Below, one piece after another: positions 1 to 64,000 of a DNA stretch of 64,000 bases; the first letter of the stretch is position 1; every line of letters starts with the position of its first letter. The DNA is from an uncultured Pelagibacteraceae bacterium (lineage in GTDB: Bacteria > Pseudomonadota > Alphaproteobacteria > Pelagibacterales > Pelagibacteraceae): the NCBI GenBank assembly GCA_902632445.1, contig CACPCL010000003.1, forward strand, positions 1-64,000, read 5' to 3'. Both the position numbers and the translations under genes were made by a program. The notes beneath the pieces are model-generated. The model saw only the letters and a list, made by a program, of their open reading frames with translations. It searched no databases and was not told the DNA's origin.

Positions 1-2
1 TT

Positions 3-1267
3 TATAGTTGGCGAGGAGCAGAAATTAAAAATTTTCTTACTTTTGATAAAATTTACAAAAATTGTAAAGTTTTTAAACTAGAACAAAACTACAGATCCAC
101 AAAAAATATACTTGAGACCGCATCAAATTTAATTTCAAATAATTCAAATAGAGTTGGTAAAAAATTATGGTCGTCAGCTAGTCAAGGTGAGTTAGTAAAA
201 TTAAATTGTTACAGAACTGGTAAAGAAGAAGCTCAAGGTATAAGTGATATTATAGAGAAGAAAATTAAAAAGAATTATTCTTTAAACAATGTTTCAATAC
301 TTGTTAGAGCGATTTATCAAACAAGAGAATTTGAAGAAAGATTTCTTCAAGTCGGTATAGGCTATAGAGTTCTTGGTGGTATTAAATTTTATGAAAGAGC
401 CGAAATAAAAGATGCCGTTTCATATTTAAGAATCATTAATCAAAAATTTGACGATCTTGCTTTAGAAAGAGTAATAAGTTCTCCGAAAAGAGGGATTGGA
501 GAAAGTACCCTCAATCAAATTTATACTTTTGGTAAAAACGAAAAATTATGCCTTGAAGACTCAATTATAAAAATGTTGGAAAAAGGGGAATTTAAACCGA
601 AAATAAAAACTTCATTAAGTCAGTTAATAAATATGATTCAAAAATGGAGGAAAGATTCCTTTGTCATCAAGCACTTTGATTTATTAAAGATAGTGCTAGA
701 TGAATCAGGATATTCCTCAATGCTTAAAAATAAAAAAGATTTAGAAAATGAAAATAGATTAGAAAATTTGAAAGAGCTATTAAGAGCTATGCAGGACTAT
801 GACAATTTACAAAGTTTTTTAGAGCATGTTGCTTTGGCAACATCAATTGATCAAGAGTGGCAAGGTGCAAAAATAAATTTGATGACGATGCATGCTGCTA
901 AGGGCCTAGAATTCGATGTTGTTTTTCTTCCTGGTTGGGAGGAAGGTTTATTTCCTCACCAAAAGTCCCTAGAGGAAAAAGGAGACTTTGCTTTAGAAGA
1001 AGAGAGAAGATTAGCATACGTGGGAATTACAAGAGCAAGAAAAGAAGCTTATTTATCGTTTGCGATGAAAAGGGCTTATCATGGTGATTGGATAGATGCT
1101 TTACCTTCAAGATTTATTAACGAGATTCCTGATGAGAGTGTAGAAAAAAACGATATTGGTTTTACAGAAAATGATGATTTTGAATTCAATCAGGATAATT
1201 CAATTGAATTTGATGAGGGTTACAGAAGCCCCGGTTGGGATAGGTACAAAAAAAATAAATTACTGAA

Positions 1268-1271
<4 letters not shown>
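3..1271 (+). CDS. uvrD: UvrD/PcrA-type superfamily 1 DNA helicase, C-terminal part (5' end outside window)
   Basis: Frame 3 is open from the window start (YSWRGAEIKNFLTFDKIYKNCKVFKLEQNYRST...) and continuous with the 573..1271 ORF; motifs QNYRST, VSILVRA, MTMHAAKGLEFDVVFLPGWEEGLFPH, EEERRLAYVGITRA. Confidence 0.93.
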
Positions 1272-5834
<4,563 letters not shown>

Positions 5835-5881
5835 TATATGACTAATAACAGATTATAATTGAATCGTAAATTTTTAAGACT

Positions 5882-6802
5882 TTAAGCACCTATAGCAACT
5901 GGATTTTCATAAGAATTTTGATTTTGATTTTCTATATTTTCAAAATTTACAATACTCCAATTGGCTTTATCAGAAAAAAACTTTTTCAAGAGTTTATTAG
6001 TTAAAGCGTGCCCACCTTGAGATGTTTTTATAAGACCAAAAATTCGGTTTCCGGAAAGCATAATATCGCCTAAACAATCAAGAATTTTATGATAAACAAA
6101 TTCATGTCTGTTCCTTAAACCGTCATCATTTAAAATTTTATTACCTTGCACAACTATTGCATTATCAAGAGATCCTCCCTTAGCTAAACCCATCCTTTTT
6201 ATGCTATCTATATCTTCATATAGACAAAAAGTTCTAGAGTTGTAAATTGGAGTTAAATCATCATTGCTAAGTTTGAATTCTTTTCTTCTAGTTCTGATTA
6301 AAGGATTATTGAAGATTAATTCAAAATCTATAATTAAATCCTGACTAAGAGGTTCTATTGAAATAAATTTTTTTCCATCAAATACTTCAACTTTTTTTAA
6401 TACCTTAATAAATTTTCTTGGTTCATTTTGTTCTTCTACTCCCACAGATCTAATTGCATCAACAAAATCAACAGCTGATCCATCCATGATTGGTATTTCT
6501 GGAGCATCAACTTCTACTAATACATTGTCGACACCCTCACCATAAAAAGCCGCCATTAAATGTTCTACTGTTGAAACACTAACTCCATTATCATTTATTA
6601 ATTTAGTGCACAAAACTGGTTCAACAACATTTTTAAAGTTCGCGTGAATAATGTTATTATTTTTAACATCAACTCTTTTAAAAACTATACCAGAATTTTG
6701 TTTAGAAGGTTTTATTGTTAAATTTACTTCTTTACCGTTATGAAGCCCAATACCCTTAAGATTTATTTTTTCTCTCAGGGTTTTTTGATTAATTTTTGAC
6801 AT
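5882..6802 (-). CDS. lpxC: UDP-3-O-acyl-N-acetylglucosamine deacetylase LpxC
   Basis: TLREKINLKGIGLHNGKEVNLTIKPS, STVEHLMAAFYGEGVDN, HEFVYHKILDCLGD metal-site motif. Confidence 0.96.
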   Translation of the reverse strand: MSKINQKTLREKINLKGIGLHNGKEVNLTIKPSKQNSGIVFKRVDVKNNNIIHANFKNVVEPVLCTKLINDNGVSVSTVEHLMAAFYGEGVDNVLVEVDAPEIPIMDGSAVDFVDAIRSVGVEEQNEPRKFIKVLKKVEVFDGKKFISIEPLSQDLIIDFELIFNNPLIRTRRKEFKLSNDDLTPIYNSRTFCLYEDIDSIKRMGLAKGGSLDNAIVVQGNKILNDDGLRNRHEFVYHKILDCLGDIMLSGNRIFGLIKTSQGGHALTNKLLKKFFSDKANWSIVNFENIENQNQNSYENPVAIGA

Positions 6803-6869
6803 AGAGTTTTATACAAGATGTGGAAAAATCAATTAAAACAACAAATGTTTCGAAAAAAAACAATAAATT

Positions 6870-8063
6870 TTATTTAAAAATATATTCAAAGAATCTCGAT
6901 ATTATTGATTTTTTTTCATGAATTATTGGGACTGCCTCTTTTTTCCACCCATATTGAACAAGCTTATTTATATCATTATAGAAAATTTCTTCTGTCGGTG
7001 GATCAATCAATTTTGTCATGTCTCCTTTATTTTGTGAAAAAGATTCGATGAAGATTTTTTGAAAACAATCAATGTTAATCTTATCTTCAATTTTTAAAAA
7101 GATTGGTATATTTTTGTTATAAAAGCTTACGACATTTATATTTTTAAATAAAATAATTTCAACTAATTCTTTAATTCTTGCTAAAGCTATATCATAAAGT
7201 AATTTCTTCTTTATTTTTCTGAAGCTTTGATCTTGAAAAAATTTGTTTTCTATTAATTCATTTTCTAAATCATTTGAAGAAAAATTTATTTTTTTTAAAA
7301 TATTTTGAATTATTTCTTTTTTTAAGGGAACAATCTTAGATATATCTTTTATTATAATGTCAGAGCCAAAGTCGAAATTTTGCGTAAATTTAAGAGCTGA
7401 ATTTTCAAAAAATATTATTTGAGATTTATTCTTGTTAATATCAATCTTAAAAAATGTTTCTAATTTTGAATTTTCATTGATTAAATTTACTCCTTCGATA
7501 AAATTTTTCGAAATAATTTTTTTGATTCTTAAGTTACACTTGTTAAAAATATTTCTAATATTTTTATAATCGTTATTATTAATTAAAAAAAAAGATAACT
7601 CATGTGAATAGAATTCTCCGAATAACCCAATGGGTAAATTTTCAATATTTTTTTTATCAAGATTATATTTAGAATTAAAAATATGAAGTATGGTTTTGTG
7701 TTCTTCAATTTCATTTATCTTTGACTTTAAAGAATTGATAATATAAGTAATATTTTCTTTAACTAATTGAGATCCATTTAACTTTTTATATCCACTAAAA
7801 TTGATTAAATAACAATTAAAATTATTTAATATAAGGATTGCTTCCTTGAACACTATATTTAATTTTTGTTCAATATTAAAAATATTCTTTTTTAAAATAC
7901 TACACACTAAATTTAAATCTGATATTTGATTATTTAAAATACCTTGGATTGGGACTGTGTCTGAAAAAAGTAATTTAAAATTATTATTTTGTTTTTCTCC
8001 GACTGTAAAAATAAAATCGGTGGTATTAATTTCAACAAAAAGTTTAGGTGAATTAGTGATCAT
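6870..8063 (-). CDS. ftsA: Highly divergent FtsA-like cell division protein
   Basis: Position ftsQ-ftsA-lpxC; alignable segment FFENSALKFTQNFDFGSDIIIKDIS; C-terminal amphipathic helix KKSIISRFFEYIFK. Actin-fold nucleotide motifs are degenerate (see findings). Confidence 0.75.
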   Translation of the reverse strand: MITNSPKLFVEINTTDFIFTVGEKQNNNFKLLFSDTVPIQGILNNQISDLNLVCSILKKNIFNIEQKLNIVFKEAILILNNFNCYLINFSGYKKLNGSQLVKENITYIINSLKSKINEIEEHKTILHIFNSKYNLDKKNIENLPIGLFGEFYSHELSFFLINNNDYKNIRNIFNKCNLRIKKIISKNFIEGVNLINENSKLETFFKIDINKNKSQIIFFENSALKFTQNFDFGSDIIIKDISKIVPLKKEIIQNILKKINFSSNDLENELIENKFFQDQSFRKIKKKLLYDIALARIKELVEIILFKNINVVSFYNKNIPIFLKIEDKINIDCFQKIFIESFSQNKGDMTKLIDPPTEEIFYNDINKLVQYGWKKEAVPIIHEKKSIISRFFEYIFK

Positions 8064-8066
8064 TCC

Positions 8067-8726
8067 TTATTTTAAAATAAGTTGATCATTAATTCTATAA
8101 TCAAAAATTTTATATTTTTCAAAATTTTGTTGATCTTTTACGCCTAAAAAATTTTTTAAACTTTTTGTATAATTTTTTATTGGTAATTTTATAGTTTGAT
8201 TCTTTTCAGTAACTATATCCCATCTTTTTGACTCAAAGTAATAAATTTTTTTGATGATACCGAAAGGAAAATTATTTTTTTTTAAATTTTTATAAAATAT
8301 TTCGAAATTTTCTTTATTGCTAAAAACTGTTGGTAAGCCTTCATAATCTTTTAAGGGTATAAAATTAATTAAATCGTATTTATCAGTAAAATAATATTTA
8401 TCTTTTTTATCTTGTAAAATAACGATTGGCTTTTTTTCAAAAATTTTTATTTTGACTTGATTAGGGTAAATTTTTTTTATTTCAAAACTTTCAATAAAAC
8501 TAATCTTCTTTAATTCTTTTTTTATGTGGTTATTTTGCAATAAGAAAAGATTTTTATCATACAAAAAATCAGTGGCATTTTTAAGTTCTGAAATATCTAT
8601 GATTTGGTAATTTTCGAAAATTACTTTCTCTATTTTATATTTCAAATTTATTTTTAGATTTATATTATTATTATAAGTACTTAGTAAGAGAAATAGGGCT
8701 AGAGCAAAAAAAAAACGTTTTTTCAT
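8067..8726 (-). CDS. ftsQ: Cell division protein FtsQ/DivIB
   Basis: Short N-terminus, single TM segment, POTRA-like KIEKVIFENYQIIDISELKNA...FIESFEIKKIYPNQVKIKIFEKKPIVI; position between ddl and ftsA. Confidence 0.85.
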   Translation of the reverse strand: MKKRFFFALALFLLLSTYNNNINLKINLKYKIEKVIFENYQIIDISELKNATDFLYDKNLFLLQNNHIKKELKKISFIESFEIKKIYPNQVKIKIFEKKPIVILQDKKDKYYFTDKYDLINFIPLKDYEGLPTVFSNKENFEIFYKNLKKNNFPFGIIKKIYYFESKRWDIVTEKNQTIKLPIKNYTKSLKNFLGVKDQQNFEKYKIFDYRINDQLILK

Positions 8727-9661
8727 CTATTAATGCTTGCATCTAGTAAAATTTTTTCAACTAAATTTGAAAATTTTATGCCACAAAAATTCGCGATTTC
8801 TGGCACAAGCGAAAGTCCTGTCATACCTGGTTGAGTATTAATTTCTAAAAGATAAAATTTATTTTTATAAAATTTGAAGTCTGTTCTTGTCACTCCTTTA
8901 CAATCAAGAGCATTGTGTGCCTTTTTTGCTATTTTTAAAACTTTTTTATAATTTGATTTATTTAGCCTGGCTGGCATTATATGTTTTGTTTTTGCTGATT
9001 TTGTATACTTGGCTTTGTAATCGTAAAAAGATCTCTTTGGAATTAGCTCTATTGCCCCAAGAGATTTTTTTTTTATTACTGCAACCTGAACTTCCTGGCC
9101 TCCAATGTACTGTTCCAAAATAATTTGACTATATTTTTTAAAAAGTGATTTTGACGAACTAATTAAATTTTTAAAATCTTTAGCGATTTTTACTCCTAGA
9201 CTTGACCCTTCATTAATTGGTTTTAATATTACTGGAAAACAAATATTTTTTTTTTTTAAATGTATTTTTAATTTTTTAATATTTAAATTATTTTTATCCA
9301 AGATAAAATAATTTGGAGTTAATATTTTGTTTTTTATAAATATTTCTTTGGAAATAGCTTTATTCATTGAATTATAAGAACTTATTACTCCTGAATGAGT
9401 ATATGGAATTCTTAAATATTCAAAATAACTTTGAGCTACACCATCTTCCCCATCTTTACCGTGTAAGGCATTAAAAATTACATCAGTTTTTTTTTTATCT
9501 ATAAGATTTAAACTTTTAAATTTTGGATCGAAAGTTGATACTTGGTATTTCTTACTTTTTAAAGCACTTATGCAAGCTTTCCCGCTTTCTAAACTAACGG
9601 CTCTTTCACCTGATGTGCCTCCTAAAACAACTAAAACTTTTTTAAATTTTTTTTTATTCAC
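8723..9661 (-). CDS. ddl: D-alanine--D-alanine ligase
   Basis: VVLGGTSGERAVSLESGKA, FNALHGKDGEDG, PVILKPINEGSSLGV, EINTQPGMTGLSLVPE. Confidence 0.97.
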   Translation of the reverse strand: MNKKKFKKVLVVLGGTSGERAVSLESGKACISALKSKKYQVSTFDPKFKSLNLIDKKKTDVIFNALHGKDGEDGVAQSYFEYLRIPYTHSGVISSYNSMNKAISKEIFIKNKILTPNYFILDKNNLNIKKLKIHLKKKNICFPVILKPINEGSSLGVKIAKDFKNLISSSKSLFKKYSQIILEQYIGGQEVQVAVIKKKSLGAIELIPKRSFYDYKAKYTKSAKTKHIMPARLNKSNYKKVLKIAKKAHNALDCKGVTRTDFKFYKNKFYLLEINTQPGMTGLSLVPEIANFCGIKFSNLVEKILLDASINR

Positions 9662-10586
9662 CTATAATTTTAATCTCTAATTCAAGATTAATTCCCATTT
9701 TTTGTTTAACAGTTTGCTTTACTTTTTTAATAAGTTTCTCAATGTCAGACGACTTTGCATTTCCATTATTTACAAAAAAATTACAGTGTTTATTTGAAAT
9801 TATGGCATCTCCTACGCTAAATTTTTCACATCCACTTTTTTTGATTAACTGCCAAGCCTTTTTTTCCCCACTTAAATTTTTAAAAGTACTTCCACAGGTT
9901 TTTACTTGACTAGGTTGAGATAATTTTTTTTTATTAATTAAAAATTTTTGTTTTTTTTCAATTATATCTTTAACAGTTTTTTTACCTTTAAGTTTTACTG
10001 ATGTAATAATAAGGTTTTTAGGTAAATTTGCACTTCTATAAACAAATTTTATCTCCTCGCTTTTTATTTCTTTAGTAGTACAATTATTTATGTCGATTGC
10101 TGTTATTGAAACTAATATTTTGGAAATATCATCTCCATAACAACCGCTGTTCATAATTACTGCTCCGCCAATAGAACCGGGGATGCAGGATAAAAACTCA
10201 AGACCTGAAAGTTCATTTTCTTTAGCAAAATTTGCAATTTTTCGGTCAAGAGTTGCAGCGCCTACTTCAATAATATTTTCATTAAATAGACTTATAGATG
10301 AAAAACTCGCTCCAAGTTTAATCACAACTCCTTTGATGCCATTGTCTCTAACTAATGTGTTTGAACCAGCACCAATAATTGTGATTTTAAGTTTATTTTT
10401 TTTATTTTCTTCAAAAAACTCAATTAACTGGTTAATATTTTTTGGCTTAAAAAAATACTCTGCAGGTCCACCAAGATTAAACCAATTATAATTGGATAAC
10501 TTAATGTTCTTAGAAATATTATCACCAAATTTTTTAATCAAATTTAAATTTGTGTTCATATTATTTATTTTAACTCCCTCATCCAT
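9654..10586 (-). CDS. murB: UDP-N-acetylmuramate dehydrogenase MurB (start may be the internal ATG at 10559)
   Basis: YNWFNLGGPAEYFFKP, IIGAGSNTLVRDNGIKGVVIKLG, IPGSIGGAVIMNSGCYG. Confidence 0.95.
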   Translation of the reverse strand: MDEGVKINNMNTNLNLIKKFGDNISKNIKLSNYNWFNLGGPAEYFFKPKNINQLIEFFEENKKNKLKITIIGAGSNTLVRDNGIKGVVIKLGASFSSISLFNENIIEVGAATLDRKIANFAKENELSGLEFLSCIPGSIGGAVIMNSGCYGDDISKILVSITAIDINNCTTKEIKSEEIKFVYRSANLPKNLIITSVKLKGKKTVKDIIEKKQKFLINKKKLSQPSQVKTCGSTFKNLSGEKKAWQLIKKSGCEKFSVGDAIISNKHCNFFVNNGNAKSSDIEKLIKKVKQTVKQKMGINLELEIKIIGE

Positions 10587-11953
10587 TTTGAAATATATCC
10601 TGCTCCCATTCCAATAATAAGTTCATTACTTATTAAATTTCTTTGTAAATATTTTTTTAGCTCATCCTGATTTTTAATCACTATAACTTGAACTTTAGAC
10701 ATTTTAGAGATCAAATTAGCAAAATTTAAATGATTAAATTTTTTATTTTTCCTCTCTCCAGCGGCATATATCGGACAAAGGATAACTGAGTCTGATTTCA
10801 AGAAGGATTTTGCAAATTCGTTTTTCAAAGAAATCACTCTTGAATAGCGATGTGGTTCAAAAACTGAAATTATTTTTCTGCTACTATTTACATTTTTTAT
10901 TCCATCTAATATAGATTTTATTTCTGTTGGATGATGAGCATAATCATCAAAAAAGTCATTTCCGTTTCTTGAAAATATTTTTGTCATTCTACGCTGAACT
11001 CCAGAAAAGTTTTTAAGAGATTTTTTAATTATCTTTTCGTTTACGCCTAAATTTAAACATACAGTAATAGCAGCAGTTGCGTTTAAAACATTGTGTTTCC
11101 CTAATAATTTTAAATTAATATTTTTTATAGTTTTATTTTTTCTTTTAATATTTCTATAACTTAAATCAAATAACGAATAATCATTTTTATATCTTATATT
11201 TGAAATTTGAAAGTTTGCTTTTCTGCTAACTCCATAAGTTAAAATATTTTTATTTTTTAGTTTCCTAAGTATTTTTTTAATACTTTTGCCCTCAAGACAC
11301 ACAATAGATTTTCCAGTTGGAGGAGTTTTTTCAATAAATTTTATAAATGAATTTTCTAAGTTTTTAAAATTTTTATAAAAATCAATATGTTCATAATCAA
11401 TATTTGTAACAATTGAATAATTAATTGGTAACTTAAGAAAACTCCCATCTGACTCGTCTGCCTCGAGTATCGCCCACTCACCCTTACCAAGCTTTGCATT
11501 AGTATTAAAAGAGTTTATTACACCGCCGTTAATAATAGTTGGATCAAGTTTTTGGTCAGACAAAATTTTTGATACTAGAGAAGTGGTTGTAGTTTTTCCG
11601 TGTGATCCAGTAATTATAATGTTTTTTTTTAAGGAAACTACATCTGAAAGAACTTCAGCTCTTGAATAAATAGGTATTTTTTTTTGTATAGCATATTTTA
11701 TTTCAATATTATTATTTTTAATTGCGGAGGACCTAACTAATATTGTTGCACTTTTAACATTATTTCTTGAGTGACCTATGAATACTTTTATTCCAGATTT
11801 TGTGCAACTAACAGTATTTTTATTTTTATTTTGATCACTACCTTGAATATTGAAACCCATGTTTCTCATCACAAGTGCTAAGCCACTCATGCCTATACCG
11901 CCAATACCTACAAAATGGATAATTTCTTTTCGTCCCAAACTAATTTTTTTCAT
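10565..11953 (-). CDS. murC: UDP-N-acetylmuramate--L-alanine ligase MurC
   Basis: IHFVGIGGIGMSGLALVMRNMGFNIQGSD, ITGSHGKTTTTSLV, DDYAHHPTEI, FEPHRYSR. Confidence 0.97.
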   Translation of the reverse strand: MKKISLGRKEIIHFVGIGGIGMSGLALVMRNMGFNIQGSDQNKNKNTVSCTKSGIKVFIGHSRNNVKSATILVRSSAIKNNNIEIKYAIQKKIPIYSRAEVLSDVVSLKKNIIITGSHGKTTTTSLVSKILSDQKLDPTIINGGVINSFNTNAKLGKGEWAILEADESDGSFLKLPINYSIVTNIDYEHIDFYKNFKNLENSFIKFIEKTPPTGKSIVCLEGKSIKKILRKLKNKNILTYGVSRKANFQISNIRYKNDYSLFDLSYRNIKRKNKTIKNINLKLLGKHNVLNATAAITVCLNLGVNEKIIKKSLKNFSGVQRRMTKIFSRNGNDFFDDYAHHPTEIKSILDGIKNVNSSRKIISVFEPHRYSRVISLKNEFAKSFLKSDSVILCPIYAAGERKNKKFNHLNFANLISKMSKVQVIVIKNQDELKKYLQRNLISNELIIGMGAGYISKWMRELK

Positions 11954-13037
11954 CGATAGTTTTTTTTAATTCTTTGCTAATATTGTTGTAGACATTTTTG
12001 TCAGAATGTTGACTTTGATTAAACTTAATTTTTTTGAATATAGATTTATCCTCGTAAATCTTTTTTATTATGGTATAAAGCTTGTTGTTTAAATCTTTTT
12101 CTTCAACTAATAAACCATATTCTTTATTTTCGTAGAAAATGGCATTTTTAAGTTGGTGATTATCTGATGATGTTGGCAGAGGAATTGCTATGAAAGGTAT
12201 ATTTGCATTAGTAAGCTCTGCTAATACTGATGAGCCAGATCTTGTTATCGCTATATTTACTCTAGAAAAATAATTTATTAAATCATAATTAAAATTAAAA
12301 ATTTCAAAATCAATCTTATTTTTTTTATAAAATAAAGTAAGTTCCTCATTCTGTTTGGGCAAACAATGCTGAAAAATTTTTAAAGGAATTTTTTGTCTTT
12401 TGCATTTTCTAAATATAAATGGTAGTTTTTCTGCAAAAACTTTTGCAGCTTGGCTTCCTCCTAATACAAGAATGTTTATTTTTTCAGTAATTTTATTATC
12501 AATATTATTATCAGGAAAATTTATAATTTGTTTATTAAGAATATTACCTATTTCACAAATTTTATCTCTATATTTACTATTGATACCATTAAGAGATTTA
12601 TTTGAAACAAAAATTTTTGATGCAAAAGGCAATAAATATCTATTTGCTTTTCCAATAATTAAATTATTTTCGTAAATAATAAATTTTATATTTAATATTT
12701 TTGCTGAAATGCAAATTGGGAATGAGGCATATCCACCCATACCAAAAATAATTGTTGGTCTATTGAAAAATAAAAAAGAGAGAGATCTTAAAGATGAAAA
12801 AAAAATTAGAATTAATGAAAACACCTTTTTAAAAAGATTATCACTTTTAAACGGAAACGATGGTAAGATCATTATATCTATCTTTTTTTTTTCTTTTAAA
12901 AATTTATAACCTCTACTATCTGTAATTAATTTTACTTCATAATTTTTTTCTACTAAATCTATAGCCAAATTGTGTCCTGGTATGACGTGACCTCCAGTGC
13001 CGCCAGCTGCTATTAAAATTTTAATTTTTTTATTCAT
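11940..13037 (-). CDS. murG: UDP-GlcNAc:undecaprenyl-PP-MurNAc-pentapeptide GlcNAc transferase MurG
   Basis: ILIAAGGTGGHVIPGHNLA, GMGGYASFP, VLGGSQAAKVF, ITRSGSSVLAELT, DNHQLKNA. Confidence 0.96.
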   Translation of the reverse strand: MNKKIKILIAAGGTGGHVIPGHNLAIDLVEKNYEVKLITDSRGYKFLKEKKKIDIMILPSFPFKSDNLFKKVFSLILIFFSSLRSLSFLFFNRPTIIFGMGGYASFPICISAKILNIKFIIYENNLIIGKANRYLLPFASKIFVSNKSLNGINSKYRDKICEIGNILNKQIINFPDNNIDNKITEKINILVLGGSQAAKVFAEKLPFIFRKCKRQKIPLKIFQHCLPKQNEELTLFYKKNKIDFEIFNFNYDLINYFSRVNIAITRSGSSVLAELTNANIPFIAIPLPTSSDNHQLKNAIFYENKEYGLLVEEKDLNNKLYTIIKKIYEDKSIFKKIKFNQSQHSDKNVYNNISKELKKTIDEKN

Positions 13038-14157
13038 AAAGATGAGTCCTATTTTTAGTATAGTTTAATATTACTCCTGCTAAAATAGCGCTTCCCATTA
13101 AAGAGGAGCCTCCATAACTTAAAAATGGCAAGGTCATTCCAGTAGTAGGAATCAAACTTGTATTAACACCTATATGAATAAAAGTTTGAAAAATCAGCAG
13201 TGCTGATAAACCACAAAGAGAAATTTTTATTAACTGGTCATCTTGATTGATACAGTTTTTAATAATTCTGAAAGAAATGTACAAAAAAATTAAAATAATC
13301 ATTATTGAAATTACTGAGCCATATTCTTCGGAAATAATTGCAATTATATAGTCAGTATGAGCCTCAGGAACATTATCTTTAAGTATCCCCTCTCCCATTC
13401 CCTGACCTTTTATACCACCAAGTTTTATAGCATCTAATGCTGATGAAGATTGAAATTTATCTCCTTTTGTCGGATCTACAAATGATATTAGGCGACTAAT
13501 TATGTATCCAAACTTTTCAGGCATTAAAAATAATAATAAACTTAAAGATATTAAAAAAATTGAAAAAAAACCGAAAATATAGAACATGCTTACTCCTGCG
13601 ATGAAAACTGTAGCGACCCAGCTTCCAATTAATAAGATAGATTGTCCTAGATCTGGTTGGTCAATCAGTAGAATAATTACCGAGATTAATAATAAAAAAC
13701 TAAAAATATATTTAATTTGAGAATTCCTTAATTTTTCTAAAGTTAATATTTTTACAGTCGCAAGTATGAAAAAAGGTTTGAGTACCTCAATAGGTTGTAA
13801 CCTAAAAAAATAAAGATCAAGCCATCTTTTTGCACCTTTTACCTCAACTCCAATTAATGGAACTAGAGCGAGAAAAATGAATGAAACTACAAATAAAGGA
13901 ACAACGATTTTTTTTAAAAAGGAAGTTTCAACGGCTGAGAGAACGATCATGATAAGTAATGCAAAAATAGTAAAAAATAAGTGTTTAGAGAAAAAAAAAT
14001 AATAATCTTTGTTTAGCCTTTCACCTGCCAAAAATGATGTTGAAGAGAAAGAAAAAAATAGCCCAAGAAAAAATAAAATTAAAAAACTTATAAAGATTTT
14101 TTTATCTATATTTCGCCAATAATTAATTATTTTAAATTTAAATGAATTTTCTTGCAT
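13030..14157 (-). CDS. ftsW: SEDS-family peptidoglycan glycosyltransferase FtsW
   Basis: Polytopic; GAKRWLDLYFFRLQPIEVLKPFFIL, QPDLGQSILL, EAHTDYIIAIISEEYG, LPFLSYGGSSL. Confidence 0.95.
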   Translation of the reverse strand: MQENSFKFKIINYWRNIDKKIFISFLILFFLGLFFSFSSTSFLAGERLNKDYYFFFSKHLFFTIFALLIMIVLSAVETSFLKKIVVPLFVVSFIFLALVPLIGVEVKGAKRWLDLYFFRLQPIEVLKPFFILATVKILTLEKLRNSQIKYIFSFLLLISVIILLIDQPDLGQSILLIGSWVATVFIAGVSMFYIFGFFSIFLISLSLLLFLMPEKFGYIISRLISFVDPTKGDKFQSSSALDAIKLGGIKGQGMGEGILKDNVPEAHTDYIIAIISEEYGSVISIMIILIFLYISFRIIKNCINQDDQLIKISLCGLSALLIFQTFIHIGVNTSLIPTTGMTLPFLSYGGSSLMGSAILAGVILNYTKNRTHLYE

Positions 14158-15424
14158 AAAATTTACTTAACTTTTTAAAATCTTCACCTCTTTTTTCAAA
14201 ATTCAAATATTGATCATACGAAGCTGCTGAAGGGCTTAGTAAAATTGTATTTTTTTTAATATTAAATTTTTTAATATCCTTTAAAACTCTAATGATTGAA
14301 TTTCTTAAATTTTTTGTCACAGAATAATTTATCTTTCCTTTAATTTGTTTCTCAAAAAATTTACTATGTTTTCCAATTATGTAGACTTTAGTTATATTTT
14401 TTTTTAAATCATTGATTATAATTTTATCATTTTTCTTTGGAAGACCTCCTAAAATCCAAAAAATATTTCTTGAATTTTCTAATGCAAATTTTGTCGCCTG
14501 GAAAGATGTTGCTTTTGAATCATTAATAAATGTAATTTGCTTTTTTTTCAAAAAAGTTTCATATCTATGCGGTAGACCAACGAAAGTTTTCATTGATTTT
14601 ATAAATGACTTATCGCTTATCTTTAAAAGTTTTGATAATGATAATACATTACTCATATTTTCATCGTTTATATTAGACTTTACGTAAATGTTTTTGATTT
14701 TTTTTTTTAATTTTTTGTAATTATTAGTTTTTGGAATAATAAGTTTACTTAAAAAATTTTTTCTCTTAAAATTTTCTTTTAGATAAATATTTACAAAAGC
14801 ATAGTCATTTTTTTTCTGTAAATTAAAGATTTTGAATTTTGAATTTTTGTAATGATTTTTGCTACCATGCCAATCTAAATGATCATTGCTAATATTTAAT
14901 AAAAATGCGTAATTTGGTCGAATAAATTGTGAATAAGCGAGTTGAAAGGAAGATGCTTCGATTATTAAAAAAATATTTTTTTTAACTTTTAAATTTAGAA
15001 TTGGAGTTCCAATGTTTCCACCTAGAAGAGATTGAATTTTATTTTTTTTTAATAAATGATTTATTATTTTGCAAGTGGTAGATTTTCCATTCGTACCTGT
15101 AACCACAATACTTTTGAAATTCTTATAAAATAAATAAATTAAATCGATATCTGTGATTATTTTGCTTTTATATTTAATTAATTTTTTTTTATGTTTTGAT
15201 TTATTTAAACTTATCCCTGGACTTAAAATAATATAATTTACTCTTTTTAAAGCCTCTTTTAAATTATGCGGTCTTTTATTTGCAAATAATTTTTTATTTT
15301 TATCATCCCAAACTTGATACTTTTGAATTTTTTTTTTTTTAAAAAAATTAACTACTGATTTTCCGGTAATACCTAATCCGTAAACTAAGAAAGATAGTTC
15401 TTTTAAATTAGAGTTAAAAACCAT
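14138..15424 (-). CDS. murD: UDP-N-acetylmuramoylalanine--D-glutamate ligase MurD
   Basis: VYGLGITGKSVVNFF, VVTGTNGKSTTCKI, NISNDHLDWHGS, NDSKATSFQA, LLSPSAASYDQYLNFEKRGEDF. Confidence 0.95.
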   Translation of the reverse strand: MVFNSNLKELSFLVYGLGITGKSVVNFFKKKKIQKYQVWDDKNKKLFANKRPHNLKEALKRVNYIILSPGISLNKSKHKKKLIKYKSKIITDIDLIYLFYKNFKSIVVTGTNGKSTTCKIINHLLKKNKIQSLLGGNIGTPILNLKVKKNIFLIIEASSFQLAYSQFIRPNYAFLLNISNDHLDWHGSKNHYKNSKFKIFNLQKKNDYAFVNIYLKENFKRKNFLSKLIIPKTNNYKKLKKKIKNIYVKSNINDENMSNVLSLSKLLKISDKSFIKSMKTFVGLPHRYETFLKKKQITFINDSKATSFQATKFALENSRNIFWILGGLPKKNDKIIINDLKKNITKVYIIGKHSKFFEKQIKGKINYSVTKNLRNSIIRVLKDIKKFNIKKNTILLSPSAASYDQYLNFEKRGEDFKKLSKFYARKFI

Positions 15425-15427
15425 CTT

Positions 15428-16513
15428 TTACCTAAGTTTTAATGTTGCCAATCCTATCAATGCTAAAATTATAGCTATAATCCAAAATCTTATAACGATC
15501 GTTGACTCTGCCCAGCCTTTTTTTTCAAAATGATGGTGTATTGGAGCCATCTTAAAAATTCTTTTTCCGGTAAGTTTAAAAGAAATAACTTGAATAATTA
15601 CCGACACAGTTTCTAGAACAAATAATCCTCCGATAATAGCTAAAACAATTTCATGTTTTACGATTATGGCTATCGCAGCTAATGATCCTCCTAAAGATAA
15701 AGAGCCAGTATCACCCATAAAAATCTTTGCTGGAGGCGCATTATACCAAAGAAAACCTAAACAAGACCCAACTATAGAACCACAAAAGATTGAGAGCTCA
15801 CCTACATCAGGAATGTATTGTATTTGTAGATACTCCGAGAAAATCGTATTTCCAACAACATAAGAAATTAACGTAAAAGACAAAGCAACTAGCATCACAG
15901 GAACCGTTGCTAAACCATCTAGACCATCAGTTAGATTAACTGCATTAGAAGCACCAATAATTACGAAAAGTGCAAATGGTAGAAAAAACATACCCATATG
16001 CCAAATGAGATTTTTAAAAAATGGAAAGTACAAATCAAATAAGTATTCATGATTAGAAAAATTAATAAGTATATATAATGTCAAAACAGCAATTATTAAT
16101 TGACCAGTAAATTTGTATTTTGATTTAAGACCGCTCGAGTTTTTAAATTTAATTTTTAAAATATCATCAAGAAGACCTAAACCTCCTAAACTTAAGGACA
16201 CAAAAATTAATGTCCATACATAAATATTTTCAAGATCTGCCCATAAGAGCGTGCTAGAAATGATTCCTATAATAATTATTACACCCCCCATTGTAGGAGT
16301 TCCTGATTTTTTTACGATATGATCTATAGGTCCATCCTGCCTGATAGGTCCTGAAATCATTTTCTCAGAAAACATTTTTATTAAGGGTCCTCCAATTAAA
16401 AATACTACTACTAATGATGTCATTACAGATAACCCTGTTCTGAAAGTTAAATACTTGAATACATTAAAAAAAGAATACTGCTCAATCAGAGATGTAAAAA
16501 AATGGAATAACAT
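15428..16513 (-). CDS. mraY: Phospho-N-acetylmuramoyl-pentapeptide-transferase MraY
   Basis: SGTPTMGGVIIIIG, NAVNLTDGLDGLA, FMGDTGSLSLGG, APIHHHFEKKGW. Confidence 0.97.
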   Translation of the reverse strand: MLFHFFTSLIEQYSFFNVFKYLTFRTGLSVMTSLVVVFLIGGPLIKMFSEKMISGPIRQDGPIDHIVKKSGTPTMGGVIIIIGIISSTLLWADLENIYVWTLIFVSLSLGGLGLLDDILKIKFKNSSGLKSKYKFTGQLIIAVLTLYILINFSNHEYLFDLYFPFFKNLIWHMGMFFLPFALFVIIGASNAVNLTDGLDGLATVPVMLVALSFTLISYVVGNTIFSEYLQIQYIPDVGELSIFCGSIVGSCLGFLWYNAPPAKIFMGDTGSLSLGGSLAAIAIIVKHEIVLAIIGGLFVLETVSVIIQVISFKLTGKRIFKMAPIHHHFEKKGWAESTIVIRFWIIAIILALIGLATLKLR

Positions 16514-19273
16514 TTAATAACCTTTAATTATTTTTTTACTCAAATTATTTAAGCCGGTTGCGTTTGAACCCTTAATCATCAGATAATCATTATTAGCTAT
16601 AATATTTTTTAAAATAAAATCTACATCTTCATCATGTTGAAAAATATTGCCTCGCTTGTTTTTATTAATATACCTATAAGTAGCTAGTGTTTTATTACCT
16701 TTTACAAAGACTTTATCAATATCTGAGTTGTTAATAACTTGAGATAAATCCGTATGGTACTTAGTGGAATTTTTACCTAATTCTAGCATATCTCCAAGGA
16801 GTAAATACTTCTTACAATCATGTTTTTTTAAAGATTTGAAATTACTAATTGCATTTTTAACTGATAGTGGATTTGCATTATAACTTTCGTCAATTAATCT
16901 AAAATTTTTCTTATATCTTTTGACTAAATGAATTTTTCCCCTTCCCTCAGTTGGACGATAATTTTTAAAATTTTTTATGATCTTGTTTATATCTAGATTT
17001 AACACTTTCAATAATGCAAGCGATGAAAGTACGTTATGAACATTTATATCCTTTAACTTGAATTTAAAAATTTCATTTTTAACTCTCACAACTAATTTAG
17101 AAAAATTTTCATTTTTTAAAAATTTTACTAAAACAATGTCCGATTTTTTATTTTTTCCAAAAGATACTATTTTAATTTTTTTAAATTTTGCTTTTTTTTC
17201 CAAATAATGAAAAAATTTATCATCACGATTAAGTATTATAGAACCATCTTTTTGAATATTGTTAATTATTTCTCCTTTTGCGTCTGCTATACCTTTTATA
17301 CTTTTGAAATTTTCTATATGGGCTTCACCTATATTGGTTATTATACCTATGTCGGGTTTTATTAATTTTGAAAGATTATTTATTTCGCCTGATTTACTCA
17401 TGCCGACTTCAAATACACCGAATCTATGAACTACTTTTAAATTTGATAAACTTAAAGGTACACCAAATTGATTATTATAAGACTTCGGTGAAGAACATGT
17501 TTTTCCGAAATTTTGCAGTAATTCTTGAATTAAGTTTTTTAATGAAGTTTTACCTGCACTACCAGTTACAGCAATTATTTTTGCTAATGAGTTTTTTCTT
17601 TTTAATAAAGAAAATTTTTTTAAAAAATTAATTTCACTTGAAACTTTAAAAGTTTTGTTTTCAAAATTTTTTATCTTTTTTGATGAGACAATATATTTTG
17701 CTCCTCTTTTAAGAGCTTTGCCAACAAATTTTACACCATCATTATTTTTCCCTTTTATTGTTAAAAATAAATTATTTTTTTTAACCTGCCTTGAGTCTAT
17801 AGCTAATCCATGAAATTTTTTTATTTTACGTTTTTTTATTATTTCTTCTAAAATTTTTGCGTTTTCTAAATAATTTTGTTCTATTTTAGAAATTTTCTTT
17901 GCTTTAAAATTTAATTTCTTAATGATTTGCTTATCGGAAATACTGAAAATTCTTTTCTTATATATTTGTTGATCTTCATGACCTTTCCCAGAGACCAAAA
18001 TTATCTCATTTTGGCTAGCATTTGAAATTGCAAACCTGATTGCCCCGGCTCTATTTCCGATATTAAATTTATTTTTATTTTTAATATTTTTTAAAATAAC
18101 ATTTCTTATTTTTTTGGGATCTTCTTGTCTTGGATTATCGTCAGTGACATAAATTTTTTTGCAATTTAAACTTGCTATCTTAGCCATTAAAGGTCTTTTT
18201 TTTTGGTCCCTATCTCCTCCACATCCGAATACTAAAGAAATATTTTCTCCATATAAATTTTTGATAGCACTAATAGATTTTAATAGAGCATCAGGTGTAT
18301 GCGCATAGTCTATAAATACTTTAATATTATTCGGAAATGTTTTAATAAGTTCCAATCTTCCATCAACACCTTTAATTTTATTTAAAGATTTAAAAATTTT
18401 ATTTTCATTTACTTTACATATTTTTGCTGCTGCTATTGCCATAGATAAATTTTTTAATTGAAAATCATTCATCTTCAAATTTTTTAATTTTTTAAGCTTC
18501 TTTTCAATATTACATATGTCGATTAATTTTAATTTTCTTTTTTTTGCTATTTTTTTTAAAATTTTAAATTCTTTGATTGCAGAATCAGAGATAATGTAAC
18601 TTTTTTTAGTAAGAATTTTTTTAAAAAGGAGGAGTTTAGAAGTTAAATATGATTTCATATTTTTATGATAATCAAGATGATCTTGACTAAAATTGGTAAA
18701 AATTCCTGCTTTAAATTTTAAATCGTTTAGCCTTTTTTGATCTAAGCCATGACTTGAAGCTTCAATAATAACATTATCAATTTTTTTTAATTTAATATCT
18801 TTAAGTATTCTATGGGTGGAAATTGTATCTGGAGATGTAAGATCAGATTTAATCAATTTATTTTTATACTTTATTCCTAAAGTGCCAACAGATGCTACAG
18901 ATACATTGTTTAAATTCAAAATTTGATAAAATAAATCTGCGACGGAAGTTTTGCCATTAGTGCCAGTAACAGCGATAATATTTTTGGGTTTTAAATTATA
19001 AAACTTTGAAGAAATTCTACTTAAAAACTCTCTTATGTTATTAATCTTCAACGTTGGTATTTTATTATTATTATATTTACTTTTTTTAGAACATACTATT
19101 AAAACTGCTCCATTTTTAATTGCTTCGTTTATAAATTTTTCACCATTATTTTTTTTGCCTTTGATTGCAAAAAAAATATACCCTCTTTTTACTTTTTTGC
19201 TATTAGTTGCTAAACCAGTAACCTTAATTTTTTTTCTGGTGTAGAAATTTTTAATTAGTTTTTTCAGCAACAT
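16514..19273 (-). CDS. murE/murF: Bifunctional MurE (meso-DAP-adding) - MurF fusion ligase
   Basis: 919 aa single ORF; MurE half with AVTGTNGKTSVADLF, HDHLDYH-like QDHLDYHKNM, VTDDNPRQEDP, SGKGHEDQQ; MurF half with AVTGSAGKTSLKNL, SYNNQFGVPLSL, DESYNANPLSVKNA, LLLGDMLELG. Confidence 0.95.
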   Translation of the reverse strand: MLLKKLIKNFYTRKKIKVTGLATNSKKVKRGYIFFAIKGKKNNGEKFINEAIKNGAVLIVCSKKSKYNNNKIPTLKINNIREFLSRISSKFYNLKPKNIIAVTGTNGKTSVADLFYQILNLNNVSVASVGTLGIKYKNKLIKSDLTSPDTISTHRILKDIKLKKIDNVIIEASSHGLDQKRLNDLKFKAGIFTNFSQDHLDYHKNMKSYLTSKLLLFKKILTKKSYIISDSAIKEFKILKKIAKKRKLKLIDICNIEKKLKKLKNLKMNDFQLKNLSMAIAAAKICKVNENKIFKSLNKIKGVDGRLELIKTFPNNIKVFIDYAHTPDALLKSISAIKNLYGENISLVFGCGGDRDQKKRPLMAKIASLNCKKIYVTDDNPRQEDPKKIRNVILKNIKNKNKFNIGNRAGAIRFAISNASQNEIILVSGKGHEDQQIYKKRIFSISDKQIIKKLNFKAKKISKIEQNYLENAKILEEIIKKRKIKKFHGLAIDSRQVKKNNLFLTIKGKNNDGVKFVGKALKRGAKYIVSSKKIKNFENKTFKVSSEINFLKKFSLLKRKNSLAKIIAVTGSAGKTSLKNLIQELLQNFGKTCSSPKSYNNQFGVPLSLSNLKVVHRFGVFEVGMSKSGEINNLSKLIKPDIGIITNIGEAHIENFKSIKGIADAKGEIINNIQKDGSIILNRDDKFFHYLEKKAKFKKIKIVSFGKNKKSDIVLVKFLKNENFSKLVVRVKNEIFKFKLKDINVHNVLSSLALLKVLNLDINKIIKNFKNYRPTEGRGKIHLVKRYKKNFRLIDESYNANPLSVKNAISNFKSLKKHDCKKYLLLGDMLELGKNSTKYHTDLSQVINNSDIDKVFVKGNKTLATYRYINKNKRGNIFQHDEDVDFILKNIIANNDYLMIKGSNATGLNNLSKKIIKGY

Positions 19274-20993
19274 AATGATAATTAAACTCTTTATTCTTTA
19301 TGGCTAAAATTGGTCCAATTTTTTCTATAATTTTGCCAGCAACGAAAACTGAATTCCAACCAGCTTCATTTCTTGTACCTTTAATCTTTAAACCTCTAAA
19401 ATTATAAATTAAATCTTTTGCAACCTGAGGGTTCTCTAGCATAACAAGTAGCGCATATTTGGGTTTTTGAGCTGGAAAAATAGAAATAAATGTATTTAAG
19501 TTTTGATCTTTATTTTTGTATTGCTGGGATGTCCCTGTTTTTCCCCCAACTTCATAACCATTTATATCAGCAAGACTAGCTGTGCCATGTTTTTCAGTTA
19601 CAACTTTTCTTAGGATATTTTTTATATCTTTGCTGGTCTCCTCTGCTATCAGTCTTTTAAATTCAATATTTGATGTTTTTTTTATTAAACTTGGTTTGAT
19701 AAGTTTTCCTCCATTTACTAATGCAGCATAAATACTTGTTGCTTGTATTGGAGTTGTTGTAATTCCATGTCCAAAAGATACCGTTTCAAGTTTGCATTTG
19801 TTCCAATCAAAATCAATTGGATTTCCGACTTCCTCAAGCTGTAAGTCAGGGCTTTTTAATAAATTACTAGTTTCAATGAATTGCTTATATTTCTCTTCCC
19901 CAATTTTTCTAGCCAGAAGCAAAGTTCCAATGTTAGAAGATCTTATTAGAATATCTTCAACTGATAAATTATCAGGAAACTTTTTGATATCAGAAATTTC
20001 ATATCTTGAGCACTTAATTGATCTTGGAATATTTTCTATAATAGTATCTGGGTTAACTAAATTATTATCTAAAGCTAATGCAACTGTAAAAGTTTTAAAA
20101 ATTGACCCAAGCTCATAAACACCTTTAGTCACTTTATTGATATATTTTTTATCTTTCAAATTCATTCTTAGGTTAATGTCAAAGTTTGGAAGAGAAACTA
20201 GAGATAAAATTTCACCGTTATTTACATTTAATAATAATGCGCTACCACCATTAGCATTAAAAGTTTCTAAAGATTTGCTAAGTTCTTGATTTATAATATG
20301 CTGGATATTAGTGTCTAAAGTTAGTTCAAATGGTTTATTGGTAAGATTTTTATCTTTTAATTCTTTATCAAAAAACTTTTCGACTCCTGATACGCCATAA
20401 TTATCGTAATCAACTTGGCCAACTATATGACTAAATAAATTTCCATGAGTATATATTCTTGATTGAAACGGTTCAAAAATAATTCCTTTTTCCCCCAGTT
20501 TCCAAAGTTTTTCCTTATCTATTTGATCTATACGTTTTTTTAAATAAAAATATTTTTTTGCATTAAGTTTATTTTTAATTTTTTCAATAGATAATTCTGG
20601 AAAGTTTAACCTTATTTTGAGGAGAAAATTATCCTTATTTTTTACTAGGTTTGGATTTACAGCTGCATGAAAGGATTTTACATTTCTTGATATCAAAATT
20701 CCATTCCTGTCAACTATATCCCTTCTTAATAAATTAAATCTTTGTTGAGATTTTTCGTTATTAAAAAGTTGGTATTTACTCAAAGAAACATGAATAATTT
20801 TAATGCTAAAAATAAAGATTAATGAAAAAAATAAAAAAAATAATAGATATATTCTATCCTGAAATAAATTTTTTTTTTGTGAAAATTTACTTTTTTTATT
20901 TGTTTCTAAATAATCTTCAAAAAAAAAGCTTTTTTGATTTATATTAAAATTTTTATTTTTGTTTTTTTTTCTCATTATTGTGTTTAGTAACAA
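19251..20993 (-). CDS. ftsI: Peptidoglycan D,D-transpeptidase FtsI (PBP3); alternative start at 20975
   Basis: N-terminal TM; RRDIVDRNGILISRNV, GSIFKTFTVALAL (SxxK), RSSNIGT (SxN), GGKTGTSQQ (KTG). Confidence 0.96.
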   Translation of the reverse strand: MLLNTIMRKKNKNKNFNINQKSFFFEDYLETNKKSKFSQKKNLFQDRIYLLFFLFFSLIFIFSIKIIHVSLSKYQLFNNEKSQQRFNLLRRDIVDRNGILISRNVKSFHAAVNPNLVKNKDNFLLKIRLNFPELSIEKIKNKLNAKKYFYLKKRIDQIDKEKLWKLGEKGIIFEPFQSRIYTHGNLFSHIVGQVDYDNYGVSGVEKFFDKELKDKNLTNKPFELTLDTNIQHIINQELSKSLETFNANGGSALLLNVNNGEILSLVSLPNFDINLRMNLKDKKYINKVTKGVYELGSIFKTFTVALALDNNLVNPDTIIENIPRSIKCSRYEISDIKKFPDNLSVEDILIRSSNIGTLLLARKIGEEKYKQFIETSNLLKSPDLQLEEVGNPIDFDWNKCKLETVSFGHGITTTPIQATSIYAALVNGGKLIKPSLIKKTSNIEFKRLIAEETSKDIKNILRKVVTEKHGTASLADINGYEVGGKTGTSQQYKNKDQNLNTFISIFPAQKPKYALLVMLENPQVAKDLIYNFRGLKIKGTRNEAGWNSVFVAGKIIEKIGPILAIKNKEFNYHYVAEKTN

Positions 20994-21285
20994 ATTTGTT
21001 TTTGAGCCCCAAAAAACTAGATAAATTTAAAAATATTTTAGAATATTCCATCGGTATATAATGAATATTTCCTAAATGATTTATTTTTTCTTCTACAACT
21101 GACGGTGAAGTTAAATATGAAAAATCTAATTGTGTCTCGTTAATATCTTTTTCTTGTAAAGAAATTTTTTTATTTAATTCGTAAATCTTTTTTTCTATTT
21201 CTCTTGTTTGGTTTTTAATTATCGAAGTTACAATCAAAAGAATTGAAAAAATAAAAATAAATGAAATTACTTTAATTTTAAACAT
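20953..21285 (-). CDS. ftsL: FtsL-like small bitopic division protein
   Basis: 110 aa, one N-terminal TM followed by a coiled-coil-like segment; position rsmH-ftsL-ftsI. Confidence 0.7.
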   Translation of the reverse strand: MFKIKVISFIFIFSILLIVTSIIKNQTREIEKKIYELNKKISLQEKDINETQLDFSYLTSPSVVEEKINHLGNIHYIPMEYSKIFLNLSSFLGLKNKFVTKHNNEKKKQK

Positions 21286-22291
21286 TATACTCCTCTACTC
21301 TTAAATATTTTTCAAATTTTTTAAATAAATTAAAAGGATGGAAAAATTTGTTTTTACTTCGAATTGCAAATCTTAATTTAGCAGATCTTGATCGATTGTT
21401 TCGATTAATTTCTTCTTTTGATGGTTTAATAGTTTTATTAATATATCTTTCGAAAAGAAAATTTGAGGAGTCTTTTTTATTCTCAGGAAAGTATCTTGAT
21501 GGTCTTGGTCTATTTTCAGAATAATTACTAAAAAAATACTTAATTATCTTATCCTCTATGGAATGAAAACTTACCACTAAAATTTTACCACCTGGTTTTA
21601 AAATTTTAGTAGCGTTCACTATTCCATTGATTAGTTCCGTTATTTCTTTGTTGACAAATATTCTTAAAGCTTGAAAAGTTTTTGTGCTTGGATTTATTTT
21701 AGAAGAATAATTTTTTTTTTTACTCTTTTCAATAATTTGTACTAATTGATCTACTGTTGTGATTTGACTCTTAGATCTAGCTTTAACAATGTTTCTTGCA
21801 ATTTTTGATGCCTCATTTTCTTCCCCTAAAATTTTTATTATTAGTTTTAATTGTGTCTCACTTAAATTATTAATTGTTTCTTGTGCAGATATCTTTGATA
21901 GTCCCATTGTCATATCCAATTTTTTTTTGGATTTAAACGAGAAACCTCTATTTAAATTATTTAGTTGAATGGACGAAAGCCCTAAGTCAAAAATAATTAC
22001 GTCAACATTATCTTCTTGTGTAGTATTGATATCGCTGAATTTTATATTAAAAAATTTAAATCTGCTAAAAAACTTTTTTTCAATTTTTTTTGCAATTGAA
22101 GAAACTGAGCTATCGCGATCTAATCCTACTAATCTAGTATTTGGAAATTTTAGTAAAGCTTTTGAGTAACCGCCTCCTCCAAAAGTACAATCTATAAAAA
22201 CTCCTCCCTCAGAAGGTGAAGATATTTTGATTACTTCGTTCAACATCACTGGAAGATGGGTCGATTCCAACGATGGAAATTGAGTTTTCAT
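21278..22291 (-). CDS. rsmH: 16S rRNA (cytosine(1402)-N4)-methyltransferase RsmH (MraW)
   Basis: HLPVMLNEVI, FIDCTFGGGGYSKALL, GLDRDSS, FDLGLSSIQLNNLNRGFSF, VVSFHSIEDKIIK. Confidence 0.97.
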   Translation of the reverse strand: MKTQFPSLESTHLPVMLNEVIKISSPSEGGVFIDCTFGGGGYSKALLKFPNTRLVGLDRDSSVSSIAKKIEKKFFSRFKFFNIKFSDINTTQEDNVDVIIFDLGLSSIQLNNLNRGFSFKSKKKLDMTMGLSKISAQETINNLSETQLKLIIKILGEENEASKIARNIVKARSKSQITTVDQLVQIIEKSKKKNYSSKINPSTKTFQALRIFVNKEITELINGIVNATKILKPGGKILVVSFHSIEDKIIKYFFSNYSENRPRPSRYFPENKKDSSNFLFERYINKTIKPSKEEINRNNRSRSAKLRFAIRSKNKFFHPFNLFKKFEKYLRVEEYNV

Positions 22292-22309
22292 TAATAAAAA
22301 ATTTTATCA

Positions 22310-23821
22310 TTAAAACTTTTGTCTTCTTAAAAATGCAGGAATTTCAAAATCCTCTTCTTCAATTGGTTCCTGATCAAATAATTGCTGGGTATCATTATCC
22401 TCTTTTAAATTATTTGGTTCAGAGTCTAATTTCTCTTGCTCCTCTGAAAAAAGTTTGGGAGTATTTTCTTCTAATAGACTTTCCCTATCAAAACTTCTTT
22501 CTTGGGATATGGTTTCATCAATATTGTTATTGTTTTCTATATAAGACGCACTTTCTATAGAAACACCTGAGGGTATTTCACTCGTGCTATTTTGATTTAA
22601 TAGATTATTCTCAGCAATAAAATTTTCCTCCGTATTTTCAAAACTGTCTATCAGGGAATTTTGCTCTTCGATATTTTTTACCTCATAGCTTTCATCAAGT
22701 TTTAAAGCTGTAGCTCCGTCTATAGAATTTAAAACATTTTTTTCAACATTATTATTGTTAAATAAACTATCATTTTCGTTTTTATAGCTTCTGCTTGCTG
22801 AAGAACTGCCTACAGTTGAATTATTGTTTACTAAATTTAAATATGGTTTTGCTTCACTTCCATGTAGAGCTGTTGCAACAATCGATACTCTTATCTTGCC
22901 ATTCATATTTTCATCTTTTATAGCTCCAAATATTAATTCTGCCTCTGGATCTACCTCTGCTCTAATCTTATTGACAGCTTGATCTACTTCAAATAATTTA
23001 ATGTCACTACCACCGGTAATATTAACCAGCAATCCTTTTGCTCCCTGTAAAGTATATTCGTCGATTAATGGATTATTTAAAGCTAGTTCAGTTGCAACCA
23101 TAGCTCTGTTGTCTCCATCTGCTTCTCCTGTTCCCATCATAGCTTTACCGCTTGAACTCATGACAGTTTCAACGTCAGCGAAATCTAAATTAATCATACC
23201 CGGTCTTACCATTAAGTCAGTGATACTTTGGACTCCGTGTTTTAAAACATCATTTGACAAATTAAAAGATTCCTCAAATCCAGTCGTCTCATTTGCAATT
23301 TTAAAAAGATTTTGATTTGGAACAACTATTGTTGTGTCTAAGTGTTTTTTTAATTCCTCTAATCCAGCAATAGCACGTCTCATTCTTTTTGGACCTTCAT
23401 AGGTAAAAGGTAAAGTTGTTACACCTACTGTTAAGATATTCATCTCTCTCGCAGCCCTAGCAATAACATGTGAAGCACCTGTTCCTGTTCCACCGCCCAT
23501 TCCTGATGCAATGAAAACCATATTACTACCTTGAATATAATTTACTATTTCGTTTATTGACTCATCAGCTGCAGCTTGACCGATATCATGTTTGGCACCT
23601 GCACCTAATCCTTTAGTTAAATTCATTCCAATTTGTATTTTAGCATCTGCTTTACTCATTTTGAGATCTTGAGCATCTGTATTTACTGCTACAAATTCAA
23701 CTCCTTGCATTCCTGCTTCGATCATTGCATTAATAGCATTACCGCCTGCCCCTCCGACACCCAAAACAAGAATTCTAGGTTTTAATTCTCTTAACTCTCC
23801 GCCACCAACATTTATACTCAT
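22310..23821 (-). CDS. ftsZ: Cell division GTPase FtsZ
   Basis: VLGVGGAGGNAINAMIEAGMQGVEFVAVNTDAQDL, GMGGGTGTGASHVIA tubulin signature, N/E-rich linker, C-terminal peptide FEIPAFLRRQKF. Confidence 0.98.
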   Translation of the reverse strand: MSINVGGGELRELKPRILVLGVGGAGGNAINAMIEAGMQGVEFVAVNTDAQDLKMSKADAKIQIGMNLTKGLGAGAKHDIGQAAADESINEIVNYIQGSNMVFIASGMGGGTGTGASHVIARAAREMNILTVGVTTLPFTYEGPKRMRRAIAGLEELKKHLDTTIVVPNQNLFKIANETTGFEESFNLSNDVLKHGVQSITDLMVRPGMINLDFADVETVMSSSGKAMMGTGEADGDNRAMVATELALNNPLIDEYTLQGAKGLLVNITGGSDIKLFEVDQAVNKIRAEVDPEAELIFGAIKDENMNGKIRVSIVATALHGSEAKPYLNLVNNNSTVGSSSASRSYKNENDSLFNNNNVEKNVLNSIDGATALKLDESYEVKNIEEQNSLIDSFENTEENFIAENNLLNQNSTSEIPSGVSIESASYIENNNNIDETISQERSFDRESLLEENTPKLFSEEQEKLDSEPNNLKEDNDTQQLFDQEPIEEEDFEIPAFLRRQKF

Positions 23822-23822
23822 T

Positions 23823-24284
23823 TTACTGCTCCCCTTTCTGTTTATTTTCCCATTTTAAACTTGATCTATTTTGAAAAGCTTTTTTTCTAGCTAAAAATTT
23901 AAATTTTTCAAAATTTTTCGGCTCCCAGATTTGAAATGTTTTACCAAGTCCTACAAACAAAACGTTATTTGTAATTTTGGCATGATTTAATAGTTTTTCA
24001 GTCAAAGAGACTCTTCCCTCAGTATCAAACTGAAGGTTTATGCTTTCAGATAACACTGACGTTGCAAAATAGTCTCTTTTTTCTTCAAAAGGATTAAGAG
24101 TATCGATCGTGTTTGATAATTTTTCGATTCTGTCTTGCGAACAAGCTTCTAAAGCAACGTGATTGAAAGAAGGATAAGTTATAAAGCCGTTATATCCCAT
24201 TGAGTTCAAGTGCGATCTAAAAGTAGCTGGCACTGAAACCCTTCCTTTTTTGTCTATTCTGTTCTCGTAATTCGATAAAAACAT
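23823..24284 (-). CDS. mraZ: Transcriptional regulator / dcw cluster protein MraZ
   Basis: MFLSNYENRIDKKGRVSVPATFR and second SpoVT/AbrB-like repeat LQFDTEGRVSLTEKLL. Confidence 0.95.
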   Translation of the reverse strand: MFLSNYENRIDKKGRVSVPATFRSHLNSMGYNGFITYPSFNHVALEACSQDRIEKLSNTIDTLNPFEEKRDYFATSVLSESINLQFDTEGRVSLTEKLLNHAKITNNVLFVGLGKTFQIWEPKNFEKFKFLARKKAFQNRSSLKWENKQKGEQ

Positions 24285-24335
24285 TATTAGTTAATGACCT
24301 TTTGTTTGCAAATAAATTCAAATCACCCTCCATTA

Positions 24336-24360
24336 TGGGATTATCTGGGATAGTATGGGT
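24336..24360 (+). promoter_or_regulatory. Putative MraZ operator: three TGGGN boxes at 10-bp period
   Basis: Direct read: TGGGA-ttatc-TGGGA-tagta-TGGGT at 24336-24340, 24346-24350, 24356-24360, about 50-75 bp upstream of the mraZ start codon; matches the TGGGN repeat / 5-nt spacer known for E. coli MraZ, but on the strand opposite to mraZ. Confidence 0.75.
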
Positions 24361-24377
24361 TTTTAAAAAATAGTCAA
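24350..24377 (-). promoter_or_regulatory. Predicted sigma70-type promoter of mraZ/dcw cluster
   Basis: Minus strand TTGACT (24377-24372), 16-nt spacer, TACTAT (24355-24350); -10 overlaps the MraZ boxes. Confidence 0.5.
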
Positions 24378-24432
24378 TAAGTTTGTGTCTGCTTAAATAG
24401 TACAAAAGAAGAACAATTTTAGGTGAGTTTTT

Positions 24433-24788
24433 TGCTAGACAATCTATAAGCCGGGTTCTGTCATTTAAGATGTCATTTCTCTAGGCTTAAATTCACATTT
24501 AAGCTCAAGCGGTTAACCCAGAAGACTAACTAAAGACTGTTTTTAGCAAAATGCTGCGTCCTCTCTATTTAACCTTGCTCCCAGTGGGGTTTGCCTTGCG
24601 TTTTTTGTTACCAAAAAACCGGTGAGCTCTTACCTCGCCGTTTCACCCTTGCCTTGATAAGGCGGTTTATTTTCTGTGGCACTGTCCCTGAAGTCACCCT
24701 CGCCAGTCATTAACTGGCACTGTGTCTTTACGGAGCCCGGACTTTCCTCTATTAGCTATACCAATAGCGACAATCCAATTATCTAGCA
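24433..24788 (-). ncRNA. rnpB: RNase P RNA (bacterial type A)
   Basis: Minus strand GAGGAAAGTCCGGGCTCC near the 5' end and ACAGAACCCGGCTTAT near the 3' end; 5' TGCTAGATAATT can pair with 3' AGATTGTCTAGCA as P1. Ends set from P1 pairing. Confidence 0.95.
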
Positions 24789-24830
24789 GTGAGTTCTTAT
24801 AAAATTAAAGTAATTATATCAAGAGAATCT

Positions 24831-25547
24831 TTACAAATTAGCTAAAAAATGGCTAATTTGAAGGGTTTTTTTATCAATTTTGCCTGTAACTTTCGTTGGG
24901 TTATATCTTTGTTGAAATGCTTTGATCACTAATCTGTCGTTTTTACCGTTTTTTTTGTTGATTTGAAAATATCGATATCCAATTTTAAATAAATTTCTAA
25001 AAAACATTTTTCTGTGATTTTTATTATTTTCAAAAAAAAATTTTTTCAAATTTGAAGTATACCAATATCCTAAATTGAATTTACTGAGTTTTTGCCAAGG
25101 AAATTTTTCTCCAGGATCAATTTTTCTTAATGGAGAAATATCGGAGTGACCTAAAAAATTCTCTCTTTTTATTTTATATTTTTTTTTAATAACAATGCTT
25201 AAATTAATTAAACTCTTGATTTGTAAATAAGAGAAACTCTCATATCCATTTTTATGACCCTTGTTTTCAAGCTCAATTCCTATGGAGGAACTATTTAAAT
25301 TAACATATCTCTTCCATTTGGATTTACCTGCATGCCACGCAGTTTTATTTACTTCCGCCATTTGGGTGACAGCTCCTTTTTTATTAATTAAAAAATGACA
25401 GCTAACTTTAGATTTAGGGTTTTTTAGTCTTTTTAAAGATTCAATTTCTGATTGCATTCCTGTATAGTGTATTACCACAAATTTTATTTTAGATTTTAAA
25501 CGCTTTTTTGAGGAAACATTAGGTGATAAATCCATTATTATTTTCAT
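24831..25547 (-). CDS. N-acetylmuramoyl-L-alanine amidase, amidase_2 family (AmiD/AmpD-like)
   Basis: FVVIHYTGMQS, VSCHFLINKKGAVTQMAEVNKTAWHAGKS, SIGIELENKGH, GHSDISPLRKIDPGEKFPW; C-terminal peptidoglycan-binding-like tail. Confidence 0.92.
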   Translation of the reverse strand: MKIIMDLSPNVSSKKRLKSKIKFVVIHYTGMQSEIESLKRLKNPKSKVSCHFLINKKGAVTQMAEVNKTAWHAGKSKWKRYVNLNSSSIGIELENKGHKNGYESFSYLQIKSLINLSIVIKKKYKIKRENFLGHSDISPLRKIDPGEKFPWQKLSKFNLGYWYTSNLKKFFFENNKNHRKMFFRNLFKIGYRYFQINKKNGKNDRLVIKAFQQRYNPTKVTGKIDKKTLQISHFLANL

Positions 25548-25581
25548 AAGTTCCCCATTTTTACCAAAAATGTGACAAATA

Positions 25582-25610
25582 TTGAACTTTTTATAGTTAA
25601 TTTATGTATA
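25582..25610 (+). promoter_or_regulatory. Predicted promoter upstream of mlaA
   Basis: TTGAAC, 17-nt spacer, TGTATA, 37 bp upstream of the mlaA ATG. Confidence 0.35.
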
Positions 25611-25646
25611 GTATAAATATTAAAATTATATATATAGCATAATATA

Positions 25647-26390
25647 ATGTATTCAAAAAAAATTACATCTTTACTAACTTCAATTGCAATTTTTTCTCTT
25701 TTAATGAACTCTGGAATAAAGGCTGCTGACGAGTGCTTTGAGGGATTAAGTAGGTCTATTTTCAAGTTTAACATGGCATTTGATAACGCTATTTTAGAAC
25801 CGATTGCAAAAGGTTATAGTAAACTTCCAGATCCTATTAAAGATGGCACAAGTAATTTTACTTCTAATATTGCAACATTACTATCAATTCCAAATTCTCT
25901 TTTACAAGGAGATATTAGTGGAGTAGGAAATGCTACAGGAAGTTTTTTAATAAACACATCAGTAGGTATACTTGGAATATTTAACCCTGCAGAAAAAATG
26001 GGTTTAAAACCACATAAAGAAGATGTTGGTCAAACTTTGGGGTCATATGGTATTGGACCTGGATGTTATTTAGTGATTCCAGTTTTAGGTCCTTCTACAG
26101 CTCGTGATGCCATTGGTTTAATTGCTGATAGCTATATAGATCCTTTTGCTCATATAACTATTAGAGAAAAAGAATTATTTGGTATTTCCGGTAATGATAT
26201 TGATTACTATTCGGTAAGAGGGACAACCGCAGTAAACTTTAGATCTGAAAATATAACAAATTTTAATAGTATAGAAAAAAACTCAATAGATTTATATTCC
26301 TCATTTAAAAGTATTTACCTTCAGGATAGAGAAAATAAAATTAGGAACTCATCTGATACCCAAGACGATTGGGGAAGTTTAGATAACTAA
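25647..26390 (+). CDS. mlaA: MlaA/VacJ family phospholipid-transport protein
   Basis: NMAFDNAILEPIAKGYSKLPDPIKDGTSNFTSNIATLLSIPNSLLQGD, EDVGQTLGSYGIGPGCYLVIPVLGPSTARD. Confidence 0.93.
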   Translation: MYSKKITSLLTSIAIFSLLMNSGIKAADECFEGLSRSIFKFNMAFDNAILEPIAKGYSKLPDPIKDGTSNFTSNIATLLSIPNSLLQGDISGVGNATGSFLINTSVGILGIFNPAEKMGLKPHKEDVGQTLGSYGIGPGCYLVIPVLGPSTARDAIGLIADSYIDPFAHITIREKELFGISGNDIDYYSVRGTTAVNFRSENITNFNSIEKNSIDLYSSFKSIYLQDRENKIRNSSDTQDDWGSLDN

Positions 26391-26401
26391 AATTTTTATA
26401 A

Positions 26402-26998
26402 ATGAAAAAAATTAGTATTTTTCTCATAACTTTTATATTAATTTTCAATACGAAATTACAGGCTTATAGTTCAGATCCAAAAACATTTATAGAGGAATTA
26501 GTTAATGAAGCTATACTGAAACTTTCTGATAAAAATCTTAACAATGAGGAAAAAGCAGAATTTATAGAAAAGGTTGCATTGGAGAACGTAGATATAAAAG
26601 CTCTAGGTTTGTACACACTAGGTGAATTAAGGAAATCATCAGAAAAAAGTGATTTATTTAAATATCAAACAACATTTCAAAAATACTTTTTGAAAAGTTT
26701 AACTTCAAGGTTAACTGACTATTCAACTAGTAAATTTGAAGTTGTGGAGGCAGATAAAAAAAGTTCAAATTACACTATAGTAAAATCAAAGATAATTCCT
26801 ACTGATGGATCACCAGAAATTAAAATTGATTGGAGAATTTATACAAAAAATCCTGAAAAACCATTGATCAGAGATCTAATTGTTGAGGGATTAAGTTTAG
26901 CAAGAACACAAAAAGAAGAATTCGCATCAATTTTAAGTTCAAACAATAATGATATTAATATCTTAATTGACAAGTTAGAAGAGTTTTTAAAAAACTAA
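26402..26998 (+). CDS. mlaC: MlaC/Ttg2D family periplasmic phospholipid-binding protein
   Basis: Signal peptide; KYFLKSLTSRLTDYS, IDWRIYTKNPEKPLIRDLIVEGLSLARTQKEEFASIL; adjacent to mlaA. Confidence 0.88.
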   Translation: MKKISIFLITFILIFNTKLQAYSSDPKTFIEELVNEAILKLSDKNLNNEEKAEFIEKVALENVDIKALGLYTLGELRKSSEKSDLFKYQTTFQKYFLKSLTSRLTDYSTSKFEVVEADKKSSNYTIVKSKIIPTDGSPEIKIDWRIYTKNPEKPLIRDLIVEGLSLARTQKEEFASILSSNNNDINILIDKLEEFLKN

Positions 26999-27004
26999 TT
27001 ATTT

Positions 27005-27081
27005 TGGTGGGCCCGCCAGGACTCGAACCTGGGACCAATACATTATGAGTGTACTGCTCTAACCAACTGAGCTACAGGCCC
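27005..27081 (-). tRNA. tRNA-Ile2 (anticodon CAU, predicted lysidine-modified)
   Basis: Reverse complement GGGCCTGTAGCTCAGTTGGTTAGAGCAGTACACTCATAATGTATTGGTCCCAGGTTCGAGTCCTGGCGGGCCCACCA folds as a cloverleaf; loop CTCATAA and following TGGTC resemble tRNA-Ile2 rather than tRNA-Met; CCA encoded. Confidence 0.92.
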
Positions 27082-27108
27082 AAATTAATTCTTTTATATC
27101 ACAGTTTG

Positions 27109-28977
27109 TTATTTTTCTAAGAAACTTTTTAGTTGTTTTGATCTACTAGGGTGCTTTAATTTTCTTAAAGCTTTAGCCTCGATCTGCCTAATTCTCTCAC
27201 GAGTGACAGAAAATTGAAGTCCTACTTCTTCCAATGTATGATCAGTATTCATTCCAATTCCAAAACGCATTCTTAGCACTCTTTCTTCACGAGGTGTCAG
27301 TGATGCTAAAATTTTAGTCGTTGACTCACTTAAATTTGATTGAATTGCTGTATCTAAAGGTTGAAGTGCATTTTTGTCTTCAATAAAGTCTCCCAAACTA
27401 CTATCCTCCTCATCTCCCACTGGTGTTTCAAGTGAAACAGGCTCTTTAGCAATTTTTAAAACTTTTCTGACTTTTTCTAAAGGCATTGCTAATTTTTTTG
27501 CCAATTCTTCAGGAGTGGGCTCTCTACCAAATTCACTCATAATTTGTCTTTGTGTTCTAACGATCTTATTAATTGTTTCAATCATATGAACTGGAATTCT
27601 TATAGTTCGAGCTTGGTCAGCTATCGATCTTGTTATAGCCTGTCTAATCCACCAAGTGGCATAAGTTGAAAATTTATAACCACGTCTGTATTCAAATTTA
27701 TCAACTGCTTTCATCAAGCCGATGTTTCCTTCTTGAATAAGATCTAAAAATTGTAAACCTCTATTAGTATATTTTTTTGCTATAGAAATAACCAACCTAA
27801 GGTTGGCTTCTACCATTTCTTTTTTAGCAATTCTTGATTCTCTTTCACCTTTTTGAATTCTACTTACAAGTTTTTTAAATTCACCAACTGATAAACCAAT
27901 TTTTTTACTAAATTCAACCAGCCTATCTTTTATTTCTGAGAAATCTTTTTTGTATTTTTTAAAAAAAGATTTCCATGTTGCGTTTTCTTTTAAGAATGTT
28001 TCAAATTTAGGATTAATTTCATTTCCTACATAATATTTAAGAAATTCTTCTCGTGAAATTTTATTATCCATAGCTAGACGTAAAAGAACTCCCTCGAGTG
28101 AAACTATTTTTTTATTTTCTTTATAGTGTGACTGAACTAATTCTTCTACTACGTGAGGTGCCAATTGAAGATTTTTAAAATTATCGACTAATATTTCCTG
28201 AATTTTTTTAAAATTTTTATTTTTTGATACTGAAAGTTCTTTTGAGTTTAGCATACACTCCAATTTTTCAACCTGATACTTTTGTAGTTTAGAATAATTT
28301 TTACTTAAAGATTCTAATATATTAATTATTTTTGGTTTTATTTCTTCTTCCATCTTTGCCAATGAAACGTTAAATTCATCGTCATCATTTGTGGAGCTCT
28401 CCTCTCCTTTTTTATCTTCAGATTTTTCATCTTCTTTATCTTTTTTTAGTTTTATTTTTTTACTTACCTTTAATTCATCCTCGTCTTCTGAAGCCTCAAA
28501 GTCCTCATATGTTGAGTCTATATCAATAATATCTCTGACTAAAAGTTGTTGATTTTCGATTTGTTCTTTCCATTCATTAATTTTTTTACCTACAATTGGG
28601 CTCTGGGTTAAAGCATTTATCATTACATCTTTTCCTGCTTCAATTCTCTTTGCGATAGCTATTTCTCCTTCTCTAGATAAAAGTTCAACTCCTCCCATCT
28701 CTCTTAAGTACATTCTTATTGGATCATCACTTTTATCTGACGTTTTTTCTTCAGCAGCGCTGGTTGTCTCTTTCTTTTTATTTGATTGATATTGTGATTT
28801 TTTTTCTACTAAAGTTATTTTTTCATCGACTAAAATTAAAAATGCTTTTTCAATATTTTCGTTTGTGCTGTTTCTTTTCCCTAGTGATTTTCCCAGTTCA
28901 TCATAGGTTATGAATCCTCTATGCTTTCCTTTACCAAGAAGTCTTTCGAATGATTTTGTAATTAGTTTTTCAGCCAT
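27109..28977 (-). CDS. rpoD: RNA polymerase primary sigma factor RpoD
   Basis: [93 protein letters not shown]. Confidence 0.98.
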
Positions 28978-29029
28978 AATTGAATAGTCAAATATATATA
29001 ATCACTGAAGAAAAAAAATCTATATTTAA

Positions 29030-30817
29030 TTATTCCCCATTTAATTGGCTTTTAAGCTTAATTAATTCGGAGTATGAGCTTTCATCTAAGTTGTTGATTA
29101 GTTTTTGTTCGAGAGATTCTATTTTTTTTAAATTACTTTGGTCCTTGTGGTCATGAATAAGTTCTTCTAGTAGTTCTAAAACATCTTTATTTGTTTTAGT
29201 TTTAGTTATAATTCGAATATTTGAATTTTCGTTTATTTCCTTTATTAATTTATTAAAATCAGAATTTATTTTAGAATTAATATTTTCTTTATCTTTACCT
29301 TCAGATAAATTGTTTATAATTAAGTTCTTTAAACTTTCATTTATTTCATCAATAAAGTGTAACTTTAATAATTCTTCTAATTTTTTTGATGCTATCTCAA
29401 AATAATTTAAAATTATAAACAGAATAGAATATTCAATTATTTGAATTTTTGATAAATCCTTTCTTTTTTGATGTAAAATTTTTGTTTCCTTAAGAATTTT
29501 ATAATCTTTTTTCTTTTTGAATGGGAAATTGTTATAATTTTGTTTTGAAGTTTGAATAGGCGTTAATTTTTTTATTTTTTCAAGAAAATCCTCTAACACA
29601 TATTTTTTTAAAATTTCGTCTTGTATTGAATAGGCAATTTTTTTTATTTCTTTTTCAAATTTTGAAATCTCATAAGGATTATTTTGATCTATCTTACTTA
29701 GATGATGGTTCCAAATAAAAGATTGAATTATTTCTTTTTCTTTTAACAAATTTATTAACGCGTCTTTCCCTTTTTGCTTGATGTAATCATCCGGATCTTT
29801 TCCACCAGGCATTATAGAAAAATAAATTTTATTTTTTTCATTTATTAATGGGAATAGTTTTTCAGCAATTCTCAAAGCAGCTTTTTGCCCACTGTCATCT
29901 CCGTCTAAACAAATAACGGGATTGGAAAAAAACTTCCATATTAAACTAATTTGTCTCTCCGTCAGAGCAGTTCCTGAATTTGCAATTACATTTTTAATAC
30001 CTGATGAGTAAACGCTAACAACATCCATATATCCCTCTACAATTAAAACCTCATCCGTCTCTGATCTTAAGTCTTTAGCTTTATCTAAGTTAAAAATCAT
30101 ATTTCCTTTTTTATAAAATTCTGTTTCTGGTGAATTGATATATTTAGCTAGTTTACCTTCACGAATAATTCTTCCTCCAAAAGCAACTGGGTCTCCTGTA
30201 ATATTGTTTACAGGAAATATTACTCTAGAATTAAATCTATCTATAAACTTTCCAGTTTTATCGCTTTTATAATATAGGCCCGTTAAATTAATATCTTCCT
30301 CAGAGTATTTATTTTTCAATTCGTCATAAAAGTTGTTTTGCCAAGGCACATAACCTAATTTAAACTCCTCTATAATTTTTTTCTGTAATCCTCTTTTAAT
30401 AAGATATTCTATTGCTTCTTTATTATCTGAATTAAATAATTGCTGATGATAATAATTGGAATAATCTTTAAAAATATTTTTATAAGTTTGGAATCTCAAA
30501 TCTTTTTTTTGATCAAAATTAGAAAACCTATATGGTTGCATCCCTGCTTCAGCTGCCAAAGATCTTACAGCTTCTCCAAATCCAATTGATTTTGTTTTCA
30601 TTAAAAAGTCAAAAATATTTCCATGCTCACCACTGCTAAAACAATGGTAAAATTCTTTTTCATCGTTTACAGTAAAGGACGGACTTTTTTCATTCTTAAA
30701 AGGCGAAAGGCCAATAAACTCTTTTCCTCTTTTTTTTAATTGAACTGTTTTTCCTACAACTTGAGATACTTTTAATCTTAATTTAATTTCATCAAGATAT
30801 TCTTTTGGATACTTCAT
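29030..30817 (-). CDS. dnaG: DNA primase DnaG (zinc motif partly divergent: FYHCFSSGEHG)
   Basis: GLSPFKNEKSPSFTVNDEKEFYHCFSSGEHGNIFDFLM, VIFPVNNITGDPVAFGGRII, VEGYMDVV, LDGDDSGQKAALR. Confidence 0.96.
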   Translation of the reverse strand: MKYPKEYLDEIKLRLKVSQVVGKTVQLKKRGKEFIGLSPFKNEKSPSFTVNDEKEFYHCFSSGEHGNIFDFLMKTKSIGFGEAVRSLAAEAGMQPYRFSNFDQKKDLRFQTYKNIFKDYSNYYHQQLFNSDNKEAIEYLIKRGLQKKIIEEFKLGYVPWQNNFYDELKNKYSEEDINLTGLYYKSDKTGKFIDRFNSRVIFPVNNITGDPVAFGGRIIREGKLAKYINSPETEFYKKGNMIFNLDKAKDLRSETDEVLIVEGYMDVVSVYSSGIKNVIANSGTALTERQISLIWKFFSNPVICLDGDDSGQKAALRIAEKLFPLINEKNKIYFSIMPGGKDPDDYIKQKGKDALINLLKEKEIIQSFIWNHHLSKIDQNNPYEISKFEKEIKKIAYSIQDEILKKYVLEDFLEKIKKLTPIQTSKQNYNNFPFKKKKDYKILKETKILHQKRKDLSKIQIIEYSILFIILNYFEIASKKLEELLKLHFIDEINESLKNLIINNLSEGKDKENINSKINSDFNKLIKEINENSNIRIITKTKTNKDVLELLEELIHDHKDQSNLKKIESLEQKLINNLDESSYSELIKLKSQLNGE

Positions 30818-31273
30818 TTAGTTTAAAAGTTTTTTTATAATTAAGCTTACTTTTGAAAAATCAAGAGTGTCTGCATGTTTTGCTTTCAAAACCCCCATAA
30901 CTTTTCCCATATCTTTCATAGAAGATGCACCAGAAGATTTTATAGCTTCCTCACATATTTTTTTTGTCTCTTCTTCGCTAAGTTGTTTTGGTAAAAAAGC
31001 ACTTATGACCTCTATTTCTTTAGTTTCATTTTCTAAAAGTTCATTCCGTCCAGCCTTTTTATAGACCTCACACGACTCATTTCTCTGTTTAATCATCTTT
31101 TTTAAAATAGCGGTCAAATCGCTATCAGACATTTCCTTTCGATCTTTGGTTCGGCTTGCTATTTCAGCGTCTTTTATGGCTGATACTACTAACCTAAGAG
31201 TTGGATAAATGTTCTTGTCCTTTGCCTTGAGTGCTTCGTTAAGTTTTTGTTCAATTTGCTTTTTTAAAGACAT
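30818..31273 (-). CDS. yqeY: GatB/YqeY domain protein
   Basis: LKKQIEQKLNEALKAKDKNIYPTLRLVVSAIKDAEI, FLPKQLSEEE, MKDMGKVMGVLKAKH. Start at 31273 (MSLKKQ) preferred over the ORF-track start 31294. Confidence 0.9.
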   Translation of the reverse strand: MSLKKQIEQKLNEALKAKDKNIYPTLRLVVSAIKDAEIASRTKDRKEMSDSDLTAILKKMIKQRNESCEVYKKAGRNELLENETKEIEVISAFLPKQLSEEETKKICEEAIKSSGASSMKDMGKVMGVLKAKHADTLDFSKVSLIIKKLLN

Positions 31274-31323
31274 GATTAAAATTATTTTAATCACAATTCT
31301 TATCCAAAATAAAAAGAACTTTC

Positions 31324-31352
31324 TTGACGATTTTATTACTATTTCATATGTT
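31324..31352 (+). promoter_or_regulatory. Predicted promoter upstream of carA
   Basis: TTGACG, 17-nt spacer, TATGTT; about 49 bp before the proposed TTG start of carA. Confidence 0.4.
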
Positions 31353-31400
31353 GCGCAAAATCATGTTTATAAGTTTTTTACTTTAACTCATGAGTTGTAT

Positions 31401-32603
31401 TTGAAAACTTTTATTCAAAATATAAACTCAATTAAAAATCTTAATAAGATCGATTCCACTGCTATTTTAGTTCTTCAGAACGGTAAATTTTTTAGAGGCC
31501 TAGGATTAGGTTATCAAGGCACCGCTACAGGTGAAGTATGCTTTAATACCTCTATTACTGGATACCAAGAAATTATATCAGACCCATCGTACGCTGGACA
31601 AATTATAAATTTCACATTCCCACACGTTGGAAATGTAGGTACTAATCTGGAAGATCATGAGTCTGATAAAATCTGGACAAAGGGAGTTATTATAAACTCT
31701 GAGATAACAAGTCCTTCTAACTACAGAGCACTTAAACACCTAGATGATTGGTTAAAGAAAAATAAAATCGTTGGCATTACTGGTATCGACACAAGAAATC
31801 TTACAAATTTCATAAGAGACAAAGGAGCCCCTAAAGGAACTATATCATTCTTAAAAAATAATAAACTAAATATTAAAAAGCTTCTAAGACAAACACAAAA
31901 ATGGAGTGGACTTAAAAATTTAGATTTAGCCCAAAAAGTTTCTACTAAAAAAAATTATACTTGGAAAGGTTTAAAAACATGGAAAAAAAAAGCTGGTTTT
32001 GTAAAAAATAATAAAAAAAACTTCCACGTTGTTGCAATAGATTATGGAATAAAAAAAAACATTTTAAGATATTTTTCAGATTTTAATTGTAAAGTTACAG
32101 TAGTTTCATGCAAAACATTAGCTTCTGAAATAATTAAGTTAAAACCAAACGGAATTTTTCTATCTAATGGACCAGGTGATCCAGCTGCAACAGGTAAATA
32201 TGCAATACCAATAATAAAAGAATTAATCAAAAACAATTTGCCTATATTCGGCATTTGTTTAGGCCATCAAATTCTTGCTTTAGCTTTGGGTGCCAAAACA
32301 AAAAAAATGAGTCTTGGTCACAGAGGTGCAAATCATCCAGTCAAAAATTTAATTAATGGGAACGTAGAAATTACAAGTCAAAATCACGGGTTTGAAGTAG
32401 TGAAAAGTAGTTTAAAAAAAAACATACAAATTACTCATCAATCTCTTTTTGATAACAGTATTGAGGGAATAAAATTAAAAAATAAACCTATTTATTCTGT
32501 GCAATACCATCCTGAGTCTAACCCAGGCCCACAGGATAGTGTTTATTTATTTAAAGAATTTATAAATAGTATGAAAAAATATGCCAAAAAGAAAAGATAT
32601 TAA
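31401..32603 (+). CDS. carA: Carbamoyl-phosphate synthase small subunit (ORF open from 31209; TTG start at 31401 proposed)
   Basis: [74 protein letters not shown]. No in-frame ATG between 31209 and the conserved core other than those antisense to yqeY. Confidence 0.95.
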
Positions 32604-35600
32604 AAAAATTTTAGTTGTTGGAGCTGGACCAATTATTATTGGGCAGGCTTGTGAATTTGATTATTCAGGCACTCAAGCTTGCAAAGCATTAAAAGATGAG
32701 GGATTCAAAGTAATTCTTATAAATTCAAATCCAGCTACTATCATGACGGATCCGAATGTTGCAGATAAAACTTATATTGAACCGATTACAATAGAAGTTC
32801 TTGAAAAAATTCTTATCAAAGAAAAGCCTGATGCAATTTTGCCAACTATGGGGGGTCAAACTGCATTAAATTTAGCAATGGAGGCTGAAAAAAAAGGAAT
32901 TCTTAAAAAATATAAAATTGAACTAATAGGTGCTAATTCAAAAGCAATATCCAATGCGGAAGACAGAAAAAAATTTAGAAAAAATATGATTGAAATTGGA
33001 TTAGATCTTCCTAAATCAAAAATAGTAAATAACGCTAATCAATCATCTAAAGTCTTAAAACAAATTGGATTGCCAGCAATTATTAGACCAGCTTTTACTC
33101 TTGGTGGTTTAGGTGGTGGTATCGCCAAAAATAAAAAAGATTTTTACAAGATAATAAAAAACGGTCTTCATGAGTCACCGGTTAAACAGGTATTGGTAGA
33201 AGAGTGTTTAGAGGGTTGGAAAGAATTTGAGATGGAAGTTGTAAGAGATAAAAATGATAATTGTATTATTATTTGCTCAATAGAAAATTTAGATCCTATG
33301 GGTATTCATACAGGGGACTCGGTTACTATTGCCCCAGCACTCACTTTAACTGACAAAGAGTATCAAGTTATGAGGAATGCCTCTATAGCTTGCTTAAGAA
33401 AAATTGGTGTTGAAACTGGCGGTTCAAATGTTCAATTTGCGATAAATCCGAAAAATGGAAGGATGGTAATTATTGAGATGAACCCTAGGGTTTCAAGATC
33501 ATCAGCATTAGCTTCTAAAGCTACTGGGTTTCCAATAGCAAAAGTAGCAGCGAAGTTAGCTGTAGGTTATACTTTAGACGAGTTAAAAAATGAAATTACA
33601 AAAGTAACGCCTGCATCTTTTGAGCCTACGATTGACTATGTGGTTACTAAAATACCAAGATTTACTTTTGAAAAATTCTCCTCTTCGGCTGCTGTTTTGG
33701 GTACATCAATGAAATCAGTGGGAGAGGCAATGGCAATTGGTAGAAATTTTAAAGAGTCTCTCCAAAAAGCTTTGGTATCTTTAGAGACAGGTTTCTCGGG
33801 ATTAGACCAAATATTTAATTTAAATACGAAACAAATTAGAAAAAAACTTAAAGAAAATATTCCAAATAAAATTTTACTTGTTGGAGAGGCTATAAGAAAA
33901 AAAATAAATTTAAAAGTTATAAATAAACTTTCAAAAATCGATCCTTGGTTTTTAGATCAAATAAAAGAAATTATAGATAATGAGATTAAAATAAAGAAAA
34001 AAGGTCTCCCTAAAAATTTCAATGAATTTAATTATATAAAGTCGATAGGGTTTTCTGATAAAAAATTATCTGAACTTACAAATATTTCAGAATCGTTAAT
34101 TAGAAAGAAAAGAACTGCTTTAAAAGTTTTACCAGTTTATAAAAAAGTCGATACTTGTGCTGCAGAATTTAGGTCTTTCACTCCGTATATGTATTCTACT
34201 TATCAAAGAAATTTCTCTTATAATTCAGAATGTGAAGCCGATCCGTCTAGTAAAAATAAAATTATAATACTTGGAGGAGGCCCTAATAGAATAGGCCAAG
34301 GAATAGAATTTGATTACTGCTGTTGCCAAGCTAGTTTTGCTCTTAAAGAAGCTAAATATGAAACAATCATGGTTAATTGTAATCCTGAAACCGTATCAAC
34401 AGATTATGACACGAGTGACAGATTATATTTTGAGCCCTTAATAGATGAATATGTTTTTAATATTATAAAAAGAGAGAAATCGAAAGGTAATTTAAAGGGT
34501 GTCATTACCCAATTTGGAGGACAAACTCCAATTAAACTTGCAAAATTTTTGCACGAAAACAAGCTTCCAATTTTGGGAACTCAATATTCATCAATTGATC
34601 TTGCTGAAGATAGAGATAGATTTAGAAATCTTTTAAATAAACTTAACTTAAAACAAGCTAAAAGCGGCATTGCAAGGACTTTTTCTCAAGCTATTAAAAT
34701 TGCAGATAAGATTGGTTTGCCTTTGATGGTAAGACCATCTTATGTATTAGGTGGAAGAGCAATGGAAATTGTGCATGAGAAGAGTCAACTTAAAGACTTT
34801 GTAAAAGAGGCATTTAAAGTGGCTGAAAAAAATCCAATCTTAATTGATAAGTTTATTGATAATGCAATGGAAGTTGATGTTGATGCAATTTCGGATGGTA
34901 ATAATGTTTTTGTGGCAGGTATCATGCAGCACATTGAAGAAGCAGGAATACACTCTGGTGACTCAGCATGTAGTTTGCCTCCTGTATCAATAAAACCTTT
35001 CTTAATAAAAGAAATTGAAAATCAAACAAAAAAATTGGCTTTAGCTCTTAAAGTAAAAGGCTTTATGAATGTTCAATATGCAATTAAAAGGGATGAAATT
35101 TTTGTAATTGAGGTAAATCCTAGAGCAAGTAGAACCGTTCCATTTGTTTCTAAAGCTAAAAATTTACCTCTAGCTAAGATAGCCTCTAGAGTTATGGCAG
35201 GAGAGAAATTATCTAAGTTCAACTTAAAAAGTAAAACCAAAGACATGTTTGCGGTAAAGGAATCGGTGTTTCCATTTAATAAATTTCCTAATAGCGATCT
35301 ATTACTTGGCCCAGAAATGAAATCTACAGGTGAAGTAATGGGTTTTGATAAAAATTTTGGAATGGCGTTTGCTAAAAGTCAAATTGCAGCTTCAAACTCT
35401 CTTCCTAAAAAAGGTTTGGCTTTTATCTCGTTAAAAAATAGTCATAAAGAAGAGGGTGTACAATTAGCAAAACAATTAATTAAATTAAATTTTAAGCTGT
35501 GTGGAACAGCAGGTACAGCTGATTATATAAGCCAGCATGGAATTAAGTGTAAAAAAATAAATAAAGTAAATCAGGGTTCCCCACATATAGTAGATGTTTT

Positions 35601-35805
35601 GAATGCTAAAAAAATAGCTTTGGTTATTAATACCGGAGGTGGAAATAGTGAGTCTCAGTTGAGCGATGCTGTTGCATTAAGAAGAGCCACTCTAGCTAAT
35701 AAAGTTCCTTATTGTACTAATATGTCCACGGCCAAAGTTTGTTTGGAAGGTATAAAATCTCTGAAATTAATAGATATTAATGTGACTTCTTTGCAAGATA
35801 TCTAA
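32581..35805 (+). CDS. carB: Carbamoyl-phosphate synthase large subunit
   Basis: 1074 aa; duplicated ATP-grasp halves: [28 protein letters not shown] and [41 protein letters not shown]. Confidence 0.98.
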
Positions 35806-36467
35806 TTTTTTACTTTCCAGTCAGTCTCGAAAGTAACATAGTTTATTTGGATACATCTTCTCTCTTTTTTAATTTCTTTTTTTTCCATTCCATGCCAAGT
35901 GTTTGGTCCGCTTGTGAAGAAATATCCATAATTATGTTTGTAAGGAACTGTTTTAACTTTATTTAATTTTGCATCATAAAAATCAGTTCCTAAATTTTCT
36001 GACTCGTTATGAAGGTTCACAAAAACTATTGAAGACATTAATTTCTCTTCTATGTCACAATGAGGTTTCAGCCAAAAACCTTCTCGATCACAAATTACCT
36101 CTAGTCTTACATAAGAATTACTTAAGTCTTTTCCAATTAATGATCCAATTTTTTTATAAACTTCTGGTGATCTTAATTCTTCAATAAATTTTGTTAAGTT
36201 TGGAAATTGATTAGAATTTTTTTTAGTAACATAACATCTTAGTTTTTTTGCTTTTCCACCATCTTTAATTCCAGCTCGGAAAGCTCCTTCTCCTCCATCA
36301 AGAGCTCTTGTTCCATCATAATTTAAATTTTGTTTTCTAGGATCAGCTATCTCTGCACTACAGATCTCATCGATAGCATTCTGCGTAAGCGGCTGGTTGA
36401 TCTCGAAATGTTTAAAAGGATCGCTAAATAACTTTGTCCTTTTTTCTAATGATTTAAATAATTCCAT
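35802..36467 (-). CDS. 2-oxoglutarate/Fe(II)-dependent oxygenase
   Basis: [20 protein letters not shown] (HxD), NTWHGMEKK distal His, [10 protein letters not shown] Arg. Confidence 0.7.
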
Positions 36468-37407
36468 ATTTTTTCATTTTTGCTTTTACAATTGGAGCGA
36501 TTCTGTTTACCTCATTCAAACTATTATAACTCCAACTTTCAACTCTGTCTTCTAGTACTCTTGTTATACCTAAATCTTTCAATTGTGAATAAAATTTTTT
36601 AAACCTTCCTGTAGGCTTGAAAGACTTCATCATTGCAATATAAACAGGTTTTCCAGTCATAGCAGCTTCTGAAATCATTGACGTGGAGTCGCATGTTACA
36701 ACTATATAATTTGAAATAGCTAATGCAGATAGATAAGCTTTTTTATCAACATTTTTTACAACATGATGATTAATGCTAAAGGTATTAAATGCTATTTTCA
36801 AAATATTTTCAGGTGTTCTATAAGAGGGAATTACAATAATTTTAAATTTATCGGGGGTAAATAAAGTCTTAACTTTATTAAAAAGTTCATGAATTCGATT
36901 TTCTGAATAATTGTAATATTTATTCGGTCCTCCGATTATAAATGCAACTAGTTCTCTTCTCTTATCTTTATCTATTCCAAGATAATTTGAATTTTCATTA
37001 ATTTCTTTTTTATTAAGATAATGAATAGCTCCTGTTGTGTTGATTATATTTTCTCCCTTTAAATTATCATGCTCTGGACTTACTATGAGATTAAAATGTT
37101 CGAAAGAGACTTTTGGATCTTGTATATGGATATTGAAAATTTGATTACCAAATCTTTTTTTTAAAGCTATTGATGGTATTACACTTTTTCTTCCACAGGA
37201 TATAATGACTTTACAATCACATACGAATTTATTTTTTACCAAATTTTCTGATATTGGGCTAATTTTTGGTGGAATGAAATTCCAAAAAGATTTTAGTTCA
37301 ATTTTTTGGTGTTTATAATTAAGGCCCAAAGCTTTAGCTAATCCCTCCACTTGACTAACCATGCCGTGCATACCTTGCGTTAAAAGAAGTGCTTTTAATT
37401 CCAACAT
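36454..37407 (-). CDS. ELM1-family (mitochondrial fission ELM1-like) putative glycosyltransferase
   Basis: LLLTQGMHGMVSQVEGLAKALGL, VISCGRKSVIPSIALKK, IHIQDPKVSFEHFNLIVSPEHD, YIVVTCDSTSMISEAAMTGKPVYI. Confidence 0.75.
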   Translation of the reverse strand: MLELKALLLTQGMHGMVSQVEGLAKALGLNYKHQKIELKSFWNFIPPKISPISENLVKNKFVCDCKVIISCGRKSVIPSIALKKRFGNQIFNIHIQDPKVSFEHFNLIVSPEHDNLKGENIINTTGAIHYLNKKEINENSNYLGIDKDKRRELVAFIIGGPNKYYNYSENRIHELFNKVKTLFTPDKFKIIVIPSYRTPENILKIAFNTFSINHHVVKNVDKKAYLSALAISNYIVVTCDSTSMISEAAMTGKPVYIAMMKSFKPTGRFKKFYSQLKDLGITRVLEDRVESWSYNSLNEVNRIAPIVKAKMKKYGII

Positions 37408-37430
37408 TAGTTATTATATACCTTTACAGA

Positions 37431-38381
37431 ATGAATAATAAATCAACTAAACATACAAAAGTGTTAATTCTTGGATCTGGTCCTGCTGGCTATACAGCAG
37501 CTATTTATGCGGCCAGAGCAATGCTTAAACCAATACTTGTCCATGGTTCTCAACCTGGGGGACAATTAACAACCACTACTGATGTTGAAAATTACCCTGG
37601 ATACTCAAAAGTGATTCAGGGGCCATGGCTAATGGATGAAATGAAAGGTCAAGCAGAAGCAGTGGGCACAGAGATGATACAGGATCATATAAGTAAAGTT
37701 GACTTAACAAAAAAACCTTTTACAGCAACAGGTGATAGTGGTCAGGTTTATACTGCAGATAGTTTCATAATTTCAACAGGTGCACAAGCAAGATGGCTAA
37801 ATTTAAAGTCTGAGCAAGAGTTTAGAGGGTTTGGAGTTTCCGCCTGTGCTACTTGTGATGGATTTTTCTTTAAAGAAAAAGAAGTAGCTGTAGTTGGTGG
37901 AGGAAATGCTGCTGTTGAAGAAGCAATGTTCTTAACAAAATTTGCTTCAAAAGTTTATCTAATTCATAGAAGAAATGAATTGAGAGCAGAGAAAATGCTT
38001 CAAGCAAAATTAAAATCCAACAAGAAAATAGAAATTATTTGGGATACGGTAGTCGAAGATGTTATTGGTACAAAAGAACCTAAAACTGTTAATGCATTGA
38101 AAATAAAAAATGTGAAGGATAATAAAGTTAAAGATCTTAAAGTTGATGGGTTATTTATTGCCATAGGTCATGATCCAGCTACATCTTTATTTAAAGATCA
38201 ACTTAAAATGGACAAAGAAGGGTATTTAATTACAAAACCTGACTCTACTGAAACAAATATTCCAGGAGTTTTTGCTGCAGGGGATGTGAAGGACAAAATT
38301 TTTAGACAAGCTGTTACTGCTGCTGGAATGGGATGCATGTCAGCACTTGAAGCTGAAAAATATTTATCTGAGACTAACTAA
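37431..38381 (+). CDS. trxB: Thioredoxin-disulfide reductase (ORF open from 37389)
   Basis: VLILGSGPAGYTAAIYAARA, SACATCDGFFFK redox motif, VVGGGNAAVEEAMFL, GVFAAGDVKD. Confidence 0.96.
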   Translation: MNNKSTKHTKVLILGSGPAGYTAAIYAARAMLKPILVHGSQPGGQLTTTTDVENYPGYSKVIQGPWLMDEMKGQAEAVGTEMIQDHISKVDLTKKPFTATGDSGQVYTADSFIISTGAQARWLNLKSEQEFRGFGVSACATCDGFFFKEKEVAVVGGGNAAVEEAMFLTKFASKVYLIHRRNELRAEKMLQAKLKSNKKIEIIWDTVVEDVIGTKEPKTVNALKIKNVKDNKVKDLKVDGLFIAIGHDPATSLFKDQLKMDKEGYLITKPDSTETNIPGVFAAGDVKDKIFRQAVTAAGMGCMSALEAEKYLSETN

Positions 38382-39561
38382 GATTATCACAAAAAGATTT
38401 AATTCTTTCCATTGCTTTTTTTAAATTTTCCATAGAGGTGGCATAAGAAATTCTAAAATATCCATCTAATCCAAAAGCTGAGCCCTGCACCACCGCCACC
38501 TCGGCTTTTTCTAATAATTTTTCTACGAAATCTTTATCTGTTTTAAGTTTTGTTTTTTTATTTAGTAATTTCTTGCAATTAGGAAAAACATAGAATGCTC
38601 CCTCGGGACTCAAACAACTTATGCCTTTAATATTATTTAAACTATTAACAACAAAATTCCTTCTTTCTTTGAAAGAATTCGATCTCTCCAATATAAAGTC
38701 TTGTGTTCCATTTAGTGCTTCCACAGCAGCTGCCTGACTAATGGATGTAGGGTTGCTTGTTGACTGTGATTGAATCTTAGCCATCGCTTTAATAATTTCT
38801 TTTGGGCCCGCAGCATAACCTATTCTCCAGCCAGTCATTGAGTAAGATTTACTTACTCCATTCATGGTTAAGGTTCTACCTTTTAATTTTTCAATTTGTG
38901 CAATTGTAAAAAATTTAAAACCGTCATAAGTAATATGCTCATAAATATCATCGCTCAAAATATATAAATTTTTAAATTTTATTAAAATCTTTGATAAAGC
39001 TATTATCTCATCTTTAGTGTAACCAGAACCTGTAGGGTTAGATGGGGAGTTTATAATTATCCACTTCGTTTTCTTTGAAACTGTTTTTGCTAGTTTTTCC
39101 GGTGTTAATTTAAAATTATTTTTTTCATCACACTTAATTATTTTGGGTTTTCCCCCAGCTAGCAAAACGATGTCGGGATAAGAAACCCAATAAGGAGCTG
39201 GAATAATTACCTCGTCACCCTTGTTTATAGTTGCCATAAAAGCGTTATATAAAACTTGCTTTCCCCCGGTACCGACTGAAATTTGATCGAGCTCATATGA
39301 TAAATCATTTTCTCTAGAAAATTTTGCTTGGATAGCTTTTTTTAATGCTGGGGTTCCATCCACTGCAGTATATTTTGTGTCGCCTTTTCTGATCGCCTCG
39401 ATGGCAGCTTCTTTAATATTATTTGGAGTATCAAAATCAGGTTCTCCAGCCCCTAAACCTATAACATCCTTTCCAGCAGCTCTCATTTCCCTAGCTTTTG
39501 AGGTAACTGCTATTGTAGGCGACGGTTTTATACGTTTTAAACTATTGGAAACTATGCTCAT
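38374..39561 (-). CDS. aspC: Pyridoxal-phosphate aspartate aminotransferase (class I)
   Basis: IGLGAGEPDFDTPNNIKEAA, INSPSNPTGSGYT, LSDDIYEHITYDG, SMTGWRIGYAAGP. Confidence 0.93.
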   Translation of the reverse strand: MSIVSNSLKRIKPSPTIAVTSKAREMRAAGKDVIGLGAGEPDFDTPNNIKEAAIEAIRKGDTKYTAVDGTPALKKAIQAKFSRENDLSYELDQISVGTGGKQVLYNAFMATINKGDEVIIPAPYWVSYPDIVLLAGGKPKIIKCDEKNNFKLTPEKLAKTVSKKTKWIIINSPSNPTGSGYTKDEIIALSKILIKFKNLYILSDDIYEHITYDGFKFFTIAQIEKLKGRTLTMNGVSKSYSMTGWRIGYAAGPKEIIKAMAKIQSQSTSNPTSISQAAAVEALNGTQDFILERSNSFKERRNFVVNSLNNIKGISCLSPEGAFYVFPNCKKLLNKKTKLKTDKDFVEKLLEKAEVAVVQGSAFGLDGYFRISYATSMENLKKAMERIKSFCDNLS

Positions 39562-39599
39562 TGAAATTTATAATATAATTAATTTATTATTAACACAAA

Positions 39600-41771
39600 A
39601 TGCAAAATACTTATCAAGAAAAATTAGCTGATCTAGAAGTTAATAACTCAAAAAAAATTAAGAAGTTAGAGGGAGGTATTAACTTTAAAATCAAAAGTGA
39701 TTTTCAACCTAGCGGTGACCAACCAGAGGCTATAAAGAAAATATTAAAAAACTTAAAAGATAACAAACAAGAACAAGTACTTTTGGGGGTTACAGGATCG
39801 GGTAAAACTTTTACAATGGCTAAAGTCATAGAAAAGGCTAATAGGCCAGCTTTAATTTTAGCACCAAACAAAACTTTAGCTGCTCAATTGTACGGAGAGT
39901 TTAAAAGTTTTTTCCCGGATAACGCAGTGGAATATTTTGTATCATATTATGATTACTACACTCCAGAAGCATACGTTCCTAGATCCGATACTTATATAGA
40001 AAAAGAAGCTTCAATAAATGAGCAAATTGATCGTATGAGACACTCGGCAACAAGATCTTTATTGGAAAGAGATGATGTAATTATTGTTGCGAGTGTATCA
40101 TGTATTTATGGTTTAGGTTCTGTAGAGGCATACTCAAAAATGACAATTACTTTAAAAAAAAATTATGAGTACGAACGAGATGATTTAATTAGGGCATTTA
40201 TAAACTTACAGTATAAAAGAAATGATCAAAATTTTTTTAGAGGAACCTTTAGAGTAAGAGGAGAAAATTTAGAGATCTTTCCCTCACACTTAGAAGATAG
40301 AGCTTGGAGAATAAGTTTTAATTTAAATAAATTAGAAAAAATTGAAGAATTCGACCCACTTACTGGAGATAAGACAAATGATTACTCAATTATAAAAATT
40401 TACGCCAATAGTCATTACATAACCCCGAAGCCGACTATCGAGCAAGCAATCAAACAAATAAAATCTGAGTTAGCCGAGACTTTAAAAAAACATAGAGAAA
40501 ATAATAAACTTCTAGAGGAACAGAGATTAAGAGAACGAACTAAGTTTGATTTAGAGATGATTGAAGCTACCGGAACTTGCGCAGGGATAGAAAATTATTC
40601 AAGATTTTTATCAGGAAGAAAAGCTGGTGAACCACCTCCTACTCTTTTTGAATATTTTCCAGATAATGCAATTATATTTGTAGACGAAAGTCACGTAACA
40701 GTCCCTCAATTAAATGGAATGTATAAAGGTGACCGGACAAGAAAAAGCACGTTAGCCGAATATGGGTTTAGACTCCCGTCATGTATGGATAATAGACCTT
40801 TAAAATTTGAGGAGTGGGATTTAATGAGAACACAAACTGTTTTTGTCTCTGCTACTCCAGGACCTTGGGAGCTGAAGCAGACAAGTAATAAATATATTGA
40901 CCAAATAATTAGGCCGACAGGTTTAATAGATCCCCCGGTCGAGATAAGACCAGCTAAAACTCAGGTAGATGATCTAATGCATGAGGCAAAAGAAATTGTA
41001 AAAAAAGGATATAGAATACTTGCTACAACACTAACAAAAAAAATGGCTGAAGATCTTACTGAGTACCTCCACGAAAATGGTCTTAAAGTAAGATACATGC
41101 ACTCAGACATAGATACTCTTGAAAGGATTGAAATTATAAGAGATTTAAGAATGGGTGTTTTCGATATTCTCGTCGGAATAAACTTATTAAGAGAGGGACT
41201 CGATATTCCTGAGTGTGCTTTAGTAGCAATATTAGATGCAGACAAAGAAGGATTTTTAAGATCAGAGACATCTTTAATTCAAACGATTGGTAGAGCAGCG
41301 CGAAATGTTGATGGTAAAGTAATTTTATATGCTGATAAAGTCACGAAGAGTATTCAAAAAGCCATTAAGGAAACAGATAGAAGAAGAAATAAACAATTAG
41401 AATATAATAAAAAAAATGGAATAACGGCTGAGTCGGTAAAAAAAGAGATAAGTGATATTTTAGAGTCTGTTTATGAAAAAGATTACGTTAAAATTAGTGA
41501 AGGCTCAAACGTAGGTGGAAATTTAAAAAAACATCTCAAAGCTTTAAACAGAAAAATGAAGGAAGCTGCATCTAATTTAGAATTTGAGGAGGCTGCTAAA
41601 CTAAGAGATGAAATGAGAAAACTAGAAGCTAGTGAGCTTGAAATTACTTTAAATCCTAAGATATCTCAATATAATTTGAAAAGTAAGGTTTATCCAAAAG
41701 GAAGATCGACTATGGGTATGCCTGGCACAAAACCAAGAAAAGCGATAAAAAAATGGAAGCCAAAAAAATAA
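39600..41771 (+). CDS. uvrB: Excinuclease ABC subunit UvrB
   Basis: [56 protein letters not shown]-terminal UVR domain. Confidence 0.98.
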
Positions 41772-42508
41772 TTATCACTGGTGGAGCTACTAGAATAGGA
41801 TCTGCAATCGCTAAAAGTTTAGTTAGCTTTGAAACAAAAATAGGTATCCACTTTAACAAATCTAAAAGTAGCGCTTTAAAATTAAAAAAAGAATTAGAGG
41901 AACTTGGGGCTGAAACTTACTTATTTAAAGCTGATTTAAATAATTTAAAGCAAACACAAGTTTTAATAAAAAAAGCCTATAAAACTATGAAAGGATTAGA
42001 TTGTTTGATTAATAATGCTTCTATATTTGAAAACGATAATCTTGAAAATTTTTCTGAAAAATCCTTTACAAAACATATAAATATTAATTTAAAAGCACCA
42101 GCAATATTAACACAAAGTTTTAAAAAGTTAGTTAAAAACAAAGAAGGATGTATCATCAATATTATTGATCAAAGAGTAGAAAAATTAACTCCTTTTTTTT
42201 TCTCTTACACTTTAAGTAAGTCCTCATTGGCCACTTTTACAAAAACATCAGCTATGAAATTAGCACCTCATATAAGAGTGAATGGCATATCACCTGGGCC
42301 AACTTTAAAAAACAAAAGACAATCTGAGAAGCATTTCAAAAGACAATGGAAATCTACGCTCTTAAGGAGAAAGGTAGACTTAGATAATGTATGTAATGGA
42401 GTAAGGTTTTTAATTGAAAATAAGAGTATAACGGGAGAAATAATAAATATCGATAGCGGACAAAGACTTGCTTGGCAAACACCAGATATTGTTAATACAA
42501 AAGAATGA
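41753..42508 (+). CDS. Short-chain dehydrogenase, probable pteridine reductase-like (FolM-like)
   Basis: [15 protein letters not shown] (TGxxxRxG), [16 protein letters not shown] (YxxxK), adjacent to folB. Confidence 0.8.
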
Positions 42509-42900
42509 AGATAATTAAATTTAAGAAAAAAGAAAAATTTAAATATAAAAGAAAAGTAATTATAAAAGATTTAATTTTAAATATTTTTATAGGAATACAT
42601 AGTTTTGAAAAAAAAGAGAGACAAAGAGTAAAATTTAATATTGAAATTTTGACTAATCCATATGTACTTCCAAATAATAAAGATTTAAATTCAATAATAA
42701 ATTATGAAAAAATTGTTAGTAAAATTGAAAAAATTACTCATTCAAAACATCACGAATTACTTGAAGATTTAGCTGAAAATATTTTTAATATGATATTTAA
42801 AAATAAACTTGTTAAAAAAATAAATCTTAAGATAGAAAAGTTAGATATTTTAAAGAAAACTAAATCTGTTGGGATCGAGGTATCAAAATCGAAAGTATGA
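42505..42900 (+). CDS. folB: Dihydroneopterin aldolase
   Basis: [55 protein letters not shown]. Confidence 0.83.
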
Positions 42901-44735
42901 TTAATAGTTTAGAGTTAGGAAAAAAAGTAATAAAAGAAAAAATACCGCTAATATCAAAAAACCCTGGTATTTACAAAATGATTAGTTCCACTGGTGAAAT
43001 TCTTTATATCGGTAAAGCTAAAAATATCCCAAACAGACTTAAAAGTTATGTCACAGAGTCAAACCTTCCTATAAGAACTGAAAGAATGCTCTCACTCACA
43101 CATAACCTTGAAACCACTACTACAAGTAATGAAAGTGAAGCTTTGCTATTGGAAGCAAATTTAATAAAAAAACATAAACCTCGTTACAACATCCTTTTGC
43201 GGGATGATAAATCTTTTCCTTACATTTATATTGGTAATAAAGATAAGTGGCCACAACTTACGAAATTAAGAGGAAAAAAATCAAAAACTGGATACTATTT
43301 TGGTCCCTTTGCATCGATTGGATCTGCTAATTGGACGATAAAAATTTTACAAAAAATTTTTCTTTTAAGAGTCTGTGACGACACTGTTTTTAAGAATAGA
43401 GAAAGACCATGTATCCTGTATCAAATTAAAAGATGCTCTGCTCCATGTGTTGGACATATAAATGAAAAAGATTACGAGTCTAGTGTGGCCGATGCTATTG
43501 ATTTTATTTCGGGTAAATCTAGAAGAATTCAGAAAAATCTATCTAAAGAAATGGAAAAAGCTAGTAAAGAATTGGATTATGAAAAAGCTGCTGTAGCTAG
43601 GGATAGGATAAAAGCTTTGACTCAAATACAAACCTCTCAAAAAATAAACCAGACGAATTTAACAGAAGCTGATGTTATCAGTATTTATAAAGAGACAGGA
43701 AAAACATGTGTTCAAGTGTTTTTTTTCAGGTCAAAACAAAACTGGGGTAATCAGGCTTTCTATCCCAAACATGATCCAGATGATAGTGTAGAAGATATAA
43801 TAAGTTCTTTTATATCCCAATTTTATGAAAACAAAACTATTCCAAGACTTATATTGACTAACTGTGAGGTGAAAGACAAAAAACTTATCGAGAAAACATT
43901 CTCTGAGAAGGATAAAAAAGATATTATTATCAAGCTAGCAAAAAGTAAAAATGAGGTAAGTATCTCTAGTCTTGCAGAGAAAAATGCAAGGCAATCTTTG
44001 AAACAAAAACTCATTCAATCTGATACTAACAATAATCTTATCGAAGAATTAGCATCTAAATTCAAAATTAATAACAATATTGATTTGATAGAGGTTTACG
44101 ATAATAGCCACATTCAAGGAACTGACTCAATCGGATCATTAATTTGTTTCAGTAATGAGGGTTTTGTTAAGAAAAGATACAGGAAATTCAACATTAAAGA
44201 TGAAAAAGTAAAAAATGATGACTATGGGATGATGAAAGAGGTTTTATTTAGAAGATTTTCCAAAGCAATTAAGGAAAAATCTGGTTCATTATCATTACCT
44301 GATTTAATAATGATAGACGGTGGAAAAGGACAATACTCTGTATCTAGAGAAGTTCTAAATGAATTGGGATTACATGACTTGCCAATTTTAGCAGTAGCGA
44401 AGGGTAAAAAGAGAAATGCTGGAGAAGAAAAGATATATCATGAAAGTAAAGAGTATATTTTAGAAAAAAATGATCCATTATTATTTTTTATTCAAAGACT
44501 TAGAGATGAGGCTCATCGATTTGCTATAAGCACCCATAGAGCTAAAAGAAAGAAAAACCTAAGTAAATCTTTATTAGATCAAATCCAAGGAATCGGGAAA
44601 CAAAGAAAGAGGGCCTTATTAAATCATTTTGGGTCTGCACGTGCTGTTGAGTCTGCGAGCTTCGACGATTTAAAATCAGTCGAAGGAATAGAAGACAATA
44701 TAGCAAAGAAAATATATGATTATTTCCACGAATAA
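42897..44735 (+). CDS. uvrC: Excinuclease ABC subunit UvrC
   Basis: [63 protein letters not shown], HhH C-terminus. Confidence 0.97.
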
Positions 44736-45320
44736 ATGAAATTAAAGATCCCAAATATACTTACTATAGGAAGAATTATTATAGTGCCAATTTTTGTTGT
44801 TACTTTTTTTATACCTGGTTTTTTTGGTGATCTAATACCTTTCTTTTTATTTGTCTTAGCAAGTTTTACTGATTACCTTGATGGTTTATTAGCCAGATTA
44901 TTTAAAGAGGAGTCTAAGTTAGGTGAATTATTAGATCCTATAGCTGATAAAATTTTGGTTTCTGCCGCTCTTATTTTGCTTGTTATGAATGGTACAATTA
45001 AAAACTACGAAGTAATTGCAGCAGTAATTATTCTAACAAGGGAAATTTTAATTTCAGGATTACGCGAATTTCTAGCAAAAGGAAGAATAACTATGCATGT
45101 AACAAGCTTGTCAAAGCTAAAAGCTTTCATACAAATGGCATCAATAGCTATCCTTCTCACAGGTGATATAGGAAACCGAATAATCAACTTTCAAGATTAT
45201 AATGCTCAAACAGTAGGTATTATTCTTTTATGGTTATCTGCATTTCTAACTTTGTATACGGGCTATGATTATCTGAGAAAAGGTATTGATCATGCTATAA
45301 ATGAAGATAGTAAAGATTAA
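44736..45320 (+). CDS. pgsA: CDP-diacylglycerol--glycerol-3-phosphate 3-phosphatidyltransferase
   Basis: IPNILTIGRIIIVPIFV; CDP-alcohol phosphotransferase motif DYLDGLLARLFKEESKLGELLDPIADK. Confidence 0.95.
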   Translation: MKLKIPNILTIGRIIIVPIFVVTFFIPGFFGDLIPFFLFVLASFTDYLDGLLARLFKEESKLGELLDPIADKILVSAALILLVMNGTIKNYEVIAAVIILTREILISGLREFLAKGRITMHVTSLSKLKAFIQMASIAILLTGDIGNRIINFQDYNAQTVGIILLWLSAFLTLYTGYDYLRKGIDHAINEDSKD

Positions 45321-46204
45321 GCAGCTGATTCTTTTCTAACAAGATTTTGGTATGCATTATTTAATTCTGAAATAACGCTACAAACTTTAAACTTATAATC
45401 ATTTATTTGCGAAACTGGTGTTACTTCAGCTGCAGTTCCAGTTAAAAAACATCCAACAAAATCTTGCATCTCTTGTGGTTTAATTTTTCTTTCGACTACT
45501 TGAATTCCTTTAACTTTAGCAATTTTGATTACTTCCCTTCTAGTTATACCATCAAGAAAAGAGTCAGGTATAGGAGTATGTAATTCTCCATTGACAGTTT
45601 TAAAAAATACATTTGCTCCAGTGGCTTCAGCTATATTGCCCTCGTGATCAAGCATTAATGAGTCGGTATATCCTTTAGCCTCAGCTTCATGTTTCGATAA
45701 AGTGCAAATCATATAAAGCCCTGCAGCTTTAGTGTCCCATGGAATTGTATTTGGAGCGGGTCTTCTCCAGCTTGAAATATTTAATTTGATACCATTTAAT
45801 TTTAGTTTGGGATCAAAATAAGATCCCCACTCCCAAGTAGCAATAGCAACATGAATTTTATTTTTCTGAGCTGATATTGCCATCATTTCACTACCTCTCC
45901 AAATTAGAGGCCTAACGTAACCGTTCTGAACTTTTTGGATGTTCACAATTTTTTTACAAGCCTCGTTTATTTCATTTTGAGTGTAAGGTACTTCTATTCC
46001 CATTCTTTTAGCAGAATAAAATAATCTATCTGTATGCTCCTCTAGCTTAAAAATTTCACCCTCATAAACTCTTTCTCCTTCAAATACACAACTGGCATAA
46101 TGTAATCCGTGATTTAAGATATGAATATTTGCATCTTTCCAATCAACTTCTTTTCCGTTGTACCAAATTTTTCCTGATCTCTTATCGTAAGGTATGCTTT
46201 CCAT
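45317..46204 (-). CDS. ilvE: Branched-chain amino acid aminotransferase
   Basis: IWYNGKEVDWKDANIHILNHGLHYASCVFEGERVYEG, EATGANVFF, GITRREVIKIA, FLTGTAAEVTPV. Confidence 0.95.
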   Translation of the reverse strand: MESIPYDKRSGKIWYNGKEVDWKDANIHILNHGLHYASCVFEGERVYEGEIFKLEEHTDRLFYSAKRMGIEVPYTQNEINEACKKIVNIQKVQNGYVRPLIWRGSEMMAISAQKNKIHVAIATWEWGSYFDPKLKLNGIKLNISSWRRPAPNTIPWDTKAAGLYMICTLSKHEAEAKGYTDSLMLDHEGNIAEATGANVFFKTVNGELHTPIPDSFLDGITRREVIKIAKVKGIQVVERKIKPQEMQDFVGCFLTGTAAEVTPVSQINDYKFKVCSVISELNNAYQNLVRKESAA

Positions 46205-46280
46205 TTGTTGTAAATATATAGATTTTTTAATTATAAAAAAGTATATTCATTGAGAGGATAAGTCAATATAACTTACCATT

Positions 46281-46721
46281 ATGAAAGATTTGCTTTATTT
46301 AAAAGATGATCAAATAAAAGAATTTATTCAATTACTTTATTATGCTTACAGAGAAACGTTTGCTGACCCAAAGGATGTCTTGGCAAAAAAATATTTTGGA
46401 CCGGCTCATCTAAGAGCTTTAAATTTGATTGAGCGAAATCCTGGTATTAATCTTGGAGAATTAATATTTAAACTTAAGGTTACAAAACAAAGCTTAAATA
46501 GAGTTTTACGAGATTTAATAAAATCAAAAATGATTAAACAAATACAAGATGATAATGATACTAGAAAAAAAAATTTATTTTTAGATAAAGAAGGCAAAAT
46601 TTTTTTTGAATCTGTATATAATTCACAAAAAAAAAGAATTTTTAATGCTTTAAAAAATTCAAGCTCTGACTCAGTTATAAAATTTAAAAATGTTTTAAAA
46701 AAGATAATAGATGGAAAATAA
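46281..46721 (+). CDS. petP: MarR-family regulator, PetP-like
   Basis: Winged-helix core HLRALNLIERNPGINLGELIFKLKVTKQSLNRVLRDLIKSKMI; directly upstream of an OmpR-type response regulator. Confidence 0.75.
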   Translation: MKDLLYLKDDQIKEFIQLLYYAYRETFADPKDVLAKKYFGPAHLRALNLIERNPGINLGELIFKLKVTKQSLNRVLRDLIKSKMIKQIQDDNDTRKKNLFLDKEGKIFFESVYNSQKKRIFNALKNSSSDSVIKFKNVLKKIIDGK

Positions 46722-47388
46722 AAAATTACATATTTTGATAGTTGATGATGATGATAGAATTAGAAATCTATTAAAGGATTTCCTATTTAATAATAATTAT
46801 ATTATTTCAACAGCTGAGAATGCTGATCAAGCAAAAGAAAAATTAAATTATTTTAAATTCGATATTATTATTTTGGATGTTATGATGCCAGGACAAAATG
46901 GATATGAATTAACAAAAGACATTAGAAAAAAAATTAATATTCCAATTATTTTACTTACAGCTAAAGGTGAAGTAGAATTTAGAATAAAAGGTTTAGAATT
47001 AGGAGCCGATGACTACATTGGAAAACCTTTTGAACCAAAAGAATTATTACTAAGAATAAAAAATATTTTAAAAAAAACTAATAAGGTTGATTTGAGCTCC
47101 AAGCATTTTGTAGGAAATGCAAAGATTAATTTAAATAAAATGGTAATTAATTTAAATAATAAAGAAAAAAAAATTAATAATTCAGAAAAAAAAGTTTTAA
47201 TTGAAATGCTTTCTAATCCTGGAAAAACTTATTCAAGAAGCGAAATCGGAAAAATTTCTGGAATATCGCAAGAACGTTCTATTGACGTTATGATTACTCG
47301 TTTGAGACAAAAATTAGAAGAAAATCCGAAAAATCCTAAATTTTTACAAACAATAAGGGGCTCAGGCTATGTTCTCTGGATTGAATAG
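46711..47388 (+). CDS. petR: OmpR/PhoB-type response regulator, PetR-like
   Basis: LIVDDDDRIRNLL, DIIILDVMMPGQNGYEL, LTAKGE, GADDYIGKPFEPKELLLRI, winged-helix effector with RGSGYVLW end. Confidence 0.9.
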   Translation: MENKKLHILIVDDDDRIRNLLKDFLFNNNYIISTAENADQAKEKLNYFKFDIIILDVMMPGQNGYELTKDIRKKINIPIILLTAKGEVEFRIKGLELGADDYIGKPFEPKELLLRIKNILKKTNKVDLSSKHFVGNAKINLNKMVINLNNKEKKINNSEKKVLIEMLSNPGKTYSRSEIGKISGISQERSIDVMITRLRQKLEENPKNPKFLQTIRGSGYVLWIE

Positions 47389-48685
47389 GTTGTTAAAAAT
47401 TATTTTGCCAAAAAGACTTTTTTATAGAGCTTTAATTATTGTAGCTGCACCAACAATTTTATTACAAATAATAATAACAATTGTTTTTTACGACAGTATA
47501 TGGATTAAAGCTAATAAAAATATAACAAGATCCTTAGTAGCTCAATTGAAGGCTATTCAAGAAGTTTATCAGAATGATAAAAATAATTTAGATTTTTTTA
47601 CCGATAGTTATAAAAATAATTTTAATTTCGAAATAGGTATAACTCAAAATGAATTCCCAGAAATTTCAGGAGAACGAAGATTTAGTCCTATGGATAGATC
47701 GTTAAGAAGAGAACTAAAATCTACTTTTGGAAATAATAATTACTGGTTTAGTACAGTCAAATTTAAAAATGCAGTTGAAATAAAAATTAAATCAGAAGAA
47801 GAGGTGTTAGAGTTCCTTGTTCCAAAAGAGATGGTTTCAACCTCCTCTGTAAGATTATTTGTTTTGTGGACTACTTTACCCTCGTTGTTGTTAATTATAA
47901 TTGCATTAATATTTCTTAAAAACCAAACCAAACCACTAGTAAGATTAGCCAAAGCAGCTGAGAGATTTGGAAAAGGAGATTACGTTAATGATTTTAGACC
48001 ATCGGGTGCGTTAGAAATAAGAAAAGCAGCATACGAATTCGATAGAATGGTAAAAAGAATAAATAGACATCTAAATCAAAGATCTGAAATGCTTTCTGGT
48101 ATAAGTCATGATTTGAGAACTCCATTAACTAGACTCAAACTTCAGCTTGCTATGATAAATCAAAAAGAATTATCTACAAAAATGTCAAAAGACATAGATG
48201 AAATGGAAGATATGCTTAATGATTATCTGCAATTTGCTAAAACTCAATCTCAAGAGACGACTACTAATATAAATTTAGCTGATCTTTTAAAAGAAATAAA
48301 AAACGATTTTTCTGAAAAAAATTTGGAAATTTCTAATTCAGAAAAAATTAACCTTCAAGGCAGAGTTTCTTCACTTAAAAGATCTTTTGAAAATATTATA
48401 AATAATGGTCTTACATATGGAAATAAAGTATTAATTAATGTTCAAAAAAGTTCAAATCGAGCTCTAATTATTTTTGAAGACGATGGGCCTGGGATACCTG
48501 AAGATCAGTATAAAAATGTATTTAGGCCTTTTTTTAGATTAGATAAAAGTAGAAGCCTCAATCAATCAGGGGTAGGTTTGGGACTCGCCATAGTTGAAGA
48601 TATAATAAATTCCCACGGTGGGAATGTTCAATTAGGAAAGAGTAGATTAAACGGGTTGCAAGTTAAGATTTCTTTACCTTTTTAG
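47369..48685 (+). CDS. EnvZ-like sensor histidine kinase
   Basis: TM segments, HAMP; H-box SGISHDLRTPLTRLKLQL; N-box, DDGPGIPEDQ, GVGLGLAIVEDI. Confidence 0.93.
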   Translation: MFSGLNRLLKIILPKRLFYRALIIVAAPTILLQIIITIVFYDSIWIKANKNITRSLVAQLKAIQEVYQNDKNNLDFFTDSYKNNFNFEIGITQNEFPEISGERRFSPMDRSLRRELKSTFGNNNYWFSTVKFKNAVEIKIKSEEEVLEFLVPKEMVSTSSVRLFVLWTTLPSLLLIIIALIFLKNQTKPLVRLAKAAERFGKGDYVNDFRPSGALEIRKAAYEFDRMVKRINRHLNQRSEMLSGISHDLRTPLTRLKLQLAMINQKELSTKMSKDIDEMEDMLNDYLQFAKTQSQETTTNINLADLLKEIKNDFSEKNLEISNSEKINLQGRVSSLKRSFENIINNGLTYGNKVLINVQKSSNRALIIFEDDGPGIPEDQYKNVFRPFFRLDKSRSLNQSGVGLGLAIVEDIINSHGGNVQLGKSRLNGLQVKISLPF

Positions 48686-48905
48686 ATTTTTTTTTTGTTA
48701 ACTCTTTAATTCTTAAATCTTGCTTTTGAACCAGCTTTTTTAACACTTCAAATTCTTCACGAGTAACTAAGTCTAACTTACCTATTATTTTATCTTTTTT
48801 AAATTTTAAATCTGTAGAAATTTCTTTTTGAATATCTTTTGAGGTTAATATTCCATTTTCTAGAATTGAAGATATTGTTTTAATTATCTTATCTGAATTA
48901 CTCAT
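48663..48905 (-). CDS. ubiK: UbiK-family accessory factor (BMFP domain); start inside ORF 48663..48941
   Basis: LDLVTREEFEVLKKLVQKQDLRIKELTKK; adjacent and divergent to lgt. Confidence 0.75.
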   Translation of the reverse strand: MSNSDKIIKTISSILENGILTSKDIQKEISTDLKFKKDKIIGKLDLVTREEFEVLKKLVQKQDLRIKELTKKKSKKVKKS

Positions 48906-48958
48906 GAATATAATCATATTTGATAGAATTATTAATTTCAATTATGTTATAAGAAAAT

Positions 48959-49753
48959 ATGTATACCCATAATTTAGATCCTGTACTTTTAAGCTTGGGC
49001 TTTTTAGAGGTAAGATGGTATTCACTCGCCTATATTTTTGGCATTATTATAGGTTGGTGGCTAGGAAAAAAGATAATAGTCAAACGTTTTGATAAAATTG
49101 GTCAAAAATTTAACCTGATAGAATTTGATAATTTAATTACCTATCTAATTATATCAATGATATTAGGAGGAAGAATTGGTTACGTTTTTTTTTACAACAT
49201 TGAATATTATATCTCAAATCCTGTTGATATTTTTAAAATTTGGGAGGGAGGCATGTCCTTTCATGGCGCTTTGATTGGAATAATATTTGGAACTTATCTT
49301 TTTTCTATTAAAAAAAAAATTTCAACCTTTTTTTTGCTTGATATAATTGCTTGTGTTTCTCCAATAGGAATATTTTTAGGAAGAATTGCAAATTTTATAA
49401 ATGGTGAACTTGTGGGAAAAATTACAAGTAGTTCATGGGGAGTAATATTTCCAAATATAGACATGATGCCTAGACATCCCTCTCAATTGTATCAAGCATT
49501 TTTTGAGGGAATTATTTTATTTTTAATAATGATAATTATTATTTTTAGAAAAAATTACAAAACAGGAACTTGTTCATATATGTTTTTAATTTGTTATGGC
49601 CTCCTTAGAACAATTTCAGAAAATTTTAGAGAACCTGATATACAGATTGGTTATTTATTTAACTTTTTAAGTATGGGAACATTTTTGAGTATTATAATGA
49701 TAATCTCAGGTATAGTTATTTTTAGTAATTTAAGAAAAAAAAATGCATTCTAA
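48959..49753 (+). CDS. lgt: Prolipoprotein diacylglyceryl transferase
   Basis: LEVRWYSLAYIFGIIIGWW, GGRIGYVFFYN, EGGMSFHGALIG, GRIANFINGELVGK, RHPSQLYQAFFEGI. Confidence 0.97.
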   Translation: MYTHNLDPVLLSLGFLEVRWYSLAYIFGIIIGWWLGKKIIVKRFDKIGQKFNLIEFDNLITYLIISMILGGRIGYVFFYNIEYYISNPVDIFKIWEGGMSFHGALIGIIFGTYLFSIKKKISTFFLLDIIACVSPIGIFLGRIANFINGELVGKITSSSWGVIFPNIDMMPRHPSQLYQAFFEGIILFLIMIIIIFRKNYKTGTCSYMFLICYGLLRTISENFREPDIQIGYLFNFLSMGTFLSIIMIISGIVIFSNLRKKNAF

Positions 49754-50807
49754 TTTAAAGTTTTTTAATAAGTCAAAAACCTTACCCACAGATATTTTTT
49801 TTAAAAATGTTTTATATGATAAATCATTTGGTTATTACTCAACGAAATTACCATTCGGAAAAAAGGGAGATTTTATAACTGCTCCAAAGATCTCAAAACT
49901 TTTTTCAGAAATGATATCTATATGGATAGTCTCAACATGGGAAAAATTTGGCAAACCAAAAAACTTAAACATAATTGAACTTGGACCTGGTGATGGGAGC
50001 TTGATGAAGATTTTAATAGATGTCTTAAAAAACTTTCCCGAGGCAAATTCTTCAATAAATCTATACTTGTACGAAAAAAGTAATTTTCTAAAAAAAATAC
50101 AAAAAAAAAATATTGTAGGGAAAAAAATTAAATGGATTGATAGTTTCAAAAAAATAAAAAAAGGTCCGGTTATTTTCTTTGGAAATGAATTTTTTGATGC
50201 AATACCGATTAAACAATTTAAACGTAAGGGTAAAAACTTATATGAAAAATTTTACTCTATAGATAGAAGAAACAACATTGTTGAGATATATAAAAAAGCT
50301 AATAAAAAAAGTCTTAATCTTATCAAGTCATATAAATCTTTAAAAAATTTGAAATTTTTTGAGTTCCCTGAACTTGGATTCAAAGAAATGGAAAAAATTA
50401 TTGAAAAAATTTCTTCTGTATCTGGATGTATTCTTCTAATAGATTATGGATATTTGAGGCCTGCATCACGAAGTACTCTTCAATCAGTGATGAAGCATAA
50501 AAGAAATGATTTATTAAATAATTTAGGAAAAGCAGATATAACATCTCATGTAAACTTTGGTTTATTAAATGAATTTTTTAAAAAAAAAAACTTGAAAGTC
50601 CAAAAAGTTGTTTCACAAAAATTTTTTTTAGAGAGAATGGGAATTATTAATAGAGCAAATCTATTAAGCAAAAAAATGAATTTCAGAAGTCAATCAAACT
50701 TATTTTTAAGGTTAAAAAGGCTGATAGATCCAGACCAAATGGGAGAATTATTTAAAGTTGTGCTCGGTTATAAATTTAAGCCTGTTAAATTTTTAGGTTT
50801 TAATTAA
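49743..50807 (+). CDS. SAM-dependent methyltransferase, MidA/NDUFAF7 family
   Basis: GDFITAPKISKLFSEMISIWI, NIIELGPGDGSLMKILI, FFGNEFFDAIPIKQF, LLIDYGYLRP. Confidence 0.92.
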   Translation: MHSNLKFFNKSKTLPTDIFFKNVLYDKSFGYYSTKLPFGKKGDFITAPKISKLFSEMISIWIVSTWEKFGKPKNLNIIELGPGDGSLMKILIDVLKNFPEANSSINLYLYEKSNFLKKIQKKNIVGKKIKWIDSFKKIKKGPVIFFGNEFFDAIPIKQFKRKGKNLYEKFYSIDRRNNIVEIYKKANKKSLNLIKSYKSLKNLKFFEFPELGFKEMEKIIEKISSVSGCILLIDYGYLRPASRSTLQSVMKHKRNDLLNNLGKADITSHVNFGLLNEFFKKKNLKVQKVVSQKFFLERMGIINRANLLSKKMNFRSQSNLFLRLKRLIDPDQMGELFKVVLGYKFKPVKFLGFN

Positions 50808-51559
50808 TGTATTACTCAAGAAAACTTAAAAAATTTAAAAAAATTAAACATTGCTTTTTTTCAAGGAAAAAAGGGTTCTCTAACGGGATTTACAAAAGTT
50901 TAAATTGTGGGAGGGGATCTAAAGACAAGAGAAAAAATATTAATAAAAATCTAAATTATGTTTCAAAAAAAATGGGTGTAAAAAACAACAGGCTTTTACT
51001 CATGTATCAAACTCATAGCAATAAGGTAATTATAGTAGATAAAAAGAATTTAAAAAAAGTAATTAAATCTGACGCAATGATAACAAAAGTGAGGGGTATC
51101 GCTTTAGGTGTTGTTACTGCAGATTGTGTTCCGATTTTAATATATGATAATAAAAACGATATAGTTGGTTGTATTCATGCAGGGTGGAAAGGTGCTTTTT
51201 CAAATATAATAAAAAATACAATTAATAAAATAAGAAAACTTAATTCAGGAAACAAGATATATGCGAGTATTGGTCCTTGTATTGGAAAAAAAAATTATGA
51301 GGTTGATATTAATTTTTTTAACAAATTTGTATCTAAATCGCAGAAAAATAAAAGATATTTTCAAAATAAAAATTTAGTTAAAAAAATATTTGACTTAAGA
51401 AGATTCGTTAAAGATAAACTTTTAGAGCATAAAGTGGTCGTTGATCACGTAAATTATGATACTTTTAATGATAGAAATAACTTTTTTAGCTACAGAAGAT
51501 CTCAAAAATTACAAGAAAATGATTACGGGAGGTGTATATCTGTAATAAGTTTAATTTAA
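50807..51559 (+). CDS. pgeF: YfiH/LACC1-family multicopper-like polyphenol oxidase / purine nucleoside phosphorylase
   Basis: HCFFSRKKGFSNGIYKSLNCG, MYQTHSNKV, VVTADCVPILIYD, GCIHAGWKGAFSNI, SIGPCIGKKNYEVD. Confidence 0.93.
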   Translation: MYYSRKLKKFKKIKHCFFSRKKGFSNGIYKSLNCGRGSKDKRKNINKNLNYVSKKMGVKNNRLLLMYQTHSNKVIIVDKKNLKKVIKSDAMITKVRGIALGVVTADCVPILIYDNKNDIVGCIHAGWKGAFSNIIKNTINKIRKLNSGNKIYASIGPCIGKKNYEVDINFFNKFVSKSQKNKRYFQNKNLVKKIFDLRRFVKDKLLEHKVVVDHVNYDTFNDRNNFFSYRRSQKLQENDYGRCISVISLI

Positions 51560-51611
51560 TATGTTTTAATTTGAAAACATCAATAAATAATTGTATAAAT
51601 AATTACACTTC

Positions 51612-52544
51612 ATGAAAATTCTATCTGGAACAAGTAACCTTAAACTAAGCAAGGAAATAGCGAAAAAATTAAAATTGAAGTTAATCAACTCGAATATTAA
51701 AAGATTTGCAGATGGAGAAATATTTATTGAGATAAACGAAAATATAAGAGGCAACAGCGTCTTTGTTGTTCAATCAACCTCGAATCCTGCCAATGATAAT
51801 TTAATGGAACTTTTGCTTGTGATAGACGCATTAAAAAGATCTTCTGCAAAAAATATTACTGCAGTAATTCCCTATTACGGTTATGCAAGACAAGATAGGA
51901 AAGTGGCTCCCAGAACTTCTATATCGGCAAAGGTAGTTGCAAATTTAATTACAAATGCTGGGGCAAGTAGAGTGTTAACAGTTGATTTACATGCTGGGCA
52001 GATCCAAGGGTTTTTTGATATGCCTGTAGATAATTTATACACTACTCCACTTTTTGCAAAATATATAAAAAAAAAATTTAATAACAAAAAATTAATTTGT
52101 GTTTCTCCTGACGTTGGTGGAGTTCAAAGAACTAGAGGGCTAGCTACAAAAATTAAAGCTGACCTAGCTATAATTGACAAAAGAAGACCTAAAGCTGGCC
52201 AATCACAAGTAATGAATATTATAGGAAATGTAAAAGGAAAAACTTGTATAATAGTTGATGATATAATTGATAGCGGCGGTACCATAATTAATGCAGCGAC
52301 TGCCTTAAAAAAAGCGGGAGCTATAGATGTATACGTGTTTATTACTCATGCTGTTCTAAGTGGGGATGCGGCAAAAAAAATCAAAAGTTCAAAAATAAAA
52401 AAACTAATAATTACAGATACAATTGATAATTCTCAAAAAATTAAAAATAACAATAAAATTGAGGTTTTATCAATATCTTCATTGATGTCAGAGGCAATAA
52501 AAAGAATAGCTAACTCTAACTCGGTGTCTGATCTATTTAATTAA
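51612..52544 (+). CDS. prs: Ribose-phosphate pyrophosphokinase
   Basis: RFADGEIFIEINENIRG, VIPYYGYARQDRKVAPRTSISAKVVANLI, DLHAGQIQGFFD, CIIVDDIIDSGGTI. Confidence 0.97.
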   Translation: MKILSGTSNLKLSKEIAKKLKLKLINSNIKRFADGEIFIEINENIRGNSVFVVQSTSNPANDNLMELLLVIDALKRSSAKNITAVIPYYGYARQDRKVAPRTSISAKVVANLITNAGASRVLTVDLHAGQIQGFFDMPVDNLYTTPLFAKYIKKKFNNKKLICVSPDVGGVQRTRGLATKIKADLAIIDKRRPKAGQSQVMNIIGNVKGKTCIIVDDIIDSGGTIINAATALKKAGAIDVYVFITHAVLSGDAAKKIKSSKIKKLIITDTIDNSQKIKNNNKIEVLSISSLMSEAIKRIANSNSVSDLFN

Positions 52545-52547
52545 TAC

Positions 52548-52576
52548 TTGTTTTGATTGAGATCATAGGTTATATA
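52548..52576 (+). promoter_or_regulatory. Predicted promoter upstream of rplY
   Basis: TTGTTT, 17-nt spacer, TATATA, 17 bp upstream of the rplY start codon. Confidence 0.35.
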
Positions 52577-52593
52577 CCTTTTCCAATAATATT

Positions 52594-53346
52594 ATGAGTG
52601 ACTTAAAAGCAACAAAAAGAGAAAATATTTCCTCTGGTTCTAATAGCAAATTACGTTCTGAAGGGTTAATACCAGCCATATTGTATGGAGGCAAAGATCC
52701 AAATAAAAATATTTCGGTAAGTAAAAAAGATATATCAAATATTATCTACTCAGAAACTTTTATGTCAAAAGTTTTAGAATTAGAAATAGATGGTAAAAAA
52801 GAAAAAGTTATTCCTAGAGATGTAGCTTTCCACGTTGTTTCAGAAGAACCCATTCATATAGATTTCATGAGAATTGTAACAGGTAAAAAAATCATTTTAG
52901 AAATTCCTGTTAAATTTATAAATCATCCTGAGTCGCCAGGTTTAAAAAGGGGTGGAGTATTGAATATCGTGAGAAGAAAAGTTGAACTTAAATGTCCTGC
53001 TGAAAACATTCCTAATGAAATTGTTGTAGATCTTGCGGGAACAGATATAGGAACAAGTATTAAAATTTCCTCTGTTAAACTTCCTGAGAATGTTATTCCA
53101 ACGATCACTGACCGTGATTTTGTCGTAGCAACTGTAGCTGCTCCAACGGTAATTAAAGAACCTGAAAAACCTGCTGAAGAGGCTACAGCAGAAGGCGCAG
53201 AAGGAGAACAGCCGGCAGAAGGTGCTGAGGTAACTGCTAAAGATGGAGAAGCTCCTAAGAAAGATGATAAAGCTAAAGAAGGTTCCACGGAAAAGAAACC
53301 TGAAGATAAAAAATCTGCTGAAAAAAAACCTCCTGAGAAAAAATAA
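52594..53346 (+). CDS. rplY: 50S ribosomal protein L25/general stress protein Ctc with charged C-terminal tail
   Basis: LRSEGLIPAILYGGKDPNKNISV, IPRDVAFHVVSEEPIHIDFMRI, VRRKVELKCPAENIPNEIVVDL. Confidence 0.95.
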   Translation: MSDLKATKRENISSGSNSKLRSEGLIPAILYGGKDPNKNISVSKKDISNIIYSETFMSKVLELEIDGKKEKVIPRDVAFHVVSEEPIHIDFMRIVTGKKIILEIPVKFINHPESPGLKRGGVLNIVRRKVELKCPAENIPNEIVVDLAGTDIGTSIKISSVKLPENVIPTITDRDFVVATVAAPTVIKEPEKPAEEATAEGAEGEQPAEGAEVTAKDGEAPKKDDKAKEGSTEKKPEDKKSAEKKPPEKK

Positions 53347-53351
53347 TTGAT

Positions 53352-53924
53352 ATGCTTTTACTTGTCGGATTAGGAAATCCAGGCTCTACTTATACAAATA
53401 CTAGACATAACATTGGTTTCAAAATCATTGATGCGATCAATGTACATTTTAAACTATCAAAACAAAAACCAAAATTTAAGGGATTGCTCACAACTGGAAA
53501 TATAGATGAAAAAAAAATTTATGCTATTAAGCCCTTAACTTTCATGAATAACTCCGGAACTGCTATAAAAGAATTAATTGATTATTTTAAGATAGATGCA
53601 AAAGATGTAATAGTTTTTCATGATGATATGGATATTGATTTTGGAAAAATAAAAGCAAAATTCGGAGGTAGTAGTGCTGGCCACAATGGAATTGAGTCTA
53701 TTGATAAGTTTATTGGAAAGGACTACTCAAGAGTAAGAATTGGAATTGGTCATCCAAAAAAAAAGAAAAAGGTTAACAACCATGTTTTGGAGGATTTTAA
53801 AGAGGATGAAGAGGAAAGAATTAAAGAAATAACTGAAAATATTGTGAAGCAAATTCCAACTCTTATAGATAAAAAAATAGACCTATTTTCTAGTAAAGTA
53901 AATCAAAACCTTAATGGGATTTAA
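53352..53924 (+). CDS. pth: Peptidyl-tRNA hydrolase
   Basis: LLVGLGNPGSTYTNTRHNIGF, KPLTFMNNSG, VFHDDMDIDFGKIKAKFGGSSAGHNG. Confidence 0.97.
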   Translation: MLLLVGLGNPGSTYTNTRHNIGFKIIDAINVHFKLSKQKPKFKGLLTTGNIDEKKIYAIKPLTFMNNSGTAIKELIDYFKIDAKDVIVFHDDMDIDFGKIKAKFGGSSAGHNGIESIDKFIGKDYSRVRIGIGHPKKKKKVNNHVLEDFKEDEEERIKEITENIVKQIPTLIDKKIDLFSSKVNQNLNGI

Positions 53925-54984
53925 ATGCGGAATTGTTGGACTGCCGAACGTCGGTAAGTCGACTTTATTCAACGCTTTAACTGCTTCCAAAAATGCAGAG
54001 GCAGCAAATTTTCCTTTTTGCACAATTGATCCAAATATAGGAGTGGTTGATGTAGTTGATGAAAGACTAGATGCTTTATCAAAATTATCAAATTCAAAAA
54101 AAAAAATTTATACTAATATTACTTTTGTTGATATAGCAGGATTAGTTAAAGGAGCTTCAAAAGGTGAGGGTTTAGGCAATAAGTTTCTCTCACATATAAG
54201 AGAAGTTGATGCAATTATTCATCTGGTGAGGTGTTTTGACTCTGAGAAAATTACTCATGTTAATTCAAAAATAAATCCAGCTGAAGATCTTGAGACTATT
54301 AAAACTGAAATTATTCTATCAGATTTAGATATAGTTCAAAAAAAAATGGAAAAAGGAAAAAAAAAATCTTTAAGTGATAAAGAATTAAAGATATTAGAAG
54401 AAAAACTTAAACAGCTTAATAATGGAGAAGAAGTTAAAATAAATAGTGAAGACGAGGAAAAATTTCTATCTAATATAGGTTTATTAAGTATTAAACCAAA
54501 AATTATTGTTTGTAATGTTGATGAAGAAAATTTGTCAAAGGGAAATAAGTATACTGAACAAGTAAAAGATAAATATAAAAATGAAAAAATTATTAATATT
54601 TGTGCTGATATTGAAGATCAACTTTCCGGATTAGACAAAAGTGAAAGGGCATCTTTTATGCAAGATATTGGTCTAAACAAAACAGGTTTAAATCAACTTA
54701 TTAAAGAAGGATATGATCTTTTAAAGTTAGATACGTTTTTTACATCAGGCCCTGAGGAAAGTAGGGCTTGGACTATTAAAAAAAATACTCTCGCCCCTAA
54801 AGCGGCTAGTGTAATTCACACAGATTTTGAAAAAAATTTTATAAGAGCGGAAGCGGTAACTTGTGAGGATTTTATTAAATTTGGTAGTGCTGAAAAATGT
54901 AAGGAAAATGGAAAATTAAGAATTGAAGGAAAGGACTATGTGGTTAAAGATGGAGATGTATTACACTTCCGTGTCAATCCTTGA
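53914..54984 (+). CDS. ychF: Redox-regulated ATPase YchF
   Basis: [52 protein letters not shown]-terminal TGS domain. Confidence 0.97.
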
Positions 54985-55743
54985 CCATATTTTTTTCATG
55001 CTTAAGTAAACAAGGATCGTTAGTAAGATAAGATATATAATTACTTTTACACCAGTTCTGTGTCTTTCCTCTAATTCTGGCTCTGCAGCCCAAGCTAAAA
55101 AAGTCGTTACATCTTTAGCCATTTGATCAACAGTGGATTCAGTGCCATCTGCATATTCCACTAGGCCATCCATTAAATTATTTGGCATTTTAATTTTGTT
55201 GCCGGCCATGTATTTATTGTAATAAACACCGTCATCAAGATTAACGCCTGGAGGAGGATCTTCATATCCGACAAGAACTGAATAAATGTAATTAGCTCCT
55301 CCTTTTCTTGCTTTCACTAAAACTGACATGTCAGGCGGATATGCCCCACCATTGGCAGCTGTTGCTGCCTGAACATTTGGGTATGGACTTTTAAATTTAT
55401 CTGAAGGTTTTCCTGGTCGAGTAAACATTTCTCCTTGAGAGTCTGGGCCATCCTCTATTTCAAAACTAGCAGCGATAGCTTTTACTTCCTGTTCTGAAAA
55501 CTCAGGTCCGCCAGGTTCTCCTAGATTTCTATAGCTAAGATATTGCATTGAGTGGCAAGAAGCACAGACTTCTTTATAAACTTGAAAACCTCTTTGTAAT
55601 GATGCTCTATCAAAAGTTCCGGTCAAACCTTTAAAGCTCCAATTCACTTTAATTGGATCAGCCATTTCAGCGCTTTGTAGTGGTCTAAGTAAGATAAGTA
55701 ACAAAAAAGATAAAACGAGTAGTTTTATATTAGACTTTGTCAT
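54961..55743 (-). CDS. petC: Cytochrome c1 of the bc1 complex
   Basis: [19 protein letters not shown], heme-ligand region [10 protein letters not shown]-terminal TM anchor. Confidence 0.95.
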
Positions 55744-56989
55744 TAACCTTCCTGGCTATAGATGGTTCTGCTCCCCCAGTTAAAACTGGCTCGGAGATGC
55801 TCATAGGTATCGGATCTGTTTTTTCCAAATAACCGACAACAGGCATAACAACTATGAAATGTAAGAAGTAATAAATAGTTCCTACTCTAGCTAAAACCAA
55901 GTAAATTCCTTCAGCTGGCATCGCACCAACATAACCAAGCATTAAAACGTCTATAACTAATATCCAGAAAAATTGTCTGTATATAGGTCTGAAAACTGCA
56001 GATCTCACTTTTGATGTGTCTAACCAAGGTAGCACAAATAAAATAAAGATCGCACTAAACATTAAAATTACACCTCCAAGTTTGTCAGGCACCGACCTTA
56101 AAATTGCATAGAAAGGTAATAAATACCATTCAGGCACTATATGTGCAGGAGTAACTAATGGGTTTGCTGGAATATAATTATCTGAGTGTCCTAAAACATT
56201 TGGAGTGAAGAAAACAAACCCAGCAAATATAATCATGAAAACCAAAAGAGCAAATGCGTCTTTAATTGTAATGTACGGGTGAAATGGAACTGTATCTTTA
56301 GATGGTTTCTTTATATCTATACCAACAGGATTATTATTACCAGGAACGTGTAAAGCCCAGATGTGTAAAACTACTAATCCTAAGATTAAAAATGGAATTA
56401 AGTAATGTAAGCTAAAGAACCTATTCAATGTAGGATTATCTACAGAATAAGCTCCCCAGAGCCAAGTTGTAATACTGTCTCCAACTAATGGAATTGCGCT
56501 AAATAAATTTGTTATTACAGTTGCTCCCCAAAAACTCATTTGACCCCAAGGTAGCACGTAGCCCATGAAAGCTGCAGCCATCATTAACAAGTAAATCATA
56601 AGACCAATTATCCAAATAACCTCTCTTGGTGATTTGTAAGATCCATAAAACAAAGATCTGAAAATATGAATATAAACCGCTAAGAAAAACATTGAAGCAC
56701 CATTGCTGTGAATGTATCTTATTAGCCATCCGTAATTAACGTCTCTCATTATGTGTTCTACACTCGCAAAAGCTAAATCTGCATGAGCTACGTAATGCAT
56801 TGCTAAAACAATTCCAGTAACAATTTGAGTAATCAAACAAAAAGTTAAAATTCCTCCAAAAGTCCACCAATAATTTAAATTTTTTGGAGTTGGATAATCT
56901 GTAAGATGTGCTCCAAGAGTAAGCAATGGCAAACGGTCGTTAAACCATTTTCCTGCTTTAGATTTCGGCACGTATTCGTGTTCACTCAT
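55730..56989 (-). CDS. petB: Cytochrome b of the bc1 complex
   Basis: [63 protein letters not shown]. Confidence 0.97.
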
Positions 56990-56995
56990 AATTAT

Positions 56996-57517
56996 TTATC
57001 CAATTTTAATTGTATTACTATCAACAAATTCAAACTTTGGTATTTCCATGTTCGTTGGTGCTGGTCCTTTTCTTATCCTGCCTGATACATCGTAATGTGA
57101 ACCATGGCAAGGGCAAAACCAACCGTTAAAATCACCTTTATCTTTCAAAGGCACACATCCAAGATGTGTACAAACTCCTAACATGACTAACCATTCATCC
57201 TTGCCTTCTTTTACTCTATCTTCATCTTTTTGAGGATCAGGCAAATCGTCCAAGTTTACTGATCTGGCCTCTGCTATTTCCTCTGAAGTTCTTCTTTTTA
57301 AGAATACTGGCTTTCCTCTCCACAGAACAGTGATAGATTTGCCAGGTTCTATATTACTAATATCGACTTCTGTCGTTGCTAAGGCTTGTTGGGCTTTGTC
57401 AGGATTCATTTGGTCTATCATCGGCCAAATTACTGCGCCTATCCCAACAGCTCCAACTGTATAACTAGCTGTAAATAAAAAATCTCTTCTATTAACTTTT
57501 TTTTCTTCTTTGCTCAT
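56996..57517 (-). CDS. petA: Rieske iron-sulfur protein
   Basis: Twin-arginine-like RRDFLF; CTHLGCVPL and CPCHGSHYD cluster motifs. Confidence 0.97.
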   Translation of the reverse strand: MSKEEKKVNRRDFLFTASYTVGAVGIGAVIWPMIDQMNPDKAQQALATTEVDISNIEPGKSITVLWRGKPVFLKRRTSEEIAEARSVNLDDLPDPQKDEDRVKEGKDEWLVMLGVCTHLGCVPLKDKGDFNGWFCPCHGSHYDVSGRIRKGPAPTNMEIPKFEFVDSNTIKIG

Positions 57518-57606
57518 TTATGTAAGTGCTTATAATGTAATTATTAAATAAAACCATATTTTAAAAATTTCTAGGGTCAGAATGACACATAAATTAAGCT
57601 CAAATA

Positions 57607-58056
57607 ATGCACATAGTCTTATACAAGCCAGATATCCCACAAAATACAGCTGCAATAATTAGACTGGGTGCCTGCCTAAATCTAAAAATTCACTTAATAG
57701 AGCCATGCGGTTTTAATCTAAACGATAGCAGGTTTAAAAGAGTTGTTATGGATTATAAGGGCTTATGTGAGATTATTCGACACAATGACTTTGAAACTTT
57801 TTTAAAAAAAAATAAAAAATCTAGAATAGTTTTAATGACAACTAAGGCAAAAAAAATATATCATAAGTTTAAATTTAAAAAAAATGATATGCTTTTATTT
57901 GGAAGAGAAAGTGCTGGAGTACCAAAGGAATTGCATCAAATATGTAAGAGTAAAATAAAGATTCCTATGAACAAAAAAACTAGATCTCTTAATGTAGCAA
58001 TGAGTGTTGCGATAGTAGCTGCTGAAGCTTTAAGGCAAAATAATTTACTTAAATGA
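57607..58056 (+). CDS. trmL: tRNA (cytidine(34)-2'-O)-methyltransferase TrmL (SPOUT)
   Basis: VLYKPDIPQNTAAIIRLGACLN, LLFGRESAGVPKEL, KIPMNKKTRSLNVAMSVAIVAAEALRQ. Confidence 0.95.
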   Translation: MHIVLYKPDIPQNTAAIIRLGACLNLKIHLIEPCGFNLNDSRFKRVVMDYKGLCEIIRHNDFETFLKKNKKSRIVLMTTKAKKIYHKFKFKKNDMLLFGRESAGVPKELHQICKSKIKIPMNKKTRSLNVAMSVAIVAAEALRQNNLLK

Positions 58057-58877
58057 TTACATCCGATTTTAGAAAAAAAATGACTGATAGTTGGTTTTCA
58101 TATTTACAAAGTCAAATTTGTAAAGAATTTGAAATTCTTGAAAAGAATAAAGTAAAATTCTCAAAAAGAGATTGGAATAAAAATAAAAAAAATGAGGGAG
58201 GCGGAACTTCATTTCTACTATCAAAAGGAAAAATATTTGATAAAGTTGGAGTAAATAAGTCTACCGTTTCAGGAATTTTTCCTAAACAATTCAGAAAAAA
58301 AATATTAGGAGCAGAAAGAAAAGGTAAATATTGGGCATCAGGTATTTCTGTGGTTGCTCATATGAGAAATCCTAAAATGCCTGCAATACATTTCAATACC
58401 AGGTTTATAGTTACTTCTAAAGAGTGGTTTGGAGGAGGAATGGATGCAACTCCAAGTTTTGAAGATATTAAAGAAAAAAAAATGATACATGACGAATTAA
58501 AAAAGGTATGTGTTCAAAATAAAAAAAATTTTAAAAAATACAAAAAGTGGTGCGATGAATATTTTTATTTACCACACAGAAAAGAAGCTAGAGGTATTGG
58601 TGGAATTTTTTTTGATTATGAAACTAAAGATTGGATTAAAAACTTTAAATTTGTAAGAGAACTTGGCCTCTCCTTTATAGATATTTCAAAAAAAATTATA
58701 ATGAGGAAAAAAAAGTTAAAGTGGACGAAAAAAGATAAGGAAAAACAGTTTTTTAAACGAGGGAGATATGTAGAGTTCAATCTTTTACATGATAGAGGTA
58801 CAAGGTTTGGATTAAACTCGGGAGGAAATATTGACTCGATATTAATGTCACTACCTCCTGAGGCAAAATGGAAATAG
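58053..58877 (+). CDS. hemF: Oxygen-dependent coproporphyrinogen-III oxidase
   Basis: GISVVAHMRNPKMPAIHFNTRF, WFGGGMDATPSF, RGIGGIFFDY, RYVEFNLLHDRGTRFGL. Confidence 0.96.
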   Translation: MITSDFRKKMTDSWFSYLQSQICKEFEILEKNKVKFSKRDWNKNKKNEGGGTSFLLSKGKIFDKVGVNKSTVSGIFPKQFRKKILGAERKGKYWASGISVVAHMRNPKMPAIHFNTRFIVTSKEWFGGGMDATPSFEDIKEKKMIHDELKKVCVQNKKNFKKYKKWCDEYFYLPHRKEARGIGGIFFDYETKDWIKNFKFVRELGLSFIDISKKIIMRKKKLKWTKKDKEKQFFKRGRYVEFNLLHDRGTRFGLNSGGNIDSILMSLPPEAKWK

Positions 58878-59356
58878 ATATGGAAAAAGAACCAATTACA
58901 GTAAGCGGTCTTCAAAATTTAAAATCAGAGTTAGAAGATCTAAAAAATATTCAAAGACCAAAAATTGTAGAAGCAATAGCTGAAGCAAGATCTCATGGAG
59001 ATTTAAAAGAGAACGCAGAATATCATGCTGCAAAAGAACAACAAGCTTTAATCGAAAGCCGTGTAATTGCTATTAATGATATAATTGCGCGAGCAAATGT
59101 AATTGATGTCACTAAAATAGAAAATAATGGAAAAGTAATTTTTGGGTCAACCGTAAAAGTTCAAGACTTAGAAACAGATAAAAAAATTTCATATAAATTA
59201 GTGGGCCAGGATGAAGCCGATTTAAAAATGAATTTAATTTTTTTTAAAAGTCCAATAGGTAAAGCTCTAATAGGAAAGAATAAAGGTGAAATGGTAAGTG
59301 TAGCCACTCCTTCAGGAGAGAGAAACTTTGAAATACTAGACGTTGAATACATTTAA
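58868..59356 (+). CDS. greA: Transcription elongation factor GreA
   Basis: ARSHGDLKENAEYHAAKEQQALIESRV, GSTVKVQDLET, SPIGKALIGKNKGE. Confidence 0.97.
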   Translation: MEIDMEKEPITVSGLQNLKSELEDLKNIQRPKIVEAIAEARSHGDLKENAEYHAAKEQQALIESRVIAINDIIARANVIDVTKIENNGKVIFGSTVKVQDLETDKKISYKLVGQDEADLKMNLIFFKSPIGKALIGKNKGEMVSVATPSGERNFEILDVEYI

Positions 59357-60615
59357 TTTGAATTTACTTTAATAACTTCTTCAACCCTTTCATTTGAAAT
59401 TTTAAAATTATTATTTATCCATTCTTTCTCTAAAGTTTTTAAAACATTTCCTAAAGACTGTCCCTCTTGCATACCTTTTTTTTTTAAGATTTCACCATCT
59501 ATTGGGAATATTGGAGTTTTTATCCTAAAAATTTTATTAAGAGTTTTTGAAAAATCATTACGTTTCACTTTTGAATTTATTGAAAAATTAATAAGATTTA
59601 GAGCTATTAAATGATTTTTTCCATTTAAGTAAACATTCTTGATTAAATCTTTTTCAAAAAATTCTTTATCATTCTTAAGTTTTATCAAATTTTTGTTAAA
59701 TTTTCTCAAAGTCTCCTTGGTCTTATTGGAAGCATTATATTTATGAATGAAATAATCATGATTATCTTTTTCATCAATTAACAGCAAAGCTAGCAATATA
59801 TCTACGTTTACTTCTGAGTATTGATATACTTTTTTAAGTCTTTCTAATCTGTTTAAATATATGAATTCGGGAAATATCATTGAAAATATTTCTCTTAAAT
59901 TACTACTTTGATTGATTGATAAAAAATTTTTTAGATCTAAAATTTTAAGTAATTCAATTAAGATTCTCTCTTTAGAAATATTTTTAATACCATTCAAATT
60001 TTGTTTAATTGCATCACTTGTTGTTGGTTCAACTACAATATCATACATAACTTTAAATCTTATAAATCTGATAATTCTTAAATAATCCTCCTCTATTCTT
60101 TTTTGTGGATCTCCAATAAACTTGATATTTTTATTTTTAAGATCAACCGTTCCCATTTGTGGGTCAAAAAGTTTTCCATTAATATCCATATAAATAGCAT
60201 TTATAGTAAAATCTCTTCTCTCAGAGTCTTGTTTCCAGTCATCAGTATACTCTACTTCGGCATGCCTTCCGTCTGTTTTAATATCTTTTCTCAAGGTTGT
60301 TAATTCGACTTTGTGGTTTTCGGACAATATGGTTACAGTTCCATGTTTCAATCCTGTATCAATAACTTTAAGATTTGTATCTTTAAATTTTTCTTTGATC
60401 TGATCTGTTTTTAAAGTTGTTGCTATATCAATATCATCAATTTTTTCATTTGAGAGATATTTCCTTACACATCCGCCTACAAATCTTGCAACTATTTTAT
60501 CGTCAGGAATACCATCCTGTAATTTTTTGAAAATAAATTTTAATTCTTTATCTCTATAAAAAGGAAAAATTTTTCTTTTTATGCTTTGTAAAAAATTAAA
60601 GTTAAGATTAAACAT
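59353..60615 (-). CDS. CCA tRNA nucleotidyltransferase / poly(A) polymerase family
   Basis: FVGGCVRKYLSNEKIDDIDIATTL, RRDFTINAIYMDINGKLFDPQMGTVDLKN, EEDYLRIIRFIRF. Confidence 0.92.
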   Translation of the reverse strand: MFNLNFNFLQSIKRKIFPFYRDKELKFIFKKLQDGIPDDKIVARFVGGCVRKYLSNEKIDDIDIATTLKTDQIKEKFKDTNLKVIDTGLKHGTVTILSENHKVELTTLRKDIKTDGRHAEVEYTDDWKQDSERRDFTINAIYMDINGKLFDPQMGTVDLKNKNIKFIGDPQKRIEEDYLRIIRFIRFKVMYDIVVEPTTSDAIKQNLNGIKNISKERILIELLKILDLKNFLSINQSSNLREIFSMIFPEFIYLNRLERLKKVYQYSEVNVDILLALLLIDEKDNHDYFIHKYNASNKTKETLRKFNKNLIKLKNDKEFFEKDLIKNVYLNGKNHLIALNLINFSINSKVKRNDFSKTLNKIFRIKTPIFPIDGEILKKKGMQEGQSLGNVLKTLEKEWINNNFKISNERVEEVIKVNSN

Positions 60616-60622
60616 AAATCTT

Positions 60623-60696
60623 TGGCTGGGGCACTAGGATTCGAACCTAGGATGGCGGTATCAAAAACCGCTGCCTTACCGCTTGGCTATGCCCCA
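60623..60696 (-). tRNA. tRNA-Gln (UUG)
   Basis: Reverse complement TGGGGCATAGCCAAGCGGTAAGGCAGCGGTTTTTGATACCGCCATCCTAGGTTCGAATCCTAGTGCCCCAGCCA; cloverleaf, anticodon loop TTTTGAT, CCA encoded. Confidence 0.96.
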
Positions 60697-60731
60697 AATA
60701 CTGAAATTTGATATATCATAAATAATTGAAT

Positions 60732-61577
60732 TTAAATAGTTTTTGCGATTGAAAACCAAAATTTAGGGTATTTTTTTCTTAATATTTTGAGTGCGGCTTT
60801 TGAACAATTTATATCCTTAAATAAACCATAACAGCCAGATCCTGAGCCAGTAAGTCTTGATAAGTGGCAACCTTTTTGATGTTTGAGGTCTGATAATAAC
60901 TTTTGAATTATTGGATTTTTCTTTTCAACAATTGATTGTAAATCGTTTTTTGAATTAGATAAATAATTTATTAATTTATTTTTTTTATCTATTTGTCTGA
61001 GAGAAAATGATTTTTTTTTAGAAAAATTTTTGACTTTAGAATAAACCTTTTTTGTTGAATTCTTAATTTTTGGATAAATTATTAGAAAATTTAGAGAAAA
61101 CGTTTTGTCAATATTTATTACTGTTTCAAGGTTTTTTAAAAAACCATAATTGTATAAAAAGAGTTTAGAGTCAGATCCTATTTCGCTTGATACATTTTCT
61201 ATCATTTCTTTTTTTATTTTTTTCCCTAAAATAAATTTTAAAACCGTCATAGCGTTGCTTGTACCCCCACCAAATCCTGCAAAAACCGGAATTCTTTTAA
61301 AAACTTTTACTGAATAATAGCCAGATACTAACTTATTCTTTCTAAGTAAATTCAAAATTTTTTTTATAGAGTTGTTTGATTTTTTTACAAATTTGGAGTG
61401 AGGTCCTTTAAAAGATATTTTATCAAACTTACTATTATTATTTTTTTTTACAGTTATATTGTCAAATAAATTTATCAAACAAAACATAGATTGAATATCA
61501 TGCAATCCACTTGAAAGTTTTTTATTAACAGATAATGTTAAATTTATTTTTGCGTAGGATTTTAAAACCATCCTCAA
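60732..61577 (-). CDS. ispE: 4-diphosphocytidyl-2-C-methyl-D-erythritol kinase
   Basis: SYAKINLTLSVNKKLSSGLHDIQSMF, PVFAGFGGGTSNAMTVLKF, LTGSGSGCYGLF. Confidence 0.92.
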   Translation of the reverse strand: MRMVLKSYAKINLTLSVNKKLSSGLHDIQSMFCLINLFDNITVKKNNNSKFDKISFKGPHSKFVKKSNNSIKKILNLLRKNKLVSGYYSVKVFKRIPVFAGFGGGTSNAMTVLKFILGKKIKKEMIENVSSEIGSDSKLFLYNYGFLKNLETVINIDKTFSLNFLIIYPKIKNSTKKVYSKVKNFSKKKSFSLRQIDKKNKLINYLSNSKNDLQSIVEKKNPIIQKLLSDLKHQKGCHLSRLTGSGSGCYGLFKDINCSKAALKILRKKYPKFWFSIAKTI

Positions 61578-63274
61578 AGGCCTTTAATAAGTTTTTTTTC
61601 AATTTTTTCTTTAAGGTCTTTTTCGGTCTTTTTAAGATTTAAAACATACTCCCAGTAATATCTAGCTTGTAGTTTATCTCCATTTTTCCAAAGTGCATCC
61701 CCATAATGATCATTTACAATTGGATCTGCTGGCATAAGTTTTACAGCACGTCTTAAATAGTCTTTTGACTCTTTATATCTCTTTAATTTGTATAAAGCCC
61801 AACCTAGTGAGTCTATTATGTAAGGATCGTTGGATTTTAAATCATTGGCTTTCTCTAACATTTTAAGCGACTCTTCAATTTTGACACCTTGCTCGATCCA
61901 TGAATAAGCTAAGTAATTAATTACATATGCTTGATTTGGACTTACATCGAGTGAGTCGAGTAAATCTTTTTCAGCTTTTTCCCACTGATCAGTTCTCTCA
62001 TAAGCAATACCTCTCCCATCTTTTACATCAGGGTAAAGAGGGTGATTTTTATTTATCTGATTTAGAATTTTTGTATAATAAATAATTGCATCCTTAAACT
62101 GTTCATTGTTTTTTAAAAATTCTGCGTAATCAAAAGTCTCGTATATACTTTTTATTTCTAAATTATTATATGCTTTTCTAAATAATTTAATTGATTGATT
62201 TACATTTTCTTCAATAATTAAAATTCTAGAGATCTGTTTTTGTGAATACCACTCTAAAGCACTCCCATTTTTACTTAATCTTTTATAAATTTTTTTTGAG
62301 GTAGAATAATCTTCAATTTTAAAAAAATTTTCAGCTAATAAAGTATCAAATGTGTAGAATTCTTTATTAAGATACTTTGCTAAATTTAGATAAAAATTTG
62401 AAATTGAAAAAATAGATTGCGATGATAAAGCATTAGCAGCTATATATATTATTTCTGCAGCTACATGGTCCTCTCTTTTGCAATTAAAATTTAGTTTACC
62501 ATTTTGATTCTTTAAATCAGCTTTATATTTGTTGAGAAGTAAATTTCTTGGATATAATTTTAAAGACTGGTTTATTATTTTCATCGATTTTTCATTTTTA
62601 TTTAAACTTTCCAAATAATTTGCGTAAAAATAATTATATCTTGAAAAGTCTGTTTTTTTGTTTGATATAAGTTCGTCGAAAAGAAACTCTGTTTTACTAC
62701 TATTATAAAAACAATTTAAAAATACTTTCTGTATTTTTTTTAAATTTTGAAATCTATTATCTAACTTTTCTAAATTCTCCGTGGCCTTATTCAATTTATA
62801 ATTGTTCAAACTAGACCAAATAGATAAGGAATGAACAATATAATCATCTAAAACGCTTCTAGAATTCCTTTGTTTTGCTTTTAAAAAGTATTTATTAGCT
62901 AAATTATGTTTTAAATTTTTTAAATAATAAATGCCAATTATTAAGTCAGTTTCAAAGCTTTCAAGTCCATCTTTTTCTAATTTTTTTGAGTAGTTAAATG
63001 CTTGTTTAAAATTTTCAGAATTCACTAAAGAATATAAATATTTAGAGGAATAGTTATTATGACTGGCTTCTAAACCGTCCAATCTTTTTAAAAATTTATA
63101 GGACTCATTATATTGATTTTGATTTAAAAGAAGTACTCCAGCAAAATAATCAGATATATTACCTCCTCTTTCAAATCTATCTGAATTTTTTGCATGAAGT
63201 GTGGAAAAAAAAATAAAAATAATGACAAAAATAATTTGTCCTGTAATCTGTAATAGAACTTTAATATTAATCAT
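61574..63274 (-). CDS. Secreted/periplasmic tetratricopeptide-repeat protein
   Basis: Signal-peptide-like N-terminus; C-terminal TPR array (AYVINYLAYSWIEQGVKIEESLKMLEKANDLKSNDPYIIDSLGWALYKLKRYKESKDYLRRAVKLMPADPIVNDHYGDALWKNG). Confidence 0.85.
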   Translation of the reverse strand: MINIKVLLQITGQIIFVIIFIFFSTLHAKNSDRFERGGNISDYFAGVLLLNQNQYNESYKFLKRLDGLEASHNNYSSKYLYSLVNSENFKQAFNYSKKLEKDGLESFETDLIIGIYYLKNLKHNLANKYFLKAKQRNSRSVLDDYIVHSLSIWSSLNNYKLNKATENLEKLDNRFQNLKKIQKVFLNCFYNSSKTEFLFDELISNKKTDFSRYNYFYANYLESLNKNEKSMKIINQSLKLYPRNLLLNKYKADLKNQNGKLNFNCKREDHVAAEIIYIAANALSSQSIFSISNFYLNLAKYLNKEFYTFDTLLAENFFKIEDYSTSKKIYKRLSKNGSALEWYSQKQISRILIIEENVNQSIKLFRKAYNNLEIKSIYETFDYAEFLKNNEQFKDAIIYYTKILNQINKNHPLYPDVKDGRGIAYERTDQWEKAEKDLLDSLDVSPNQAYVINYLAYSWIEQGVKIEESLKMLEKANDLKSNDPYIIDSLGWALYKLKRYKESKDYLRRAVKLMPADPIVNDHYGDALWKNGDKLQARYYWEYVLNLKKTEKDLKEKIEKKLIKGL

Positions 63275-63967
63275 ATGATTTTTAAAAAAAACAATTTCAG
63301 CTCGCTTAAACTAATTAAATATTATAACTATATAAATCATAATTTAATTTACAATGATAAGGCAATCAATAGATATAAAAAGGACAATTTTGAAATTTCG
63401 GAGGAAAAATCAAAAAAACTTGAATTATTAAAAAAGTCAATTATTGATTTAAAAAACTGTAATCTTAAAAAGCGAGCAAAAAATATAGTTTTTTGTGATG
63501 GTAACCCTAAATCAAAAATAATGCTTATTGGAGAAGCTCCAGGTGCTAACGAGGATCAAGAAGGTTTACCATTTGTAGGTAGAGCCGGGTTGTTACTTGA
63601 TAAAATGTTGGCGGCAATAAATTTAGACAGAAAGAAAGTATATATATCAAATATTATAAATTATAGGCCACCTGAAAATCGAAGACCAACGGATGAAGAG
63701 ATTAAAAGATATTTGCCTTTTATCTTAAAGCATATTGAAATAATTAATCCAAAAATACTAGTATTACTTGGAAGCACTGCAATGAATGCGCTTATTGGCA
63801 AAGATGAAGTTATTTCAAAAATGAGAGGCAAATGGATAGAAAAAAAATTTGGAAATTGCAAAACATCGGTGATTATTACATTTCACCCTGCTTTTTTAAT
63901 GAGGCAGCCTGCACAAAAGAAGATGGCTTGGGTTGATTTAAAAATGATAAGAGATAAAAAAATCTAA
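63275..63967 (+). CDS. Type 4 (SPO1-related) uracil-DNA glycosylase
   Basis: IMLIGEAPGANEDQEGLPFVGRAGLLLDKML, YISNIINYRPPENRRP, TFHPAFLMRQPAQKKMAW. Confidence 0.92.
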   Translation: MIFKKNNFSSLKLIKYYNYINHNLIYNDKAINRYKKDNFEISEEKSKKLELLKKSIIDLKNCNLKKRAKNIVFCDGNPKSKIMLIGEAPGANEDQEGLPFVGRAGLLLDKMLAAINLDRKKVYISNIINYRPPENRRPTDEEIKRYLPFILKHIEIINPKILVLLGSTAMNALIGKDEVISKMRGKWIEKKFGNCKTSVIITFHPAFLMRQPAQKKMAWVDLKMIRDKKI

Positions 63968-64000
63968 TTAAATTGAAAAAAAAAATTATTACTGCTGGTG

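Follow-up and report, generated by a model that had tools for sequence, protein, structure and literature searches.

Accounts of Z-ring assembly give a central place to ATP binding by FtsA and to its ATP-dependent polymerisation. Mutations located beside the nucleotide kill E. coli FtsA (PMC10213515). The question raised by the locus described here is what remains for an FtsA to do once its nucleotide-binding motifs have gone. The window, i.e. the whole stretch of 64,000 nucleotides analysed, from an uncultured Pelagibacteraceae bacterium, contains a gene which an earlier note, made from the letters alone, had read as an FtsA without its actin-fold nucleotide-binding motifs, still equipped with a membrane-targeting helix and acting as a plain tether for FtsZ. 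Below, the window's genus is called g1, and g6 is the genus which we take to be Pelagibacter (with HTCC1062, HTCC7211 and HIMB5 as its presumed strains).

Identity, fold and retained parts

The gene forms a single frame with an ATG start and no internal stop. It directly follows ftsQ within a mur/fts (dcw) cluster, and the order ftsQ-ftsA-lpxC is common to the window and to the relatives read (Table 1). Its product matches the FtsA profile TIGR01174 (E=5.9e-26, about 91.4 bits) without reaching the equivalog cut-off of 175.85 bits, and its best solved relatives are FtsA structures, one of which (7q6d) matches residues 10-243 with E=3e-11. With Pfam, SHS2_FTSA was scored at 20.5 bits for a cut-off of 25.4, and the FtsA match was likewise below threshold. 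The protein is the FtsA orthologue of a SAR11 (Pelagibacteraceae) genus and was vertically inherited; its assignment to the FtsA slot by the earlier note is borne out by the two neighbours and by the matches to TIGR01174 and 7q6d.

Table 1. Features of the window relevant to the FtsA-derived protein (residue numbers are those of the encoded protein)
Feature	Position	Strand	Residues	Remark
ftsA-derived gene	6870..8063	-	397 aa	identified by slot, homology and fold
ftsQ	8067..8726	-		upstream neighbour
lpxC	5882..6802	-		downstream neighbour
Former Phosphate-1 loop (EINTTDF)	8013..8033	-	11-17	glycine/(S,T)/K motif gone
Subdomain 1C (SHS2)	7569..7814	-	84-165 (approximate limits)	best conserved of the large regions within the genus
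Former Phosphate-2 loop (DINKNKSQ)	7419..7442	-	208-215	
Retained 2B segment RKIKKKLLYDIALARIKELV	7161..7220	-	282-301	putative FtsZ-tail binding helix
Former adenosine-motif strand and loop	7068..7109	-	319-332	GG(A) replaced
Linear motif GWKKEAVP	6927..6950	-	372-379	region of lowest entropy, just ahead of the membrane helix
C-terminal amphipathic membrane-targeting helix KKSIISRFFEYIFK	6873..6914	-	384-397	predicted from sequence and model
ftsZ	22310..23821	-	503 aa	between mraZ and mraW

The window genome gives only one TIGR01174 match, namely this gene, and the additional matches found in relatives resemble MreB (about 350 aa) or DnaK (about 640 aa) by their length and by the region matched, which speaks against a second, intact FtsA elsewhere. 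The window genome is only about 80% complete, so that an unseen second copy cannot be excluded for this genome; none is present in more complete genus-mates. As regards the other genes of the window, a single frame of 919 aa (16514-19273, reverse strand) encodes a fusion of MurE and MurF. The fusion is also present in g6 (940-955 aa), and the two proteins are split in the genera g5, g7 and g8 and in a second family, f2.

An AlphaFold2 model of the protein, obtained with 75 orthologues, has a pLDDT of 86.9 and a pTM of 0.84. When it was compared with the PDB by means of Foldseek, the first 19 places were all taken by FtsA structures, aligned over the full length (E from 4e-22 to 1e-17, TM 0.53-0.64). 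The next fold match is PilM, at best with E=1.9e-16 and a TMq of 0.47, as against E=3.9e-22 and a TMq of up to 0.64 for FtsA. According to this model, the protein folds as FtsA, with the SHS2 subdomain replacing actin subdomain 1B. An identity other than FtsA was rejected because PilM, EutJ and MreB all rank below FtsA in the fold search.

Three parts other than the nucleotide pocket deserve a description. Of all 11-residue stretches of the protein, the most amphipathic one lies in the C-terminal segment KKSIISRFFEYIFK, with a moment of 0.777 (0.780 in E. coli FtsA; shuffle p=0.03), and the model puts a helix at residues 387-396, in agreement with the amphipathic helix announced by the earlier note. 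In the 2B segment, R296 and E299, which correspond to R300 and E303 of E. coli, are invariant in the 106 genus entries; this region is the putative binding site for the FtsZ tail, and a search for literature naming the FtsZ-binding residues found none. The third part is the motif GWxKEAxP, most of which is invariant in the genus and which the model renders with low confidence, as expected for a linker. Related strings were seen in g9, g10 and g7, and are absent from the outgroup alphaproteobacterial FtsA read (16 ORFs were picked, of which 5 in a wrong frame were left out).

Nucleotide motifs in the window protein and its relatives

In the alignments by phmmer and by MAFFT, VEINTTDF falls at Phosphate-1, DINKNKSQ at Phosphate-2 and NIPIFLKIEDK at the adenosine strand and loop. 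Set against E. coli FtsA, the protein has EINTTDF for EIGTAKV, DINKNKSQ for DIGGGTMD and, in the strand leading into the adenosine loop, PIFLKIEDK instead of GIVLTGGAA. The three loops contain no glycine, and no Gly-Gly could be found anywhere in the protein. In a feature test, the Phosphate-1, Phosphate-2 and adenosine motifs were all scored as absent. An aspartate persists at position D210 of Phosphate-2 in the window protein, but in just 3 of the 106 genus entries. Displaced loops, the case in which the note's reading would have failed, were ruled out by the lack of a glycine-rich loop elsewhere in the protein and by the full-length structural agreement with FtsA. The note's readings of the three regions were therefore correct, and we infer, from sequence only, that the window FtsA does not bind ATP.

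The loss is not a peculiarity of one genome, and here the analysis goes beyond what the earlier note could see, since the change is genus-wide and sister lineages lost the actin domain by other routes. A protein search recovered intact orthologues, 37-59% identical, from 19 genus-mates. Named genomes, when scanned, yielded 80 loci, almost all of them labelled Pelagibacteraceae or Candidatus Pelagibacter; strain HIMB058 (presumably SAR11 subclade II) is among them. The counts for g1 are based either on 106 FtsA entries, some of them duplicates, or on 89 distinct proteins. None of the latter has Phosphate-1, none has the adenosine motif, 8 have a Phosphate-2-like string and none has all three; with 89 distinct sequences, a loss confined to a single species or an assembly error is ruled out. 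At the position of G16 (E. coli numbering), the glycine is kept in 3 of 106 entries, and at that of G336 it does not figure among the residues seen.

The three motifs are all present in the 15 FtsA sequences from g5, g7, g8, g10, g11 and g12. In g6, the long form (368-388 aa) has intact loops in most cases, all three motifs being found in 10 of 11 sequences. In f2, Phosphate-1 is altered (IDIRADK), as is often Phosphate-2, and the adenosine loop is kept. A tree built from ten neighbouring genes groups the window's genus with g9 in one clade, the sister of which, g10, retains the motifs; the simplest explanation is therefore that the loops were lost on one branch. The TIGR01174 score exceeds the curated cut-off in 18 out of 398 genomes of the order, versus 268 out of 290 across the class. 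Outside the order, a weak FtsA match only (best E from 1e-12 to 1e-25) was obtained for a few other alphaproteobacteria: G793 and G868 (f92), G671 and G771 (f59), G786 (f81), G725 and G808 (f113). FtsA may be lost or degraded in these.

The variability of the loops was also compared between groups. In the intact genera and the long g6 forms, the entropy of the loops is 1.0-1.2 bits versus 2.05 overall, which puts them among the most conserved positions. In the window's genus it is 1.9-2.4 versus 1.65 overall, an above-average variability, and the adenosine strand and loop are among the most variable stretches of the protein. That the loops vary more than the average position implies that constraint on the pocket was released. 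Within the genus, SHS2 lies at the 3rd percentile of entropy, the 2B helix (RKIKKKL..ARIKEL) at the 13th and GWxKEAxP at the 1st; constraint has left the pocket, and these three elements are the parts that bear it.

Short forms in Pelagibacter and anchoring of FtsZ

A more drastic change is found in g6. In many of its genomes (L115-L119, L206-L235), the protein encoded in the ftsQ-lpxC slot has only 220-246 aa. This short form aligns with residues 2-191 of the window protein (profile-profile E=1.2e-12), has lost Phosphate-1 as well, lacks the entire actin domain 2 (2A and 2B) and picks up again at the final helix, together with an amphipathic GFFExFF membrane helix. No confident match to it was found in Pfam or NCBIfam. 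The short forms do not constitute one clade: a single origin was rejected on the ten-gene tree (p-AU 6e-23), which requires at least two changes. Their polyphyly implies either independent losses or gene replacement; the grouping was named after the first tree had been seen, and horizontal gene replacement was not separately tested. In one genome (G053, L117 15270-15962, forward strand), a short ftsA is split over two frames, one for the N-terminal ~75 aa and the other for the remaining 174 aa, which may be due to a frameshift, a sequencing error or slippage.

The window FtsZ ends with the canonical EIPAFLRRQ peptide (DFEIPAFLRRQKF; tail peptide EEEDFEIPAFLRRQKF), its last 11 residues being EIPAFLRRQKF (22313-22345). 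In the window and in those SAR11 relatives in which the cluster could be read that far, ftsZ lies between mraZ and mraW and not after ftsA. A change of the FtsZ tail accompanying the loss of 2B in Pelagibacter was sought and not found, the tail being invariant. Since domain 2, including 2B, has been deleted in Pelagibacter with no change of the tail, 2B may not be the sole receptor of the tail in SAR11. The short forms suggest that domain 1 and the membrane helix make up the indispensable part, and that the FtsZ tail can be taken over by some other partner. A profile search of 16 SAR11 genomes, in which the controls were positive, detected neither SepF (PF04472, 0/16) nor ZipA (PF04354, 0/16); ZapA was found in all 16. 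With SepF and ZipA missing, no known type of FtsZ membrane anchor other than FtsA was found. Division in these cells, which apparently have no other known anchor, thus seems to proceed without an ATP-driven FtsA.

Possible modes of action and known systems

The interpretation that we favour, and consider likely, is that the window FtsA works as a nucleotide-independent membrane tether or scaffold for FtsZ; the failure to bind nucleotide, the binding of FtsZ and the tethering are all inferred. The amphipathic helix would hold the protein at the membrane, the 2B helix would grip the FtsZ tail (DFEIPAFLRRQKF), and SHS2 together with the GWxKEAxP linker motif might contact other divisome proteins. 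Filament dynamics would be supplied by FtsZ, and neither ATP-gated switching nor ATP-dependent polymerisation of FtsA would be needed. The plain tether put forward in the earlier note fits the kept membrane and 2B helices, the FtsZ tail and the lack of SepF and ZipA. Some indication comes from E. coli: the Phosphate-1 mutant FtsA E14R remains on lipid when ATP is absent, and it neither polymerises nor functions (PMC10213515). The first property means that attachment to the membrane is possible without the ATP cycle. The second means that the loss of the pocket in SAR11 would need compensating changes.

Could the gene simply be decaying, and on its way to being lost? Rapid evolution, very low FtsA-profile scores and the truncated forms found among relatives may give this impression, but such an explanation is hardly tenable: frames of 394-402 aa are intact in nearly all genus members (two entries are shorter, one of them on a contig of 896 bases), dN/dS in close pairs within the genus is 0.11-0.34, similar to that of the adjacent ftsQ, and 76 genus proteins have a mean column identity of 58% with 19 invariant positions. 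The dN/dS values and this conservation rule out a pseudogene. Of the outcomes that would have contradicted the earlier note, neither relaxed selection (selection is purifying) nor a better match to a non-FtsA family was observed. A different objection is that the cleft has been rebuilt and still accommodates a nucleotide or some other ligand. Phosphate-2 already departs from DIGGGTTD in T. maritima FtsA (VVNLGYNFTGLI) and in the intact SAR11 genera (DFGHEKTS). Furthermore, the E14 position is acidic in 93 of the 106 genus entries, the former Gly16 is an asparagine in 76 of them, and most retain a serine or threonine within Phosphate-2, so that some ligand site, residual or altered, may still exist. 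We nevertheless regard a rebuilt cleft as unlikely, given that all three loops changed jointly, that the adenosine loop is free of glycine, and that the loops have come to vary more than the remainder of the protein, contrary to what would be expected of a re-used site.

It is also conceivable that the protein is a scaffold of the divisome only, made of SHS2, the linker motif and the membrane helix, the anchor of FtsZ being some protein not yet recognised. The invariance of the R300 and E303 equivalents in the 2B helix throughout the window's genus speaks against this proposal, as does the absence of SepF and ZipA. Part of the evidence does point that way, namely that conservation is highest in SHS2 and GWxKEAxP and that domain 2, with 2B, was deleted more than once in Pelagibacter, the FtsZ tail remaining the same; on balance we judge a scaffold without FtsZ binding to be quite improbable. 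Tethering of FtsZ without nucleotide remains our preferred interpretation for the window protein. For the order as a whole, we lean, by no more than a little, towards a broader view: the actin engine of FtsA would be dispensable in SAR11 and would have been dismantled several times, by erosion of the loops in the ancestor of g1 and g9, by excision of domain 2 on at least two occasions in Pelagibacter and, in a partial version, in the second family, with a minimal 1A/SHS2 part and the membrane helix being kept. If this is true, the FtsZ rings of a highly abundant group run without an ATP-using FtsA, and the conserved FtsZ tail of the species with short forms must have another receptor.

We found no paper describing this motif loss in SAR11 or Pelagibacter FtsA (or dealing with it from the side of SAR11 FtsZ) in the open-access literature, subscription journals being outside the search. 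A large natural clade without the pocket, intact sister genera and a stepwise series that ends with a remnant of 230 aa make the role of the FtsA ATPase testable by comparison, and domain swaps in model bacteria would offer another test. The findings bear on the division of a very abundant marine group and draw attention to a short division protein of Pelagibacter that is missed by family libraries.

Compared with the FtsA proteins of known structure (TIGR01174; 7q6d from E. coli, 1e4g from T. maritima, 3wqu from S. aureus), the window protein has the same adjacency to ftsQ, the same full-length fold, SHS2 (1C), the 2B helix and the C-terminal amphipathic helix; it differs by the lack of the Phosphate-1, Phosphate-2 and adenosine motifs, by its sub-cut-off score and by the presence of GWxKEAxP. 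The FtsA of g5, g7, g8, g10, g11 and g12 belongs to the same family, occupies the same slot and is of similar length, but keeps D/E-x-G-(S/T/N), D-x-G-x-x-K-T-S and G-x-G-(S/A). The short g6 protein shares the slot and the terminal amphipathic helix and, unlike the window protein, has no domain 2. PilM and the cytoplasmic domain of GspL are actin-fold membrane scaffolds, and GspL is a known example of an actin fold that does without nucleotide. PilM, the next fold match, resembles the window protein by its actin/FtsA-type fold; however, both PilM and GspL belong to pilus or secretion systems, have another gene neighbourhood and match less well than FtsA. Finally, SepF and ZipA tether FtsZ to the membrane without being ATPases: their passive anchoring is the working mode proposed here for the window FtsA, although their folds are unrelated to it.
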